A stretch of 64,000 nt of DNA. Source: Methylomonas rapida. GTDB lineage: Bacteria; Pseudomonadota; Gammaproteobacteria; Methylococcales; Methylomonadaceae. Shown piece by piece: positions 1 to 64,000 of this stretch. A program made the position numbers and the translations under genes. The notes beneath the pieces are model-generated. The model did no database searches. It had not been told where the DNA came from and was given only the letters and a program-made list of their open reading frames with translations. Position 1 is the first letter of the stretch; the number at the start of each line of letters is the position of its first letter. The DNA lies in NCBI RefSeq assembly GCF_024360925.2, contig NZ_CP113517.1:3534001-3598000 (forward strand). Direction: 5' to 3'.

Positions 1-414
1 AGTTTTTTAAAGCGGGGCACGGCTGGAAAACTGGACTTTATCTCGCCGTTGCCCTGTCCATTCAACTATGGTTCGATTCCGGCCTATATCGGTTCGGATG
101 GCGATTTTTTGGATGCGGTCGTGCTGGGGCCGCGGCTTCCTTTAGGAGCATCGGTTTCAGTTTATGCGTGGGGTTCAATCGGAATGATCGACGGCGGCGT
201 GTATGAAGACAAGCTGATATGCGCCCCAACCCCCCTTTCCGAGAAACAGCAACGGCTGATTTTGTGGTTTTTCATAATTTATGCCAAGGCCAAATATCTG
301 CTGAATTTAATCAAGGGGCGCAAAGGACACAACAACTGCGAAGGCTGGCACGATGCGGCCAGTGCGCTGGCCAGAGCAATACCCTGTAGTTCTGAGGATA
401 AGAATGCAGGTTAA
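1..414 (+). CDS. Inorganic pyrophosphatase-like protein (5' end outside window)
   Basis: The frame is open from base 1, so the first visible codons (S-F-L-K-R-G-T-A-G-K-L) are internal and the TTG at 49 is not a convincing start. Motifs resemble family I inorganic diphosphatases: DGDFLDAVVLGPRLP (compare D-G-D-x-L-D) and a later EDKLI segment with the Asp/Lys pair. These enzymes hydrolyse cytoplasmic pyrophosphate with Mg2+. The end of the protein (LNLIKGRKG, then a conserved-looking CEGWHDA stretch) differs from the classical short enzymes, so it belongs to a divergent branch. Stop at 412-414. The missing N-terminus prevents a check of all active-site residues. Confidence 0.72.
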   Translation, partial: SFLKRGTAGKLDFISPLPCPFNYGSIPAYIGSDGDFLDAVVLGPRLPLGASVSVYAWGSIGMIDGGVYEDKLICAPTPLSEKQQRLILWFFIIYAKAKYLLNLIKGRKGHNNCEGWHDAASALARAIPCSSEDKNAG

Positions 415-556
415 ACCTGTCGGAAGGGGCATTTGCTAGCTTAAGCAGGTTTGGTCTCTGTTCCAGGCGCATTTCGCCATTAAGCCAGGCTTGCTTCGTC
501 AATGATCGTGACAGCCGCCCCAATTGAGGCTGCTAACGAACATGGACAAGATTACC

Positions 557-985
557 TCAAGCGGGTACGGCCAAAATTACCGCGCCAGCCTTGAATGTGG
601 CCGTGACGGCCTGCCCTTTGCGCAGCCCCAGGGTTTCGACGCTGTCGTTGGTCACCGTCGCCGCGACTTTGTCGCCGCCGGCCAGCTCGATGTCGATTTC
701 GGAATTGACCGCGCCGGGTTTGACCTCGGTGACCGTGCCCGGCAGTTGGTTACGCGCCGAAATCTTGTAACCGCCAAAATCGGTGATGATGATGACTTGC
801 GGCGCCTTGACCAGAGCCACGACCTCCAGCCCGGCCTTGATGCCGAGTTTTTCCACCGACTCCTTGGTGACCGAGGCGACGAGGGTTTCGCCGCCTTTCA
901 AACCGACATGCACTTCGGCATTGACGGCCCCGATGATGACTTCGCTGACGGTGCCGCTAAATTGGTTACGCGCGCTTGCTTGCAT
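557..985 (-). CDS. Molbindin: two-domain Mop (TOBE) molybdate-binding protein
   Basis: 142 aa made of two tandem Mop domains, each beginning with SARNQ-(F/L)-x-GTV and followed by a V-x-L-x-GG core (about residues 3-67 and 74-139). Mop proteins bind molybdate or tungstate oxyanions in the cytoplasm and serve as storage or buffering proteins. The two domains resemble the two Mop domains of the ModE regulator at 6038. The SD-like GAGAGG lies just before the ATG. It is separated from the di-heme gene upstream by about 155 bp that carry a ModE-type operator, so it probably has its own molybdenum-responsive promoter. Confidence 0.88.
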   Translation of the reverse strand: MQASARNQFSGTVSEVIIGAVNAEVHVGLKGGETLVASVTKESVEKLGIKAGLEVVALVKAPQVIIITDFGGYKISARNQLPGTVTEVKPGAVNSEIDIELAGGDKVAATVTNDSVETLGLRKGQAVTATFKAGAVILAVPA

Positions 986-1069
986 GACTATACCTCTCGG
1001 ATTGGCTTATTAGGGATTGGGATTTGCCGGTTCGCATGCCCCGAAGCGGGCCGCTAAACGGCAACCCAG

Positions 1070-1100
1070 TTTATACCGCTATTCCCCAAATTAAATAACG
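1070..1100 (-). promoter_or_regulatory. ModE-type operator over the molbindin promoter
   Basis: On the plus strand, 1077-1100 reads CGCTAT-N12-ATAACG, a 24-nt inverted repeat of the same length and half-site type as the E. coli modA operator (CGTTAT-N12-ATAACG). On the minus strand it ends next to a -10-like TATAAA (1070-1075), with TTATTT 17 nt upstream as a weak -35. The box therefore spans the -35/-10 interval, about 92 bp upstream of the molbindin ATG, which fits repression by ModE when molybdate is plentiful. Function is inferred from sequence only. Confidence 0.62.
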
Positions 1101-1141
1101 TTTTTCCGAAATGCAGCATTGCGCTTGGCGAAACAAGCACG

Positions 1142-2485
1142 TCACAGCGAGCGTAAAAACGCCAGTAATGCCTCGCGTTTGGCGGATGGCAAATCAATGA
1201 AGACTTGCCGGCTGGCTGCCGCTTCGCCGCCATGCCAAAGCACCGCCTCGGTCAGATTTCTGGCTCTGCCGTCGTGCAAGAATTGACTGTGTTCGTTGAT
1301 CGCTTCGATCAGCCCGATGCCCCACAGCGGCGGCGTGCGCCAATCGCGGCCGCCGGCTTCATAATCCGGCCGGCCATCCGCCAAGCCTTCGCCCATGTCG
1401 TGCAGCAATAAATCGCTGTAGGGATGAATGGTTTGCCCCGCCAACACCGGCATTTGCGGAAAATCGCCGGTGGTCAGGGTTGGAACGTGGCATACGGCAC
1501 AACCAATTTCAGCGAAGATCTTTTCTCCGGTTTGCACTACAGGATCGTCGCTACGGCGCCTAGCGGGTACTTGCAACAGGCGCAGATAGGTCAGCACGGA
1601 TTCCAATCGTTCGTTGTTCAGTTCCGGCTGCTGTAACGTTGGCGCTTGCCGGCAAGCGACTTGGACAGTGGTGCAATTTTCCTGCGGATGCAGCGGCGAG
1701 GTGATGCCCATATCGCCAATGAAGGCGCCGGCGGCTTGCTGTTTCAATGTCGCGACGTTGGCCTTGAGGCCGAAACGGCCGACGACGGTCGCGCGTTTTT
1801 CCGCGTCCCAAACTCGATTCGGCCGGCCCTGGATGCCAAACGGCTTGGCTTTGCCCGCCAAATCGATCAGGGTTTGTTCGTCCACCGCCTCCAGCAATCC
1901 CATCCCGAATACCGGTGGACCAACGCGCGGAGAAAACAGCGCATCGGCCGGCATCGGATCGTAATGCAAATCGGTAAATCGATACGCCGGCATACGCAGC
2001 TTTACGCTTTCGCCTCCCGCCAATTTAATTTCGCTTTCGCTATAGCTAACCGACACTCTGCCTTCGCCCGGCACGCCGGGAATGCCTTGTTCGTTCAGTT
2101 GATCGCCGTAAGCCGTCACCGGCAGCGGGCCACCGTGAGGCCCCTTGCCCGGCGCGCTCAGACGCACCAGCATCGAGCGCATGGCTTGCTCCGGCGTATC
2201 CGGGGCTTTGCCGCGGCCGTTTTTCGGATGGCAGGAAAGGCAGGACAGTTGGTTGTAAATCGGCCCGAGTCCGACAATGTCGCTGTCTGCGGCGGGCGGA
2301 ATCACCCAACTGGCGCGGAACAAACCACGCCCCCGCAGCGCTTGCTCGCGAATCGATGGCGAAACGCCGGCATACAGGCGGGAAAACGCCTCGCGACTGG
2401 CGTCGGCGATTTCAAAACCACTGGCATCGGCTGCCACGGCCTCGAACGCGCCCAAAAACAGCAATGCACCGGCGAGCGTTCTCAT
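1142..2485 (-). CDS. Di-heme c-type protein, DUF1111 (DHOR) family
   Basis: 447 aa with a signal peptide (about residues 1-19). Two CxxCH heme sites are visible: C82-x-x-C85-H86 (CLSCH) and C329-x-x-C332-H333 (CAVCH). The arrangement and length match the DUF1111/COG3488 periplasmic di-heme family, loosely called thiol oxidoreductases and often found beside metal-uptake genes. The biochemical reaction is not established. The ATG overlaps the stop of the upstream binding-protein gene as ATGA, so the two are translationally coupled and in one operon with the TonB receptor. A periplasmic redox step on an imported metal complex is a reasonable guess, not a demonstrated role. Confidence 0.86.
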   Translation of the reverse strand: MRTLAGALLFLGAFEAVAADASGFEIADASREAFSRLYAGVSPSIREQALRGRGLFRASWVIPPAADSDIVGLGPIYNQLSCLSCHPKNGRGKAPDTPEQAMRSMLVRLSAPGKGPHGGPLPVTAYGDQLNEQGIPGVPGEGRVSVSYSESEIKLAGGESVKLRMPAYRFTDLHYDPMPADALFSPRVGPPVFGMGLLEAVDEQTLIDLAGKAKPFGIQGRPNRVWDAEKRATVVGRFGLKANVATLKQQAAGAFIGDMGITSPLHPQENCTTVQVACRQAPTLQQPELNNERLESVLTYLRLLQVPARRRSDDPVVQTGEKIFAEIGCAVCHVPTLTTGDFPQMPVLAGQTIHPYSDLLLHDMGEGLADGRPDYEAGGRDWRTPPLWGIGLIEAINEHSQFLHDGRARNLTEAVLWHGGEAAASRQVFIDLPSAKREALLAFLRSL

Positions 2486-3753
2486 AGCTGCGCGGCGGCA
2501 TTCAGCAACTGTTCGGCTTCGTCGTAGCGCTTGCGCATCGCTTCAAACCACTGCCTGTCTTTTGCTTCCGTGTTGGCATCGCCGCCGCGCTTGGCGAACA
2601 GGGCTTGCAAATCTTGTTCATGCGCCTGTTCGGCGCTGATCGGCGCGCCGGTCAACAGTGCCCGAATACGCTGGGCCTTAGCCACGTCGCCGCCCCGCGC
2701 TTCCCATTGGCGTAAGCGATCAAATAATGCCTGAACACGGGGCCAATGTTCGGTAAACATCGCGTCGAATACCGCATTGTTCAAACCCAGGCGCGGCAAG
2801 GCCGTTTCCGGGTCATAAATGACGGGATGGGCCAGCGACGCGGCAAACGGATCGAAATAGTCCGCCGGTTTGGCACCGTAGACATCGGACCGTACCGGCA
2901 ATTTACGAATATCGGCATGAAACAGCAGCTTTTGTCCCGCCTCCGATAACACGAAGGCCAAGAATTGTCTGGCCGCATCGCTATGTTTGCTGGCTCGGGT
3001 AATGGCGATATGGGCCGGCGAATACGCCACCGGTTGCGCGTAACTGAATTGCAACGGCGCACCGTTGGCAATCGCCGACGCGGTGAAAAAATCGATGGTC
3101 GGCGCGATGCCGCGCTCGCCTGCCCCGAGAATGTCGGTGACGAAGGTCGAGCCGGCTTCGACCGGCCTGGCATTGGCGACAATCTCCGCCAGCAGCGCCC
3201 AACCCTGGTCCCAACCGTATTGTTGCAACACGCTGTCTATCATCATCGGTGCAAAACCCACCTTGGACGGCACCGGCAAAGCCAGATGGCCTTGGTAGCG
3301 TTTATCGGCCAGATCTTGCCAGGTGCCGGGAAGCGGCAAACCGTGCATTTTGAGATACCTCGGATTGACAGCGAAGCCGTAGCCGGCCATCTCCGTGGCC
3401 CGATAGAAACCGTCCCGGTCCGCTAACGGCAGCGCGCCCAAATGCGTGGGCAGGCCCTGATCGGCCAAGACCAGCTTCTGCCAGGCGCCTTGCCGCTTGA
3501 GCGCTTGAAAAGTGCGCATCGTCGCTGACCAATACACATCGACACCGCCTTGTTCCGGCTGGCTTAGATACGGTAAGGCATCGTGCGGCATGCGCCAAAG
3601 GATTTGTACGTCGATATCAGGGTGCGCCTGTTCGAAAGCGGTTTCGAAACGGGATACCACCTCTTCCGGATAAGCCGTCAGCACGGTCAAGCTTTCCTTG
3701 GCTTGCGCAACAACGCTCCACAGCGCGACGATCAAAACATAGGCTAAGCGCAT
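2482..3753 (-). CDS. Periplasmic ABC-type substrate-binding protein without visible permease
   Basis: 423 aa from the ATG at 3753, chosen because it begins a clear signal peptide (MRLAYVLIVALWSVVAQA) and has AAGGAG at proper spacing; a start 21 nt further upstream would put seven polar residues before it. The fold looks like the Fe3+/spermidine-type solute-binding class (ESLTVLTAYPEEVVSRFETAF at the N-terminus, GSTFVTDILGAGE in the middle), with about 80 extra residues at the C-terminus. No ABC permease or ATPase gene lies nearby, so it may hand ligand to a transporter elsewhere or work with the neighbouring receptor and di-heme protein. The ligand cannot be read from the sequence; ModE control suggests molybdate or a metal chelate. 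Confidence 0.78.
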   Translation of the reverse strand: MRLAYVLIVALWSVVAQAKESLTVLTAYPEEVVSRFETAFEQAHPDIDVQILWRMPHDALPYLSQPEQGGVDVYWSATMRTFQALKRQGAWQKLVLADQGLPTHLGALPLADRDGFYRATEMAGYGFAVNPRYLKMHGLPLPGTWQDLADKRYQGHLALPVPSKVGFAPMMIDSVLQQYGWDQGWALLAEIVANARPVEAGSTFVTDILGAGERGIAPTIDFFTASAIANGAPLQFSYAQPVAYSPAHIAITRASKHSDAARQFLAFVLSEAGQKLLFHADIRKLPVRSDVYGAKPADYFDPFAASLAHPVIYDPETALPRLGLNNAVFDAMFTEHWPRVQALFDRLRQWEARGGDVAKAQRIRALLTGAPISAEQAHEQDLQALFAKRGGDANTEAKDRQWFEAMRKRYDEAEQLLNAAAQL

Positions 3754-3770
3754 TTTCTCTCTCCTTGGGC

Positions 3771-5804
3771 TCAATAGCGCAGATTCAGGTTGGCAAAATA
3801 ATTGCGGCCTTGCTCGGGAAAGCCTTCCTGATAGGCATAGTTTTCGTCGGCCACGTTATTGACGCCAAATTCCGCATTGAAGTCATCGCGCACTGGAAAT
3901 GTCGCTTTCAGGTTGGCCACGACGAAATCGCCCGCCACCCGCGCGCCAATGGTGTCGCTGAAGCGCGCCGAATTGTATTCCGCGCTGGCCAGCAGCCTCA
4001 GGTATTTCAACGGCTGGTACTCGACCGAGGCGAAGACTTTGTGCTTGATGGTATCCAGCGGCAGGATGTCCGGGTTGGTAATGTTGTTGCGGTCCAGCCA
4101 GGTGTAATTGGCATGCAGGCGCCATTGTTCGTCGATGCTGGCCGTGGCGAATAGTTCGATGCCCAGGTTTTCCTGCTCGCCAATGTTTTGTTGCTGAAAA
4201 CAGCGCGCATTGAGCCCTTGCGACTGACAGAAATTGCTATCCAGCGTGACCTCTTCGATTGCGCTGTCGATTTGGTTGAAGAACAAGGCACTACCGTAAT
4301 CGAGCATGCCCCATGCCTTGCCGTCGAAACCGATTTCATAGTTCAAGGCTTTTTCCGCTTGCAAATCGGGACTTGGTAACGCGGTGCCCAAACGAAACGA
4401 GTAGCGGTCCTTGATGGTAGGGAAACGGGTCTTGTGAGCCAGGCTGGCGTGTATGACAAAATCCTTGAACCATTCGTAATACGCGGCGCCCTGGGCGTTG
4501 TAAGCATCCTTGTTGCTGAGCGGAAAAGTCTGCATCGAAGTACCGGTCCAGTTTTCGGCTTGCAGCCTGTGCTGACGTTCGTAACTGGCGCCCACTACGA
4601 AACGCAAGGCGTCGGTCGGCGTGTAGCTGTCCTCGATGGCATAGGAAAAGTATTCGTCGGCGGAACGTTCTTCCGGCGATTTGGGCCGGGTGTTGACGTA
4701 ATCCGGCGTATTCCGGTTGTCGAACTCGCGGTGTACATCCTGCTTATAACTGAATCCCAGCTTTAGCTCGTGCTGGTCGAACCAGGTGTTGATGTATTCG
4801 AGGCCGGCGCCGAAGGTGTAATCGTTGTATTGGCTGTCGAACGCATACGGCCGGGTGATGCTGTTGTAATTTGGGTTATCGAAAGACATCAGGCCGTTCT
4901 TGAAGGTATCGTGATACGCGCGCAGTTTGACCGTATGCACATCTGCGAATTGCGTGCGCGAGACGAAGAACACGCTTTCTTTGTCCCAATAAGGCCAGCG
5001 CCAATAGCGGGTTTGTACGCTTCTATCCGTGCCGGTGTAGGGCGGCGTGTCTTTTTCCCCTTTTTGGGTATTGAAACCGACCGCGTATTCGTCTGTGTCG
5101 TTGGGGGTAATGCCTACCTTGACGCTGCCCTTGTAATCGGTGTTTCCGGAATTTTCCCGAATGCCTCCGTCTTCGTAAGCCGTGAGACTGAAATCCTCGG
5201 ATAAACGCCAAAACTGTCTGTCCAGGAAAGAAAAACCACCTTGAATGTAGCCCCAGCCTTGGTTCGAGCCGATATTCAGCGCGGTTTGGTAATAGTTGTC
5301 GTCGAAGCGGGAATCCATACCCATGCCAACCTTCAAATCGGCTTCCAACACTTTGGTCGGACGCCGGCTGATCAAATTGATGCTGCCGCCCAAGGTATTC
5401 GGGCCATACATGACCGAGGCGTTACCCTTGCTGACGTCGATTTGCCCGATGTCGAAGGTCGTGAATCGATTCAAGTCGACATTGCCGTCGTAAGGCACGT
5501 AAACCGGTATGCCGTCCATGAACAACGGCACCTGCCGGGAATTGAAGCCGCGAATGAAAATCAGGCGCTCGTTGCGTTGACCGAGATTTTGAATGGATAC
5601 GCCCGGCAAAAGATTCAACGCCGAAGCCACGTCGTTGCGGTTGTAGCGGCTGATGTCCTCGGCGGAGATGACTTCCTTATCGACGTCAAGCGTCTGATTG
5701 GCGCCGCCATTGACTTCGACGATACCTAATTGAAAACTGTCTTCTTCGGCCACGGCAAAGGGCGGCAAGGTTGCCAGCGTGAAAAATAGCAAAGGGATAC
5801 GCAT
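3771..5804 (-). CDS. TonB-dependent outer-membrane receptor, ModE-controlled
   Basis: 677 aa from the ATG at 5804, which starts a signal peptide (MRIPLLFFTLATLPPFAVA) and is preceded by GCAGGT; the longer reading adds 15 unlikely residues. A plug domain (about 35-150) contains RGFNSRQVPLFMDGIPV and VMYGPNTLGGSINL, followed by a 22-strand-type barrel ending in the aromatic residues NLNLRY. It should import a chelate across the outer membrane using TonB energy. First gene of the operon with the binding protein (17-nt gap) and the di-heme protein. There is no Fur box upstream; a ModE-like operator covers the promoter, which points to molybdenum or a molybdophore rather than iron as the substrate (inference). 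Confidence 0.85.
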   Translation of the reverse strand: MRIPLLFFTLATLPPFAVAEEDSFQLGIVEVNGGANQTLDVDKEVISAEDISRYNRNDVASALNLLPGVSIQNLGQRNERLIFIRGFNSRQVPLFMDGIPVYVPYDGNVDLNRFTTFDIGQIDVSKGNASVMYGPNTLGGSINLISRRPTKVLEADLKVGMGMDSRFDDNYYQTALNIGSNQGWGYIQGGFSFLDRQFWRLSEDFSLTAYEDGGIRENSGNTDYKGSVKVGITPNDTDEYAVGFNTQKGEKDTPPYTGTDRSVQTRYWRWPYWDKESVFFVSRTQFADVHTVKLRAYHDTFKNGLMSFDNPNYNSITRPYAFDSQYNDYTFGAGLEYINTWFDQHELKLGFSYKQDVHREFDNRNTPDYVNTRPKSPEERSADEYFSYAIEDSYTPTDALRFVVGASYERQHRLQAENWTGTSMQTFPLSNKDAYNAQGAAYYEWFKDFVIHASLAHKTRFPTIKDRYSFRLGTALPSPDLQAEKALNYEIGFDGKAWGMLDYGSALFFNQIDSAIEEVTLDSNFCQSQGLNARCFQQQNIGEQENLGIELFATASIDEQWRLHANYTWLDRNNITNPDILPLDTIKHKVFASVEYQPLKYLRLLASAEYNSARFSDTIGARVAGDFVVANLKATFPVRDDFNAEFGVNNVADENYAYQEGFPEQGRNYFANLNLRY

Positions 5805-5951
5805 GAATTTACCTGCTAATCGGTTTCGATGCGGATGCGCTGTTGCCAAGGTCGCTCGGACATAAATGCCCTATAATCCTGAACGGCTTCCGTATCAAAG
5901 GTTCCGGGTTGAATGAACAGGACTGGACAGCCTTGCCCTGTGACAGAAGGG

Positions 5952-5985
5952 ATTTTAATTTCGTTATGTATTCGTGTAAATAACG
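5952..5985 (-). promoter_or_regulatory. Receptor-operon promoter with overlapping ModE operator
   Basis: Minus-strand promoter: -35 TTTACA (plus 5975-5980) and -10 TAAAAT (5952-5957), separated by exactly 17 bp. The operator CGTTAT-N12-ATAACG occupies 5962-5985; it is 24 nt long with perfect 6-bp half-sites extended to TCGTTAT/ATAACGA, and overlaps the -35 and spacer. It lies between the divergent receptor operon and modE (start 6038), so it could repress both. Predicted 5' leader to the receptor ATG is about 140 nt. Identification is by match to the E. coli ModE box. Confidence 0.75.
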
Positions 5986-6037
5986 ATACAGGAAACAGCT
6001 TATTCACTGATCGAGCACTAAATTATCCAGGAGCGCC

Positions 6038-6856
6038 GTGCTTATTACTGACCGCATCACTCAACACACTGCCCCCATGGCCTTGGTCGAAGCGGAATTG
6101 CGCCTGGCAGGCGTGCTGGACACTCGCATGATCGGCTTATTGCAAGCCATAGACCAAACGGGCTCGATCAACCAGGCGGCGAAACAGATGGGCTTGAGTT
6201 ACAAGGGCGCCTGGCAAATCATCGAGCGCGCCAACAACCTGGCGCCGAAAGTGTTGATTGCCACCGCGATTGGCGGCAGCAAGGGCGGCGGCACCTGCCT
6301 GACCGAAGCCGGCAAATCCTTGGTGCATTTGTTTGCCCAACTGGAACAACAACATCAGCAGTTTCTGGCGGAACTGAATCGCAGCCTGGCTGCCGACCCC
6401 GATACTTTATTGTTGTTGCAGCGTTTGGTCGTAAAAACCAGCGCCCGCAACCAGTTGTTCGGCACCGTGACGGCCATCGAAACCGGCGCGGTTTACGCCA
6501 AAGTGATCGTCGAGCTCAAAGGCGGCGAACACGTTGTCGTCAATATCGGCATGACGGACTTACAAGCGATGGGATTGCGGGTAGATGCCGATGCGGTAAT
6601 TTTGCTGAATCCTGCCGATATTTTATTAATCACTGACGCCGAACAGCATTACCTCGTCAGTAACCGCTTGCCCGGCCGCGTCGTTCGGATACGGCAGGAT
6701 GAAGTCAGCGCCGAGGTGATGTTGGCGTTAAGCGGCGGCGAGATGCTGAGCGTCTCCCTCACGGCACAAAGCCTAAAAAACATGTCCATAACAGAAGGAC
6801 TAAACCTGTGGGCGATATTCAACAGCCAGGCCCCTATAGTAGGAATCGATCAATAA
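6038..6856 (+). CDS. modE: ModE-family molybdenum-dependent transcription regulator
   Basis: 272 aa, GTG start preceded by AGGAG. An N-terminal winged helix (about 10-90) has the ModE-style segment GSINQAAKQMGLSYKGAW, then a linker and two Mop domains (about 132-198, starting TSARNQLFGTV, and 205-270, starting VSNRLPGRV). ModE dimers bind molybdate through the Mop domains and then bind inverted repeats of the CGTTAT/ATAACG type, usually repressing uptake genes. It is divergent from the receptor operon with a matching operator between them. The C-terminal Mop domain is less typical than the first. Length fits classical E. coli ModE (about 262 aa). Confidence 0.92.
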   Translation: MLITDRITQHTAPMALVEAELRLAGVLDTRMIGLLQAIDQTGSINQAAKQMGLSYKGAWQIIERANNLAPKVLIATAIGGSKGGGTCLTEAGKSLVHLFAQLEQQHQQFLAELNRSLAADPDTLLLLQRLVVKTSARNQLFGTVTAIETGAVYAKVIVELKGGEHVVVNIGMTDLQAMGLRVDADAVILLNPADILLITDAEQHYLVSNRLPGRVVRIRQDEVSAEVMLALSGGEMLSVSLTAQSLKNMSITEGLNLWAIFNSQAPIVGIDQ

Positions 6857-7144
6857 GGATAGGGGCAAAAATACCGTCCCTGTTTATCCCTGCATCCCCG
6901 CCCGTGAAGCGAAAGGGCTTTTACGCCCTCTACAGAGCGAAGGAACAAAATATGAGCGCAACAGAATAGCCGCGTAATTTTGTGCACTTCTTCAAAAAAC
7001 GCTACACTCTTGATTGACAAATCACTTTCCAACACGCATGGACGCATGGAACCGCTTTGCAGGTAATCTGGAGACCTTTTGATAATGCACACGATCTAGG
7101 GCTTCGAATCCAACCGGCTTGGCAATTGATACCAGAGGTGTTTC

Positions 7145-10100
7145 ATGAATAACTCCCTGTTCGCGCTCGCACTTGTAATGTCCTGCCTAATAGCCACTTC
7201 GGCGTCGGCCGCCAATCCTCCACCCGCCCAGCTAACCGCCGAAGCCCAACAGCAAGTCTATGGCCTGCGCGAAGCTCTGGGCCTCGATGAGAGCAGCACC
7301 TTCCAAGTACAAAACATGCGACAGGATGCCCTTGGGCAAACCCACGTCCGCATGCAGCAACTTTACAAGGGTATCCGTATCTGGGGCGGCGAAATCATCA
7401 CGCACACTCAGGCCAACCGGATGGCACAGCCGCCTACCTCCTCACTGAAAAAGGACATTCGGCTAGACACCCAACCCAAACTCTCGACAACGGACGTACT
7501 GGCCGTTGTCGAAAAAGACCATGCCCCCAGCCCCCGTTTTCTCATCCAGCCGACAACCGAGCTGGTCATTTACCCGGAAACCGAACGGCGCGCCTTAGTG
7601 CGCAAGGCCCTGTCGCACGGCAAGGAAGCAACCGCCGAAGATTTCGTGACCGAAGTAACAGGCTACCGGCTCGCCTACCATGTCCATACCGAACGCGAAA
7701 ATCCGGGCGACACTCAACACATCGACTATTTGATCGATGCACAGACGGGCGCGATCATCGAAAAGTGGGATAGTTTGATGACCGCCAATACCCTGGGCAC
7801 CGGCAAAAGCCAATACAGCGGTACCGTGCAGCTCAACACCAACAGCACGGCCACAGGTTTCGAACTGCGGGATTTGACCCGGCCCTTCAGCGGCGGCAAC
7901 GTGGTTTACAACCTGGATCACTCGACTTCCGGCACAGGCACTATTTATCAGGACGCCGACGACGACTGGGGCGATGGCGCCAATTTCAAGGAAGAACCCG
8001 AACCGACCACCTCGGCCAACGGCCAAACCGCGGCGGTCGATGCCGCTCATGGCCTGCAAATCACCTGGGACATGTTTAAAAATGTATTCGGGCGCAACGG
8101 TATCGATGACCAAGGCAAACCCACCTACGCTCGCGTGCATTATGATTATGCCTACGACAATGCCTTTTATTCAGACTATTGCATGTGCATCACCTATGGC
8201 GATGGCACCAAGTTACAAACCTTGACGTCAATTGATGTGGCCGCCCACGAATTCGCGCATGGGGTTTGTTCGACATCGGCGAATCTGATTTACAGCAAGG
8301 AATCCGGTGGACTGAACGAAGCCAATTCGGACATCATGGGAACCATGGCCGAATTCTACGCGCGCGGCGCCAACGGCAAAGGTAGCATCATTCCCGACAC
8401 GGGCGGAAACTGGACCCACGGCGAACAGATCACCACGCCCGCCTATCCATTGAAAATGCGCTTCATGTATAAACCCAGCAAGGATGGCAAGAGCGCCGAT
8501 GCCTGGAGCCCGACCTTGCAAAACCTGGACGTGCATTACAGCTCGGGACCGATGAATCGCGCGTTTTACTTCCTCAGCCAAGGCGCCACCACCAGCGGCG
8601 AAACCTCGTCTAACTATCTGCCGCAAGGCATGAAAGGCATAGGCAACGACAAGGCGGCCAAGATCTGGTATCGCGCGTTGACGACTTATATGACCTCCTC
8701 CACCGATTATCTGGGCGCGCGAATTGCCAACATCCAGGCGGCCCGGGATTTGTTTCCAGCTGGCGGAGCGGAGGAAATCGCGGTTTGGAACGCCTTTGCC
8801 GCGATCAATGTCGGCGGCGCCTGGAGCGGTCCGGACAGTCCGCCGACCGTCAGCGCCCATGTCGTCGGTGACAAAGGTATGCTGACCTTCAATGCTTCCG
8901 CCAGCGACGACAAGGGTATCGTCAAGATGGATTTTCTGGTGGACGGTAAATTGGCCGGTACGAAAACCGCGGCACCCTACACAATGACTTACGATTCCAT
9001 CATGGAAGACGATGGCCTGCATACCCTGGTTGCCAAGGCCACCGATACCACCGGTCAATACACCAATGCCACGGTGCCGTTTACCATTGCCAACGGCCAA
9101 TTGATCAAAAATGGCAGCTTCGAAAAAGGCTACGGCGTGGGCTGGTCCAACACCAATGGCATGCAGATTGGCGCGATTTTGCGGCAAACGCCTTACGACG
9201 GCACCAAGATGGCCAAGTTTTGCGGCATGGGCTCGCAAATGAGCGTGGCGCTTTTTCAGTCCGTCATGCTCCCAGCCACTGCCAATTCGGCCACGTTGAG
9301 CTATGCACTTCACATCGACACCCAGGAATCGACCAAGACGGCTGCTCGCGACACCCTGACAGTACAGATTCGCAACGCCGCCGGCACGATTTTGAAAACC
9401 CTGGCGACACACAGCAATCTGGATGCTGCGGTGGGTTACAAATTGTTCAGTCATGATGTTGGCGCCTACAAAGGGCAAACCCTTCAGGTTTATTTCCTGG
9501 GGGCGGAAGACTCGGGCGCAGCCACCGGCTTCATATTGGACAAGGTCAATCTGAACATCAGCGGCGATAGCGAAATTGACGACATCCCTCCCAGCGTGAA
9601 CGCCAGCGTCAGCGGCAGCAGCGGCATGATTACCTTGTCTGCCCAAGCCACCGATAACGTCGGCGTCGTAAAAGTGGAATTTTATGTCGATGACATGCTA
9701 AAAGGCAGCGATACGTCCGCCCCCTATGCGGTGCAGCTGGATAGTACTTCGTTAGCCGATGGGAACCATAGGCTGAAAGCCAAAGCCTATGACTCGGCAG
9801 GAAATATCGGAAGCTCGGACAGCGTGATTTTTAACATCGACCATAGCGTCATCGACACAGAGGCACCGACCATTACCGTCAGCCAAACCGGCAACAGCGG
9901 CTCCATCACGTTAAATGCTTCAGCGTCCGACAATATTGGCGTGACCAAAGTGGAGTTCTATGTAGATGGCGCCCCCAAAGGCACGGACACCAGCGCGCCA
10001 TTCAGCATGGTTCTGGATTCTCTGACGCTGAGCAATGGCAATCACCAGTTACAAGGCAAGGCCTACGATGCTGCCGGCAATGTCGGCAGCTCCAACGTCG

Positions 10101-10492
10101 TCAGTTTTAACATCGATAACGGCGGCGGAACCGATAACAGCTATACCGAAATGGAGAACAACGGCACGACCAAAACCGCCAACATCGTTGGAGACTCGGT
10201 AACCAAGATCACTGGCTTTATCGGCACAGCCACGGACCATGATGTGTTCGCCATCAATGTTGCCCCCGGTCGCACGTTGACGGTGAACATGAAGGGTCCG
10301 GCCCGGGATTATGACTTATACTTGCTCAGCAGTGCCGGTAAGACCCTAAAAACCAGCGCCAATGTCGGTTCCACCGAAACGGTGACCTATAAAAATGCCA
10401 GTACATCGTCTGCCCGTTTTTATATCAAGGTCGTCGCTTTTGGTGGCGCCAATAGTGCTAGTGAGCCCTATATGCTTAGCCTGAATCGATGA
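7145..10492 (+). CDS. Secreted M4 (thermolysin-like) metalloprotease with Ig-like and PPC domains
   Basis: 1115 aa. Signal peptide (about 1-22), FTP and PepSY-type propeptide (about 35-215), then the M4 catalytic domain: zinc site H368-E369-x-x-H372 (HEFAHG) with third ligand E392 twenty residues later (GGLNEANSD), and a DVHYSSGPMNRAFY segment carrying the second catalytic His. After the protease come three Ig-like repeats (about 565-645, 815-897, 905-990) sharing a (V/I)(T/V)K(V/M)(E/D)F(Y/L)VD core, with a jelly-roll-like segment between the first and second, and a pre-peptidase C-terminal domain (about 1000-1115). Probably exported by type II secretion and self-processed to degrade extracellular protein. 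The extra modules make it roughly twice the length of plain thermolysins. Confidence 0.93.
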   Translation: MNNSLFALALVMSCLIATSASAANPPPAQLTAEAQQQVYGLREALGLDESSTFQVQNMRQDALGQTHVRMQQLYKGIRIWGGEIITHTQANRMAQPPTSSLKKDIRLDTQPKLSTTDVLAVVEKDHAPSPRFLIQPTTELVIYPETERRALVRKALSHGKEATAEDFVTEVTGYRLAYHVHTERENPGDTQHIDYLIDAQTGAIIEKWDSLMTANTLGTGKSQYSGTVQLNTNSTATGFELRDLTRPFSGGNVVYNLDHSTSGTGTIYQDADDDWGDGANFKEEPEPTTSANGQTAAVDAAHGLQITWDMFKNVFGRNGIDDQGKPTYARVHYDYAYDNAFYSDYCMCITYGDGTKLQTLTSIDVAAHEFAHGVCSTSANLIYSKESGGLNEANSDIMGTMAEFYARGANGKGSIIPDTGGNWTHGEQITTPAYPLKMRFMYKPSKDGKSADAWSPTLQNLDVHYSSGPMNRAFYFLSQGATTSGETSSNYLPQGMKGIGNDKAAKIWYRALTTYMTSSTDYLGARIANIQAARDLFPAGGAEEIAVWNAFAAINVGGAWSGPDSPPTVSAHVVGDKGMLTFNASASDDKGIVKMDFLVDGKLAGTKTAAPYTMTYDSIMEDDGLHTLVAKATDTTGQYTNATVPFTIANGQLIKNGSFEKGYGVGWSNTNGMQIGAILRQTPYDGTKMAKFCGMGSQMSVALFQSVMLPATANSATLSYALHIDTQESTKTAARDTLTVQIRNAAGTILKTLATHSNLDAAVGYKLFSHDVGAYKGQTLQVYFLGAEDSGAATGFILDKVNLNISGDSEIDDIPPSVNASVSGSSGMITLSAQATDNVGVVKVEFYVDDMLKGSDTSAPYAVQLDSTSLADGNHRLKAKAYDSAGNIGSSDSVIFNIDHSVIDTEAPTITVSQTGNSGSITLNASASDNIGVTKVEFYVDGAPKGTDTSAPFSMVLDSLTLSNGNHQLQGKAYDAAGNVGSSNVVSFNIDNGGGTDNSYTEMENNGTTKTANIVGDSVTKITGFIGTATDHDVFAINVAPGRTLTVNMKGPARDYDLYLLSSAGKTLKTSANVGSTETVTYKNASTSSARFYIKVVAFGGANSASEPYMLSLNR

Positions 10493-10578
10493 TTTGGGAT
10501 ATCTCGAAGGGCTGGGTTGGATGAGTCTTTCGAGCATCGCGCTTTATATTTTGAGGCCATAAAAATGTTGGAGGCAAA

Positions 10579-10998
10579 ATGATGCAATCCTTGAAATATC
10601 CCTTTGTCTTGCTGGCCTTTATCGCTTTTGGCGTCATGGCGGCGGATCTTGGCAAGAGCGGCATGATCGATCGTGATTTTTCACTGGCTATCGGCAAGAC
10701 CGTCGAGGTGGAGGGCGAGGATTTTTATATTCGCTTCAAGGCCGTGCTGGAAGACTCGCGCTGCCCTGCCAACGCGCTTTGTACCAGCCAAGGCAACGCT
10801 CAAGTCCAACTCGAGATACTCGGCACCTACGATCAACATCAAACGATCGTCTTGAATACCGACAATGAACCCAAAGCGATGACCGTCAAAGGACACAGGG
10901 TGATATTGATCGCCCTGAACCCCAGCAGAATCGACGGCGAATCGATTTCCGCGGGCGATTACGCCGTGACCCTGCGGGTCGAGAGTCCTGCCGATTAA
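10579..10998 (+). CDS. Small secreted protein of unknown function
   Basis: 139 aa with a signal peptide (about 1-21, cleavage near VMA|ADL) and SD GGAGG before the double ATG. The mature part is beta-rich and contains a two-cysteine motif, DSRCPANALCTSQGNAQV, seen in a class of small secreted bacterial proteins whose role is unknown; the cysteines could form a disulphide in the periplasm. It lies 86 bp after the metalloprotease on the same strand and could be co-transcribed, so a link to the protease is possible but unproven. Confidence 0.7.
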   Translation: MMQSLKYPFVLLAFIAFGVMAADLGKSGMIDRDFSLAIGKTVEVEGEDFYIRFKAVLEDSRCPANALCTSQGNAQVQLEILGTYDQHQTIVLNTDNEPKAMTVKGHRVILIALNPSRIDGESISAGDYAVTLRVESPAD

Positions 10999-11450
10999 AG
11001 ACGCGGCCGCCATGCACCGGGTTTTCGTCGATTCCGGAGTCGATTTCGGAAACCGGTAGATTGCAGCGGCAGCCGGCAAGCAAGCCTAAAGGAAATCCAT
11101 TTTGCAGGTTCCCGCATTTCCAGTTGCTTCGACGAGGCGGGAGGGCGCATAAAATAACGTCCTCAAGTGCGCGGATGAACTTCCGGCGATCGGCTCGGAT
11201 TTATCCGCACAGCGCGAATGAATTCGCACCTACACCCTGATCTATTCCATGCTCATTACATGGCGAACGCGATCGTCAACCGGCTCGTATGCAAGCTGTT
11301 ATTCGCCGCCAATTCGGCAAGTTGAACCGGGCCCGGTTTAAACATGGACACCCTTATCGATAAGCGTATAATTCGCGCAATCGTCGCTATCGACTGAGCA
11401 GCCCTCCCCTCGCCTTCCGAGTCATTTTCACCTATCTTGCTGATTTTTCC
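10999..11450. other. Intergenic region upstream of trkA with a dispersed palindrome
   Basis: No convincing gene. It contains one copy (11197-11236) of a dispersed repeat, GGATTTATCCGCAC followed by GCGAATGAATTCGCACC, which also appears at 51891-51939. The 11,340-11,450 part is the likely trkA promoter region; I could not assign a clear -35/-10 pair. Confidence 0.5.
11197..11236. repeat. Dispersed palindromic repeat, family A, copy 1
   Basis: Contains GGATTTATCCGCAC and GAATTCGCACCTACACC. The same elements in extended form are found at 51891-51939. Short intergenic palindromes of this type are usually REP-like non-coding repeats. Confidence 0.6.
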
Positions 11451-12806
11451 ATGAAAATTGTCATTCTTGGCGCCGGCGTGACCGGTTCTTCCGTTGCTGG
11501 CGCGTTGGCCAGCGAAGAAAACGATATTGTCGTCATAGACAAAAAACCGCATCTGCTATCGGCGCTGAAAGGTCGATTGGACATCGCCACGATCGAAGGC
11601 AACGCGGCCCACCCCAGCGTATTGGAGCAGGCCGGCGTCAGCACGGCCGACATGGTGATTGCGGTCACCGACAGGGACGAAACCAACATGCTGGCGTGCC
11701 AAGTCATCAACACCTTGTACGAAAAACCCAAGACTATCGCCCGGGTACGCGCCATCGACTTCCTGAATCATCCTGAATTATTCAGGCCGGGCGGCATAGA
11801 CATCGTCATCAGCCCGGAACAGGTCGTGACCGAAGCCATACACAACCTGATCAAATATCCCGGCGCACTGCATGTATCCGAATTCGCCGACGGCCTGGTG
11901 CGCCTGTTTTCGATACGCGTGGCACCCTCGGGCTTCCTGACCGGCAAGCGGATTCATGCGGTCAAGGAAAAACTGGCCGACAGCATGATTCGAATAGCGG
12001 CCATTTTCCGCGACGGCAAAGCCATCGCCGTCAATGGCGAAGCCGTGATCGCCACTGGCGACGAAGTGTTTTTCGTCTGTCCGCGCGACAAGGTCCGCAA
12101 GACGCTGGTGGATTTGCACAAACTGGAAGCACCGATCAAAACCATCATGCTGGCCGGCGGCGGCCATGTCGGCAAAAGATTGGCGCTGGCACTGGAAAAC
12201 AATTACCACGTCAAGATTATCGAGCAGGATACGGTCCGGGCAAAGGAAATCGCCAACGACTTACGCCATACGATGATCCTGCATGGCGATTGCACCGACG
12301 AGTCCTTGCTTCAGGAAGAAATGATCGAAGACGTGGATTTATTCTGCGCCATCACCAACAACGACGGTATCAATCTGATTTCAGCGGGCCTTGCAAAAAA
12401 ACTGGGTGCCAGAAAAGCCATTTGCCTGATCAACAACAACTCCTATCTGAAATTATTGGACGGCACCGAGATCGATCTGGCCATACAGCCCAAGCTGGAA
12501 ACCTTGGGCGGCATCTTGAAACATGTCAGAAGAGGCGACGTGGTCGGCGTAAGCTCGGTCTGCGGCGGCAGTGCCGAAGCCATAGAGGCGATTGCCCACC
12601 GCAGTAAAAATGCGCCTTCGGTAGTGGGACTGCGCGTCGACCAGATCAATTTACCCAACGGCGTGGTATTGGGTGCATTGATCCGCGAGGGCGAAGTGAT
12701 TCCCGTCCATCACGACACGGTTTTTGCCGAAGGCGATCACGTGGTGATGTTTGCGCTGGAGAAAAAATTGATCAAAGCCATCGAAGGCTATTTTCAGCCG
12801 ATTTAG
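11451..12806 (+). CDS. trkA: Trk potassium-uptake regulatory subunit TrkA
   Basis: 451 aa, the normal length for TrkA. Two tandem RCK units are visible: a first Rossmann domain starting MKIVILGAGVTGSSVAGAL, and a second near residue 225 starting IMLAGGGHVGKRLALALE, each followed by a TrkA-C domain. TrkA is the peripheral cytoplasmic NAD(H)-binding subunit that gates the TrkH/TrkG potassium channel. No trkH is adjacent. The stop overlaps the end of the convergent downstream gene by 4 bp. Confidence 0.95.
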   Translation: MKIVILGAGVTGSSVAGALASEENDIVVIDKKPHLLSALKGRLDIATIEGNAAHPSVLEQAGVSTADMVIAVTDRDETNMLACQVINTLYEKPKTIARVRAIDFLNHPELFRPGGIDIVISPEQVVTEAIHNLIKYPGALHVSEFADGLVRLFSIRVAPSGFLTGKRIHAVKEKLADSMIRIAAIFRDGKAIAVNGEAVIATGDEVFFVCPRDKVRKTLVDLHKLEAPIKTIMLAGGGHVGKRLALALENNYHVKIIEQDTVRAKEIANDLRHTMILHGDCTDESLLQEEMIEDVDLFCAITNNDGINLISAGLAKKLGARKAICLINNNSYLKLLDGTEIDLAIQPKLETLGGILKHVRRGDVVGVSSVCGGSAEAIEAIAHRSKNAPSVVGLRVDQINLPNGVVLGALIREGEVIPVHHDTVFAEGDHVVMFALEKKLIKAIEGYFQPI

Positions 12807-13339
12807 ACCTCGCCCTCGATGAAGGCCAGCGTCTTTTGCGGCAAGGTCCCCTGGCCGTCGCGTTGAAGAGAAGACAGGCTGTCCTCGTGTACGGCGGTCA
12901 TGAACTGGATCAACTGCATCTCGATCTTCAGCTTTTCCTGCGGGTCCTGTTCATCCCACATGCGATTCAGCAGCTGCTTGGCATGATGGTGTATCGTAAA
13001 GGCCACAGCTTCCGGTAAATGCGCGTAGCTGGTTTGCAGCGAACGTTTCAACTTGTCCAGCGAATCGAGATATTGTTGGTAATCCTTCAACTCCTGTTTG
13101 CACTGAATCTTGACCATCTCCAGTTCATTGCGGTTTCTGGCTTCGTTGAGTTCCAATTCGTGCGCCAGCTGCTGCGACTGCTTTTTCAATTGCGCCAGCA
13201 AGGCTTGTTCCGCCAGCACTCTGGCCCGATGCAATTCGGCGACGTCTTGCTGCCGTGACAAATGCCAGCGCAAATCTTCATCGCGTTTGCTGCGCCAGAA
13301 ATTCAATGCTTCTTTCAGCCAGCGACTTACGACCGACAT
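12803..13339 (-). CDS. Coiled-coil protein of unknown function
   Basis: 178 aa, with no signal peptide and no membrane segment. Strongly helical and charged with heptad-like patterns between about residues 25 and 125 (LAEQALLAQLKKQSQQLAHELEL). Probably forms a coiled coil with the product of the upstream gene, with which it overlaps by 13 nt. I do not recognise a family. Confidence 0.68.
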   Translation of the reverse strand: MSVVSRWLKEALNFWRSKRDEDLRWHLSRQQDVAELHRARVLAEQALLAQLKKQSQQLAHELELNEARNRNELEMVKIQCKQELKDYQQYLDSLDKLKRSLQTSYAHLPEAVAFTIHHHAKQLLNRMWDEQDPQEKLKIEMQLIQFMTAVHEDSLSSLQRDGQGTLPQKTLAFIEGEV

Positions 13340-13851
13340 GGCAACTGCGCGCGCAAAGCCAGCATCGCTTGCGGATTGGATTGTTGGTGATGGTGTTTTA
13401 GATCTTTTTCCAGCGCTTTACGCTTGCCTGGAGCCGCATGATGCTGCAATTCGGTGCTGATGACCTTAAACAGCTGGCTGCGGTGCTTTTTATCATTGGC
13501 CGCCAACAAGCGCTGCCTTTTCAAATGCATCTGGTAATGCAGTTGGCGCTTTTCCAAAAACAGGCGCTGTCTGGCATCCTGTTGCCGAATTTGCAACATC
13601 GACACGCGCCTCATCGCCACGGCTTCCCGGCGAAAATAAATCGACAAACCGCGCCCCATCGCCTGCAGCAACAAGGCTATCAGCACAACCAGCATCGATG
13701 CGAACGCCAGCAGAATGACCTTGCCGGCTACCGGATAGACAAATCCCGCCACCGCCATCATGCCCAGTTGCCACCCGGCAAAGCCGGCGACGAACAACAG
13801 CATCCCCAGGGCAAAAATGCCCAATATGGCATACAGCATTGCTTTCAGCAT
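13327..13851 (-). CDS. Small membrane protein with C-terminal coiled coil, unknown function
   Basis: 174 aa from the ATG at 13851, chosen because it lies 6 nt after the VOC gene stop and starts directly with membrane helices; a longer reading to 14265 would run through the VOC gene in another frame and is rejected. Two or three hydrophobic segments (about 1-25, 28-62) precede a basic helical region (about 72-170) rich in K, R, Q and H. It looks like a membrane-anchored partner of the coiled-coil protein downstream. No known family is recognised. Confidence 0.66.
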   Translation of the reverse strand: MLKAMLYAILGIFALGMLLFVAGFAGWQLGMMAVAGFVYPVAGKVILLAFASMLVVLIALLLQAMGRGLSIYFRREAVAMRRVSMLQIRQQDARQRLFLEKRQLHYQMHLKRQRLLAANDKKHRSQLFKVISTELQHHAAPGKRKALEKDLKHHHQQSNPQAMLALRAQLPCRS

Positions 13852-13856
13852 GATGT

Positions 13857-14234
13857 TCAGGCCGGGCGCTCGATGAATTCCAGCGCGTTGCCATCGCGGT
13901 CTCGGCAGAATAACGCCTTGCGCCCGGACACGCTGGTCGTGTAGGACATTCCGGCTTTCTCGAGCTCTTCCCGCAAAGCATCGACCGAACTGCAATGCAA
14001 CGCAACGTGCCTGTCCCGGCCGCCATGGGCCGGACGGCCGATGGTAGGGTCTGGATTGTCCAGTTCCAGCAGATGAATTTGTTGCTCGCCGATTTGCAGC
14101 CAGGCCCCCGGAAAAGGCAAATTCGGCCGCTCGGTAGGTTGCATGCCCAGAACATCCCGATAAAACAGCAAGGACTGCTCGGTGTCGGACACGATCAAGC
14201 TGGCATGATGAATGGTGAGATTGAATTTGGACAT
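13857..14234 (-). CDS. VOC-family (glyoxalase/dioxygenase fold) protein
   Basis: 125 aa, a single vicinal-oxygen-chelate domain with paired beta-alpha-beta-beta-beta units. Visible signatures are TIHHASLIVSDTEQSLLFYRDVLG at the N-terminus and DRHVALHCSSVDALREELEK with a metal-binding-type His in the second half; the end DRDGNALEFIE gives the C-terminal Glu. Members include glyoxalase I, dioxygenases and resistance proteins, so the substrate is open. It heads a short minus-strand operon with the two coiled-coil genes. Confidence 0.85.
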   Translation of the reverse strand: MSKFNLTIHHASLIVSDTEQSLLFYRDVLGMQPTERPNLPFPGAWLQIGEQQIHLLELDNPDPTIGRPAHGGRDRHVALHCSSVDALREELEKAGMSYTTSVSGRKALFCRDRDGNALEFIERPA

Positions 14235-14288
14235 GAGAGCGACCTGTGGTTTTAAGCGTGCGCATTATAACGCGGCCGAAGCATTGGC

Positions 14289-15065
14289 TTAATGAGTTTT
14301 CATCCAGGCAAAACTGTCGTAGCTCGTGCCGGCCGGCTTGTACTCGGCCCCCATCCAGCCACGATAAGGCGATCCGGCGATCAGGCCGAACAAGGTATCA
14401 AAGTCGACCGAGCCGGTACCGGGCTGGCCCCGCCCCGGGCAATCGGCAAACTGGATGTGGCCGATTTTGTCGATATGTTGTGTTAAAAAAGCGGCGCAAT
14501 CTTCCCGCATCCGGCTCATATGATAAATGTCGTATTGCAGACCTAGCTTCGGATGGCCAACCTCGTTCAGAAGGGACAGCATTTTGGCGCTGCTGTCCAC
14601 GATGAAACCCGGCATATCGTGGCTATTGACCGCCTCAAATACCGTCGTCACGCCAGCGGTGGCAAAAGTCTCCGCCGCATGGCGCAAATTGTCCCTCAAG
14701 GTTTGCAGATACTGTTCCAATCGTTGCGGCGCCAAGCAACGCCCCGGTAATACGTTGATCACGTCCGGCTGTAAAAGCCTGGCGTACTCGAGCGCTATCG
14801 CCACGGCCTCGCGAAACTGCGCCCGCTTTTCCGGCACTGCCGCCAGCCCTTCGCCACCTTGTAACAAGGTATCGGCATCGACATTGAACAACACCAGTTT
14901 CAAAGCGTGGCGTTGCAGCTGTTCCAGAATTTGCTCGGCCGGCAATTCGTATGGAAATTGGATTTCCACGGCTTCGAATCCTTGCTGTTTCGCGGCCTCG
15001 AAACGCTGCAGCAACGGCAGCTCGGTAAACAATAGACTCAGATTGGCGCTAAAACGCAGCATCAA
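14289..15065 (-). CDS. hyi: Hydroxypyruvate isomerase
   Basis: 258 aa, TIM-barrel of the Hyi/OtnI family. The metal-binding pattern is visible: FEAVN (Glu), LQYDIYHM (Asp/His), HIQFADCPGRGQPGTG (Gln/Asp) and GAEYKP (Glu). It interconverts hydroxypyruvate and tartronate semialdehyde in the cytoplasm. The start overlaps the stop of the upstream reductase gene, so the two are coupled and would form a glyoxylate/tartronate semialdehyde/glycerate route. In a methanotroph this could handle C2 or serine-cycle intermediates (inference). Confidence 0.9.
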   Translation of the reverse strand: MMLRFSANLSLLFTELPLLQRFEAAKQQGFEAVEIQFPYELPAEQILEQLQRHALKLVLFNVDADTLLQGGEGLAAVPEKRAQFREAVAIALEYARLLQPDVINVLPGRCLAPQRLEQYLQTLRDNLRHAAETFATAGVTTVFEAVNSHDMPGFIVDSSAKMLSLLNEVGHPKLGLQYDIYHMSRMREDCAAFLTQHIDKIGHIQFADCPGRGQPGTGSVDFDTLFGLIAGSPYRGWMGAEYKPAGTSYDSFAWMKTH

Positions 15066-15940
15066 GCTTCCCTATACAATTTGATCAAGGTCGAAGGGTC
15101 TTGATCGAGAAAGCCTTGGCTGCCGTGCAATTGCATCAACTGCGCGGCCAAGGCGGACATCGGTATGGCGCTATGCTGCCCTCTAGCCAGATCGGCCGCC
15201 ATGTTCAAATCCTTCAACAGCGTTTTGACCCGCCATTTGATTGGTTCGAATTGATTGGCCGCCATTTCCGGACCAACAATCTGCAAGGGTTTGGAATCGG
15301 CAAAGCCGCCAGCCAGCGCTTCCGGAATTTTTGCGCCGTCGACGCCCGCTTGCTTGGCCAAAGCCATCATTTCAGCGATGACCAGCACATTACAGCTGAC
15401 GATCATTTGATTGCAGATCTTGGTGATCTGACCGCTGCCGACGGGCCCCATGTGCGTCAAACGGCTATACAGCGGCTGCAAAACTTGCCTTGCGATCGCA
15501 ATGTCATCCACTTCGCCGCCAGCCATGATCGCCAGCGTGCCTTGCTCGGCGCCGGCGGTGCCGCCGGAAACGGGGGCATCGACCCAGCGCATGCCACAGC
15601 GTTGTTCAAGCTTGGCGGCCAATTGCCGGGTAGTATCCGGGGCGATGCTGGATAAATCGATCACCAACTGATCTTTACGACCGTGCGGCAACACGTAACC
15701 GTTGACGATGCCCTCGACCACCGCAGTATCGGCCAAACACAGCACTATCACGTCGGAAGTCTGCACCAAATTGACGATGCTGCTGCAAACGCGCGCGCCC
15801 GCTTGCTCGACCGCCGTCAGTTTTTCCGGACTACGGTTCCAGACGTTGACCTGAAATCCGGCCCGTAGCAATCGAAGCGTCATCGGCTTGCCCATCAATC
15901 CAATGCCGATGAAGCCGAGCGTATAGTTTTGTGCGGTCAT
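15062..15940 (-). CDS. garR: 2-hydroxy-3-oxopropionate (tartronate semialdehyde) reductase
   Basis: 292 aa, beta-hydroxyacid dehydrogenase family. N-terminal Rossmann motif GFIGIGLMGKPM; substrate-binding signature DAPVSGGTAGAEQGTLAIMAGG; catalytic-lysine segment GSGQITKICNQM. It should reduce tartronate semialdehyde to D-glycerate with NAD(P)H. First gene of the garR-hyi pair; the hyi ATG overlaps its stop. Other family members (3-hydroxyisobutyrate dehydrogenase) are excluded mainly by the coupling to hyi. Confidence 0.9.
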   Translation of the reverse strand: MTAQNYTLGFIGIGLMGKPMTLRLLRAGFQVNVWNRSPEKLTAVEQAGARVCSSIVNLVQTSDVIVLCLADTAVVEGIVNGYVLPHGRKDQLVIDLSSIAPDTTRQLAAKLEQRCGMRWVDAPVSGGTAGAEQGTLAIMAGGEVDDIAIARQVLQPLYSRLTHMGPVGSGQITKICNQMIVSCNVLVIAEMMALAKQAGVDGAKIPEALAGGFADSKPLQIVGPEMAANQFEPIKWRVKTLLKDLNMAADLARGQHSAIPMSALAAQLMQLHGSQGFLDQDPSTLIKLYREA

Positions 15941-15977
15941 GATTTATCCTAGAAAACTCATTTTGTCCGCGAAACAC

Positions 15978-16091
15978 ACGAAAATCACGAAAAGTTTCAT
16001 ACCGTTATCAAACCTGAGAGCAGCACAGAACAGGTGAATCGATAAGCTTCATAACGCAATGATTGCTTTCGTGTATTTCGTGATTTTCGTG
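15978..16091. repeat. Inverted repeat pair upstream of garR
   Basis: Perfect 15-bp inverted repeat, ACGAAAATCACGAAA at 15978-15992 and its complement TTTCGTGATTTTCGT at 16077-16091, with 84 bp between. It lies between the gene ending at 16113 and the garR start. It looks like a dispersed non-coding repeat rather than an operator. Confidence 0.55.
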
Positions 16092-16112
16092 GACTTGCTG
16101 CCGTTTTCAGGT

Positions 16113-16658
16113 TTATTCGTAGAGCGCGTCGCTCAAATCCGGCGCTTCCGGCAAGGTTTCCTTGGCGATGCGTTGAGCATAATCATGACCGGCACTACCG
16201 CTACTGGTGCTGCTGCGCAGCAAATTGTCATGCACCATGTTGAATGCCTTGTCGAAATCCGCGTTGATGAAGCCGCGCGTCAATTGCTCGCAAATATTGT
16301 ACAGCGCCGAATAATGAATGCTTTCGCCCGACGAGCAGTTGTTGATTTTGTCGGCCAAAACCCGCATCACCGACAATACCGAACCGTCCTGACGCCAATT
16401 TACAGAAGTAGCGATGACGTCGTCACCGCGGCAGGCGATCGCGGCCAAGGCGTTGTAGGCCAAATCGACCAAGCCCGCCAGAATCTTGGCCAAATCGCCC
16501 GAAGTGATGGCCTTGAAGGTTTCGCTGCCGCAGTCCATCAACAAGGCTTGGCGCATGACGATGTCCATGTCCGATAAATGCGCGGTCTCTGGATACTCGG
16601 GCTGCTCGATACCGAAGCGTTGATGAAATTCTCTGACTTTTTGTAGATGTTTGTTCAT
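16113..16658 (-). CDS. Possible all-alpha NTP pyrophosphohydrolase (MazG/PRA-PH-like)
   Basis: 181 aa from the ATG at 16658, preceded by GAGGGG at good spacing. The pattern VREFHQRFGI near the N-terminus, then ALLMDCGSETFKAITSGDLAKILAGLVDLAYN, follows the helix order of MazG/phosphoribosyl-ATP pyrophosphohydrolase-like proteins, where a Glu-rich helix and a later D-L-x-Y helix bind Mg-nucleotide. The usual ExxE is degenerate here, so activity is uncertain. The C-terminal half (about 95-181) is not recognised. Stands alone between two spacers. Confidence 0.55.
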   Translation of the reverse strand: MNKHLQKVREFHQRFGIEQPEYPETAHLSDMDIVMRQALLMDCGSETFKAITSGDLAKILAGLVDLAYNALAAIACRGDDVIATSVNWRQDGSVLSVMRVLADKINNCSSGESIHYSALYNICEQLTRGFINADFDKAFNMVHDNLLRSSTSSGSAGHDYAQRIAKETLPEAPDLSDALYE

Positions 16659-16787
16659 GGCATCACCCCTCAATTAGAACAAATGATGAGGCATGGTACA
16701 GGGCGAAGCGAAAAAGCGCAAAAAGGATGACCGGGCCCGAGGCGCCGGACAGGGGGCGTAAAGCAAGCCTCTGTTTTATAGGCCCTG

Positions 16788-16822
16788 ATCCTAACCTTCT
16801 CCTGGAGAGAGAAGGTTAGGAT
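16788..16822. terminator. Strong hairpin downstream of the FecA-like gene
   Basis: Perfect 14-bp stem, ATCCTAACCTTCTC (16788-16801) and its complement (16809-16822), with a 7-nt loop. It sits 45 bp past the stop of the minus-strand receptor gene. The T-run on that strand is poor, so it may be a dispersed palindrome that also helps termination. Confidence 0.55.
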
Positions 16823-16867
16823 TTAACTTTTACGCCCTCATCAAGGGCAGGTGATTCGTCACGAGAC

Positions 16868-19147
16868 CTAGATATCGAAATCCAGTTCGAAACCGCCATA
16901 GGCGAATAACGGCATGCCCGGGCGCGGACCGTAAGGCTGGCGGGATACGATGTACTCTTCATTCGAGGCATTCTGCACGCCGCCCAGGATTTTCACGCCT
17001 TTGGCCACCTTGTAATAAGCCGATACGTCCATGATGGCGTATTCGTCGGTGGTGCCGAAACGTGAATCAGGCACACCCACACCGTTGACTTGCTGCTCGG
17101 TGTTGCTGGCACTGGTAAAGCTCGAACTGACATAGTTGGCCGCCACATCGACACCCCATTGCTGGAAATGTAAACCGGTGCCGAAACTCAACGCAAACTC
17201 TGGAATATAAGGCACTTTGTTGCCTTTTTTGCCATAACTGAAAATCGATTCGGCATCGGTTGAGGTGGCATCGTTCAACTGCTCGGTATCGGTATAGGTG
17301 AACGACACGAAATAAGGATTGCTAAAGCCCCAGCCAAAATCCTCACCGGCGTCATAATTCATCGCCACCTCTACGCCGCGAGTATCGACTTTGCCGAAAT
17401 TTTCGCTCTGCCCCGTACCGGCACCGCCGATATTGTTCACGACCAGCAGATTTTCAAATTGGGTATAAAAACCCGTCACTTCCGCGCTGAACGCGCCGTG
17501 GGTATATTTGGTGCCCAATTCATAAGCATTGCTGGTCTCTTCACCCAACTGGTCAATGACCGAGTTTTGCGGACTCGGCGGCGAAAAACCGCGATGCGCA
17601 CTGGCAAATACCATTACATCATCGTTGAAACGGTAATCCAGGCTACCGCCGCCGGCATACATATCCAGCGAGCTTCTGCCGTTGGTGTTTGGATTGAGAT
17701 TATTCACATACTCTTGATTCAAATGCTCATAGCGAATACCCGGCGTGAATCCCCATTTGCCCCATTCCATGCGGTCTTTCAGGTAAAAAGCATAGGCGTT
17801 GGTCAGACCATAGCGGTCATCCTGACTACCTGGAGCACCCTCGACCACATTGGTAATGACACCTTGGTTGTTTTGGGTGTAACGGGTATCGTGCTGAAAA
17901 CGCGCTTCCCGGTCTTCGTGATAGCGCATGCCACCGTTCAATTCATGGTGTACCTCGCCTGAATCGAAGCGGTAAGTCGCGGCGGTTTCCACCCCGCCCG
18001 CATAATAACTGCGGTTGTTATCCCTAACCCGTAAGCGGCAAGTCAAATCGCCTTTCAAACACGCCAACCCCGTGCCACCATAATCGCCGGCCAGGGAGCG
18101 CGCCAAATCCCGATTCACACCATTTATGCTGATGTCCTGCAATTTACTCCAATTTCTATCGAACTCTTTGTAATACGCCGTAGTGACGATATCCAGATTA
18201 TCGGTCGGCGAAACGAAATAACGGGCAAAGCCGCCGAATTGTTCACTGTCGATATTGTCGAACCGGGTCGACGAATAGCGTCTATAGGGATCGTTACGAA
18301 AATCGGCTTCGCTCAAGCCCAGATAGGTTTCGTCGGCGTCCATGCTGGAATAACCGAATTTGACCTCCAATTTCTGATACATCGCCGTATTTGGCTCCCA
18401 GGACAAGCGCACCATGGGCTCGACCTGCTGGAACCCTGTTTGGTCGCTGTCTTTGAAATCGGGCGTGGTATCGATGCTTTTGAAACCGTCCGAACCGCGA
18501 TAAAAACCCTCGACCAGATATCCCACCTTGCCGTGCGCGGTATCCAGGGTATCGCCGACAAAGCCCTGGGTACGGAATTCGCCGTAACTGCCGTAAATCG
18601 ATTTCAGATAGGCCTTGCCTTCCAACGGAATCGGGGTCGACAAATAGTTCATCACACCGCCGGTGATGTGCGGGCCGTATTTGATCTGGCTGCCGCCTTT
18701 CAGCACTTCTATGCCGCTCATGCGCCCGGCCGCCGGATTGTAATAAGCCGCTGGCGCAGAGTAAGGCGCCGGCGCGACCATGACACCGTCTTCCATCACG
18801 GTGATCTTGGCGCTACGCGTGGTATCGACACCGCGAAAGCTGATATTCGGGAATAAGCCGAAACCGTCTTCCTCGCGAATATTCACGCCCGGCGCCTTGC
18901 GCAACATTCTGTTGACGTCGCCGTAACTTTGGTCGCGAATGTCTTCGGTGCCAAGGTATGTCGCGGATGCAGGCATATCCTTGGCATCTTCCGCGCTGCC
19001 AACCACGCTGACCATATCCAAAGCTTCCGCCTCGACCCTGTTCCCGTCCGCCTGCTTCATGTCGACAGTCGATTCCTCGGCCCGCGCCGCTCCCGCCGAC
19101 AGCCAGACTAGCGACATCGCGGCTACCAATCGTTTAGGTTCAAACAT
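16868..19147 (-). CDS. TonB-dependent receptor, FecA-like
   Basis: 759 aa with a signal peptide (about 1-23). The plug (about 50-165) has VNRMLRKAPGVNIREEDGFG, SFRGVDTTRSAKITVMEDGV and VLKGGSQIKYGPHITGGVMNYL, a pattern typical of FecA-type ferric citrate/siderophore receptors. Barrel to the C-terminal FELDFDI. There is no N-terminal signalling domain of the kind that works with FecR/FecI sigma systems. A Fur-type box lies just upstream, so iron-repressed uptake of a ferric chelate is likely. The exact ligand is not determined. Confidence 0.86.
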   Translation of the reverse strand: MFEPKRLVAAMSLVWLSAGAARAEESTVDMKQADGNRVEAEALDMVSVVGSAEDAKDMPASATYLGTEDIRDQSYGDVNRMLRKAPGVNIREEDGFGLFPNISFRGVDTTRSAKITVMEDGVMVAPAPYSAPAAYYNPAAGRMSGIEVLKGGSQIKYGPHITGGVMNYLSTPIPLEGKAYLKSIYGSYGEFRTQGFVGDTLDTAHGKVGYLVEGFYRGSDGFKSIDTTPDFKDSDQTGFQQVEPMVRLSWEPNTAMYQKLEVKFGYSSMDADETYLGLSEADFRNDPYRRYSSTRFDNIDSEQFGGFARYFVSPTDNLDIVTTAYYKEFDRNWSKLQDISINGVNRDLARSLAGDYGGTGLACLKGDLTCRLRVRDNNRSYYAGGVETAATYRFDSGEVHHELNGGMRYHEDREARFQHDTRYTQNNQGVITNVVEGAPGSQDDRYGLTNAYAFYLKDRMEWGKWGFTPGIRYEHLNQEYVNNLNPNTNGRSSLDMYAGGGSLDYRFNDDVMVFASAHRGFSPPSPQNSVIDQLGEETSNAYELGTKYTHGAFSAEVTGFYTQFENLLVVNNIGGAGTGQSENFGKVDTRGVEVAMNYDAGEDFGWGFSNPYFVSFTYTDTEQLNDATSTDAESIFSYGKKGNKVPYIPEFALSFGTGLHFQQWGVDVAANYVSSSFTSASNTEQQVNGVGVPDSRFGTTDEYAIMDVSAYYKVAKGVKILGGVQNASNEEYIVSRQPYGPRPGMPLFAYGGFELDFDI

Positions 19148-19210
19148 ATTTCATCCCAATAAATCAAATGTAAAGCCATGTAAAAATGGCTACATGATAC
19201 ATTTGACACC

Positions 19211-19231
19211 AATGAGAATCAATTTCATTTT
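19211..19231 (-). promoter_or_regulatory. Putative Fur box
   Basis: AATGAGAATCAATTTCATTTT lies about 65 bp upstream of the receptor ATG and matches the GATAATGATAATCATTATC type of inverted A/T-rich repeat at most positions. Supports iron repression of the FecA-like receptor. The match is by eye. Confidence 0.6.
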
Positions 19232-19335
19232 CATGAAATAAAAACGACTGCCCGCTGCCTCGCCTTCTCGGCCGACACACCCAATAAACAAAAAACTACT
19301 TCAAGAACAAGACACTACCAACAGGCAAGCAAGCA

Positions 19336-21504
19336 TCATCCATGACGCTCAAGCAACTTCATATGCACCAATTTGCTGAAAAAGCTTTGGTTTTTTTTGA
19401 TGTGTAATTGTTGATGGTCAATATTTTCGAATATCACGACGGAACGCGCATCGACCCAATAGACGTCCTGCTCCAGCGGCTTTTGCAACTCGAGCGGAAT
19501 GATGTCATCCGGTGAGTTCAGCGAAGTATCCACGGCCAAACACCAGGTTCTTTCCTCGATACTAGGCAAGTGCAGTTTATGTTTGTCGTCCGACATGTTC
19601 AGCATGACATGCAAGTCGGCATCGTTCTTGCCCACTCCGGCCAGGGTGAATATCAAGATACGACTGCCCGGATTGTCCCACTCCGGCGGCTGGCCCGGTT
19701 GCAAGCCATGCCAGGTGATATCGGCAATTCCCCTCTCCTCCAGAATAGCCCCGGTCAAAAAATTACGCCGCATCAGCGACGGATGCCGCTTCCTGAGCTT
19801 GATCATCGTCTGCACAAAACGCAACACATCGGCATTTCGCTCGCTATCCGCCCAGTTCAGCCAGCTTAGTTCATTATCCTGACAATAACAGTTGTTGTTG
19901 CCTTGCTGGCTGTGCAAAAACTCATCGCCGGCCAGCAGCATGGGCACACCATGACTCAGCAGCAATAACGCGAAAGCATTTTTGGCTTGTTTGCGACGCA
20001 GCGCCAATATGGCCGCATCATTGGTTGGGCCTTCGACGCCACAGTTATAGCTCAAGTTGTGATTGCAGCCGTCACGGTTTTGTTCTCCATTGGCCGCGTT
20101 ATGTTTTTCGTTATAGCTGAATAAGTCGTTTAAGGTGAAGCCATCATGACAGGTAATGAAATTGATGCCGCTAATCGGCAGACGGCCTTGGCGTTCGTAT
20201 AAATCACTACTACCACACAAGCGGGTTGCCACTTCGTTGATCACGCCGCCATCGCCGCGTAAAAATCGGCGCATCGCATCTCGATACAAACCATTCCATT
20301 CCCCCCAGCGGTAACCGGGAAAACTCCCCACTTGATACAAACCCGATGCATCCCAGGCCTCGGCGATCAATTTGGTTTTGGCCAGCTGTTGCGACAGCTC
20401 TATCCCCCAAACCACCGGCGGATCCTGCATGACGCGCCCGCCCTCCCCGCGCGCCAGCGCGCTGGCCAGGTCGAAACGAAAACCATCGACATGCATTTCC
20501 CTAACCCAGTATTCCAAACTGCTGACAATGAAATGACTGACCAGGGGGTGATTGGCGTTGACGGTATTACCGCAGCCGGTGTAATCGTGAAAGATGCGTT
20601 TATCTTCGCTGTCGGTCAGATAAAAGGTGTTGCCGTGTATCCCTTTGAAATTGATCACCGGGCCTTCCGCACCCGCCTCGGAGGTGTGATTGAATACCAC
20701 ATCCATGATCACGCCTATGCCGGCTTTATGCAGCGCCTTGACCAGATCGCGAAATTCCCGGATGTGCGTAGCCTGCTCCGGCGTGACGCAATAGCCGGGA
20801 TGAGGGCTGAAAAAACTATGCGTGCTGTAGCCCCAATAATTTTTCAAGCCCAAATCCGCGGTATGCGGCGGCACGTCCTGCTCATCAAACGCCATCACCG
20901 GCAACAATTCCACATGGGTAATGCCCAATTGCTGCAAATACGGGATTTTCTCGATTAATCCGGCAAAAGTTCCCGGATGCTTCACCTTGGACGATGGATG
21001 CCGAGTAAAGCCGCCGACATGTAATTCATAGATGATGGCCTTTTCACTACGAATCGCCAGCGGCGTATCCCCTTCCCAGTCGTAATGATTGTCCGTCACC
21101 ACAGCGGCTCTCATCGCGCAATGAACATTATTACCCGGCACGCAAGCCGCGCTGCGCTGCCAAAGTTTGTCGCTCACGGCTCTGGCCCAAGGATCCAATA
21201 GCAGTTTTTCCCGGTCGAAGCGCAAGCCGGACTCGCTGGTCATCGACGGCCCATCTATTCGCCAGCCATACCAGGTGCCCAGCGGCAATTGTTCGACGAA
21301 GACATGCCAGGAAAAGAACGTGTGATTTTTGTCTTTTTGCAGCGGAATGACTTGAAAGGGCTGCGGACTATCGGCACGCGCGAACAGCAACAACTCGACA
21401 TAAGTAGCATGCCGGCTGGAAATGGAAAAATTGACCCCCTCGTCGCTGACATGTATGCCATGCGGATATGGATTGCCAGATCTTAATGTGTACTTTTTTT
21501 GCAT
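19336..21504 (-). CDS. glgX: Glycogen debranching enzyme (GlgX/isoamylase type)
   Basis: 722 aa from the ATG at 21504 (MQKKYTLRSGNPYPHG, the usual GlgX N-terminus). A GTG at 21585 would add 27 residues; neither has a strong SD. A CBM48-like N-terminal domain is followed by a GH13 barrel with catalytic residues in DGFRFDLASAL (nucleophile Asp), LIAEAWDA (acid Glu) and ITCHDGFTL (Asp). It hydrolyses alpha-1,6 branches in the cytoplasm. Divergent from the DUF4912/GH57/EEP operon, so the locus handles both branching and debranching. Confidence 0.92.
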   Translation of the reverse strand: MQKKYTLRSGNPYPHGIHVSDEGVNFSISSRHATYVELLLFARADSPQPFQVIPLQKDKNHTFFSWHVFVEQLPLGTWYGWRIDGPSMTSESGLRFDREKLLLDPWARAVSDKLWQRSAACVPGNNVHCAMRAAVVTDNHYDWEGDTPLAIRSEKAIIYELHVGGFTRHPSSKVKHPGTFAGLIEKIPYLQQLGITHVELLPVMAFDEQDVPPHTADLGLKNYWGYSTHSFFSPHPGYCVTPEQATHIREFRDLVKALHKAGIGVIMDVVFNHTSEAGAEGPVINFKGIHGNTFYLTDSEDKRIFHDYTGCGNTVNANHPLVSHFIVSSLEYWVREMHVDGFRFDLASALARGEGGRVMQDPPVVWGIELSQQLAKTKLIAEAWDASGLYQVGSFPGYRWGEWNGLYRDAMRRFLRGDGGVINEVATRLCGSSDLYERQGRLPISGINFITCHDGFTLNDLFSYNEKHNAANGEQNRDGCNHNLSYNCGVEGPTNDAAILALRRKQAKNAFALLLLSHGVPMLLAGDEFLHSQQGNNNCYCQDNELSWLNWADSERNADVLRFVQTMIKLRKRHPSLMRRNFLTGAILEERGIADITWHGLQPGQPPEWDNPGSRILIFTLAGVGKNDADLHVMLNMSDDKHKLHLPSIEERTWCLAVDTSLNSPDDIIPLELQKPLEQDVYWVDARSVVIFENIDHQQLHIKKNQSFFSKLVHMKLLERHG

Positions 21505-21748
21505 GAGCGGTGCCGTAGGCGTTTGGTTACCGGCAATTTTACTGCAAACAGGGAAATAAGCCTTAATCTTGCGCAAATAATCCACAGCGGTTAGAGTTTA
21601 AGCAAATCCCTGCGCGGTATCGTCGATATAAGATCGCGTCTTTTTTCAGGGTTGTGCAAAAATCGGCTAATCCAACCAACAATCCATAATGCCCCTGACA
21701 TCCGCCAATTTCCCTAACCGTATCACACTATCGCGGCAGGAAATGAGC

Positions 21749-22378
21749 ATGATCAGTCAGAGCATCAGCCGCGACTTTTCTCCCCGCCTTTACGCCAGCC
21801 GGTCCGCGCCCAAGATCGAAGCACCGTTTTCCGCCCAGGAATTACTGGAAATCAGCCGACATATCAGCCGTGAATACGCGCCCAGCAGGGCAAGCCAGCA
21901 ATCACGACTCGTACTGCTAGCCGTATCCCCCGAAAAGCTGCACGCCTATTGGCATATCGCCAAGCGCCGCCTGACTCAGGCCTTGAAACGCCTCGAACAG
22001 CCGGTGCCCATGACGCTGAGAATTTATACCGAAGCCAAGACGGAAGCGCAGACCGACACGGAAGCAAACCAGACTTCTCCTTCGGCAAACCAGGCGCAAT
22101 GGTTCGACCTGACGATCAATCAAGTCACAGGTCAACAGGATATTTACCTGCCCGCACTACCCGATACGTCCACCCCGGTTCGCTATCGTGCCGCCCTGGG
22201 CGAAAGCCTTGGCGATAAGGTTTTCATTCCATTGGCCTATTCGAACATTGCCTCCGCCCCGCATTCGATACCGCAGGAAGAGTATCATGAGCTACCCAAC
22301 GCGATTACAGAGTCTATAATGCAAGGCACACTCCCCGCGTCATCCAGCGGACAATCCGGCTTCGGTCAAGGAAAATAA
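21749..22378 (+). CDS. DUF4912-domain protein
   Basis: About 209 aa from the ATG at 21749, which has AGGAA at suitable spacing; an ATG at 21689 would add 20 residues with no SD. The core LVLLAVSPEKLHAYWHIAKRRL and the later WFDLTINQVTGQQDIYLPA fit DUF4912, a domain of unknown role often found beside GH57 glucan enzymes. The N-terminus repeats an ISR(D/E)(F/Y) motif twice. First gene of the glycogen operon; the next gene begins 7 bp after its stop. Confidence 0.85.
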   Translation: MISQSISRDFSPRLYASRSAPKIEAPFSAQELLEISRHISREYAPSRASQQSRLVLLAVSPEKLHAYWHIAKRRLTQALKRLEQPVPMTLRIYTEAKTEAQTDTEANQTSPSANQAQWFDLTINQVTGQQDIYLPALPDTSTPVRYRAALGESLGDKVFIPLAYSNIASAPHSIPQEEYHELPNAITESIMQGTLPASSSGQSGFGQGK

Positions 22379-22385
22379 TGTTACG

Positions 22386-23990
22386 ATGAACAAAGGTTAC
22401 CTCGCCATCGTTCTCCACGCTCATCTTCCTTATGTGCACCATCCAGAGCACGATAGTTTTTTTGAGGAAAACTGGCTGTTCGAGGCCATCACCGAATGCT
22501 ACCTCCCGCTGATCGCCATGCTGGAACGCTTGCGACACGATCAAATCCGCTATCGCTTGACCTTGTCGCTCTCGCCCACGCTTATCACGATGCTGCAAGA
22601 CGAATTACTGCAAACGCGTTATTTACGGCATTTAAACCGGTTACTGGAGCTGGCGGAAAAAGAAGTAGATCGTACCGTCGATCAGCCCGAATTTCATGAT
22701 TTGGCCAGGCGTTACCACAACGACTTCACCGAAGCACTGCACTGCTATCGGGACTGTTATCGTTGCGATCTGCTGGAAGCCTTGGCCCAGCATCAGCGTA
22801 GCGGCGACCTGGAATTGATCACCACGGCGGCGACACATGGTTTTTTGCCGCTGCTGAACGTCAGCGAGACAGCGGTACAAAATCAGATCAAAGTGGGCCT
22901 GAATACCTTCAGCGCGCGGTTCGGCTTCTCCCCCGAAGGTTTTTGGTTGCCTGAGTGCGCCTACTATCCGGGGCTGGAAACGATACTTAAGGACAACGGC
23001 ATTCAATATTTTTTCGTCGATAGCCACGGCCTGATGGATGCCAGCCAATTACCACGTTATGGCGTGTATGCGCCGCTAGACTGTGGCAATGGCGTGATGG
23101 CCTTCGGCCGGGACCCGGCTTGTTCAAGGCAGGTCTGGAGCGCGAAAGAAGGCTATCCTGGCGACCCGGATTACCGAGAATACTACCGTGATATCGGCTT
23201 CGACTTGCCTTTGGACTATATCGGCCCGTACATTCTCGATGGCACCACACGCATCAACACCGGGATCAAATACCACCGCATCACCGGAAAACCGAGTCGG
23301 GAAAAAGAGATTTACATACCCGCCAAGGCCCAGGCCAAAGCCGGGACACATGCCACGGACTTCATTGCCAGGCGCCAGCGGCAAATACAGAGCCTGTCGG
23401 CGGAAATGGCTCAACCACCCATCATCGTGGCGCCTTACGATGCGGAATTATTCGGCCATTGGTGGCATGAGGGCCCGTTATGGCTGGAGCAGGTTCTACG
23501 TCTGGCCAGCCAAACCAGCGGCATTGAAACCGTCAGCTGTGGCGATTACTTGCAGCAATATCCCGAACAACAACAAGCGACGCCATCGGCCTCGACTTGG
23601 GGGGATCGGGGCTATTCCGATTTTTGGCTGAACGACAGCAATGCCTGGATTTATCCGTTATTGCATAAAGCCGGCAACGAAATGGAAAGACTGGTCGCGG
23701 ATTTGCAAGGCTTGAAAATCAACGAATTGCAACAGCGGGCCCTGAACCAGGCCTTGCGTTCGTTACTGCTGGCGCAAGCGTCGGACTGGCCATTCATCCT
23801 GAAATCCGGCACAACCGCCGAATACGCCAGAAAGCGTGTGACCGATCATCTGGCACGCTTTAATTATTTACACGACTGCATCCGGAAAAATCGTATTGAC
23901 GAGCGTTATCTCACCGCACTGGAAGTCATGGACGATATTTTTCCGGAGATTGATTTTCGCGATTACCGCGTTCCCGAACGCAAGGGGTAG
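22386..23990 (+). CDS. GH57 1,4-alpha-glucan branching enzyme
   Basis: 534 aa. The GH57 start GYLAIVLHAHLPYVHHPE, catalytic Glu in SPEGFWLPECAYYPGLE (around residue 195) and the partner Asp in APYDAELFGHWWHEG are all visible, followed by a DUF1957-type C-terminal helical region. It transfers chains to make alpha-1,6 branches in glycogen, in the cytoplasm. It is not a classical GlgB (GH13), and pairing with DUF4912 is typical of GH57 loci. Ends 2 nt before the next gene. Confidence 0.92.
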   Translation: MNKGYLAIVLHAHLPYVHHPEHDSFFEENWLFEAITECYLPLIAMLERLRHDQIRYRLTLSLSPTLITMLQDELLQTRYLRHLNRLLELAEKEVDRTVDQPEFHDLARRYHNDFTEALHCYRDCYRCDLLEALAQHQRSGDLELITTAATHGFLPLLNVSETAVQNQIKVGLNTFSARFGFSPEGFWLPECAYYPGLETILKDNGIQYFFVDSHGLMDASQLPRYGVYAPLDCGNGVMAFGRDPACSRQVWSAKEGYPGDPDYREYYRDIGFDLPLDYIGPYILDGTTRINTGIKYHRITGKPSREKEIYIPAKAQAKAGTHATDFIARRQRQIQSLSAEMAQPPIIVAPYDAELFGHWWHEGPLWLEQVLRLASQTSGIETVSCGDYLQQYPEQQQATPSASTWGDRGYSDFWLNDSNAWIYPLLHKAGNEMERLVADLQGLKINELQQRALNQALRSLLLAQASDWPFILKSGTTAEYARKRVTDHLARFNYLHDCIRKNRIDERYLTALEVMDDIFPEIDFRDYRVPERKG

Positions 23991-23992
23991 CA

Positions 23993-25462
23993 ATGGCCAA
24001 CGTTGAATTACTGGCGGTGGAAAACACCGTAAATCGAAAGAAAACCGGCAGCCAGCAGGTATTACAGTTTTTGATGTCCATCGAAAATACCGACTGCCAC
24101 AAGCAAGTCGATGTGATCTGGGCCGGACATGACGGGGTCTGGCACACCTTACCGGCCAAATACCAGGGGCGTCGCGGCGACCGCCACGAATTCTGGCAGG
24201 CGCGCGTTACGCTGAGCGCCAAATCGGACAAAAAATTACCCGGCGACATTCGTTTTGCCGTGCGCGCGCGCTGCAATACCGACGAACTCTGGGATAACAA
24301 TCAAGGCTGGAACCACCATAGCCGCCACGGCAGCGGCTTGACCCTGGTTGGCGATTTACTGCTGCAAAATCTGACGTTCAAACATCGTTTGGATGAAGGG
24401 CAACAATTCGTGCAAATCAAAGTTGCCCTGAATCCCGCCCTCAATGCCGACAGCGTTTTCATACGCTGGACTAGCGACAACTGGAGACACAGCCACGAAA
24501 CGCCCTGCCACCGCGAAAAACGGCAGAAACAAGAAGGCGCGCAGATTTGGAGCGTCCGCCTGAAAACAGCCGATATATTCGCGCTGGAATACAGTGTTTA
24601 CTGCAAAACGCGTTATCAAGAACTGTGGGACAACAATCTCGGAAAAAACTATCGCATCAGCCGCGACCCACTGAAAGTGATGATTCTGAACTTGCATTGC
24701 TATCAGGAAGAGCGGCAAGACTACAAATTATCCCAAATCGCCACAGCCATCGACGAACTAGCCGTCGATGTCGTCTGTCTTCAGGAAGTCGCCGAACATT
24801 GGAACGACGGCCATGGCGATTGGGCATCGAATGCTGCCAACATCATCAATCAGCGCCTGAACCAATCCATGTATTTATATACCGACTGGTCGCATCTGGG
24901 TTTTGACAAATACCGCGAGGGCGTGGCGATACTGAGCCGTTATCCGCTGGAACAGACAGAGTCGCGCTATGTTTCGGAAAACCAGGACCCATACAGCATT
25001 CATTCGCGCAAAGTCGCAAAGAGCCAAATTCAGGTGCCTTATATGGGCGCCATCAATGTGTTCTCGGCCCATTTGAGCTGGTGGGAAGATGGCTTCAAAC
25101 AACAGTTCGAGCGCTTGTGCCAATGGGCTGAAAGTCAACTGAACGACGAGGTAAAAACGACGTTGCTGTGCGGCGATTTCAACATCGCGGCCGGATCGCT
25201 GGGGTACCAGCAAGTCGTCAATGGCAACCGATACGAGGACCAATATCTGGCCGCCAATCATCACGGCCTGTTCGAACAGATCTTTCGCGTCAACGATCCG
25301 CACTGGGGCAACATGCTGGCCGACGACTACCGTATCGATTACATTTTCATGAACAAAGACAGCGACTTGCGAGTCACATCGGCCAGAGTGTTGTTCACCG
25401 ACGGGGACTATGGCCAAGTTTCGGATCATTGCGGTTATTTGATGACCTTCGAGCCGAAATAG
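23993..25462 (+). CDS. Fusion of two CBM21/53-like modules with an endonuclease/exonuclease/phosphatase domain
   Basis: 489 aa, SD AAGGGG. Two beta-sandwich modules (about 5-110 and 115-225) each end with a D-E/Q-L-W-D-N-N-x-G-x-N stretch (DELWDNNQGWNHH and QELWDNNLGKNYR), the signature of CBM21/CBM53 starch- or glycogen-binding modules. The rest (about 228-489) is an EEP-fold hydrolase: VMILNLHCYQEE, VVCLQEVAEHW (metal Glu), SAHLSWW, LCGDFN (catalytic Asp) and SDHCGYL (catalytic His). EEP enzymes are metal phosphodiesterases or phosphatases. Next to glycogen enzymes, it may remove phosphate from glycogen, a bacterial analogue of laforin (inference). Confidence 0.85.
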   Translation: MANVELLAVENTVNRKKTGSQQVLQFLMSIENTDCHKQVDVIWAGHDGVWHTLPAKYQGRRGDRHEFWQARVTLSAKSDKKLPGDIRFAVRARCNTDELWDNNQGWNHHSRHGSGLTLVGDLLLQNLTFKHRLDEGQQFVQIKVALNPALNADSVFIRWTSDNWRHSHETPCHREKRQKQEGAQIWSVRLKTADIFALEYSVYCKTRYQELWDNNLGKNYRISRDPLKVMILNLHCYQEERQDYKLSQIATAIDELAVDVVCLQEVAEHWNDGHGDWASNAANIINQRLNQSMYLYTDWSHLGFDKYREGVAILSRYPLEQTESRYVSENQDPYSIHSRKVAKSQIQVPYMGAINVFSAHLSWWEDGFKQQFERLCQWAESQLNDEVKTTLLCGDFNIAAGSLGYQQVVNGNRYEDQYLAANHHGLFEQIFRVNDPHWGNMLADDYRIDYIFMNKDSDLRVTSARVLFTDGDYGQVSDHCGYLMTFEPK

Positions 25463-25512
25463 CTCTCCCGGCGTTGACCAACCTGCCTCATGCAAACTGA
25501 CGCATAAGTTTG

Positions 25513-25947
25513 TTATTTGGCACTATCGACCGATTGTGTCGCCAACGCGATTTCGCGCAGAAAACTGGCCAGTCCGCAAATCAAGCTCAGCATCGCCGCG
25601 ATGAACAACATCGCCACCACGTCGGACAAGTCCACGGCCAGTTGCACCGCGATGAACAACGAGGCGATCGAAAGGCAGACGCATAAGGCCGACAGCGTGC
25701 AGAGCGTAATAGCCCTGCGAATCCAGAGGGTGCGCTTGGACAAATTGCGGACTTCCCGCTTGCCCGTCTCGCCAAGAGACCCGCTATCCATCTCGTTGAG
25801 CCGGCGCATCCTGTCGATCGCCCGCCCCAACCTATTGGTCAGTACGGCCAGAATAGACCCGATGCCGGTCAGCAAAAATACCGGCGCCACGGCTTGCTGA
25901 ATCGCCAGCGCCACGGTGGGCACGTCATTCAAGGACGAAATAGCCAT
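25513..25947 (-). CDS. DUF2721 inner-membrane protein
   Basis: 144 aa with three hydrophobic segments (about 12-38, 75-100, 110-135). The N-terminal LAIQQAVAPVFLLTGIGSILAVLTNRLGRAIDR is the DUF2721 signature. No function is known for the family. The downstream gene on the same strand is a lipoprotein of unknown function. Confidence 0.83.
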   Translation of the reverse strand: MAISSLNDVPTVALAIQQAVAPVFLLTGIGSILAVLTNRLGRAIDRMRRLNEMDSGSLGETGKREVRNLSKRTLWIRRAITLCTLSALCVCLSIASLFIAVQLAVDLSDVVAMLFIAAMLSLICGLASFLREIALATQSVDSAK

Positions 25948-25969
25948 TCAATAATCGGATGATGAAAGT

Positions 25970-26326
25970 CTATTGCGCTGGTTTTTGCATGCGTTTCAGC
26001 GTAATGGAAACCAAGCCGTCGCCCTTGATCAAGGTATCGTCGTCTTTGATCTTCCAGGCTTCTTCAGAATCGTCTTGTTTTTTCAGGACCAGGTATTTCT
26101 GGCTGCCCGACTCGCGCACGAAAATGTCTTGGTAGTCGGTGCGAATGCCATCCGAATCGATGTAATCGGGGCCTATGTAAACGGTTTTGCTACCCGCGAC
26201 TTGGGCAAAGGTGTTCAATATTTCGACAGAAGATCCGACTTGCTCGGTATATTCCCCTTCGTAGCCGTGGTCACAGCCCGCCAAAATCGCCGCCAATCCC
26301 AATATCAAAAGTTGTTTTAGCTTCAT
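25970..26326 (-). CDS. Small lipoprotein of unknown function
   Basis: 118 aa with a lipoprotein signal (MKLKQLLILGLAAILAGC, lipobox LAGC). The mature part is beta-rich, ending in KMKRMQ-like basic residues. No family recognised. Precedes the DUF2721 gene with a 22-bp gap, so they may be co-transcribed. Confidence 0.72.
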   Translation of the reverse strand: MKLKQLLILGLAAILAGCDHGYEGEYTEQVGSSVEILNTFAQVAGSKTVYIGPDYIDSDGIRTDYQDIFVRESGSQKYLVLKKQDDSEEAWKIKDDDTLIKGDGLVSITLKRMQKPAQ

Positions 26327-26411
26327 GTGATCTCCTGTTTTGAGGGATTTTCGGTAATTTTGGGGTTTAGTGCAATTGGGAGGGAGATTTATTTATATTT
26401 TGGGGGAGCGT

Positions 26412-26667
26412 TGAGTCGCTATCGCGACGGATGTATTTAAAGTCGGTTCTCGGACCGACAGCCGAGGTACTTTTCTTTGCTTGTCCAAAGAAAAGTACCC
26501 AAAAGAAACGACACCCGGATGCCGCGTTAATCCTGCGCTCCTCAGGTTTGAGCGGGGTTTTCCGAAGGGGCTTCCCAGCCCCTACGTAAAACGCGATGCA
26601 TCCCTGCATCGCCCCTATCGGGCTAATCCGCTCAAACCCTCCGGTACTCGGCGCGGCATAACGGGAG
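26412..26667 (-). repeat. 260-bp repeat, copy 1 (inverted)
   Basis: Reverse complement of the two copies at 28603-28861 and 29040-29301. All three contain a TTGTCCAAAGAAAAG hairpin, a GGTCCGAGAACC segment and a palindromic GATGCAGGGATGCATC. Marks the left border of the TPR-gene island. Confidence 0.8.
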
Positions 26668-26781
26668 ATAGCCGTCACGGAGCCAAAGCTAATTTGCATA
26701 AATTCACCAATCAGCTTACGCCTGCCGGGTTGCATAAGCATGAAAAACAACGCTGGCTATTTGCTTCGGTACACTCGCGAC

Positions 26782-28479
26782 CTATTTTTGTGCATACCGT
26801 TTGACCCACGCAAAACGCCTATGATCTTTTGCCAACAAATGCTGAATGATCTCCTGGCGTTCTTTTCCTTTTTTCTTCTGCAGAATGCGCTTGATCTCAG
26901 AATCTTGATCGTTGGGTTTAGCGCCGCGTTCGATAGCCTTTTCGAACCATTCGTCACCTTCTCCGTAACGCCCCGTGTCATAACAGAGCGCGCCCATCAA
27001 AGTGTATGGGTTATGGCTATTCGGATAATGATTGATCGCTTCCAGAGCACACTGTTCGGCTTCGCTCAGCCGATCAAGATCGCGTAATGCGCCGCCACGA
27101 GTGGTGAACAACGCAGACCTTAATTTAGCTTCTTTCAACGAACGCAGTTGTTGCTGGTTATTGGTCAATTTTAAGGCCGACTCAGGTTGGTTGGCCTTGC
27201 GCCAATCAGCACTGGCATTAACGATATTCCAAAAGCCTTTTGTTCGCTTGAATTCGGCTTCAGCATGCAACGCTTCGAGACGATGATAAGTGACAAATAT
27301 TTGGGTATTCGGACGGAATAGCTCTTCCGTTTCGAGCCAAGCCACCTCCTGGCCAGACAGTCGCTGACTGGCATTTAGTTTGACGAGTATCGAATACAGT
27401 GGGCTTTCAATGCTGTCGTTACGCTGGCGGACTTGGTAATCAATCTTTAAAGACAGAAAAATGATCTCTTCAAAATTGTGTTCCTTACACCAAACAATGT
27501 CATCGTCGGTTAAGCCATGGCCTTGTTTGACTTTGCTGGTTAGCGCGTCTGCTTTTGGTTTATAGATAAACTTGAGCGTCTCGATCAGCTTTCGCTTTTT
27601 TAAATAGTTGATATCCGGTTCAGTCAACGGTTTTTCATCGCGAAGCTTTCGCAAGACTTTAAACAAGTGTTGGCTTGGGTCATCCGATGCAAATTGGGTT
27701 GCGCGAAACTGCTTTTTGAGGGCGATAAATTCGAGTCTTTGAGCTGATTCCAATGCCGAAATGCACTGATATTTGACTAAAAACTCTTGTTCGATTTCCG
27801 CTGGTACTGAACCTTCCTCAAGTTTTTGCAGGATCAAACATAACTGGAAAAAATCCTCTACTGCTAATTCGGAGGCATTGCATTGATATCGACTAAATAA
27901 TGACTTGGCACGCGGCTCTACGTAGTGAAATACTGAAAAGACCCTGTTCTGAACAATCCATAAATAGTCGATTACCGACAAGGACTGCTCCAAAGTGATT
28001 TTATTCAAGCGCTTGACAGAATTTTGATCAAACGAAATATCTTCGGTAATACCAAATTTTTCCTTGACTCTGATGAACGATAGGAAAAGCTTATAGCCCT
28101 TATCGATCAATGCTAATTCATTTTCTTCCAAGACCTCTCGGTTATGGACTTTAAAGAATACCAAAGCCCGCTCGGACTCTGGCGTTGGAACAGTTAAGAC
28201 ATGCGATCGTACGAATCGATTATGACGAAGTGATGCCAAATCATTCCGAACGGTTTCTGCAATTGCGACCCTGTAAGTTTCGATAATTTTCCGATTTTCT
28301 TCTTGGGTCTTAATGAGCGAAATCGTGTCATCAAGTTTTTGAGAATCAAGCCAGTCCCATTCGTTGCTGGTCAAGTTTTTAGCCAGTTCAGCTTTACGAA
28401 GAATAAAGTACAACGTACCAAGCGGGTCTTTGGGTAATTCAGCAGGAATCCGGTATTTCTCGAAAATGCTATCAATCAT
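26782..28479 (-). CDS. Large TPR-containing protein of unknown function
   Basis: 565 aa, no signal peptide or membrane segment. The N-terminal 400 residues contain several degenerate copies of a helical unit with the pattern LYxIL(R/V)K, then (L/P)(T/S)xxExxWL (for example at about 21-48, 258-295, 350-395). The C-terminal 150 residues carry TPR-like helices (about 450-540: RSALFTTRGGALRDLDRLSEAEQ, LMGALCYDTGRYGEGDEWF). It appears AT-richer than its neighbours and is bracketed by inverted repeats, which suggests transfer. Function unknown. Confidence 0.75.
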   Translation of the reverse strand: MIDSIFEKYRIPAELPKDPLGTLYFILRKAELAKNLTSNEWDWLDSQKLDDTISLIKTQEENRKIIETYRVAIAETVRNDLASLRHNRFVRSHVLTVPTPESERALVFFKVHNREVLEENELALIDKGYKLFLSFIRVKEKFGITEDISFDQNSVKRLNKITLEQSLSVIDYLWIVQNRVFSVFHYVEPRAKSLFSRYQCNASELAVEDFFQLCLILQKLEEGSVPAEIEQEFLVKYQCISALESAQRLEFIALKKQFRATQFASDDPSQHLFKVLRKLRDEKPLTEPDINYLKKRKLIETLKFIYKPKADALTSKVKQGHGLTDDDIVWCKEHNFEEIIFLSLKIDYQVRQRNDSIESPLYSILVKLNASQRLSGQEVAWLETEELFRPNTQIFVTYHRLEALHAEAEFKRTKGFWNIVNASADWRKANQPESALKLTNNQQQLRSLKEAKLRSALFTTRGGALRDLDRLSEAEQCALEAINHYPNSHNPYTLMGALCYDTGRYGEGDEWFEKAIERGAKPNDQDSEIKRILQKKKGKERQEIIQHLLAKDHRRFAWVKRYAQK

Positions 28480-28514
28480 GTGTTGTCCATAAACGCGTTA
28501 AATGGGCTGAGCCG

Positions 28515-28592
28515 GTAGGCTGGGTAGAGCAAAGCGAAACCCAGCTTTAAATCTAGCATCACTGGGCTTCATTGTTATTCGACCCAGCCTAC
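28515..28592. repeat. Short dispersed palindrome
   Basis: GTAGGCTGGGT (28515-28525) and its complement ACCCAGCCTAC (28582-28592) flank a 56-bp stretch, just upstream of the TPR gene start. A REP-like element of the kind that adds to the repeat-rich island. Confidence 0.5.
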
Positions 28593-28602
28593 ATCCACGA
28601 TC

Positions 28603-28861
28603 GGTTTTCCTCCCGTTATGCCGCGCCGAGCACCGGAGGGTTTGAACGGACTAGCCCGTTAGGGGCGATGCAGGGATGCATCGCGTTTTACGTAGGGGCT
28701 GGGAAGCCCCTTCGGAAAACCCCGTTTAAATCCTTCGGCGCGCAGGATCAACGCGGCATCCGGGTGTCATTTCTTTTGGGACCTTTTCTTTGGACAAGCA
28801 AAGAAAAGGTTCTCGGCTGTCGGTCCGAGAACCGACTTTAAAATATCGTCGCGATAGTGAC
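28603..28861 (+). repeat. 260-bp repeat, copy 2
   Basis: Direct copy relative to 29040-29301, inverted relative to 26412-26667. It differs from copy 3 at scattered positions, including a shorter CCCGTTTAAATCC stretch and a changed AAAGGTT hairpin. Small ORFs in it are repeat-derived. Confidence 0.8.
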
Positions 28862-29039
28862 ACAATTTATGCAGGAAACGCCTAACGGCTTATTCCGGCC
28901 TACCTATCTCAATAAGGCCGTAAGGCGGAAGCCGATAGGTGTTCCGCCGAATGATCGCCACTATGACAATTGGTGGATCGCCTATCGGCGTGCACCCTAC
29001 AAACCTCACAATTATCTAAAAGGTTCAAAATTTACGATG
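28862..29039. other. Spacer between repeat copies 2 and 3
   Basis: No gene. It holds a short repeat-like stretch with a CCTATCGGCGTGCACCCTAC segment. Nothing else recognisable. Confidence 0.4.
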
Positions 29040-29301
29040 GGTTTTCCTCCCGTTATGCCGCGCCGAGCACCGGAGGGTTTGAGCGGACTAGCCCGTTAGG
29101 GGCGATGCAGGGATGCATCGCGTTTTACGTAGGGGCTGGGAAGCCCCTTCGGAAAACCCCGCTCAAACCTGAGGAGCGCAGGATTAACGCGGCATCCGGG
29201 TGTCGTTTCTTTTGGGTACTTTTCTTTGGACAAGCAAAGAAAAGTACCTCGGCTGTCGGTCCGAGAACCGACTTTAAATACATCCGTCGCGATAGCGACT
29301 C
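29040..29301 (+). repeat. 260-bp repeat, copy 3
   Basis: Closest match to copy 1 (opposite strand). It contains TTTGGACAAGCAAAGAAAAGTACC (a hairpin on CTTTTCTTTG) and ends with CGCGATAGCGACTC. It lies directly beside the end of the DUF433 gene. Confidence 0.82.
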
Positions 29302-29323
29302 AAAAACTATGAGCTCGATAAAG

Positions 29324-29524
29324 TTAGTTGCCGGCAAACGCCAAACAGGCCCTGATATCCTTCTCTTCCAATTCCGGAAAATCCTCCAATATCTCGGCTT
29401 CAGTCATGCCATCGGCCAACCATCCCAATACATCGTAAACGGTAATTCTGAGCCCTCGAATGCAGGGTTTGCCTCCCCTTTTTCCGGGCTCCAAAGTGAT
29501 AATGTCACGGTAGTCAATCGCCAT
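29324..29524 (-). CDS. DUF433 antitoxin-like protein, shortened
   Basis: About 66 aa from the ATG at 29524 (MAIDYRDIITLEPGKRGGKP), preceded by GAGGG. DUF433 proteins are small HTH-like proteins that usually precede a PIN-like DUF5615 toxin gene. This one ends at DIRACLAFAGN, short of the usual AADRE... tail, with repeat copy 3 starting 22 bp further on. No toxin gene is seen. Probably a remnant whose partner was lost when the repeat inserted. Confidence 0.65.
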   Translation of the reverse strand: MAIDYRDIITLEPGKRGGKPCIRGLRITVYDVLGWLADGMTEAEILEDFPELEEKDIRACLAFAGN

Positions 29525-29587
29525 GGCAATAAAACCCTCAAAAAATTCGTAGCGACTAGGGTACAAACGATTTGTACCCCATTGCAA

Positions 29588-31027
29588 TTAACCCTTCAAC
29601 TTCGCGACAAGCATTTTGTTCACTTCCCCAGGATTCGCCTTACCTTGAGACGCCTTCATGACCTGGCCGACCAAGGCCATCAGCGCCTTGTCTTTACCGG
29701 ACAGGTATTGCTCGACCGGCACGGGATTGGCGGCGATCACTTCGTCGACGATGGCTTCGATGGCGCCGGTATCGGTGATTTGTTTAAGACCTTCGGTTTC
29801 GATGATTTCATCCGCCGTCGCGCTGCCGTTCCACAGCTTGTCGAATACCTGCTTGGCAATTTTGCCTGAGATGGTGTTGTCGGCGATGCGTTTCAAAAGC
29901 CCAGCCAGACGGGCCGCATCGACCGGGCAATCGCCGATTTCGAGACCGGCTTTGTTCAGCGCGCCGAGCACGTCACCGGTCATCCAATTGGCCGCTAGTT
30001 TGGCTTCGCCGCCGGTTTCCGCGACGACTTTTTCGTAAAAGTCGGCCAGTTCGCGCGACGAGGTCAAGGTCGCGGCGCTTTCGCCATCCATGCCGTATTG
30101 TTCGATGAAGCGGCGCTTCTTCGCATCCGGCAATTCCGGCAATGTCGCGCGGATTTCTTGTTTCAAGGCTTCTTCGATTTCGACCGGCAGCAAGTCCGGA
30201 TCGGGGAAATAGCGGTAGTCGTTGGCTTCTTCCTTGCTGCGCATCGAACGGGTTTCATCTTTATTGGCGTCGTACAGCCTTGTTTCCTGCACGATCTTGC
30301 CCTTGTTCTCCAGGATGTCGATATGTCGCTCGATCTCGTAGTTGATGGCTTTTTCGACGAAGCGGAAGGAGTTGATGTTCTTGATTTCGGTGCGGGTGCC
30401 AAATTCTTGCTGGCCTTTGGGGCGCACCGAGACGTTGGCGTCACAGCGGAAAGAACCTTCCTGCATGTTGCCGTCGCAAATCTCCAGATAGCGTACCAGT
30501 TCGTGCAGCTTGCGCATGTAGGCGACCGCTTCCTTGGCCGAACGCATGTCGGGTTCAGAAACGATTTCCAGCAGCGGCGTGCCGGCCCGGTTCAGGTCGA
30601 TGCCGGTCAGGCCGTGAAAATCTTCGTGCAGCGATTTGCCGGCGTCTTCTTCCAGATGGGCGCGGGTGATGCCGACACGTTTGGTCACGCCATCGACTTC
30701 GATGTCCAGATGGCCGTTGCCGACGATGGGCAGTTCGTACTGGCTGATCTGATAGCCCTTGGGCAAATCCGGATAAAAGTAGTTCTTGCGGGCGAACACC
30801 GAGTACGGCGCGATCTGGGCATCGATCGCCAGACCGAAGGTCACGGCCTTGCGCACGGCGTCTTTGTTCAAGACCGGCAATACGCCGGGCAAGCCCAAAT
30901 CGACCGCGCAGGCCTGGGTGTTGGGTTCGGCGCCGTAGGCGGTGGATGCGCCGGAAAAGATTTTGGATTTGGTGGATAACTGGGTATGGATTTCCAGGCC
31001 GATGACGGCTTCCCATTCTGAGTTCAT
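29588..31027 (-). CDS. gatB: Asp/Glu-tRNA amidotransferase subunit B
   Basis: 479 aa, full length. N-terminal [13 protein letters not shown] is the GatB signature, and a later [12 protein letters not shown] and the C-terminal YqeY-like tail ([22 protein letters not shown], then [20 protein letters not shown]) complete the family pattern. It presents misacylated Glu-tRNA(Gln) or Asp-tRNA(Asn) and supplies the kinase/transfer chemistry. It is transcribed after gatC, gatA and an Uma2 gene. Confidence 0.97.
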
Positions 31028-31046
31028 TGATGATTTCCTTTAAAGC

Positions 31047-31649
31047 TTATTCGGCAAAAACGTCATTTAAATCGATTTGCAGTTCGGGGAATAAATACGG
31101 GGCGACAATTTCGTTTCCGGGGTACAAAGCGTGTAATTGATATTTACCGTTCTCGTCGAGCACAAACTGCTGCACGATTTGTTCATAAGGAAACACCAGC
31201 CAATATTCGGTCACGCCGCTTTCCTGATACAAATCGTATTTCAGACGAACTTCCTTACGGCTATTGCCGGGAGAAAGAATCTCGATAATCCAATCCGGCG
31301 CGCCGTCGCAGCCTTGTCCGGTGAGTTTTTCCTTGTCGCAGATCACGCATAAATCCGGCTGGACGACGCTGAAAACTTCGCGGTCTTTGCGCAAGGATTT
31401 GCGACGGTCGTAGAGTTTGACATCGAAGGGGGCAAAGTAGACATTACATTGCTTGTGTTTAAAGTGACTGCCCAGACTCAAAAACAAGTTACCGGCGACA
31501 GTTTGATGCCTCCTGCTCGGCGCCGGCGACATCGCCATGATCTTGCCTTTGATCAGCTCGACCGATTCTTCGAGCCGCCAGGTCAAGTAATCAGCATAGC
31601 TGTAAGTACCATTGGGATCGAGTTGCGACAGTTGCGTGATCGGCGCCAT
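31047..31649 (-). CDS. Uma2-family putative restriction-type endonuclease
   Basis: 200 aa, DUF820/Uma2 fold. The PD-(D/E)xK-type pattern is visible: VQPDLCVICD (Asp) and APDWIIEILSPGNSRKEVRLKYDLY (Glu-x-x-x, then Lys). Family members are abundant in cyanobacteria and mobile loci, with unproven function. Sits between gatA (11 bp upstream of its ATG) and gatB (20 bp after its stop), so it interrupts the gatCAB operon without disrupting co-directionality. A late insertion is likely. Confidence 0.85.
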   Translation of the reverse strand: MAPITQLSQLDPNGTYSYADYLTWRLEESVELIKGKIMAMSPAPSRRHQTVAGNLFLSLGSHFKHKQCNVYFAPFDVKLYDRRKSLRKDREVFSVVQPDLCVICDKEKLTGQGCDGAPDWIIEILSPGNSRKEVRLKYDLYQESGVTEYWLVFPYEQIVQQFVLDENGKYQLHALYPGNEIVAPYLFPELQIDLNDVFAE

Positions 31650-31660
31650 GTTGCCTCCCG

Positions 31661-33112
31661 CTATTCAAAGCCTTGGGGTATTTGTTGATGCCAATCGGTG
31701 ACCTGCTGGTAACGATGGCCGATGTTCAGTAACTTGGCTTCGCCAAAGTAATTACCTATCACCTGCATACCAACCGGCAAACCGCCGACGAAACCGGCCG
31801 GGATGGCCAGCGCCGGCAGCCCCGCCAAGTTGATCGCAATCGTGTAAATATCTTCCAGATACATCTGTACCGGATCGCTGGTTTTTGCACCGATGCGGAA
31901 CGCGGTGTCCGGCGTTACGGGCCCCATCAGCACGTCGACTTCCGCCAAAGCGCGTTTGAAGTCGTCGCTGATCAGCCGGCGCGCTTGCTGCGCTTTCAAA
32001 TAATAGGCATCGTAATAACCGGCCGACAGCGCATAGGTGCCCATCAGGATGCGGCGTTTGACTTCGGCGCCGAAGGCCTCGCCGCGTGAGCGCGTGTAAA
32101 GATCGGTCAGATCGGCCGGATTTTCGCAGCGGTAACCGAAGCGCACACCGTCGTAACGCGACAGGTTGGACGAACATTCGGCCGAAGCGATCACGTAATA
32201 AGCCGGAATCGCCAGTTTCAGATTCGGCATCGACACTTCCTTGACCTGGGCGCCCAATTTTTCGAATTCGGCTACGGCAGCTTGAATCACGGCGCCGATG
32301 TGGCCGTCCAACTCGCCGCTAAAAAATTCCTTGGGCAAGCCGATTTTGAGGCCCTGCAAGTCATCGTTCAAACTGGCGCTGTAATCCGGAATGGGCTGAT
32401 CGACGCTGGTCGAGTCTTTGGGATCGAAACCCGCCATGACCTGCAGCAACAAAGCCGCATCTTCGGCGCTACGCGCCATCGGCCCGCCTTGATCCAGACT
32501 GGAGGCATAGGCGATCATGCCGTAGCGCGAAACCCGGCCATAGGTCGGTTTCAAGCCGGTGATGCCGCAAAACGCCGCCGGCTGGCGAATCGAGCCACCG
32601 GTATCGGTGCCGGTCACGGCCGGCGCCAGACGCGCCGCCACGGCGACAGCCGAGCCGCCGGAGGAACCGCCGGGCACGCAATCCGCATTCCAGGGGTTGC
32701 GGGCCGGGCCGTAATAGCTGGTCTCGTTGGAAGACCCCATCGCGAATTCGTCCATGTTCAATTTGCCCAGCATCACCGCGCCGGCCCGGTTGAATTTGTC
32801 GACGACCGTAGCATCGTAGGGGGCGATGAAATTGTCCAGCATTTTCGAGCCGCAGCTGGTTTTGGTACCCAGGGTGCAGAAAATATCCTTCTGCGCAATA
32901 GGGATGCCGGTCAAGGCCGAAGCATCGCCTGCAGACAATCTCTGATCCGCCGCTTGCGCTTGTTGCAGAGCGCCCTCCTCGCTGACCGTGATGAAGGCGT
33001 TCAAATCCTGGTGCTGACGTACACGATTCAGAAACGCCTGTGTCAACTCCACGCTGGAAAATTCTTTACTGCGCAGCCCGGCTGCCAGCTCACTCAAGGT
33101 AAGGTTATGCAT
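31661..33112 (-). CDS. gatA: Asp/Glu-tRNA amidotransferase subunit A
   Basis: 483 aa, amidase-signature family. The catalytic Lys is in [12 protein letters not shown], the cis-Ser in the glycine-rich [23 protein letters not shown], and the nucleophile Ser in [12 protein letters not shown]. It releases ammonia from Gln for GatB. Its ATG lies 8 bp after the gatC stop. Length and motifs are normal. Confidence 0.97.
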
Positions 33113-33120
33113 ATTCGTTC

Positions 33121-33408
33121 TTATTCGATGACTTTGGGAACCAGATACAATCCAGCTTCGGTTTGCGGGGCAATAGCCTGAAAGTGATCGCGCTGATCAT
33201 TTTCCGTGACGACATCTTCACGTAAGCGTTGCATTTGATCGAGCGGGTGAGCCATGGGTAGCACACCGGTAGTGTCGGTCTGCCCCATTTGCGTCATCAA
33301 ATCCAAGATGTTAGACAAATCACTGGCGTACCCGCCTATTTGCTGTTCGTCAATACCCAACCTGGCGAGGTGGGCGATTTTTTTCACGTCACTGGCCGTC
33401 AACGACAT
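33121..33408 (-). CDS. gatC: Asp/Glu-tRNA amidotransferase subunit C
   Basis: 95 aa from the ATG at 33408 ([19 protein letters not shown]), with GGAG at good spacing; upstream codons of the longer reading are not GatC-like. Typical GatC, which threads around GatA and GatB to stabilise the complex. First gene of the operon; divergent from mreB. Confidence 0.95.
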
Positions 33409-33426
33409 CTGTAAGCTCCATGTTAA

Positions 33427-34557
<1,131 letters not shown>

Positions 34558-34920
34558 ACCTTATAGGCTTTACTCTGAAAGCCAGTGTAGGAGCGACGAG
34601 GGCGTCGCTCCAAAAACTTTCATTTGCAGAGGTGATGTCGAGTATCTACATGGACATATTCACGGCATCCTGCCTGGCAAGCAACCGCCCCCTGAGATGC
34701 TGCTTTTATGGGTCAGGGCGAAGCAAAGGCTTCATGAGGGTTACGATCTAAAAGACTAAATCAGCCTTATCTCGAAGACAAACCAATGATTTGGATTGTC
34801 TTTTCCGCATGATTTTCCAAAATTGACCGCAGCATCTGCCGTATTCCTTGCTATGGTAATATTGCGCTTCTTTTTTCAAGACGCCACCAACGTCGATTCA
34901 ATCTGATTAGAGGTTTTGCC
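34558..34920. other. mreB-mreC spacer with hairpins and dispersed repeat
   Basis: No gene. A perfect 9-bp hairpin GGAGCGACG-aggg-CGTCGCTCC lies at about 34590-34611 and could end mreB transcription. 34625-34690 carries a dispersed repeat (ACATGGACATATTCACGGC ... GGCAAGCAACC) also present at 51690-51760. The rest has no recognisable feature. Confidence 0.55.
34590..34611. terminator. Hairpin downstream of mreB
   Basis: GGAGCGACG and CGTCGCTCC form a perfect 9-bp stem with a 4-nt loop, followed by AAAAAC rather than a T run, so it may act as an attenuator or be only a dispersed palindrome. A similar arm (GTAGGAGCGACG) occurs at 51822. Confidence 0.4.
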
Positions 34921-35814
34921 ATAAAACTTTTATTTGCCCAAGGTCCTTCGCTGAATACGCGTCTGTTGGTAGCGGTAATGGTTGCGATCGCTTTGTTGGT
35001 CACGGATTTCCGCACGCAGCAGCTAAACCCATTGCGCTCGCTGCTGTCCATGCTTACGTATCCGCTGCAAGTCATCGCCAGCATGCCGGTCGACACGGTC
35101 AAATCGATGTCCGAGACGGTAGTTTCTTATGTCGAGCTACAAAAAGAAAACCGGCGCCTGAAGGAAACCCAACTCATCAACGATGCCAGGCTGCTGAAAC
35201 TGGCCGCCCTGGAAAAAGAAAATATTCGTTTGCGCATGTTGCTGGAAAACTCGTTTCAACTCGGCGAACAAGTTTTGATTGCCGAATTGTTATCGGTAAA
35301 ACTGATGCCCTACGAACACACCGTGGTGGTGAACAAAGGCACGCGCTTTGGCGTGCATCCCGAGCAACCCGTGCTCGACGCCAACGGCGTCGTCGGACAA
35401 GTAGTGCGCGCCCTGCCCTCCAGCGCGGAAGTCATGCTGATCACCGATCCCGATCACGCCATTCCAGTGGAGGTCAATCGCAACGGTTTACGCACGATCG
35501 CTTTTGGCACAGGCCAGCCCAACCGGCTACAACTGCCTTTTTTAGCCAAAAACGCCGACATTGTGCCGGGCGACTTATTGGTCACATCTGGCCTGGGCGG
35601 CGTTTTTCCGGCCGGCTATCCGGTCGCGGTCGTCGATAAATTCGAGACCCGCCCGGACAAATCGTTTGCCAACATTTATGCCACACCCAAAGCCCAACTG
35701 GAAACCAGCCGGGAGTTTTTGATCGTTTGGAGCGACTCCACCCCGGTGGTGTTGGACGGTAAAAAGCCAGAGGCCGAATCCGAAACCAATCAAGACGCTA
35801 ATGTCCAGCCATAG
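34921..35814 (+). CDS. mreC: Rod-shape protein MreC (start codon non-standard)
   Basis: About 297 aa. The conserved N-terminus (K-L-L-F-A-Q-G-P-S-L-N-T-R-L-L-V-A-V) is encoded before the first ATG/GTG/TTG, so the TTG at 34966 cannot be the real start. The best-placed SD, AGAGG, lies 7 nt before an ATA at 34921, making AUA the probable initiation codon; an ATT at 34906 or CTG at 34903 are alternatives. One membrane helix, a coiled coil (LQKENRRLKETQ) and a beta-rich periplasmic part follow. MreC links MreB to the wall synthases. Overlaps mreD by 14 nt. Confidence 0.85.
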   Translation: MKLLFAQGPSLNTRLLVAVMVAIALLVTDFRTQQLNPLRSLLSMLTYPLQVIASMPVDTVKSMSETVVSYVELQKENRRLKETQLINDARLLKLAALEKENIRLRMLLENSFQLGEQVLIAELLSVKLMPYEHTVVVNKGTRFGVHPEQPVLDANGVVGQVVRALPSSAEVMLITDPDHAIPVEVNRNGLRTIAFGTGQPNRLQLPFLAKNADIVPGDLLVTSGLGGVFPAGYPVAVVDKFETRPDKSFANIYATPKAQLETSREFLIVWSDSTPVVLDGKKPEAESETNQDANVQP

Positions 35815-36292
35815 CCCATTTGCTCTCCCGTACTTCCTGTTCACCATGGCCGCTGCGATGGCCTTGAGAGTCATGTCGATATTTCCCGATATAGACTTAT
35901 TCAATCCGGACTGGGTCGGGCTAGTATTGATTTACTGGTGTATCGCTTTGCCGCAACGTTTTGGCGTATTCACCGCGTTTTGGGTTGGTTTGCTGACCGA
36001 CGTACTGACCGGCCACTTGCTGGGCCAATACGCACTGATTTATGCGTTGATTAGCTATCTGAGCATACGCGAACACAAACGCTTACGCCAATTCCCGCTG
36101 GTACAGCAATGTTTGTTCGTAATGTTTTGCCTGATGTGCTCCCAAAGCCTGCTATTTGGCATGGAGAGCATGCAAGCTGCCAATCGCCTGCCGTTGTCGT
36201 TCTGGTACCCCGTGCTTTCCGGTACATTTGCCTGGCCCTTCGTCTTTTGGGCTTTACGCACGATTCGGGTTCTAGCACGCATTAGCGAATAG
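35801..36292 (+). CDS. mreD: Rod-shape membrane protein MreD
   Basis: 163 aa with five or six membrane helices. It has the MreD-type DWVGLVLIYWCIALPQRFGVFTAFWVGLLTDV. It partners MreC in the elongasome. Start overlaps mreC, stop is 2 nt before mrdA. Confidence 0.93.
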   Translation: MSSHSPFALPYFLFTMAAAMALRVMSIFPDIDLFNPDWVGLVLIYWCIALPQRFGVFTAFWVGLLTDVLTGHLLGQYALIYALISYLSIREHKRLRQFPLVQQCLFVMFCLMCSQSLLFGMESMQAANRLPLSFWYPVLSGTFAWPFVFWALRTIRVLARISE

Positions 36293-36294
36293 AC

Positions 36295-38151
36295 ATGGAT
36301 AGAAAATTCGCCATCAAAGACCCTCTGGCGGAAAACCGCGTATTTCTGAGCCGCATCGTAGCGGCTTTCATGCTGATCCTCTTGATGATCGCGGGCCTGA
36401 TCATCAGATTGGTCTATTTGCAGATTGTTGGTCACGAACATTACGCCACCCTGTCCAAGGACAACCGGGTCAAGATTTCGCCATTGCCCCCCACCCGCGG
36501 CATCATCTACGACCGTCAGGGCCGCATGCTGGCGGAAAACGTGCCGACCTACAGCCTGGAACTCATCCCGGAGCAGATCAAGAACCTGGACGAAACCCTG
36601 GCCAAACTGCAAACGCTGCTGAACATTCCCGCCGAAAAGATCGAGCAGTTTCACAAGCAGCGCAAACGCAACAAATCGTTTACCACCACACCCTTATTGC
36701 AAAATCTGTCCGACGAGGAAGTCGCCAAATTCGCCGTTGTCCGCCCTTATTTTCCGGGGGTCGATGTCTATGCGCGCCTGGTGCGCCATTATCCCTACGG
36801 CGAACTGGCGGCTCACGTCGTGGGCTACGTCGGCCGCATCAACGAACAGGAACTCAAAACCCTGCCGACCGCCGAATACAGCGGCACCGACATCATCGGC
36901 AAAAACGGCATCGAAAAAGCCTACGAATCGCATCTGCTCGGCACTGCGGGTTATGAAGAAATCGAAACCAATGCCCAGGCACGCGCGGTCAACACGCTAG
37001 CCACCGTCGAATCCATTGCCGGCTCCAACATCTATCTGACCCTGGACATCGATTTACAGAAGATCGCTTACGATGCCTTAAGCGAATATAACGGCGCGGC
37101 GGTGGCCATAGACATCAAAACCGGCGGCGTGCTGGCATTCGCCAGCCGGCCAGGATTCGATCCCAACCCGTTCGTGACCGGGATTTCCAGCAAGGATTAC
37201 AAAGCCCTGCAGGACTCGCCAGATCAACCGCTTTATAACCGGGCATTGCGCGGTTTATATCCGCCCGGCTCGACGGTCAAGCCCTTTTACGCCCTGGCCG
37301 GGCTGGAATACGGCGTCATCGATTTCGGCCATCGTCTGTATTGCCCCGGCTACTACCGCCTGCCCAACGTGGATCATAAATACCGCGACTGGAAAAAGTG
37401 GGGACACGGCATGGTCGACATGAACGAAGCCATTACCCAATCCTGCGACGTGTATTTTTATGATCTAGCGCTGGCTCTGGGCATAGACCGCATGTCGGAC
37501 TTCATGCGTCAGTTCGGTTTCGGCGAAAAAACCGGCATCGATTTGGTCGGCGAAATCAGCGGCCTGATGCCGTCAAAAGACTGGAAAAAACGCCACCGCA
37601 ACCGTCCCTGGTATCCTGGCGAAACCCTGATTACCGGCATTGGTCAGGGTTATATGCAAGTCACGCCGCTGCAACTGGCCCATGCCACCGCCACGCTGGC
37701 CAATTATGGCAAAGTGGTTACGCCACATCTGGTACAGGAAATCATCACGCCGGATTACGCGACACCGCCTGAACTGGCGCCCGAAACCAGAATTCCGCTG
37801 ACCAAGAAATATGTGGACAACATCATCTACGCCATGACCAACGTGGTACACGGCAATCGCGGCACGGCTGGCCGCCTGGCCAAAGCCATCAATTATCAGA
37901 TCGCCGGCAAGACCGGCACCGCGCAGGTCTTTACCGTCAAACAGGAAGAAAAATACAACGAAGACGCCATCGACTTCAAAATGCGCGACCATGCCTTGTT
38001 CATTGCCTTTGCCCCCGTCCACGATCCCAAAATTGCTGTCGCCGTGGTCGCCGAACATGGCGGTCATGGCGGCTCGGTGGCCGCGCCCATCGCCGGGGAA
38101 ATCATCGATGCTTATCTGAATCCGAAAAAGGCTGCCACCCATGAAAAATGA
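36295..38151 (+). CDS. mrdA: Penicillin-binding protein 2 (elongation transpeptidase)
   Basis: 618 aa, class B PBP. N-terminal membrane helix (about 20-42), pedestal domain with RGIIYDRQGR, then transpeptidase motifs: S-T-V-K (SxxK, in PPGSTVKP), SCD (SxN-like), and KTGTAQV. It cross-links peptidoglycan during elongation with RodA, encoded immediately downstream with a 10-nt overlap. Confidence 0.97.
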   Translation: MDRKFAIKDPLAENRVFLSRIVAAFMLILLMIAGLIIRLVYLQIVGHEHYATLSKDNRVKISPLPPTRGIIYDRQGRMLAENVPTYSLELIPEQIKNLDETLAKLQTLLNIPAEKIEQFHKQRKRNKSFTTTPLLQNLSDEEVAKFAVVRPYFPGVDVYARLVRHYPYGELAAHVVGYVGRINEQELKTLPTAEYSGTDIIGKNGIEKAYESHLLGTAGYEEIETNAQARAVNTLATVESIAGSNIYLTLDIDLQKIAYDALSEYNGAAVAIDIKTGGVLAFASRPGFDPNPFVTGISSKDYKALQDSPDQPLYNRALRGLYPPGSTVKPFYALAGLEYGVIDFGHRLYCPGYYRLPNVDHKYRDWKKWGHGMVDMNEAITQSCDVYFYDLALALGIDRMSDFMRQFGFGEKTGIDLVGEISGLMPSKDWKKRHRNRPWYPGETLITGIGQGYMQVTPLQLAHATATLANYGKVVTPHLVQEIITPDYATPPELAPETRIPLTKKYVDNIIYAMTNVVHGNRGTAGRLAKAINYQIAGKTGTAQVFTVKQEEKYNEDAIDFKMRDHALFIAFAPVHDPKIAVAVVAEHGGHGGSVAAPIAGEIIDAYLNPKKAATHEK

Positions 38152-39271
38152 AATGCGCATCGAGCAATTTCAGTCGCCGTCATTACTGGGCAATCTGCTG
38201 CGCAAGTTGCATATCGATATTCCGTTGTTTTTGACACTGCTTTTGATTTGTTCGCTGAGTTTCGTGATTTTGTATAGTGCCGGCGGCCAAAACATGGCCT
38301 TGTTGATGCGCCATGCCAGCCGCACGGGCTTGGCCATGCTGTTGATGATCGTTCTGGCGCACGTCAATCCGCGGCGGTTTCAAACTTTTTCCGTGGCTTT
38401 TTTCGTGGCTTGCGTGATGCTGTTACTGGCGGTTGCCGTCATGGGCCAAATCAGCATGGGCGCGCAACGCTGGCTGGATCTCGGATTTTTTCGCTTTCAA
38501 CCGTCGGAATTCACCAAAATTGCCGCCCCGATGATGGTGGCGTGGTATTTATCCGAACATTCGCTGCCACCCAAGCCGAAGCAAGTGTTGGCGGCCGGCA
38601 TATTATTGGCCATACCGGTATTATTGATCGCCAAACAACCGGATCTAGGCACCTCGTTGCTGGTTGCCAGCTCTGGCGCGGCCGTGCTGTTCTTTGCCGG
38701 CTTGTCCTGGTGGCTAATCCTGGGCATCATCTCGATTCTCGCGGCATTGACACCGGTGTTATGGCATTTCATGCGCGAATATCAACGCAACCGCGTGCTG
38801 ACTTTCATCAATCCCGAAGCCGATCCGATGGGAACGGGCTACCACATCATTCAATCCAAGATTGCGATCGGTTCCGGCGGCATCAACGGCAAAGGCTGGC
38901 TGGGCAGCACGCAAGCCAAGCTGGACTTTTTACCAGAAAGCTCTACCGACTTCATTTTTGCGGTGTTCGCGGAAGAATTCGGCCTGTTCGGCTGCGTCGG
39001 CCTGTTGTTCCTGTACTTGCTGGTCATCAGCCGCTGTTTCTATATCGCCGTGCAAGCGCAAGATACCTATTGCCGCCTATTGGCCGGCAGCCTGGCCTTC
39101 ACGTTTTTTGTCTATGTGTTCGTCAATATCGGCATGGTCATCGGAATTTTGCCGGTGGTTGGGGTGCCGTTGCCGCTGATCAGCTACGGCGGCACCTCGA
39201 TGGTGACACTGATGGCGGGTTTTGGCATATTGATGTCGATACATACGCATCGGAAGCTGTTACCGGTTTGA
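38141..39271 (+). CDS. mrdB: Peptidoglycan glycosyltransferase RodA (SEDS)
   Basis: 376 aa, about ten membrane helices. It has the SEDS-family signatures GAQRWLDLGFFRFQPSEFTKIA, KPDLG-like KQPDLGTS, and the late PLPLISYGGTSM. It polymerises glycan strands with PBP2. The ATG lies inside mrdA; a second ATG 12 nt later is also possible. Confidence 0.96.
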   Translation: MKNEMRIEQFQSPSLLGNLLRKLHIDIPLFLTLLLICSLSFVILYSAGGQNMALLMRHASRTGLAMLLMIVLAHVNPRRFQTFSVAFFVACVMLLLAVAVMGQISMGAQRWLDLGFFRFQPSEFTKIAAPMMVAWYLSEHSLPPKPKQVLAAGILLAIPVLLIAKQPDLGTSLLVASSGAAVLFFAGLSWWLILGIISILAALTPVLWHFMREYQRNRVLTFINPEADPMGTGYHIIQSKIAIGSGGINGKGWLGSTQAKLDFLPESSTDFIFAVFAEEFGLFGCVGLLFLYLLVISRCFYIAVQAQDTYCRLLAGSLAFTFFVYVFVNIGMVIGILPVVGVPLPLISYGGTSMVTLMAGFGILMSIHTHRKLLPV

Positions 39272-39313
39272 TCGACAAAAATTATCGTCTTTTATAAACT
39301 TTGAATTCTGCTT

Positions 39314-40291
39314 ATGTCATTTCGCCTTTTACTCCTATTCATTTTGTCGTTATTTGTGCCAGCCGCATCGGCCGCGATTACCGAAACCGATTCGTTCAAG
39401 CGCTTCGTCGCCCAGATGGTCAAGCAACATCATTTCAACGAAACCGAACTACGCCATTTATTTCAAGCGGTCAACATCCAGCAGCCGATTCTGGATGCGA
39501 TGGCCAAACCGGCGGAAGCCAAACCCTGGTATCAATACCGCGAGATATTCATGACCGAATCGCGCATAGCCGGCGGCGTGCAATTCTGGCGCGATAATGA
39601 AGCGGCCTTGAGAGCAGTCGAACAACAATACGGCGTGCCGGCCGAAATCGTCATTGCCATCATCGGCGTCGAAACCAAATACGGCGCCTTTACCGGCAAA
39701 TACCGGGTCATCGATGCCTTGGCGACCCTGGGCTTTGCTTACCCATCCCGTAGCGAATTCTTCTTGAAAGAATTGGAAAACTTCCTGTTATTGAGCCGTG
39801 AAGAACATATCGACCCATTACAGCCTATGGGTTCCTATGCCGGCGCGATGGGGCTGTCTCAATTCATGCCCAGCAGCTACCGGGCCTATGCGAAAGACTT
39901 CGATCTGGACCATAAACGCGACATTTGGCAAAACAGCAGCGATGCGATCGCCAGCGTGGCAAATTACTTCGTAGCCAATGGCTGGCAACGCGGCGGCGCC
40001 ATCGCTTTTCGGGTCAACGCTCGCAGCGATGCATACCGCAGCGCGTTGAGCAAAGGCGTCAAGCCCGATATGTCGATAGGACAATTGCGTAAACTTGGCA
40101 TTACCACACCGTCACAACTTACCGATAGCGAAAATGCAAAATTACTGAGCTATCCCTTGCTAGATGGCGAAGAGCTTTGGCTGGGCTTGCATAATTTCTA
40201 TGTCATCACCCGCTATAACCATAGTCCGCTTTATGCCATGGCGGTATTTCAATTGAGCCAGGCGATACGCGACAAAAAACTGCACGACTGA
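39314..40291 (+). CDS. mltB: Lytic murein transglycosylase B
   Basis: 325 aa with a signal peptide (about 1-22). The catalytic Glu is in IIGVETKYGAF, and the family pattern GAMGLSQFMPSSYRAYAKD is present. It cleaves glycan strands to 1,6-anhydro ends in the periplasm. No lipobox is visible, so it may be soluble rather than lipid-anchored. The 3' end overlaps the convergent thpR gene by about 43 bp. Confidence 0.93.
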   Translation: MSFRLLLLFILSLFVPAASAAITETDSFKRFVAQMVKQHHFNETELRHLFQAVNIQQPILDAMAKPAEAKPWYQYREIFMTESRIAGGVQFWRDNEAALRAVEQQYGVPAEIVIAIIGVETKYGAFTGKYRVIDALATLGFAYPSRSEFFLKELENFLLLSREEHIDPLQPMGSYAGAMGLSQFMPSSYRAYAKDFDLDHKRDIWQNSSDAIASVANYFVANGWQRGGAIAFRVNARSDAYRSALSKGVKPDMSIGQLRKLGITTPSQLTDSENAKLLSYPLLDGEELWLGLHNFYVITRYNHSPLYAMAVFQLSQAIRDKKLHD

Positions 40292-40818
40292 TTGGCGTCA
40301 ATCGTAATGGCTGGAGCGCTCTGCCAGCGCTTCAGCACCCTATATTCCACGCCAGCCGGCGTAGAACAGGATTCCACCAGACAAAATCCGTCGATTTGCC
40401 AGCCTATGGGTTCAAATGCAATTTCAGGTAGGAATTTGGCTTTACGCAACAAGGTCACATGTGGCGTGTAAGGCCGCCGGTCGACCTCGATTTCGTGTTG
40501 AATGGCAGCGGCGTTGAGTTGTTCGACCAAACTCGATACCGCCGTATCGAATTGCTCCGCGCACAAACAAACCACGGCGGGCTTTTTCCAATACTGGAGT
40601 CGGTCAAACATCAGACGCATCGGCTCGACGACTATATTGTCGGCAGCCTGCATCATGGCAGCTTGCTGTGCTTCGTCCAGGTTCCCCAAAAAAACCAGCG
40701 TGGCATGCACATTCATGGCTGAGACAGGCCTGCCATACCCTCTCAGACTGCGAACGATTTTTTGAAATCGCTGCCGGGTATCGTCATCCGGCCAAAGGGC
40801 AAAGAATAGCCGCTTCAT
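40249..40818 (-). CDS. thpR: RNA 2',3'-cyclic phosphodiesterase
   Basis: 189 aa from the ATG at 40818 (MKRLFFALWPDDDTRQR). The two 2H phosphoesterase motifs are HATLVFLG and HVTLLRK. Acts on 2',3'-cyclic phosphate RNA ends (LigT/ThpR family). Follows the redox gene, whose stop it overlaps by a few nt; its 3' end overlaps mltB. Confidence 0.92.
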   Translation of the reverse strand: MKRLFFALWPDDDTRQRFQKIVRSLRGYGRPVSAMNVHATLVFLGNLDEAQQAAMMQAADNIVVEPMRLMFDRLQYWKKPAVVCLCAEQFDTAVSSLVEQLNAAAIQHEIEVDRRPYTPHVTLLRKAKFLPEIAFEPIGWQIDGFCLVESCSTPAGVEYRVLKRWQSAPAITIDANQSCSFLSRIAWLN

Positions 40819-40825
40819 GACCTCG

Positions 40826-41485
40826 TCACTCGGCAAGCAATTGCCTGATCAGGCTTTCCAATTCGGAAAATTCTCCAAACCGGCACGCGCGCAAAATACC
40901 CTGCTTATCGACCAGGATATGCGATGGCGTACCTTGCAACGCAAAACGCTCGAAGGTTTCGGCACGGTACTCCAAAGTTTGCAAATAATCCCTGATACGC
41001 AACCTGATCTGTTGGTAATCGGCCGACTGCCTGGAAATATCCGGCAATTTTTGTCGAATGAAATCGTCCACGGTTTGCTCGGTGACGGGTTCCTCTACTT
41101 TCAGCAAGCAGTCCATGGCTACCGGAAACGGGATGCGATACGGCCATAGTCCATTCCGCAATTGTCCATACTCCTGTAACGCCCGCCGTGTCTCGCCAAC
41201 CACCTCGCATTTTTCCAACAGCAGTCGTAGATTAACCAAGTTGTTTTTATCAAAATCCTCGAAGGCGGTGGCAACGCCCAACACTGCCAGTCCTTGCTCG
41301 GCGTAACGCTGATGTAAATCGATGGCCTGCGGCAGAGAATACAAGAAACAACCTGGGCAATTGACTTGAAACACCTCGACCAGCACCACCTTTCCCCGCA
41401 ATTGATCAAAGTTGGTAGCTTCTCCCTGCACCCATTGGGACACCGCTAGTGGTACGGTCATTTGACTCAATTGAGCTTTGATCAT
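40826..41485 (-). CDS. Thioredoxin-fold (TlpA/peroxiredoxin-like) protein
   Basis: 219 aa, no signal peptide, so likely cytoplasmic. A thioredoxin-like fold starts GKVVLVEVFQVNCPGCFLYSLPQAI, with C-P-G-C as redox centre, and ends GTPSHILVDKQGILRACRFGEF (cis-Pro). A long insert (about 85-170) separates the halves, which is unusual for small thioredoxins. A redoxin of this shape could reduce a specific partner; the partner is not evident. Sits between flgL and thpR. Confidence 0.78.
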   Translation of the reverse strand: MIKAQLSQMTVPLAVSQWVQGEATNFDQLRGKVVLVEVFQVNCPGCFLYSLPQAIDLHQRYAEQGLAVLGVATAFEDFDKNNLVNLRLLLEKCEVVGETRRALQEYGQLRNGLWPYRIPFPVAMDCLLKVEEPVTEQTVDDFIRQKLPDISRQSADYQQIRLRIRDYLQTLEYRAETFERFALQGTPSHILVDKQGILRACRFGEFSELESLIRQLLAE

Positions 41486-41492
41486 TTTTTAA

Positions 41493-42410
41493 CTACATGT
41501 AATTAAACAACGATAGATTTTGCACTTTGACATAGGCTTGCTGGGCCGCCTGAAGTGCAATCTCTTGTAAATTGAATTTACTCAAGGCTTCGGCATAGTC
41601 CAGATCACCAATTTCAGATGCCGTGCTTTTGTTATCCAAGATGTAGTCGGCATTCCGGTTTTCCTGCACATCCAGCGCATTCATTCGGGCACCGACAGAA
41701 GCCCTAACAGTGGAAAAACGCTCTAAAGCCTTGCTTATATCGCCCAAGGAAGCTGGGTCTGGAGTATTGTTTTTCAGCCCGGCAGACAAGGTTTCGATGG
41801 CCTGGAACACATTCTCAATACTACCGAGAGTTAACGGGTCAGGGAGTATATTGCCAAAAACCTCGTTACCCGGATCACCATCGGCAACTTGCCGGTCAGG
41901 ACCAATTTCTATTTTGCGCTGATTGGTATCGCCTTGATAGGTATAAACAGGAGGCACAGAATCATCGTGGGTAAAAGCCTTTTGATCCGTCTTGTAACCG
42001 GAAAAAATATACTCTCCGTTGGCATTTTTTGTATTGGCAATCCCCAATAACTGATCCTTTAATAGATCGATTTCCTCGGCAATTTGCTTTCTATTTTCTG
42101 GAGAAATAGAACCATTCAAGCCTCGTAGCGCCAAGTCTTGAATGCTTTGCAAAGCATCAGTGGCATTACTCAAACTAGATTCTTCCAAACCCAACCGCTG
42201 CCTCGCCGCACCGATATTCACTTGATATTGTTCACTTTCCTTAATATTTTGTTCCAGATCGATCAATGAGGTTGCTGCCACCGGATTTTCGGAGGGTGTC
42301 AGATATTTTTTATTGGATGACAATTTTAGCTGGGTTTCACTAAGCTTGGCCTGCTGATCCAGCATCGCGTTCACGGCTAGCTGATGACTCCATGAAGTAG
42401 AAATACGCAT
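41493..42410 (-). CDS. flgL: Flagellar hook-filament junction protein FlgL
   Basis: 305 aa, flagellin-like. N-terminal RISTSWSHQLAVNAMLDQQ and C-terminal LQEIALQAAQQAYVKVQNLSLFNYM give the typical coiled ends. It joins the hook to the filament as the second junction protein. Last gene of the flgB-L run. Confidence 0.95.
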   Translation of the reverse strand: MRISTSWSHQLAVNAMLDQQAKLSETQLKLSSNKKYLTPSENPVAATSLIDLEQNIKESEQYQVNIGAARQRLGLEESSLSNATDALQSIQDLALRGLNGSISPENRKQIAEEIDLLKDQLLGIANTKNANGEYIFSGYKTDQKAFTHDDSVPPVYTYQGDTNQRKIEIGPDRQVADGDPGNEVFGNILPDPLTLGSIENVFQAIETLSAGLKNNTPDPASLGDISKALERFSTVRASVGARMNALDVQENRNADYILDNKSTASEIGDLDYAEALSKFNLQEIALQAAQQAYVKVQNLSLFNYM

Positions 42411-42421
42411 GACAACCTCCC

Positions 42422-44068
42422 CTAACGAACGGCACCGATCAGACTATCGAACAACGTATTGGCCACCGATATGGCCTGTGCCGCTGCCTGATAAGACTGT
42501 TGAAACTTGATTAAATTCGCGGCTTCTTCATCCAGATTGACGCCAGAAACCGATTCCCAGGAAGAGGTGGCCTGTTTCAACAACGTATCCTGTGCCGAAC
42601 GACTCACTTGGGCGTTGCGCGTCTGCGTGCCCACTTTGGAAACTATTTGCCCATACGCATCGGAAAAAGTCGCCGTGCCGTTGAACATCAGACTGGCATT
42701 TTCCAGTTGCGCCAAGGCCAAGGCATTGCGGTTGTCGCCCGGCAAACCGGACACCGGCGGGCCATCAACACGACCTTGTGCCGCCGCTATTTGTTTAGGA
42801 TCGGTAATGGCCAGTTTGATATTCTTGGCTGCATCATAAGCAGGCCTGATTAAAAAACTATCACCCACTGTTAGAGTTCCGCTCAAAGCCAGGTTGAATC
42901 CATCAGCGGGCGCCGTGACATTCGTATTATCACTCAACCGAGTCAACGTATAAGCCGGTGGAGGCCCTACTGCCGAAATGGTAAGCTGATAATCACTGGC
43001 TTTGAGGCCTGAGGCGGATGTCGCAAATGTAGCGGTCAAAGTGGCGGTTGGATCGGCTACCTTGGCCACCACCGGAATTTCCGGCGAGCCCAAATCAAAA
43101 AAACGCGCACCTGCCGACCCCTCCAGATCATATCCCGCCTGGTGAACGCGATTGAATTCCACAGCCATCCCTGTCGCCAACAAACCCAGTTGCTGCTGCG
43201 CAGGATCCAGTACCTCATCCCTGAAGCGCAGGCTTCCATACAAACTTCCACCGGACAGCTGATTGGATATGTTTTGTCCATTCATGAATATTTCTTTATG
43301 CGTCGGATCGCTATCCGAGCTTTGGACAGACAATACCGCGGCATAATCGCTCAACACCAAAGGTTGTCCCTTGCCGATGAACACGCTGATGGAACCATCC
43401 TTTTGATTGACCACGGATACGTCGACCAGTTTGGCCATGTCGTTCAACAACATGTCCCGTTGATCCAATAACTGATTGGGCAATTGCCCCCCTTTAGCCC
43501 GGCCAATGTCGGCGACAATTTTGTTATTCAGTTCGGCAATCTCCTTGGCATACGAATTGAGATCGCTGACCATGCCACCCAAGCCCACATTGACCTGATC
43601 CCTGATTTGCTCGAAACGGCCGTTCATGGTGCTGAAAGTTTGCGCCAGCGACTCTGCTTCCGACAGCATCACTTGCCGCGCGGGAATGGACGAGGGATCG
43701 TCGGCGACTTCGTGCACGGCATCGAAAAACGCTTTCATGGAAGGCGCCAAGCTGGTGCTATCGGCCGCAATGATGCTGTCGATTTGCGCTGCCAGGCTGT
43801 GATAGGTATCGACCTCGCCGAAGGCCGAGTTGCTGGAACGCACCTGCCCGGTAATGAATTGATCGTAACTCCGGGCGATATTGGCTACCGACACGCCGGT
43901 TCCGACGAAGTTACCGCCCAGGAACTGCTCGGGCCGGGTAGACAATTCAGCCCGCTGCCGGCTGTAGCCTTCCGTATTGACATTACTGATATTGTTGCTG
44001 GTCGTTTCCAGCGAGCGCTGAAAAGCCGCCAATCCAGATAATGCGGTATTCAAAAGACCGATTGACAT
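42422..44068 (-). CDS. flgK: Flagellar hook-associated protein FlgK
   Basis: 548 aa. N-terminus IGLLNTALSGLAAFQRSLETTSNNISNVNT and the C-terminal EAANLIKFQQSYQAAAQAISVANTLFDSLI are classic. First hook-filament junction protein. 11 bp separate it from flgL. Confidence 0.96.
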   Translation of the reverse strand: MSIGLLNTALSGLAAFQRSLETTSNNISNVNTEGYSRQRAELSTRPEQFLGGNFVGTGVSVANIARSYDQFITGQVRSSNSAFGEVDTYHSLAAQIDSIIAADSTSLAPSMKAFFDAVHEVADDPSSIPARQVMLSEAESLAQTFSTMNGRFEQIRDQVNVGLGGMVSDLNSYAKEIAELNNKIVADIGRAKGGQLPNQLLDQRDMLLNDMAKLVDVSVVNQKDGSISVFIGKGQPLVLSDYAAVLSVQSSDSDPTHKEIFMNGQNISNQLSGGSLYGSLRFRDEVLDPAQQQLGLLATGMAVEFNRVHQAGYDLEGSAGARFFDLGSPEIPVVAKVADPTATLTATFATSASGLKASDYQLTISAVGPPPAYTLTRLSDNTNVTAPADGFNLALSGTLTVGDSFLIRPAYDAAKNIKLAITDPKQIAAAQGRVDGPPVSGLPGDNRNALALAQLENASLMFNGTATFSDAYGQIVSKVGTQTRNAQVSRSAQDTLLKQATSSWESVSGVNLDEEAANLIKFQQSYQAAAQAISVANTLFDSLIGAVR

Positions 44069-44076
44069 AGCGCCTC

Positions 44077-45099
44077 CTAACCTGCGTCAGCGGGTACTTG
44101 ACCGGCGATTTGATTGTTGTAAATGCTCATGATCTTTTCCGCATATCTAGGGTCGGTGGCATAACCCGCTTTTTGTAGTTCGCGTACATATTGCGCGGCG
44201 TTATCCGCTTTCTTCAAGGCTTCGCCATAACGAGGATTCGATTTGATGAAATTGACATAATCGTCAAAACTTTCTTTGTACGAATCATAAGATCTAAACC
44301 CGGCCATTTCCCTTTTCGCCACACCACCATCATATTCCAGCGTCGATACTCGCGTTTGCTTGCCTTGCCAACTTTTATCGGCCTTGATATTAAAAAGATT
44401 AAAACTACTTTCGCCTTGGGCATTTTTGATCACCGATTGTCCCCAGCCGGTTTCCAGGGCGGCCTGAGCCAGTAATACATTGACATCGACCCCCAGTTCC
44501 CTGGCTGCTTCTTGCGCGTGCGGCATCAACTGGCTCATGAAAATCTGTTTGTTGACAGCCCTTCCGCTTGCGCGCGAGCTTTGCTCCATGGCCTGCCATT
44601 TGGCCTCGAGCGCTTGCTGACTTTGTTCCATACGCTCCAAGGCGGCTTGCAAACTGGTCAAGCCAGACTCTTCCAGCGACTGTTCGGAATTTACCGCACT
44701 CATAGTCTTGTTCATTGGACGCGGGGCGGCTTGGCCATGCACGCCGAAAGCCCGATTCAGGTAATCACTGGCCTGCATTTTCTCGTCCTCGTCATTCTTC
44801 GGCTTGGGCGTCAATTGTTTGGCTATCAAATCGGCCAAGCCAACACCCGGTTTACCGGCCAACTCCACGGCCATTTGCTGGTCGTACATGTCCCGATAAA
44901 ACTCGCTTTGCTTGCTATCCAGTATGCCTTCGCTCAATTTGGCCTGCCTCATGCTTTTCAAGACCATGGTCAAAAACACGGATTCGAATTGCTTGGCGAC
45001 TTCCTTGATCGCCTCCGGCGATTGTTCGCGCGCACCTTGTTTCAGTTTGGCCAGACCATTGAAGTCTGTATAAACGGATACAGTATCGGTGTTTAACAT
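44077..45099 (-). CDS. flgJ: Flagellar rod assembly protein/muramidase FlgJ
   Basis: 340 aa with both parts: a rod-binding N-terminus (about 25-95, EVAKQFESVFLTMVLKSM) and a glucosaminidase-type C-terminus (about 185-335) with catalytic Glu216 in AALETGWGQ. It lets the rod pass the peptidoglycan. The SD region is a run of nine Gs (minus strand) directly before TTATC-ATG, a possible slippage site. Confidence 0.95.
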   Translation of the reverse strand: MLNTDTVSVYTDFNGLAKLKQGAREQSPEAIKEVAKQFESVFLTMVLKSMRQAKLSEGILDSKQSEFYRDMYDQQMAVELAGKPGVGLADLIAKQLTPKPKNDEDEKMQASDYLNRAFGVHGQAAPRPMNKTMSAVNSEQSLEESGLTSLQAALERMEQSQQALEAKWQAMEQSSRASGRAVNKQIFMSQLMPHAQEAARELGVDVNVLLAQAALETGWGQSVIKNAQGESSFNLFNIKADKSWQGKQTRVSTLEYDGGVAKREMAGFRSYDSYKESFDDYVNFIKSNPRYGEALKKADNAAQYVRELQKAGYATDPRYAEKIMSIYNNQIAGQVPADAG

Positions 45100-45144
45100 G
45101 ATAACCCCCCCCCTCTAAATCGGGAACGCACGGCGAATCAGTTA

Positions 45145-46230
45145 CTAAATCACGATCAACTCGGCACGCAAGGCGCCTGCTGATTTCAAGGCTTCCAAAA
45201 TCGCGACCAAATCACTTGGCGCGGCTCCAACACTATTGACGGCCTGCACGATTTCATCCAATGACACGCCTGGGTTGAATACGAACATGTGGTTGTTCTC
45301 TTCCTGAACCGAAATTTCAGACTTAGGCGTCACCACGGTCTCGCCTTGCGACAGGGCGCCCGGCTGACTGACTTGCGGGTTTTCCGAAATCGTCACGGTC
45401 AGACTGCCATGCGACACCGCCGAAGGTTGCACCCTGACCTTGCTGTTGATGATGACAGTGCCGGTCCTGGAGTTGACGATGACCTTAGCCGGGGCATCAT
45501 CCGGCGCTATCTCGATATTCTCGACCATTGCGGTAAACTCGACCTTCTGAGCCGGATTGACCGGAGATCTCACGCTCACGGAAGTAGCATCGATAGCCCT
45601 GGCAGTATCCGCACCCAGCATTTTATTGATTGCCCCAACCATCCGATTGGCTGTCGTAAAATCTGGGGTGTTCAAATTGAACACCAAATCGCCGCCTTGC
45701 TCGAAACCAGTCGGCACGCTTCGCTCCACTGTAGCGCCATTCGGTATCCTCCCCACCAAGGGATTGTTGACGGTGATTTTTGAGCCATCCTGGCCGGATG
45801 CGCTCAAACCGCCCACCACCAGATTACCTTGCGCCACCGCATAGACATTGCCATCCGCGCCGCGCAACGGGCTCATTACCAACGAGCCACCACGCAAACT
45901 TTTGGCATCCCCCATCGAAGAAACCGTCACATCGATGGTTTGCCCTGGTTTGGCAAAGGGCGGCAATTCTGCATGTACACTAACCAAGGCTACGTTTTTG
46001 GATTTTGGATCGATGCCGGGCGGCAACGTCATGCCGAGTTTACCTACCATATTGCGCAAGGCTTGCCCGGTGAATCGGGTTTTATCGCCGGATTTATCCA
46101 AACCCGTGACCAAACCGTAGCCCACGAGTTGGTTGCTGCGCACACCGGCAACCGCGGCAATATCCTTGATCCGCTCGGCCTGCACGACATTCGCTATTAG
46201 CATCATGGCCAGCAAGATTATTGTTTTCAT
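45145..46230 (-). CDS. flgI: Flagellar P-ring protein FlgI
   Basis: 361 aa with a signal peptide ([18 protein letters not shown]). It has the FlgI start [24 protein letters not shown] and the C-terminal [20 protein letters not shown]. Forms the periplasmic P-ring, assembled with the help of FlgA. Confidence 0.97.
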
Positions 46231-46279
46231 CGTCTTTCTCCGCTATCGGTGATCGTCAGAGACCAAGCCTGCTTACACG

Positions 46280-46960
46280 TTAAAAAGGAAACCAAGGGCT
46301 AGACAAGATTCGAGAGATCCAGCCTGGTTTCGACGCATCGGCCAACGCGCCATCGCCGGTATACATAATGGTGGCATCGGCCACCTTGGAAGACGGGATG
46401 GTATTGGCTACATTGATATCGATCGGGCGAACGATACCGGACAGTCGGATGTATTCATTGCCATCGTTCATGGCTACTCTTTTTTCGCCACGGACCCGCA
46501 TATTGCCATTCGGCAGCAGTTCCACCACCGTTACACTGATGTCGCCCGTCAAATTACTGATTTGACGCGCATCACCCTTGCCTTCCGTGGCACGATCAAC
46601 CGAATACTGCAGCGAAGAGGACAGATCGCTGCCCAATATATCCGACGTGGGTATGCCAAAAACCGCGGGGGCGCTACCCGAAATCTGCACGTCCGAGTTC
46701 TTGTCCGTCTTTGAGTTGGCCTGTTTTCTGGCGACGGTGTTTTCGTCGAAGGTCACCGTCAAAATATCGCCGACGCGGCGGGCGGCATGATCCTCGAACA
46801 GACGCATGTCGTACCCGCTTTGATAGATGGCGCCGTTGTTCTGCAGCGGCGGACGCAGATCGGCCGGTTGCACCGGGGCAAAATCCGGGTCGCGCGCCGG
46901 CAAAGTATTGCAGCCCAGTAGGAACGAACTGAAAAAACCGATTAAAACCAAGGCTTTCAT
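46280..46960 (-). CDS. flgH: Flagellar L-ring lipoprotein FlgH
   Basis: 226 aa. Lipobox LLGC (after MKALVLIGFFSSF). The usual GDILTVTFDENTVARKQANSKT and IRLSGIVRPIDI are present. Forms the L-ring in the outer membrane. Confidence 0.96.
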   Translation of the reverse strand: MKALVLIGFFSSFLLGCNTLPARDPDFAPVQPADLRPPLQNNGAIYQSGYDMRLFEDHAARRVGDILTVTFDENTVARKQANSKTDKNSDVQISGSAPAVFGIPTSDILGSDLSSSLQYSVDRATEGKGDARQISNLTGDISVTVVELLPNGNMRVRGEKRVAMNDGNEYIRLSGIVRPIDINVANTIPSSKVADATIMYTGDGALADASKPGWISRILSSPWFPF

Positions 46961-46975
46961 GATGAATGTCCTAGA

Positions 46976-47764
46976 TCAGAGTTGTTGGGTGACGAACGAC
47001 AACATCTCATCCGTCGTCGATATGGCTTTGGAATTCATTTCATAGGCACGCTGAGTTTCGATCATGTTGACAAGTTCCTCCACCACATTGACGTTGGAAG
47101 TTTCCAACGAGCCTTGCAACACGATGCCCAGTTCTTCTTCGCCCGGCGTACCGACGATGGGGGGGCCGCTGGCTACGGACTCGCGGAACAAGTTTTCGCC
47201 CATGGGATCAAGCCCGGCGGGATTGATGAAATCGGCCAACTGAATCTGGCCCACATTGGTGGCCTCGGGACTGCCGGGCTGCACCACGTTAACGGTGCCG
47301 TCGCGACCGATACTGATACTGATGGCGTCTTGCGGAATGGTGATATTGGGTTCTAACGTCAAGCCGCCGGCGGTAACGATTTGCCCGGTCGAATCCAGCT
47401 TCAAGGAGCCATCGCGGGTGTAATTGATGTCGCCATTGGGCATCAGGATCTGGATATAACCGCGACCGCTGATCGCGATGTCCAGCGAATTTTCGGTTTG
47501 CTGAATGTTCCCCTGAGTATGCAGCTTTTCGGTCGCCACGGTTCTGACACCGGTACCGAGCTGCAAACCGGTAGGCAATTCGGTGTTTTGCGTGGTTTGC
47601 GAGCCGACCTGACGTATGTTTTGATAAATCAGGTCTTCGAATAAGGGACGGCCTTTTTTGAAGCCCGTGGTGTTGACGTTGGCCAAGTTGTTGGCAATCA
47701 CCGCCATCCGGGTTTGCTGGGCATCGAGGCCGGTCTTGGCTACCCATAATGCACGTTCTGTCAT
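46976..47764 (-). CDS. flgG: Flagellar distal rod protein FlgG
   Basis: 262 aa. N-terminal [33 protein letters not shown] and C-terminal [19 protein letters not shown] are typical. Distal rod subunit; length normal for FlgG. Confidence 0.96.
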
Positions 47765-47814
47765 GACAACCTCCTGAGTGACATTTTTTTGTCTTATCAG
47801 GAGTAAAGCAGTAT

Positions 47815-48564
47815 TTATGCCATTTGCATCAGTTTGGCGGTAACACCTGCGTTGTCATCGACGTTTTTCATGACCTTGGTTTGCAATTCAAAGTTACGCG
47901 CCAACTCGATCATCTCGACCATGGCCGACATTGCATTGACGTTGCTGCCTTCCAGCATCCCCTGCATGACATTGACATTGGCATCGGCGGGTGGCGGCGC
48001 GGCTCCCGCCTGCTTGAGATGCATCAAGCCGTCATTGCCTTTTTCCAGATTGCCGTTACCCGGATTTACCAGCTTGATGCGGTCGAGCACGACCAACGTA
48101 GTCGCGTTGGAGCCTTGCGGGATGATGCTAATGGTCCCGTCCCGTCCGATCTCCACTTTTTGCGCCGGCGGTATCGCAATTGGCTGTCCCGCTTCGCCCA
48201 AAAACCTGAGACCCGCCCCATTCTCCAATAAGCCTTCCGGCGTAATGCGCAAATCGCCGGCTCGGGTATAAGCTTCACCACCGTCCTTGCCCTGCACGGC
48301 GAACCAGCCATCGCCATTGATGGCGATATCCAATTCTCTGCCGGTGGTTTGCAAACCGCCCGTGGACATATCCGTTCCCGGCCTTTCGGTCATCGCATAG
48401 ACACGGGAAGGATAGCCAGGACCGAAGGCCGGCATCGCCCGGAATTGTTCGAAATCCGACTTGAATCCGGTGGTTTGCGTATTCGCCAGATTATTGGCAT
48501 TCGCGCTTTGCGCCAGCAGGGTTTGCTTGGCGCCGTTCATCGCGATGTATAGGCTACGGTCCAT
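47815..48564 (-). CDS. flgF: Flagellar proximal rod protein FlgF
   Basis: 249 aa. N-terminal [33 protein letters not shown] matches FlgF, with C-terminal [19 protein letters not shown]. Assembles into the rod between FlgC and FlgG. Confidence 0.95.
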
Positions 48565-48580
48565 GCCGGCTCCCCTTCAT

Positions 48581-49837
48581 TTAGATGTTGAGTATCGCTT
48601 GCATGATGGTATTTTCGGTGGTGATGGTCTGCGCATTGGCCTGGTAATGCTGCTGCGCCACGATTAGATTGACCAGCTGCGCGGCCAAATCCACATTTGA
48701 ACTTTCCAGCGCGCCAGACTGAATGCCGCCAAAATTATTCGACCCCGCCTCGCCGCGTATCGGTTCACCGGAGTCGGCGCCTTGCGCCCAAGCGGTATCA
48801 CCCAACTTGGTCAAGCCATTCACATTAGGAAACCGAGTCAATGCAACCTTCCCAACGGTTTGTGATCCACCGTTGCTGAAACGGGCGAATATCACCCCTT
48901 CATCGTCAATATCGACACCGGTTAATTGCCCCGCGGGTAATCCATTTTGGGTCAATTCGTTGACGCTAAATTTCTGCTGAACCTGAGTTGAACCAGTATA
49001 ATCCATGGAGTCGATAGTCACGGAGGCGGCGCCATTCGTCACAGGATAAGGATTCAGGGCGAATTTCCCGTCGGTCGGCACAGTCAGTTGACCACTGGAA
49101 TTAAACTCCAAGGTTCCGGAATGAACTAGTGTTTTGACGTTCGCCGGAGCTCCTGGTTCGCTCATGTAGTGATAAACGTTCCAGGTGTTTGCCGTAGCAC
49201 TCTTCGCATAATAAGCCGTCAGAATATGCGGCGAGCCTAATGAGTCGTAAACCGTCACCGACGTCTGACTGTTGTAGGTTTCGGGATCCGTAAAATCAAA
49301 AGGATCATCTGGTGTTTTATCATCAACATTGACGTTGATTGCGATTTTTACATTGTCGGTTGCCAACGGTGGCCCAGTCAGTGTTTTGATTTGCACCGGC
49401 TGAGTCACGCCGATGCTGAAACCATCGGTAACTTTGGTGCCATTCGGCTTATATACCAGCAAGGCATTGCCCTGGTTGTTGACTAAGTATCCCTCTTTAT
49501 CAAGCTTGAACTCCCCACTTCGTGTATAGGACAAGTTGTTGACTTCGGTCGGACTTTTGGCCATCGTAAAAAAACCTTCGCCACTAATCGCCAAATCCAG
49601 ATTATTTTCGGTGAAGGATAAAACCCCTTGATTGAATTGCTGGGCCACATTCGCCACTCTTACCCCGGCCCCCGGCTGTATGCGACTTACCCCTCCCACA
49701 CTCGTCGCATAAACATCGGCGAATTCCGACCGCGAACGCTTGAAGCCCGTGGTGTTGGCGTTGGCGATATTGTTCCCCGTCACCGCCAGATTGTTGGATG
49801 CGGCGTTCAAACCGCTTAATGCTGTCGTAAAGGCCAT
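48581..49837 (-). CDS. flgE: Flagellar hook protein FlgE
   Basis: 418 aa. N-terminal MAFTTALSGLNAASNNLAVTGNNIANANTTGFKRSRSEF and C-terminal ALESSNVDLAAQLVNLIVAQQHYQANAQTITT are diagnostic. Main hook subunit; ends at the rod-cap gene flgD upstream by 14 bp. Confidence 0.97.
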   Translation of the reverse strand: MAFTTALSGLNAASNNLAVTGNNIANANTTGFKRSRSEFADVYATSVGGVSRIQPGAGVRVANVAQQFNQGVLSFTENNLDLAISGEGFFTMAKSPTEVNNLSYTRSGEFKLDKEGYLVNNQGNALLVYKPNGTKVTDGFSIGVTQPVQIKTLTGPPLATDNVKIAINVNVDDKTPDDPFDFTDPETYNSQTSVTVYDSLGSPHILTAYYAKSATANTWNVYHYMSEPGAPANVKTLVHSGTLEFNSSGQLTVPTDGKFALNPYPVTNGAASVTIDSMDYTGSTQVQQKFSVNELTQNGLPAGQLTGVDIDDEGVIFARFSNGGSQTVGKVALTRFPNVNGLTKLGDTAWAQGADSGEPIRGEAGSNNFGGIQSGALESSNVDLAAQLVNLIVAQQHYQANAQTITTENTIMQAILNI

Positions 49838-49850
49838 GGCGCCCTCCTAT

Positions 49851-50528
49851 CTATAAAATTTGTTTGAGCTGATTGAATTTCACAGAGCCGACACCCGCCA
49901 AATTGACTTGCAATCCCGTACTGCCGCTGCCCATCGTCACACTCTGCACCTTGGATTTGATATTGGTTGCCAGTTGCGTGTTTTTGCCGTCGATACTGGC
50001 CTGGGCTTCTATCTTGTAAACCCCGGGATTGGCGAATTGACCGTTCTGGTCCATGCCGTCCCATTCGAACGCCACGGTACCCGCTGACTGCGAGTCCAAA
50101 TCCAGGGTTCTGATAACTTCGCCGGTTTTCGGATTGACGATTCGAACGCTGACGTCGTTAGAGCTCACCGGCAATTCAAAATCCCCCGCTACGCTTCCGC
50201 CGGCCGACAGCAAGGCCTCCTGACTGGGCGCCGAGACATAGCGCCCCACCAGACTCGCCGCCTGCAAGGCCTGGTCGGAACTGATCGAATTGGCAAAATC
50301 CTTGAACGAGGCCTGCAAATCCTGGATGCCGGACACGGTGCTGAATTGCGCCATCTGCCCCAAAAACTCGCCATTCTCCATCGGTTTCATGGGGTCTTGA
50401 TGGGTCAATTGCGTGGTGAGCAATTTCAAAAACTGCTCTTGGCCCAAAGTCTGCTTTTGCTGGGCTGGTTTATCGCTGGCGGTCGCCAAGCCCAGGTTTT
50501 TAAAAGTGTCTATCGCGCTGGTGCTCAT
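49851..50528 (-). CDS. flgD: Flagellar hook capping protein FlgD
   Basis: 225 aa. GQEQFLKLLTTQLTHQDPMKPMENGEFLGQMAQFSTV is the FlgD signature, followed by a TUDOR-like/Ig-like middle (about 95-190) with FEWDGMDQNGQ. It caps the growing hook. Confidence 0.96.
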   Translation of the reverse strand: MSTSAIDTFKNLGLATASDKPAQQKQTLGQEQFLKLLTTQLTHQDPMKPMENGEFLGQMAQFSTVSGIQDLQASFKDFANSISSDQALQAASLVGRYVSAPSQEALLSAGGSVAGDFELPVSSNDVSVRIVNPKTGEVIRTLDLDSQSAGTVAFEWDGMDQNGQFANPGVYKIEAQASIDGKNTQLATNIKSKVQSVTMGSGSTGLQVNLAGVGSVKFNQLKQIL

Positions 50529-50537
50529 GGCTTATCC

Positions 50538-50954
50538 TCACTGTCCCATTTTCAAAGTCTGCAGAATCAGGTTCTTGGCGGTATTCAGCACTTCGACGTT
50601 GTTTTCGTAAGCGCGCGAGGCCGACATCATGTTCGCCATTTCCTCGACGGTATTGACGTTGGGCTTATAGATGTAACCCAACTCATCCGCCATCGGATGG
50701 TTCGGCGCGTATTCCATGACGGGCGGGGCCTGGCTTTCGACGACACCCAGCACGTTGACGCCACCGGCTGCATGATTTTTATCCATGATGTTTTTCAATT
50801 CGGCCGCAAATACGGGTTGCCGGGATTTGTAAACCTCATCGATGCTGCTGCTAATGCTATTGGCATTGGAAATGTTACTGGCGACCAGATTGAGCCTGAG
50901 GTTTTCCGCATTCATGCCGCTGCCGGCAATATTGAATATATTCATCGAAGGCAT
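50538..50954 (-). CDS. flgC: Flagellar proximal rod protein FlgC
   Basis: 138 aa. MNIFNIAGSGMNAENLRLNLVASNISNANS is typical. The start at 50954 has GGAGA at good spacing. Rod subunit; overlaps little with the neighbours. Confidence 0.96.
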   Translation of the reverse strand: MPSMNIFNIAGSGMNAENLRLNLVASNISNANSISSSIDEVYKSRQPVFAAELKNIMDKNHAAGGVNVLGVVESQAPPVMEYAPNHPMADELGYIYKPNVNTVEEMANMMSASRAYENNVEVLNTAKNLILQTLKMGQ

Positions 50955-50956
50955 GG

Positions 50957-51349
50957 TTATTCTCCGCGCAAGGCCGTCATCAGCCCCGAAAACTTGCTAT
51001 TGATGAAACGCAAACTAGCCTGATACTGCACGGCGTTTTCCGCGTATTTGGCCTGTTCGATATGCGCTTCGACCGTATTGCCGTCCAGAGAAGGCTGCTG
51101 CGGATTGCGGTAGAGCAAATCCGCGCCCAGCACGGTGCTTTGGCCTCCGATATGGCCCGCCTGGGTACGTTCCAAACGGGTATTTGACGCCAGGGTTTGA
51201 GACAAAACCGCTTTGAAATCCAAATCGCGAGCCTTGTAATCTGGTGTATCGACGTTCGCCAAATTAGCCGCCAGTGTTTCGGCGCGTTTTTCCCGCAACG
51301 CGAGTGCTTGTGGATGTATGCCTAAAGCGTTATCGAAATTAATTGCCAT
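50957..51349 (-). CDS. flgB: Flagellar proximal rod protein FlgB
   Basis: 130 aa from the ATG at 51349 (MAINFDNALGIHPQALALREKR), preceded by AGGAGG. A longer start at 51385 would lie inside the promoter region. First gene of the flgBCDEFGHIJKL run, under a sigma-54 promoter. Confidence 0.95.
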   Translation of the reverse strand: MAINFDNALGIHPQALALREKRAETLAANLANVDTPDYKARDLDFKAVLSQTLASNTRLERTQAGHIGGQSTVLGADLLYRNPQQPSLDGNTVEAHIEQAKYAENAVQYQASLRFINSKFSGLMTALRGE

Positions 51350-51377
51350 GATTGCGCCCTCCTGTTTTCCACAATAA

Positions 51378-51394
51378 AGCAGCACTCATGCCAA
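51378..51394 (-). promoter_or_regulatory. Sigma-54 promoter for flgB-L
   Basis: On the minus strand TTGGCATG-AGTG-CTGCT matches YTGGCACG-N4-TTGCW, with GG at 51392-51391 and GC at 51380-51379 spaced as -24/-12. Predicted start about 51367, 18 nt before the flgB ATG. Confidence 0.72.
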
Positions 51395-52076
51395 TACAAT
51401 TTATTATTGAAATATCATAAGGATGGGGATTTTGAATTGCCGCGCCAGTGTCAAAAACGCGCGTTTACGGCAAGGCGGCAAAAAATTTCCGCCCAAGGGT
51501 GATGTCGTAAAAGACAAAACACCCCCTTATCCCGCAGGGAGAGCGGACTTTTACGACTCCCTCTTAAGGAAATCGTCAAATTTCTGACGAAGCGAAAGAT
51601 GAAGGCAGTCGAACAATGACTTTGCCCGGCTATTACTCTGAAAGTAGCAAAATGTGAGGGTGCGGTTGCTTGTTGGACAGGCGTCGGCGGCAAGGATGCC
51701 GCCGTCGAGCCAACATGGATGTATTCACGGCGGCCTGTCCGGCAAGCAACCTTACCCTGAAGACTATTTTCATTTGCCGGGGTGATGCCCAGCCTTCATG
51801 AGCGTTACTCTGAAAGTCATTGTAGGAGCGACGCCGAGCCTTCATCAGCGTTAGTGTGAAAATACAATGGCCGCTGGTTTATTCGGCAATGGTAGGTACG
51901 AATTCATTCGCACTGTGCGGATAAATCCGCACCTACACCGAATACTTGAATAGGTTATTTCATGTTTATTCCTAACACCATTGCACGCTTGAAGACGACA
52001 GGAATGAAAACGCTTTAACTTTTTTCAACAAGGAATGACATCCCCGAGCGGGCAACAATCATTGGCTTGGCGCCAA
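51395..52076. other. flgB-cheV spacer with dispersed repeats
   Basis: No gene. It contains a hairpin at 51520-51560, a repeat block at 51640-51760 (ACATGGATGTATTCACGGC, then GGCAAGCAACC) shared with 34640-34690, a GTAGGAGCGACG arm at 51822 and the family A palindrome at 51891-51939. Nothing coding is recognisable. Confidence 0.55.
51891..51939. repeat. Dispersed palindromic repeat, family A, copy 2
   Basis: GGTAGGT, then GAATTCATTCGCAC, then a perfect hairpin GTGCGGAT-AA-ATCCGCAC and ACCTACACC. The same elements, partly, at 11197-11236. Confidence 0.65.
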
Positions 52077-53006
52077 TCAATTAAAGCCATGATGCTGCTT
52101 GAGCTGTTTCTGGATGGCCGTCAGTAATGAATCAGGATCAAACTTTGCCAGAAATTCATTCGCCCCCACTTTTTGCACCATGGCGGTATTAAATACACCG
52201 CTCAACGAAGTATGCAAAATCAGGTAAATATCGCGCATCGCCGGATCGGATTTGATTTTGGTGGCCAAGGTGTACCCATCCATGCGCGGCATTTCCACAT
52301 CGGAAATGATCATCGCGTAGCGATCCTGAATTCTGACACCGTCCGCAACCAATTGCGACAAATGTTCCCAGGCTTCCAAGCCGTCCTTTAATACCGTGCA
52401 ATCAAGCCCGATTTGCTCGCACACCCTTTTGATTTGATTGCGCGCAACTGACGAATCGTCCACGATCAAGACATGATCATTCATGCCGGAAACTTCCTGA
52501 TCGATGGTTTCTGCCGCCGCCTCTTCCCGTCCACCGATGACTTCCTTCATGACCTTTTCTACATCGATCACCTCGATCAATTCGCCATCGACATCGGTCA
52601 CAGCAGTCAAGTAACTCTCCCTGCCGGCCCCCGTGGGCGGTGCCTTGACCTGCTCCCAGCCAATGTTGATGATGCGATCGACCGACGCCACCAGGAATCC
52701 TTGAATGGAACGATTATATTCGGTCACAATGACATACCCACCCTCTTCGCTGGACAAGGGCCGCATGCCAATCGCCATCGACAAATCCAGCACTGGAATG
52801 GTTTTACCGCGCAAATGGGCCACACCGCGTATGACATAGTGTGAATTGGGAATTTGGGTCAAGGGAGGACACTGAATCACTTCCTGCACTTTAAAAACGT
52901 TGATCCCGAAGCGTTGCCTGCGGCCGAGTTTGAATAGCAATAATTCAAAGCGATTGTGGCCGGCCAACTTGGTACGCTGATCAACCCCGTCTAAGACTCC
53001 ACCCAT
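52077..53006 (-). CDS. cheV: Chemotaxis coupling protein CheV
   Basis: 309 aa from the ATG at 53006, preceded by AGGGGAG. A CheW-type domain (about 20-165) is followed by a response-regulator receiver (about 185-305) with DD in LIVDDSSVA and phospho-Asp in IISDVEMPRMDGY. CheV couples receptors to CheA and adapts by phosphorylation. Divergent from flgA. Confidence 0.93.
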   Translation of the reverse strand: MGGVLDGVDQRTKLAGHNRFELLLFKLGRRQRFGINVFKVQEVIQCPPLTQIPNSHYVIRGVAHLRGKTIPVLDLSMAIGMRPLSSEEGGYVIVTEYNRSIQGFLVASVDRIINIGWEQVKAPPTGAGRESYLTAVTDVDGELIEVIDVEKVMKEVIGGREEAAAETIDQEVSGMNDHVLIVDDSSVARNQIKRVCEQIGLDCTVLKDGLEAWEHLSQLVADGVRIQDRYAMIISDVEMPRMDGYTLATKIKSDPAMRDIYLILHTSLSGVFNTAMVQKVGANEFLAKFDPDSLLTAIQKQLKQHHGFN

Positions 53007-53038
53007 ACGTCTCCCCTGTAAAAAATGCACGAACGATT

Positions 53039-53065
53039 ATAGCGGCTTTGCCCCAACATACTTGA
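53039..53065 (-). promoter_or_regulatory. Sigma-28 promoter for cheV
   Basis: On the minus strand TCAAGTAT-N11-GCCGCTAT matches TAAAGTTT-N11-GCCGATAA at 12 of 16 positions. The same -10 GCCGCTAT is found upstream of flgM. Predicted start about 53032. Confidence 0.55.
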
Positions 53066-53073
53066 GTAATTTT

Positions 53074-53090
53074 CTGGCACGCGTCCTGCT
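53074..53090 (+). promoter_or_regulatory. Sigma-54 promoter for flgA
   Basis: CTGGCACG-CGTC-CTGCT is a near-perfect match to YTGGCACG-N4-TTGCW, with -24 GG at 53076-53077 and -12 GC at 53088-53089. Predicted start about 53101, 25 nt before the flgA ATG. Confidence 0.8.
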
Positions 53091-53125
53091 TTAAAGCAGT
53101 CAGAGTCAACGAATCGACACCTGCC

Positions 53126-53815
53126 ATGAAAACAACCAACTTCCTCTGTTTATTACTGATGACGAGTCAATTAAGCTGGGCTGCTTCGACCCAGTCCTTG
53201 CAGCTCGTTCAAGACGGCGTGAACAGTTTTGTGCAGTCATCGCTGGAACCCAGTGGACAGTATCAGATCAGCAGCGCGCAGATCGACGATCGCTTGCAAC
53301 TGCCGGAATGCGATCAAGACCTGGAGTTCTTCGCCCAATCGAGCGAGATAAAACCGGGGCGAAACACGGTCGGCATTCGCTGCAACGGCACGAACAGCTG
53401 GACCATCTACAGCACGGTATTGGTCAAATCATTCAAGGATGTACTAGTACTGGCCAAACAACTGAACAGGGGCGAGCGTATAACGCCGGCACACCTGAAA
53501 ACCGAAAGACGGGACATAGCGACCCTGCAACAAGGCTACATCGTCAATCCAGACGACGTACTCGACAAACAAGCCACGCGCTTTACTCCGACAGGCAGCG
53601 TGCTCAATCGCATGCATTATTCAGAACCAACCCTGGTAAAACGCGGTGAACGCGTCAATATTCAATCAGGCAAGGCGGGGTTATTGATTAGCACGATGGG
53701 AGTGGCCATGATGGATGGCATTAAAGGACAGCAAATCAGTGTAAAAAACGCCACGTCCCAGCGGGTGATTCAGGCAACGGTGCTGAATCCGGGCGTGGTA
53801 ACCGTCAATTTCTAA
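53126..53815 (+). CDS. flgA: P-ring assembly chaperone FlgA
   Basis: 229 aa with a signal peptide (about 1-20). SAF-type segment (VLVLAKQLNRGERITPAHLKTE) and the GERVNIQSGKAGLLISTMGVAM end are typical. Periplasmic chaperone for FlgI. First gene of the flgA-flgM-flgN-ycgR run. Confidence 0.94.
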   Translation: MKTTNFLCLLLMTSQLSWAASTQSLQLVQDGVNSFVQSSLEPSGQYQISSAQIDDRLQLPECDQDLEFFAQSSEIKPGRNTVGIRCNGTNSWTIYSTVLVKSFKDVLVLAKQLNRGERITPAHLKTERRDIATLQQGYIVNPDDVLDKQATRFTPTGSVLNRMHYSEPTLVKRGERVNIQSGKAGLLISTMGVAMMDGIKGQQISVKNATSQRVIQATVLNPGVVTVNF

Positions 53816-53822
53816 CGCGAAT

Positions 53823-53849
53823 TAAAGGATCAGATCATGCTGCCGCTAT
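53823..53849 (+). promoter_or_regulatory. Sigma-28 promoter for flgM
   Basis: TAAAGGAT-N11-GCCGCTAT matches TAAAGTTT-N11-GCCGATAA at 12 of 16 positions, 34 bp before the flgM ATG. The -10 equals that of cheV. Confidence 0.62.
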
Positions 53850-53883
53850 CAATCATACGAAAAATCTTCACAGGAAGCCCGTC

Positions 53884-54174
53884 ATGGCCATTCAATCCGT
53901 TAACACAGGCAATGTTACCAGCGCTGTTGCACAGCCCAAAGTCGCCAGCAAAAGCACGATCGATAACCAAAATCAGCCGAGCCACACTGTTTCGAGCGAT
54001 GACACCGTTAATCTGAAGACCATCGAACGCACCGCCTCATCCACCCCTATCGTGGATGAAGCCAAAGTGAACGAGATCAAAGTAGCGCTGAGTTCTGGCA
54101 GCTATGCGATAAATCCGGAGCGAATCGCAAGCAAGATGATGCAATTGGATTTTAATTTACCGAATACGACATAA
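53884..54174 (+). CDS. flgM: Anti-sigma-28 factor FlgM
   Basis: 96 aa, SD AGGAAG. The unstructured N-terminal half is followed by the sigma-binding region VDEAKVNEIKVALSSGSYAINPERIASKMMQLD, a FlgM hallmark. It blocks FliA until exported through the finished hook. Under its own sigma-28-type promoter. Confidence 0.93.
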   Translation: MAIQSVNTGNVTSAVAQPKVASKSTIDNQNQPSHTVSSDDTVNLKTIERTASSTPIVDEAKVNEIKVALSSGSYAINPERIASKMMQLDFNLPNTT

Positions 54175-54178
54175 TCCC

Positions 54179-54673
54179 ATGATAGAAAAAACGTATCCCA
54201 TTACCGAAAAACTACTGGCGAGCGGCCTTAAGTCGACGCAACAGTTGTTTCAATTGCTGAACAGCGAATACGAGCAACTGAAACAAAAAACCGACCCGAC
54301 CGCCCTGTCTACTTTGGCCGCCAATAAAAGAGAAGTGGTAGCGCAACTAGAGCAGTTTTCCAAACAGCTGGGACAGGTTCTTGCAACCGAAAAACTCCTG
54401 ACTAGCCAGGAAGGCGTCATGAGCTACCTGGCTAAAGCCAAGGCCGCCGACATCAATATCGCAAGCTCATTACAATGCTGGCTGGACATTGAAGCCCTAT
54501 GTAAAAAATGCCGCGCATTGAACGAGCAAAATGGCGCCAGTATCGATTTACTCAGCCGCCATACCCAGCGCTGCCTGCAGGTATTGAGAGGCAAATCCCA
54601 ACTGACCGCCACCTATGGCCCGGATGGTACAACTCGCAGCGTACTGTTTTCCCACACCCTGATTTCGGTGTAG
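54179..54673 (+). CDS. flgN: Flagellar export chaperone FlgN
   Basis: 164 aa, all-helical. LFQLLNSEYEQLKQKTDPTALSTLAANKREVVAQLEQ and the C-terminal QLTATYGPDG fit FlgN. It escorts FlgK and FlgL to the export gate. Starts 4 bp after flgM. Confidence 0.88.
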   Translation: MIEKTYPITEKLLASGLKSTQQLFQLLNSEYEQLKQKTDPTALSTLAANKREVVAQLEQFSKQLGQVLATEKLLTSQEGVMSYLAKAKAADINIASSLQCWLDIEALCKKCRALNEQNGASIDLLSRHTQRCLQVLRGKSQLTATYGPDGTTRSVLFSHTLISV

Positions 54674-54685
54674 ACTGAATAACGT

Positions 54686-55492
54686 GTGAAACAGTTTATC
54701 CGGCCCGAGATGTTCGATAAATTCAAGCGTTTTTTCAATCGAGAAGAAACAAACCAAGCTGAAGAAGGCAAGGATGAGCTATCCATCTTTGAAAACCCCA
54801 ACTTCATTACCGACTCCGATAAGATCATTGGCTTATTATCGGAAATAGAAGTCAGCTCCCCCCTTTGCACGATCCAAATCGATGGCGCGCCGGAAGAATA
54901 CAATTCATCGGTTTTAGGCATCAAACCCGATAAAAATCTCATCATCCTGGATGAATTAACCCCCATTGAAGGCAATGCCCACCTGCAAAACGTCAAGTCC
55001 TTAAAATTATCGACCTTTCACAAAGGCATTCATTTAACCTTCAATCTAACCGAAATTGAAGTAGGCTACTCACGAGGCATCACTTACTACAAAGCCGCGC
55101 TTCCTCAGCGCGTTTTTTATCCGCAACGTAGACGCTCGCCCCGCATAGAAATCAGCTCGATCGACATCGCCTTCAGCGGGGTTTCCGAACGCACCGGTAT
55201 TTCGGTCAACGGTTATTTATTCGACCTGTCCCGAGGCGGCGCCGGAATTGACCTGCCGGTAAACCGGGCACGTATTCAGCGCGGCGATCGCATTAAAAAC
55301 TGCCAAATCAGCTTTGACGAATATCTGATGAATTTTGACCTGTCAGTTCGCTTTGTAAAGCAACCCTCATTAAATTCGTCGAAAGTCCAAATCGGCGGTT
55401 TTTTCGAAAACCTCTCGAACAAGAGCCAAACTAAACTTTCCTATTTCATTACCTCGCTAGAAAGGGTCGAAATCAGAAAACAAAAGGCTTAG
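54686..55492 (+). CDS. ycgR: PilZ/YcgR-type flagellar brake protein
   Basis: 268 aa by the GTG at 54686, or 259 aa from the ATG at 54713; neither has a good SD. The YcgR N-terminal domain (about 30-130) is followed by a PilZ domain: RRRSPR (the RxxxR c-di-GMP motif) and DLSRGGAGI (D/NxSxxG). Binds c-di-GMP and slows the motor. Confidence 0.88.
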   Translation: MKQFIRPEMFDKFKRFFNREETNQAEEGKDELSIFENPNFITDSDKIIGLLSEIEVSSPLCTIQIDGAPEEYNSSVLGIKPDKNLIILDELTPIEGNAHLQNVKSLKLSTFHKGIHLTFNLTEIEVGYSRGITYYKAALPQRVFYPQRRRSPRIEISSIDIAFSGVSERTGISVNGYLFDLSRGGAGIDLPVNRARIQRGDRIKNCQISFDEYLMNFDLSVRFVKQPSLNSSKVQIGGFFENLSNKSQTKLSYFITSLERVEIRKQKA

Positions 55493-55524
55493 CCCATGCA
55501 TGTGTTAAAATTCGGCACCACAAA

Positions 55525-55601
55525 GTCCCGGTAGCTCAGCAGGATAGAGCAGCCCCCTCCTAAGGGGCAGGTCGGACGTTCGAATCGTCTCCGGGACGCC
55601 A
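55525..55601 (+). tRNA. tRNA-Arg (anticodon CCT)
   Basis: Acceptor stem GTCCCGG pairs with CCGGGAC, D-arm TAGCTCAGCAGGATAGAGCA, anticodon stem GCCCC/GGGGC with loop CTCCTAA (anticodon CCT), T-arm with GTTCGAATC, encoded CCA at 55599-55601. Decodes AGG. Its 3' end is a likely integration target of the element to the right. Confidence 0.95.
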
Positions 55602-55980
55602 TGAAAATCAATGACTTAATGTGATTTTAGATTTAGCAAGCTTTGGCAATGTCGCAATTTTGTCGCACTTCAAAATAACCCCCCCCCCAACAAACAGCAA
55701 CAAAAAAGCCGGCAAACCATCAAGGCAGCCGGCTTTTTATATTTTTATGGTTTTTTTACTGTCGAGTTTTACCGAGAAAAACCGACGTTTTTTATATCAA
55801 TGCATCAAATTGCATCAGATTTAATGTTTCACGCTCCGCAGTGCTTGATTTTATTGGCCTGCAGAATTCAAGACGCGGGATTAGTAATCCCGCACCATGT
55901 TTTTTTTGCAAAATGTTCCACGCTAAAAACACCCGCTTAGATTACCCCATACTCAGAGAACGAATAAGGCAAGCCATCGC
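55602..55980. other. tRNA-proximal non-coding region, possible attachment flank
   Basis: No gene. Two TGTCGCA repeats at 55649-55668 and two TGCATCA repeats at about 55800-55816 could be integrase arm sites. A run of Cs is at 55679-55688 and a bidirectional terminator at 55703-55738. Probably the left end of an integrated element. Confidence 0.45.
55703..55738. terminator. Bidirectional rho-independent terminator
   Basis: AAAAAGCCGGC (55703-55713) and GCCGGCTTTTT (55728-55738) form an 11-bp stem with A-run before and T-run after. Could stop transcripts from both sides. Confidence 0.75.
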
Positions 55981-57191
55981 CTAATAAAGCCAGGGCAATC
56001 GCGCTTTGTAGCACTTGCACGGGCAAGGGGTTTAGTATAGCGATTTTGCCTAATATCCCAGATGCTCCCAGATCCAACCCCCTATTTTGCTGACCTCACA
56101 GACCCGCGGCGAGAGGGCAAAAACAAACTCCACAAACTCACGGATATCGTGATGATCGTCTTATGCGCAGTATTGAGCGGCATCGAGGATTGGGTCGGCA
56201 TGGAAGAGTTTGCCGAAGAAAAAGAAGATTGGCTGCGGACCTTTTTGGAATTACCGAATGGAATTCCCTCGCACGATACCCTGAGTAATGTCTTGGGCCG
56301 CCTGAATCCCCAAGCGTTTGCCGAGACCTTTCAACGTTGGGTGCAGGCGGCATTGCCAAGCCTTTCAGGACAGCAAGTCTGTTTGGACGGCAAGACCTTG
56401 CGCGGCAGCCGCGAAGGGGATAAGGCCGTGCATTTGATGAGCGCCTTTGCGGCTGAAGCGCGTTGGGTGTTGGCGCAACAGGCGGTGGATGAGAAGACTA
56501 ACGAAATCACGGCGATCCCCGATTTATTGTCGATGTTGGACATCAAAGGAGCCCTGATCTCGATCGATGCCATGGGGTGTCAAAAAGCCATTGCGGAAAC
56601 CATCGTTACGGCGCAAGCGGATTACGTGTTGGCACTGAAGGATAATCATCCGAACCTTTGCGAGGATGTCAAGTTGTGGCTGGATACTGAAAATGCCAAC
56701 GGCCGCTTACCTGTCTACGAAACCATCGACAAAGATCACGGTCGCCTGGAAATACGCCGTTACAGTTTGAGTAGCGAGATTGCGTGGTTGACGCAAAAAC
56801 CTGACTGGGCCGGGCTACAAGCCATTGGTCGGGTTGAATCGATTCGCACCCTCGGTGACAAGACCTCGGTTGAGTGTCGCTACTATTTGTGTTCGTTTAC
56901 GGATTTGCAGCGCTTTGCCGAAGGGGTACGGCAGCATTGGGCGATAGAAAATTCCCAGCACTGGGTGCTGGATGTGCAGTTTGGCGAAGATGCGAATCGC
57001 GCCAGAACAGATCATTCCGCCGAAAACTTGGCGTTGATGCGACGGATGGCACTCAATTTACTACGAAATAACGGACCTACTAAAGACAGCTTGAAGCGCC
57101 GCAAGTTGCGAGCATGTTTGAACGATAACTATCGCTTTAAATTACTCTTCGGAACATCTGCAACATAGCGCGATTGCCCTGCTAATAAAGC
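55981..57191 (+). mobile_element. ISAs1-family insertion sequence with 10-bp target duplication
   Basis: The 1191-bp element runs 55991-57181, bounded by perfect 15-bp terminal inverted repeats CAGGGCAATCGCGCT (55991-56005) and AGCGCGATTGCCCTG (57167-57181). The host sequence CTAATAAAGC is duplicated on both sides (55981-55990 and 57182-57191). One full-length transposase gene. The intact ends and duplication indicate a recent insertion. Confidence 0.93.
56062..57168 (+). CDS. ISAs1-family transposase
   Basis: 368 aa. DLTDPRREGKNKLHKLTDIVMIVLCAVLSGIEDWVGMEEFAEEKEDWL is the ISAs1/DDE_Tnp_ISAS1 N-terminus, followed by DGKTLRGSR (first Asp), ISIDAMGCQ (second Asp) and HWAIENSQHWVLDVQFGED (Glu). 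Appears intact. It catalyses cut-and-paste or copy-out movement of the element. Confidence 0.94.
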   Translation: MLPDPTPYFADLTDPRREGKNKLHKLTDIVMIVLCAVLSGIEDWVGMEEFAEEKEDWLRTFLELPNGIPSHDTLSNVLGRLNPQAFAETFQRWVQAALPSLSGQQVCLDGKTLRGSREGDKAVHLMSAFAAEARWVLAQQAVDEKTNEITAIPDLLSMLDIKGALISIDAMGCQKAIAETIVTAQADYVLALKDNHPNLCEDVKLWLDTENANGRLPVYETIDKDHGRLEIRRYSLSSEIAWLTQKPDWAGLQAIGRVESIRTLGDKTSVECRYYLCSFTDLQRFAEGVRQHWAIENSQHWVLDVQFGEDANRARTDHSAENLALMRRMALNLLRNNGPTKDSLKRRKLRACLNDNYRFKLLFGTSAT

Positions 57192-57223
57192 CGGTGTTAC
57201 CCTGCTTTTTTGATTTGCTTTAT

Positions 57224-57523
57224 CTATTTCGGTTCTTCCTTGCGCTCTTCGGCCATCTCCTTGGCCTCGATACCGATTTGCACCAATGAGGCAATGGTTC
57301 CGGCCTTGTACGCCATGCCATTCAAAATACCCCGTATTTCATCGCTCGTTGTCGAGTTGTGGGCATCAGCGCGTGCCAAGACTAATAGCGTGTCGGCAAG
57401 GCTTTGGGCTTCTTCGTCGGCATGTAAAAGCAGGTTCCCAAAGAAGTTTAGTTGTTTGCTTGTTAGGTTGTGTTTTGCGGTATTGAATAACTCGATCAAT
57501 GCTGTTTGAGTTGAGCAAATCAC
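57224..57523 (-). CDS. Small helical protein of the element, unknown function
   Basis: 99 aa, helical, acidic C-terminus (EAKEMAEERKEEPK). Its ATG overlaps the stop of the next gene upstream by 4 nt. No family recognised. Confidence 0.6.
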   Translation of the reverse strand: MICSTQTALIELFNTAKHNLTSKQLNFFGNLLLHADEEAQSLADTLLVLARADAHNSTTSDEIRGILNGMAYKAGTIASLVQIGIEAKEMAEERKEEPK

Positions 57524-58107
57524 TTCGCACCTCCTACCAGCAAAGCACCTTGGATACTCATCATGTCCTTCAAACTTTGTTCGTTCTGTACCACCTGCTT
57601 GCTTTGGTGTTCGATCTCTAAATAACGATTTAAAAAGGCTGTGGCGTCGTCCAGCTCCAATCTAATAGCTTGCCCGGCACCGCGTAATATTTCCATCATA
57701 CAATCCGCGCTCCTGGTTTCGGCTGCTATTTCCAATAATTCCACAATTGCTTTGGCTCGATTTATTGGGGGAATAACGGTATCAATCAAGCTTCCGCGCG
57801 GTTCGCCCCCTTCAATCGTCCAGGGTATCCGGTGCTTTAACAAATCAATGGTTTGATGTTGCTCGATTTGAGCGGGGGTTGATGCGATTGTCATGGTGTC
57901 CTCCGATACTTGCATGAGTAAACCGCCTGCAACACTTTCCACGGTGATGGAGGCGGGATTGCATGGGGTGGAAATACCGCGCATCGGTGCGGCCAGCCTT
58001 TCGACTGCCCAAACAATCCCGCCATAATGAACAGCACAGCCTTTGCCGTGCTGAATGATGGGCATAAAAAAGCCACTGGCTAAAAGTGGCGATTTTCGCC
58101 GATGCAT
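57520..58107 (-). CDS. Ash-like (phage-satellite) protein
   Basis: 195 aa. The N-terminal third (RRKSPLLASGFFMPI, then RGISTPCNPASITVESVAGG) resembles the Phage_ASH domain of P4-type elements; the C-terminal two thirds (about 70-195) is helical and unrecognised. A second open frame (57845-58225) overlaps the 5' part on the same strand, as often seen around ash genes. No SD is evident, so the start is uncertain. Function unknown. Confidence 0.55.
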   Translation of the reverse strand: MHRRKSPLLASGFFMPIIQHGKGCAVHYGGIVWAVERLAAPMRGISTPCNPASITVESVAGGLLMQVSEDTMTIASTPAQIEQHQTIDLLKHRIPWTIEGGEPRGSLIDTVIPPINRAKAIVELLEIAAETRSADCMMEILRGAGQAIRLELDDATAFLNRYLEIEHQSKQVVQNEQSLKDMMSIQGALLVGGAK

Positions 58108-58256
58108 AAACGGGTTTCCACGCCCGGCCTATTGTCAGATAGGCGTATTTATTGTGCAGTGTATGAGTTGATTCTGTCAAGGCTGGCTTTGTTCGGTATC
58201 GCCAGGCTATCGACCACAAGCCCATATCAATAAGCCATCTATCCAGGCAATCAGGC

Positions 58257-58283
58257 TTTTGTCGGTTTAGTCAGTTTTGTCGG
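58257..58283 (-). repeat. 27-nt iteron triplet, element 1
   Basis: On the minus strand, three contiguous 9-nt units of the form CYGACWAAA (CCGACAAAA, CTGACTAAA, CCGACAAAA). Same sequence at 58380-58406 (minus) and four plus-strand sites. Confidence 0.8.
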
Positions 58284-58379
58284 TAGGGGGTGCCCCCCCG
58301 TTTTTAATGGGTATCGATCCCGAAGCCAGCGCCTACCGGATAACCCCGGCCATCCGGCTATCTATCCAGGCAATCAGGC

Positions 58380-58406
58380 TTTTGTCGGTTTAGTCAGTTT
58401 TGTCGG
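58380..58406 (-). repeat. 27-nt iteron triplet, element 2
   Basis: Identical to 58257-58283, in the second 124-bp repeat, same orientation. Confidence 0.8.
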
Positions 58407-58628
58407 TAGGGGGTGCCCCCCGTTTTTAATGGGTATCGATCCCGAAGCCAGCGCCTACCGGATAACCCCGGCCATCCGGCTATCTATCCAGGCAAGAGCC
58501 AATCAATACAGGCGCGTTTTGATTGCCTTGCCTTGGTTGTAGGGTATTGGCAAGGCTTAAGGCCGGGGGAGTGTCAAAAGTCCAAGGGTTGCCGCCCGCT
58601 TTGCATCGCCCCAATCTTGCTTATGCCT

Positions 58629-58706
58629 TTATGTAATTAAATAGAAAAAACCCATAAAGCATTATTATTAAATATATATAATATTATTCTAATATAGTAT
58701 TTATAC
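58629..58706. other. AT-rich block between the iteron groups
   Basis: About 78 bp composed almost wholly of A and T (ATTATTATTAAATATATATA and similar), in otherwise GC-rich surroundings. A degenerate pair of 9-mers (CCGACAGAA, CCGGCTAAA) follows at 58713-58730. This is the composition expected of a duplex-unwinding element. Confidence 0.72.
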
Positions 58707-58941
58707 AGAGAACCGACAGAACCGGCTAAAGGGGTGGGTTGTGTCAAAAGTAAAGGGCTTGCGGGTCGCTTTGCCTCGCCCCAGCTAAATTTTCGCCAGC
58801 TCATTTTTGGAAATGCAAAAAGCCACCTTGCCGCCTGGTTGTTGCATGGGCAGTACCCGCCAACGGCCCGGCATCGATCACGGCCCGCCGTGGCGGTCGG
58901 CAGGCTCGGGCATTCGTGCGAAAACACGGCCCCCCCCCCTA

Positions 58942-58968
58942 CCGACAAAACTGACTAAACCGACAAAA
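58942..58968 (+). repeat. 27-nt iteron triplet, element 3
   Basis: Plus-strand copy, opposed to elements 1 and 2. Three 9-nt units. Confidence 0.8.
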
Positions 58969-59167
58969 CCCCTATGGCCTACCATTGCACCCGCGCCGAT
59001 CCGGTGGCAGGCTTGGCAATGGCCCGACGGCTTTGTCCACGGCCCAAGGCATCGCCGCCTCGGTGTTGGTGCATGGGAAGTATCCGCCAACGTCCCGGCA
59101 TCGATCACGGCCCGCCGTGGCGGTCGGTAGGCTCGGGCATTCGTGCGAAAACACGGGCCACCCCCTG

Positions 59168-59194
59168 CCGACAAAACTGACTAAACCGACAAAA
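59168..59194 (+). repeat. 27-nt iteron triplet, element 4
   Basis: Plus-strand copy, identical. Confidence 0.8.
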
Positions 59195-59403
59195 CGCCCC
59201 TTGCCACCTTCGGCACCTCTACCAGCGCCCGCCGATCCCGTGGCAGGCTTGAACATGGCCCGCCGACTTTGCTCAAGGCCCAAGGCATCGCCGCCCGGTT
59301 GTTGTTGCATGGACAGTACCCGCCAACGGCCCGGCATCGATCACGGCCTGCCGTGGCGGTCGGCAGGCTCGGGCATTCGTGCGAAAACACGGCCCCCCCC
59401 CTA

Positions 59404-59430
59404 CCGACAAAACTGACTAAACCGACAAAA
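59404..59430 (+). repeat. 27-nt iteron triplet, element 5
   Basis: Plus-strand copy, identical, 462 bp after element 3. Confidence 0.8.
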
Positions 59431-59629
59431 CCCCTATGGCCTACCATTGCACCCGCGCCGATCCGGTGGCAGGCTTGGCAATGGCCCGACGGCTTTGTCC
59501 ACGGCCCAAGGCATCGCCGCCTCGGTGTTGGTGCATGGGAAGTATCCGCCAACGTCCCGGCATCGATCACGGCCCGCCGTGGCGGTCGGTAGGCTCGGGC
59601 ATTCGTGCGAAAACACGGGCCACCCCCTG

Positions 59630-59656
59630 CCGACAAAACTGACTAAACCGACAAAA
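59630..59656 (+). repeat. 27-nt iteron triplet, element 6
   Basis: Plus-strand copy, identical, 462 bp after element 4. Confidence 0.8.
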
Positions 59657-59879
59657 CGCCCCTTGCCACCTTCGGCACCTCTACCAGCGCCCGCCGATCC
59701 CGTGGCAGGCTTGAACATGGCCCGCCGACTTTGCTCAAGGCCCAAGGCATCGCCGCCCGGTTGTTGTTGCATGGACAGTACCCGCCAACGGCCCGGCATC
59801 GATCACGGCCTGCCGTGGCGGTCGGCAGGTACAAAAAAAACCGGCCTAAGCCGGTTCGTTTCGATGTTGGCCGCCAGGG

Positions 59880-60260
59880 TCAATTCCCGCGGCGACGGTT
59901 GGTGTCGCTTCGGGTCTTGGCATTGTGGCAAGGCTTGCAAAGGGTTTGCAGGTTGCCCGCGTCCAGTGCCAGCGGGTCGGCTGGCGATTGAAAGGGGCGG
60001 ATATGGTCCACCACTTCGCCTACCACCAATCGCCCGGCCTTTCGGCATTCCCGGCAAAGCGGCTCAAGGCTTAGGTGTTGCTCTCGTAATCGCTTCCAGG
60101 CGGCACGCTGGTAAAAACGGTTTCGCTCTTGATAGGCGTGGCCGGCTGTTTGTTTCTGCGCTCGGTAGGTTTGGCGCTGATGCGCCGGGCAAAAGCCCGG
60201 CTTATCCACCAATGCCCGGCACCCGATATGCCGGCAAGGGGTTTTAGCGGATCTCGGCAT
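59880..60260 (-). CDS. HNH endonuclease-like protein
   Basis: 126 aa from the ATG at 60260 (MPRSAKTPCRHIGC). Zinc-binding cysteines (CRHIGC, CxxC in PLCREC and LCKPCH) and the HNH core VDHIRPFQSPADPLALDAGNLQTLCKPCHNAKT are visible. A phage-type HNH often beside terminase; here it overlaps the end of the primase gene by 17 nt. Confidence 0.87.
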   Translation of the reverse strand: MPRSAKTPCRHIGCRALVDKPGFCPAHQRQTYRAQKQTAGHAYQERNRFYQRAAWKRLREQHLSLEPLCRECRKAGRLVVGEVVDHIRPFQSPADPLALDAGNLQTLCKPCHNAKTRSDTNRRRGN

Positions 60261-62442
60261 TATTGCCACCCCCTAAAACCAGCGGGTTAATGTGAAAGCT
60301 CGGCAAAGGTCGCCGGCCTACTGCTTGCGGCTCGGGCGGTTGCTCTACAATCCACCCCTCATAGGTCAGGATTTCCAGCGCCTCTTTCACGGGTGCGCCC
60401 TTGCCTAAACCGTGCCAGCCTTTGCGGTCAATATCGCGGGTGGTAAACGGGTTCGGCAGGTTGCCGGCTTTTATCTTGCCCGCCAGCCTTACCGCCGCCT
60501 CTTGTTCCGGGCTTTCGGCCATTGCATAAATGCGCCGCGCGTGGCTTTCCAGATAATCGCACCACGCCACCGCCAGCCGTGCCGCCGATTCCGTGACCGG
60601 CCCGCCCGGTGTGCCGTTGGCAATGTCGATCAGGTGGAAAATTAGCGCCAAGCTGGGCATCAATGACCGAAACTTGCCGAAGTGCTCCACCATAAGCGGG
60701 TTTTCCTCGCGCGGTATCTTCACGGTTTGTAATTGGGTCAGCCACTCAAAAAACACCGCTTGCCCGGCTTCGTCGAAACGGTAATAAGGCCGGTCGTCGT
60801 GGTCTGGGTCATAGCTGGCCCCGTGTTCGGCAAAGTCCATTTCCGCCAGCTTTTGTAGAATCACAAAAGCCCGCTGTTTGTGTTCTTTGTTGGGGGCTGT
60901 GTCGATCAGTTGCCAGTTTTTCGGTTCATCCGGCCACACGGCAAGCTGTAGGCGTTGAATCATGCCATCGTTGCCGCCGCTTTGGGCTTGATGGAGGTAG
61001 GCTTTCAGCTTGTCGGGCTGGATACCCCCCAATAGGCTGATACAGATTGATTTTGCCTCGGTAACGCCTCGGGCAATCTTCACATCAACATAAGCGCCGT
61101 TTCCGTTCCAGCCTTCCAAAAAATACGCGCGTTCGTCGGCCCCGTCTTCCCGATCCCATTTAACCAGCAGGCCGGTTAATTCATCCCTAAACACCAGCAA
61201 GCCGCGCGGGTTCTGGCTTTGTAAAAGCGTCATGCTTTGAATGGTGGTTTCGTTGGTTTTGAATAAGCGCCGCGCCGGTTGCTCTTGGCTGGCTTCCAGG
61301 GCTTCCAGATATTCCGCCCGCATTAAGTCAAGCTCGCGGCTGTCCATTGTGTCTTTTTTGGCCTCTTTATCCAGCCGGCTTTTCAGGTCTTTTTGTACCG
61401 CGCCGGCCACCATACCTTCAAAATCCGCGCATCGTTTTTCGCGCTCGAACATTTCACCATAGACAAATTGCAGCCGGTCTAAAATGCCTAGTGCCTCTTT
61501 CATGCTGGGCGATTTCAGACAGACCGAAGGCCGCCCGATACATGCGCCCCATAAATTCGGTATTACCTCCCAGCCGTCGCGCTGCTTTGGCCGAATACCG
61601 CATCCAGCACCGATCACACTGGAAAAAATCACGATGGTTGAAATTACCGGAAAATCCGCCGGGGTTTGCATCCGGTGGGAAACATCCGCCAACCAATCGC
61701 GGAAAGGCTCGGGGATTAGTTCCGGGGTCATCGGAAAAACGGGCGGGATTTTGGGGCGGATTTCGCCAGGGTTGGCCCATGTGCCACGGGTGGCCGTGGC
61801 TTTGTTGTCTGTGTCCGCTGGCGTGGCTTGGCTGGCGTGTGCGATTTCGGCCCGCAATTGCTCGCGCAAGGCTTCGCGCTCGCATTCGGCAATGGGGCTA
61901 AATCGATCCCAGCCAGTTACCCAGCCTTCCAACCAGTCCACGGCATCGCCGCCTTTTTCCAGGCCCGGCAAGCGAACAATTTTAACCTTGGGCGGTTGCG
62001 GCAAAGCCGCCAGGCATGCGGCCACCTCCGCCGCGTATTTCTCGCCCGGTTCGTCAATGTCTGGCAGGATATAGGCCGCGCCGAAGCCGTTTAGCGGTAT
62101 CCAGTCGGCCTTTTTCGCTGCTTGCGCTCCGCCTAGACTGGTAACGGCACAAAGGCCGATAGATTGCAGCGCCGCCGCGCAGGGTTCGCCCTCGACAATA
62201 AAAACGGCCTTGGTTTTCTCATGCGCCGCCAGTCGATCTAGGCCGAACAATGGCCGGGGGTCGGCATCGATCCCAGGTATCCAATCGGCACCGTGCCGCT
62301 TGAAAAACGGCACCACGTCTTTTTTCCCACCTTCGGCTTGATACCGGCCCACCGCGCCCAACGGTTGGCCGCTGGCGTCGTGATATGTCCAGCTAAAAAC
62401 CAAGGGCTTGTTGTTGTAGTTTTTGGGTAGTTGAATGGTCAT
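60244..62442 (-). CDS. Toprim/DUF3987 primase-helicase-like protein
   Basis: 732 aa from the ATG at 62442, which overlaps the stop of the CHC2 gene as ATGA. A toprim domain (about 80-190; VFIVEGEPCAAAL and ILPDIDEPG) is followed by a DUF3987 ATPase-like region (about 250-720). The P-loop position reads GRPSVCLKSP, one residue longer than the GRPSxxKSP variants I recall and lacking the Gly before Lys, so helicase activity is uncertain. Acts with the CHC2 protein in DNA replication of the element. Confidence 0.82.
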   Translation of the reverse strand: MTIQLPKNYNNKPLVFSWTYHDASGQPLGAVGRYQAEGGKKDVVPFFKRHGADWIPGIDADPRPLFGLDRLAAHEKTKAVFIVEGEPCAAALQSIGLCAVTSLGGAQAAKKADWIPLNGFGAAYILPDIDEPGEKYAAEVAACLAALPQPPKVKIVRLPGLEKGGDAVDWLEGWVTGWDRFSPIAECEREALREQLRAEIAHASQATPADTDNKATATRGTWANPGEIRPKIPPVFPMTPELIPEPFRDWLADVSHRMQTPADFPVISTIVIFSSVIGAGCGIRPKQRDGWEVIPNLWGACIGRPSVCLKSPSMKEALGILDRLQFVYGEMFEREKRCADFEGMVAGAVQKDLKSRLDKEAKKDTMDSRELDLMRAEYLEALEASQEQPARRLFKTNETTIQSMTLLQSQNPRGLLVFRDELTGLLVKWDREDGADERAYFLEGWNGNGAYVDVKIARGVTEAKSICISLLGGIQPDKLKAYLHQAQSGGNDGMIQRLQLAVWPDEPKNWQLIDTAPNKEHKQRAFVILQKLAEMDFAEHGASYDPDHDDRPYYRFDEAGQAVFFEWLTQLQTVKIPREENPLMVEHFGKFRSLMPSLALIFHLIDIANGTPGGPVTESAARLAVAWCDYLESHARRIYAMAESPEQEAAVRLAGKIKAGNLPNPFTTRDIDRKGWHGLGKGAPVKEALEILTYEGWIVEQPPEPQAVGRRPLPSFHINPLVLGGGNNAEIR

Positions 62443-62729
62443 TCTAGCCCCCACTCCTTCGCCAGCTTTTCCAGGGCTTGCGGAAAGGTCAGGCCGTGCC
62501 GCTTTTGCTCGAACGCGATCACATCGCCGCCCGCCGCGCCGCAAGCAAAGCACTTAAAGCCGCCGGTTTGGGTGTTCACGCGAAAAGAGCCGCGCTCGTT
62601 GTCGGTGTGAAACGGGCAAAGGCCGCCATCGTTCCAGCCGATCCGCTTTAGCGGTATTTCAGGCAAGGCCACACGATAATAATCAGCCGGGCTTATCGCA
62701 CGTTTGACGGTTTCGGATTTTATCGGCAT
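62439..62729 (-). CDS. CHC2 zinc-finger primase component
   Basis: 96 aa from the ATG at 62729, with GGGAGG at good spacing. The CHC2 zinc finger is complete: CPFHTDN, then FKCFACGAAGGDVI (Cys, His, Cys, Cys). Primase N-terminal-type domain, separated from its toprim part as in some phage satellites. The same frame is open upstream to the HTH gene, so a fusion is also possible. Its start overlaps the zinc-ribbon gene by 10 nt. Confidence 0.84.
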   Translation of the reverse strand: MPIKSETVKRAISPADYYRVALPEIPLKRIGWNDGGLCPFHTDNERGSFRVNTQTGGFKCFACGAAGGDVIAFEQKRHGLTFPQALEKLAKEWGLE

Positions 62730-62905
62730 GGCTCGGCCTCCCTCTTTTGGTAGGCTTCGGCAATTTTGCCGGCTTTGTCGAAATAGTCGCAGTCTGGGCA
62801 AAGCTCGCGCTCTGTCAATTCCTCGCGGTCGGTATGTGCGCCGCATGATTTGCAATTTTTTATGATGCGTGGTTGTTGAAAAAATCTTGATAAATCGGGC
62901 TTCAT
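62720..62905 (-). CDS. Small zinc-ribbon protein
   Basis: 61 aa from the ATG at 62905. Two CxxC pairs (CKSCG and CPDCDYF) suggest a zinc ribbon. SD AAGGGG. It lies in a different frame from the flanking HTH and CHC2 genes; its start overlaps a TAA in TAATG form. Function unknown. Confidence 0.68.
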   Translation of the reverse strand: MKPDLSRFFQQPRIIKNCKSCGAHTDREELTERELCPDCDYFDKAGKIAEAYQKREAEPCR

Positions 62906-63179
62906 TACGCAGCCCCTTTGCGTTTTGTGCTTCCAGCCATTCAAAATATTTAGGCTCGTTAATCAATACGCGCCGCCCATTGCGAACGATTGCGCCGGAT
63001 TTTTTTAAGCCGTTGGTTTCTTCATTGAATATCTGGTGGCGCAAGGTGCCTACCGGAAAGGCTGGGTATTTTTGATTGAATTGCTGAACAGTGGAATAAA
63101 GCCATGCCGCTTGCATGGCTTCGGGTTGATGTGCCGTAGCGTTTGCCGTGGCGGTTTCGGTTTGGTTGTTTGGTGTCAT
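62905..63179 (-). CDS. Helix-turn-helix protein; frame continues into CHC2 unless shifted
   Basis: About 90 aa, ATG at 63179 with AGGGG. AWLYSTVQQFNQKYPAFPVGTLRHQIFN and the GAIVRNGRRVLINEPKYFEWLEAQN tail fit small AlpA/excisionase-type DNA-binding proteins, which normally stop here. In this copy frame 0 has no stop until 62439. A -1 shift at A AAG GGG (62919-62913) meets TAA at 62907-62905, overlapping the next ATG. Either a one-base lesion or a regulated shift. Confidence 0.6.
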
Positions 63180-63279
63180 GTTCACCCCTGATTGTTATGG
63201 TTTAACAGGTTTCGCCGCGTCTTACCGACGCCGCTTAGGGTGAATTGTGATTTTTTGAAATTGGTAAGCCCTAGGCTGC

Positions 63280-64000
63280 TTACCAACTAATACGGTGGCG
63301 GATTGTTTCTATTGAATCGGTCAGTTTAAGCCGTTGTTTTACCAGTCTGGCTAAGTCTGATTTAGATTTAATATGGCTTTTTTCGGCTTTTATTATGTCG
63401 GCGCATTCTTGCCATTTTTCCCATTTTTGGCTTCGTTCCTCGGTTTGCTGTTTGCCTCGTTTTTGTGCAAACGCTTGTTGATTTTTTCGCGTTGATTTTC
63501 CTAGCTCGGCATCTGGCTTAATTTCGTCGAATCTATTACTTAAATCTGTCGTTAATTTCCCTAACTTTGTTGTTAATTCGTCTTTGCGTTGATCTAAATG
63601 CAAAAGGCTACAGGCCAGCATGTTAGCCATTGAAATAACCGCCTTTTCCATCTGCCCAAACTCAATGTAATCCCTAAGTCTTGAGGCTTCCAGAATCGTA
63701 ATGGCCGCCGCGTCTATTTCTGGGTCTGGGTGTCCCTCTGCGTGGCCCGCCTCATTAACCCATTCCATGCTTTCAAACTCTAGCCGCATTTTTCTATTTT
63801 CTGCGGGGGTTAGTTCTGGGTCATCTGCAATATAGCCAAATTCCTCAAAATGCGGGTGGTATCCTTCGCGGGTTAAAACCTTTCTTGCCGATTCTTCGGC
63901 GGCACTGGTTATTGATTGAATGGTTTCGCTGTCGTTCCATCCGCCGCTTTCAAGATTTTTTATGGCGTAAATCAGCTCAACAGGGCTTAATAAGTCCCGT
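63280..64000 (-). CDS. Unknown protein of the element, 5' end outside window
   Basis: The frame is open to the right edge: RDLLSPVELIYAIKNLESGG then continues to the ATG at 63789 and the stop at 63280, so the ATG at 63789 is probably internal. At least 239 aa, helical, with a K/R-rich coiled-coil C-terminal half (about the last 100 residues). No family recognised. Confidence 0.62.
   Translation of the reverse strand, partial: RDLLSPVELIYAIKNLESGGWNDSETIQSITSAAEESARKVLTREGYHPHFEEFGYIADDPELTPAENRKMRLEFESMEWVNEAGHAEGHPDPEIDAAAITILEASRLRDYIEFGQMEKAVISMANMLACSLLHLDQRKDELTTKLGKLTTDLSNRFDEIKPDAELGKSTRKNQQAFAQKRGKQQTEERSQKWEKWQECADIIKAEKSHIKSKSDLARLVKQRLKLTDSIETIRHRISW

Follow-up and report, generated by a model that had tools for sequence, protein, structure and literature searches.

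A conserved ModE-boxed TonB receptor operon in Methylomonas rapida with a probable role in molybdenum or tungsten acquisition

What a TonB-dependent outer-membrane receptor (TBDR) might import when its gene lies divergent from modE is the question raised by a locus of the methanotroph Methylomonas rapida. Bacterial molybdate uptake is usually pictured as passive passage through porins, followed by transport via ModABC. The locus occupies positions 557-6856 of the window, the whole 64 kb stretch of DNA analysed here (NZ_CP113517.1, assembly GCF_024360925.2, positions 3,534,001-3,598,000; genome size 4.59 Mb). Genes for a molbindin, a di-heme protein (DHOR), an orphan periplasmic solute-binding protein (PBP) and the TBDR are located on the reverse strand, with modE on the forward strand (Table 1). 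This five-gene content had been claimed by the original prediction and was borne out by open reading frames (ORFs) and family-model matches.

Gene content and ModE boxes of the locus

Table 1. Features of the M. rapida locus (positions in the window)
Feature	Position	Strand	Basis
Two-domain molbindin (Mop/TOBE x2)	557..985	-	PF03459 E 2.3e-39; TIGR00638 E 2.9e-47, two stretches
ModE-like operator CGTTATTTA-N6-GGAATAGCG, upstream of molbindin	1077..1100	-	24/30, 3 mismatches to the strict pattern
DHOR (DUF1111), di-heme c-type, two CxxCH motifs	1142..2485	-	PF06537 E 6.5e-89
Orphan periplasmic solute-binding protein (PBP)	2482..3753	-	PF13343/PF13531/PF01547
TonB-dependent outer-membrane receptor (TBDR)	3771..5804	-	PF07715 + PF00593
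Sigma-70-like promoter of the TBDR operon, TTTACA-17-TAAAAT	5952..5980	-	consensus match only, 10/12
ModE operator CGTTATGTA-TTCGTG-TAAATAACG, between TBDR and modE	5962..5985		28/30, 0 mismatches
ModE, winged helix and two TOBE/Mop domains	6038..6856	+	PRK10676, TIGR00637, TIGR00638

The PBP start at 3753 is a chosen reading, with the ORF list opening at TTG 3774, and the TBDR likely starts at ATG 5804, the ORF itself being open from TTG 5849. The DHOR and PBP genes overlap by four bases and PBP follows closely behind TBDR; TBDR-PBP-DHOR was therefore read as one operon. Judged by its domains, the molbindin is a probable cytoplasmic molybdate/tungstate-binding protein. The regulator matched PRK10676 (E 5e-43) and TIGR00637 below their cut-offs and TIGR00638 above its cut-off, and is the sole full ModE found in the M. 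rapida genome.

According to a passage of PMC545781, the ModE box consensus is the palindrome CGnTATATA-N6-TATATAnCG. Box scores, with a maximum of 30, refer to the core of the E. coli ModE consensus. ModE-like operators had been predicted on both promoters of the locus, and these two sites indeed gave the best scores in the 64 kb, the third-best site reaching 21.5. The operator between TBDR and modE is the only box without mismatches in the entire genome, and the only box with a single mismatch lies in front of porin-modABC, at a distance of 12.6 kb from the window. Allowing up to three mismatches yielded 12 sites genome-wide versus 33 in the reversed control (control total, all mismatch classes pooled), and the molbindin box consequently rests on its position, not on its score. 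The operator in front of the TBDR gene overlaps the predicted sigma-70-like promoter, which is the sole promoter-like site within 5780-6080, where shuffles average 0.5. Apparently, the operon is under ModE control.

Conservation of the operon in relatives

The order TBDR-PBP-DHOR was kept in 67 of the 71 named loci, near-identical copies being counted separately, and DHOR is located behind PBP in 69, both misses being at contig ends. A search for such an order among other Methylococcales had been suggested; the system reaches beyond them, being present across beta- and gammaproteobacteria and also in Azospirillum, there with a weaker box. Its environmental carriers include Azoarcus, Zoogloea and Pseudomonas capeferrum WCS358. 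A ModE box was detected at 56 of the 71 scorable TBDR promoters, compared to 0.63 expected from dinucleotide shuffles and none of 71 in the reversed control; this enrichment of approximately 90-fold over shuffles also holds without modE or modABC nearby. For 39 of 65 named loci, the highest-scoring site anywhere in the locus fell on the TBDR promoter, versus 1.8 expected and 6 of 65 in the reversed control; the ORFs underlying this count were in some cases extended too far at their starts.

At least one of modE, modA, modC or a molbindin gene occurs within 9 kb in 31 of the 71 loci, and the operon directly follows modABC in L045, L047, L065 and L083. In L122, a porin, TupABC-type tungstate-transporter genes, TBDR and PBP are arranged in a row; this copy has neither a box nor DHOR, indicating that DHOR is not always present. 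Gene order, boxes, molybdenum genes and this Tup link together strengthen the earlier proposal of an uptake locus under ModE. In 13 of the 71 loci, the scored region lacked a box and molybdenum genes were likewise absent nearby. Of these, L060 is a cut contig, and in L020, L055 and L078 a box precedes the row's first gene; the remaining nine are L018, L022, L025, L031, L035, L054, L072, L082 and L085.

The operon is accessory: of the 121 genomes surveyed (M. rapida included), 55 have a full ModE and 8 of these carry it. All eight genomes with a PBP match below 1e-100, a count from which four weaker matches of twelve were dropped, possess a full ModE, versus 55 of 121 overall (M. rapida again included). 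This co-occurrence is suggestive and not independent.

The encoded proteins and related systems

The PBP shares its fold and its sequence branch with the organophosphate binders AfuA, PgtC and PhnS2 (model pLDDT 95.1; fold matches), the model suggesting a helical C-terminal extension at approximately residues 345-430 (numbering of the ORF opened at 3774). In contrast to those binders it is linked to a TBDR and a DHOR and not to a permease; an ABC permease or ATPase partner was not found among the five genes. An assignment as ModA was rejected, as the protein did not match TIGR01256 at 1e-3. The original prediction had named homology to an iron system as a counter-argument, which was tested on the PBP. 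Ferric-binding proteins have the same fold, but the organophosphate binders are nearer in sequence. Moreover, the Tyr-Tyr pair in the C-lobe of FbpA-type proteins, which we take to be iron ligands, aligns in the ferric-binding protein 7w3w with Phe229-Phe230 of the PBP, a pair invariant across the 36 sequences of the PBP alignment; the Azospirillum protein, outside this alignment, has Phe-Gln. Residues specific to the clade are Y35, W60, V80, E128, P167, A175 and P176. In the PBP tree the ABC-linked rows cluster together, as do the Azospirillum rows, and since long branches meet there, no origin is claimed for the orphan clade. A phosphoglycolate phosphatase gene adjoins the ABC-linked relatives in two of four annotated loci.

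The TBDR consists of a plug (PF07715, E 1.3e-23) and a barrel (PF00593, E 7.1e-32). Its closest solved structures are iron, colicin and B12 receptors, so that the receptor sequence alone gives no pointer to molybdenum. Some public records for the PBP and the TBDR carry iron or siderophore terms.

The DHOR is probably exported and represents the only PF06537 match in the genome; its model (pLDDT 87.6) has a fold of the MauG/CcP (peroxidase) type. The proposed way of working resembles that of the copper-directed methanobactin import set MbnT-PBP-MbnH/MbnP, which has the MauG/CcP-type di-heme fold in common with the locus as modelled. The locus is nevertheless not a member of that set, as it carries ModE boxes, a DHOR of PF06537 and a PBP of the AfuA/FbpA fold, and methanobactin families had no match among the window proteins scanned. 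The MbnH-type model TIGR04039 matched six times in the genome, always without exceeding the cut-off and always away from the DHOR gene; nor did the DHOR match it in the NCBIfam scan. Membership in the MbnH family was consequently rejected and the fold likeness retained as an analogy. The model for the MbnP-type partner, TIGR04052, had zero matches in the genome, but also zero in the control genomes.

Compared to the ModABC/ModE uptake system, regulator and operator type are the same and the porin-modABC genes of M. rapida have the second-best box of the genome. ModABC acts at the inner membrane; the locus adds a predicted energised step at the outer membrane, together with an orphan PBP distinct from ModA. 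In P. aeruginosa, PA4370-4373 encode a DUF1111-type protein beside metal-uptake proteins, as stated in a passage of PMC3143127; such iron operons contain an imelysin and are Fur-regulated, while the locus has ModE boxes and no imelysin gene among its five genes. A passage of the review PMC8602904 describes a secreted ModA of P. aeruginosa with the outer-membrane partner IcmP as a proposed outer-membrane molybdate route, in which ModA is type VI-secreted, the partner belongs to the imelysin family and no TonB receptor of the type found here is named. The claim that the composition is not a described system agrees with the open-licence PMC literature, where a TonB receptor regulated by ModE was not described among the matches listed, although an earlier prediction may exist; none is mentioned in passages of PMC545781, PMC8602904, PMC3143127, PMC3621798, PMC5343134, PMC11734730, PMC3596284, PMC5554334, PMC10781756.

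Proposed function and alternative explanations

The genome of M. rapida encodes three PF00384 molybdopterin enzymes. Matches to nifD and to the NRPS condensation domain PF00668 were not obtained in this genome, and a molybdenum nitrogenase as well as a self-made NRPS molybdophore are unlikely reasons for the locus here, chelators of a non-NRPS type being possible. Genes for making a chelator were not identified.

Based on gene content, conserved order, ModE boxes, the links to modE/modABC and tupABC-type genes and the folds, we consider the operon to be probably a ModE-repressed, TonB-dependent acquisition system for molybdenum (or tungsten), the substrate of which is probably complexed. When molybdate is scarce, ModE would leave the box overlapping the TBDR promoter, and TBDR, PBP and DHOR would be made alongside porin-modABC. 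The receptor, energised by TonB, would then import a molybdenum or tungsten species poorly supplied by porins, most likely a small complex and not free molybdate. In the periplasm, the orphan PBP may hold either this species or the oxyanion once released, and the MauG-like DHOR may perform redox chemistry on the complex or a partner, freeing molybdate for ModA. ModABC would carry the molybdate into the cell, where molbindin would buffer it and ModE would sense it.

A more detailed version, which we put forward tentatively, regards the operon as doing for molybdenum what methanobactin import does for copper. An organic complex of molybdenum or tungsten, made by other organisms, would enter through the receptor and be gripped by the PBP, whose oxyanion site would derive from that of organophosphate binders; the DHOR would oxidatively break the ligand, freeing molybdate for ModABC. 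The boldest sub-case, making up perhaps a small fraction of this tentative version, is salvage of released molybdenum cofactor; being a phosphorylated pterin-dithiolene, the cofactor would suit both an organophosphate-type PBP and oxidative release.

It is rather doubtful that the receptor imports a free oxyanion (molybdate, tungstate or a polyoxoanion) or chiefly tungstate, with no organic chelate involved and the DHOR protecting or serving something else, for example by peroxide removal. ModE and Mop proteins bind tungstate as well as molybdate, and this explanation gains from L122, where TBDR and PBP stand beside TupABC-type genes and a porin without a DHOR, from a SulP permease gene behind DHOR in L069 and L080, and from the missing NRPS condensation domain in M. 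rapida. However, a TonB receptor for an anion as small as molybdate would, to our knowledge, be unusual, the DHOR behind PBP in nearly all loci argues against a free oxyanion, and a second TBDR together with a siderophore-type ABC importer, present in several loci, fits complexes better.

An import of something other than molybdenum during molybdenum starvation, such as iron or a nutrient needed when molybdoenzymes fail, appears improbable. Some ModE-family regulons do switch to molybdenum-free alternatives (alternative nitrogenases), many iron systems belong to the receptor and PBP families, and a slight Fur-like signal was observed, with scores of at least 13/19 in 5 of 74 promoter regions versus 1 of 74 in the reversed control and 1 versus 0 at 14, using a Fur consensus and with a few regions mis-cut at contig starts. 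This signal is far weaker than that of ModE, the Phe-Phe pair replaces the ferric tyrosines, the operon follows modABC in four loci and neighbours tupABC-type genes in another, and nifD was not found in M. rapida; tested by the Fur scan and the PBP residues, iron was rejected as the main reading. An ordinary siderophore receptor operon adjoining modE by chance, with coincidental boxes, would be in keeping with the iron and siderophore terms of the public records, but is hardly credible in view of the box enrichment, which persists away from modE and modABC, and the gene order conserved across classes.

Returning to the acquisition of molybdenum or tungsten, the wide occurrence of a TonB operon with ModE boxes implies active competition for these metals at the outer membrane. 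The operon offers a gene set on which a long-debated idea, the uptake of molybdenum in chelated form (molybdophores), could be put to a direct test. Nitrate reduction, formate oxidation and N2 fixation can all be limited by the supply of molybdenum, and the carriers of the operon, among them methanotrophs, iron oxidisers, denitrifiers and pseudomonads, therefore matter for carbon and nitrogen cycling. If the proposed function is true, molybdenum would join the metals served by a TBDR and a MauG-type enzyme, suggesting a general periplasmic way of opening metal complexes.

Locus organization and ModE-like boxes

The five genes of the original prediction are all present in the window, encoding a TonB-dependent receptor (TBDR; Plug and barrel domains), an orphan periplasmic solute-binding protein (PBP), a DUF1111 di-heme protein (DHOR, PF06537), a two-domain molbindin and a divergently oriented ModE. 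By their close packing TBDR, PBP and DHOR read as one operon; the molbindin gene starts 156 bases behind DHOR and has a box of its own. An M4 metalloprotease gene adjoins modE with no sign of an operon link.

Features of the locus (window positions; box scores of 30)
Feature	Position	Strand	Score	Remark
TBDR-PBP-DHOR-molbindin (transcription order)	557-5804	minus		gene calls and domain matches
modE	6038-6856			divergent from the minus-strand genes
Box, best in window	5962-5985		28	between TBDR and modE
Box, second in window	1077-1100		24	upstream of molbindin
Metalloprotease	7145-10492			thermolysin-like M4, Big_7 repeats

Boxes were scored against the core of the E. coli ModE palindrome (ATCGNTATATA-N6-TATATANCGAT, as quoted from PMC545781) with weights chosen by us and a maximum of 30. 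The operators predicted on both promoters proved to be the top two sites of the window, the third scoring 21.5. Throughout the genome, the TBDR/modE box is the only site without a mismatch, and the only site with one mismatch (3521358-3521381) lies ~80 bases before the porin gene heading modABC. At up to three mismatches 12 sites were found versus 33 in the reversed control, and weak sites therefore carry little meaning. The box on the TBDR side overlaps the only sigma-70-like promoter in the region around it, an arrangement expected of a repressor site.

In the M. rapida genome (4.59 Mb, one contig) we found one full ModE, one ModA, one PF06537 protein, three PF00384 molybdopterin enzymes and a single molbindin, plus an additional TOBE match at modC; neither nifD nor an NRPS condensation domain turned up. 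The MbnH-type model TIGR04039 has six matches among the di-heme proteins of the genome, all below cut-off (e.g., 791571-792572 and 4385529-4386506). An outer-membrane porin of the Alginate_exp type (PF13372) heads modABC, 12.6 kb beyond the window (L110:3177-7279, genome 3517177-3521279; L-numbers denote individual genome stretches). L017, L084, L088 and L089 also have porins of this type no more than 9 kb from the operon, and in L122 one precedes the tupABC-type genes. A porin dedicated to Mo/W seems likely.

Conservation of the operon and its boxes

Scanning named genomes with the PBP alignment matched 104 stretches, yielding 71 loci. The predicted receptor-PBP-DHOR order recurred in 67 of these 71, some of which are near copies of one another, with carriers including Methylobacter, Methylicorpusculum, Gallionella, Sideroxydans, Zoogloea, Azoarcus, Dechloromonas, Methylobacillus, Herminiimonas, Pandoraea and Pseudomonas. 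Among the four misses, L025 and L073 stop at a contig edge, L020 has PBP-DHOR without TBDR and two boxes before PBP (28.5, 25.5), and in L053 the sole TBDR-family match lies some kb off on the opposite strand. A few loci contain broken frames (e.g., L035, L049, L052, L084, L085). On Azospirillum plasmids the order is PBP-DHOR-TBDR-TonB, with PBP split in L117; the box is weaker (21/30), yet the top site in each of three stretches.

Within 9 kb of the operon we found modE in 28, modA in 27, modB in 26, modC in 25 and molbindin in 18 of the 71 named loci (any of modE, modA, modC or molbindin in 31), and the operon directly follows modABC-type genes in L045, L047, L065 and L083. TBDR promoters were scorable in 65 named loci, in L088, L089, L091, L093 and L094, and in the window, leaving out L019, L026, L046 and L060 (too short) and L020 and L053 (without TBDR). 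Of these 71 promoters, 56 carry a box of at least 22/30, compared to 0.63 predicted by dinucleotide shuffles and 0/71 in the reversed control. Of the 65 named loci, 27 have Mo genes nearby, and 23 of these carry a box; of the 38 lacking such neighbours, 27 do. In 13 of the 71 named loci, neither a TBDR-promoter box nor a Mo gene nearby was detected. One of them, L060, is cut; in L055 and L078 a box precedes a small gene heading the operon, in L020 it precedes PBP, and nine do not fit, including L022 and the Thiobacillus/Parasulfuritortus loci L025, L031 and L054. Pseudomonas-type loci show two boxes 140-150 bases apart before TBDR (L027, L039, L043, L050, L051, L052, L058, L067, L070, L077).

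Accessory genes and the Tup-linked copy

Near the operon, a second TBDR was found in 10, a class-III binding protein in 6, a FecCD permease in 10 and a luciferase-like monooxygenase in 2 of 71 loci, the last also in L090, and a SulP permease lies directly behind DHOR in two (L069:12660-14306; L080:12830-14473, Methylobacillus), with a weaker, opposite-strand match in L083. These extra genes suggest that the system handles oxyanions both free and in complexes. Near the operon, L055, L078, L082, L090 and L049 combine a second TBDR family with a PF01497 class-III binding protein, FecCD permease and ATPase; L078 and L082 add a globin-like protein and L090 the monooxygenase. A small conserved protein (~137 aa) is encoded near the operon in 14/71 loci (L055:6817-7275, L078:5157-5570 and 12 further), with a ModE box ahead in L055 and L078; the two copies scanned against Pfam gave no match. 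In one locus a DUF2478 gene (L055:9315-9914) separates TBDR from PBP, and L038 and L075 have related genes close to the operon.

A second sample, 370 genomes drawn evenly from the class, contained 11 that matched PBP at 1e-50, M. rapida itself included. L121 carries TBDR-PBP-DHOR, with TBDR closely preceded by two boxes that score 23.0 each; L122:27-7281 has a porin-TupA-TupB-TupC-TBDR-PBP row (Tup by type matches) with neither DHOR nor ModE box. The other eight of the ten non-own matches lack both TBDR and DHOR, and their sites score 22.5 at most, which the control also reaches once. The L122 row ties TBDR-PBP to Mo/W-type oxyanion transport. It is possibly a tungstate version of the system; the Tup matches are below equivalog cut-offs (TupA 219 of 400 bits, TupB 205 of 320) and the ATPase scores higher for WtpC than for TupC.

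Predicted uptake path

As predicted from the genes, TBDR, PBP, DHOR and ModABC would make a path governed by the Mo sensor ModE: energised outer-membrane entry through TBDR, capture by PBP in the periplasm, a di-heme redox step by DHOR and passage on via ModABC. Its nearest working analogue is methanobactin uptake, operons for which are described in PMC3621798 as combining a TonB transporter and a MauG-like di-heme protein, some with a binding protein; this tie is one of analogy, not membership. No ModE-regulated TonB receptor was described in the open-licence papers searched, and subscription papers or regulon databases may hold such a prediction. TonB-dependent metal uptake as such is already known; the predicted Mo/W target, the predicted ModE control and the gene composition make the system a new variant.
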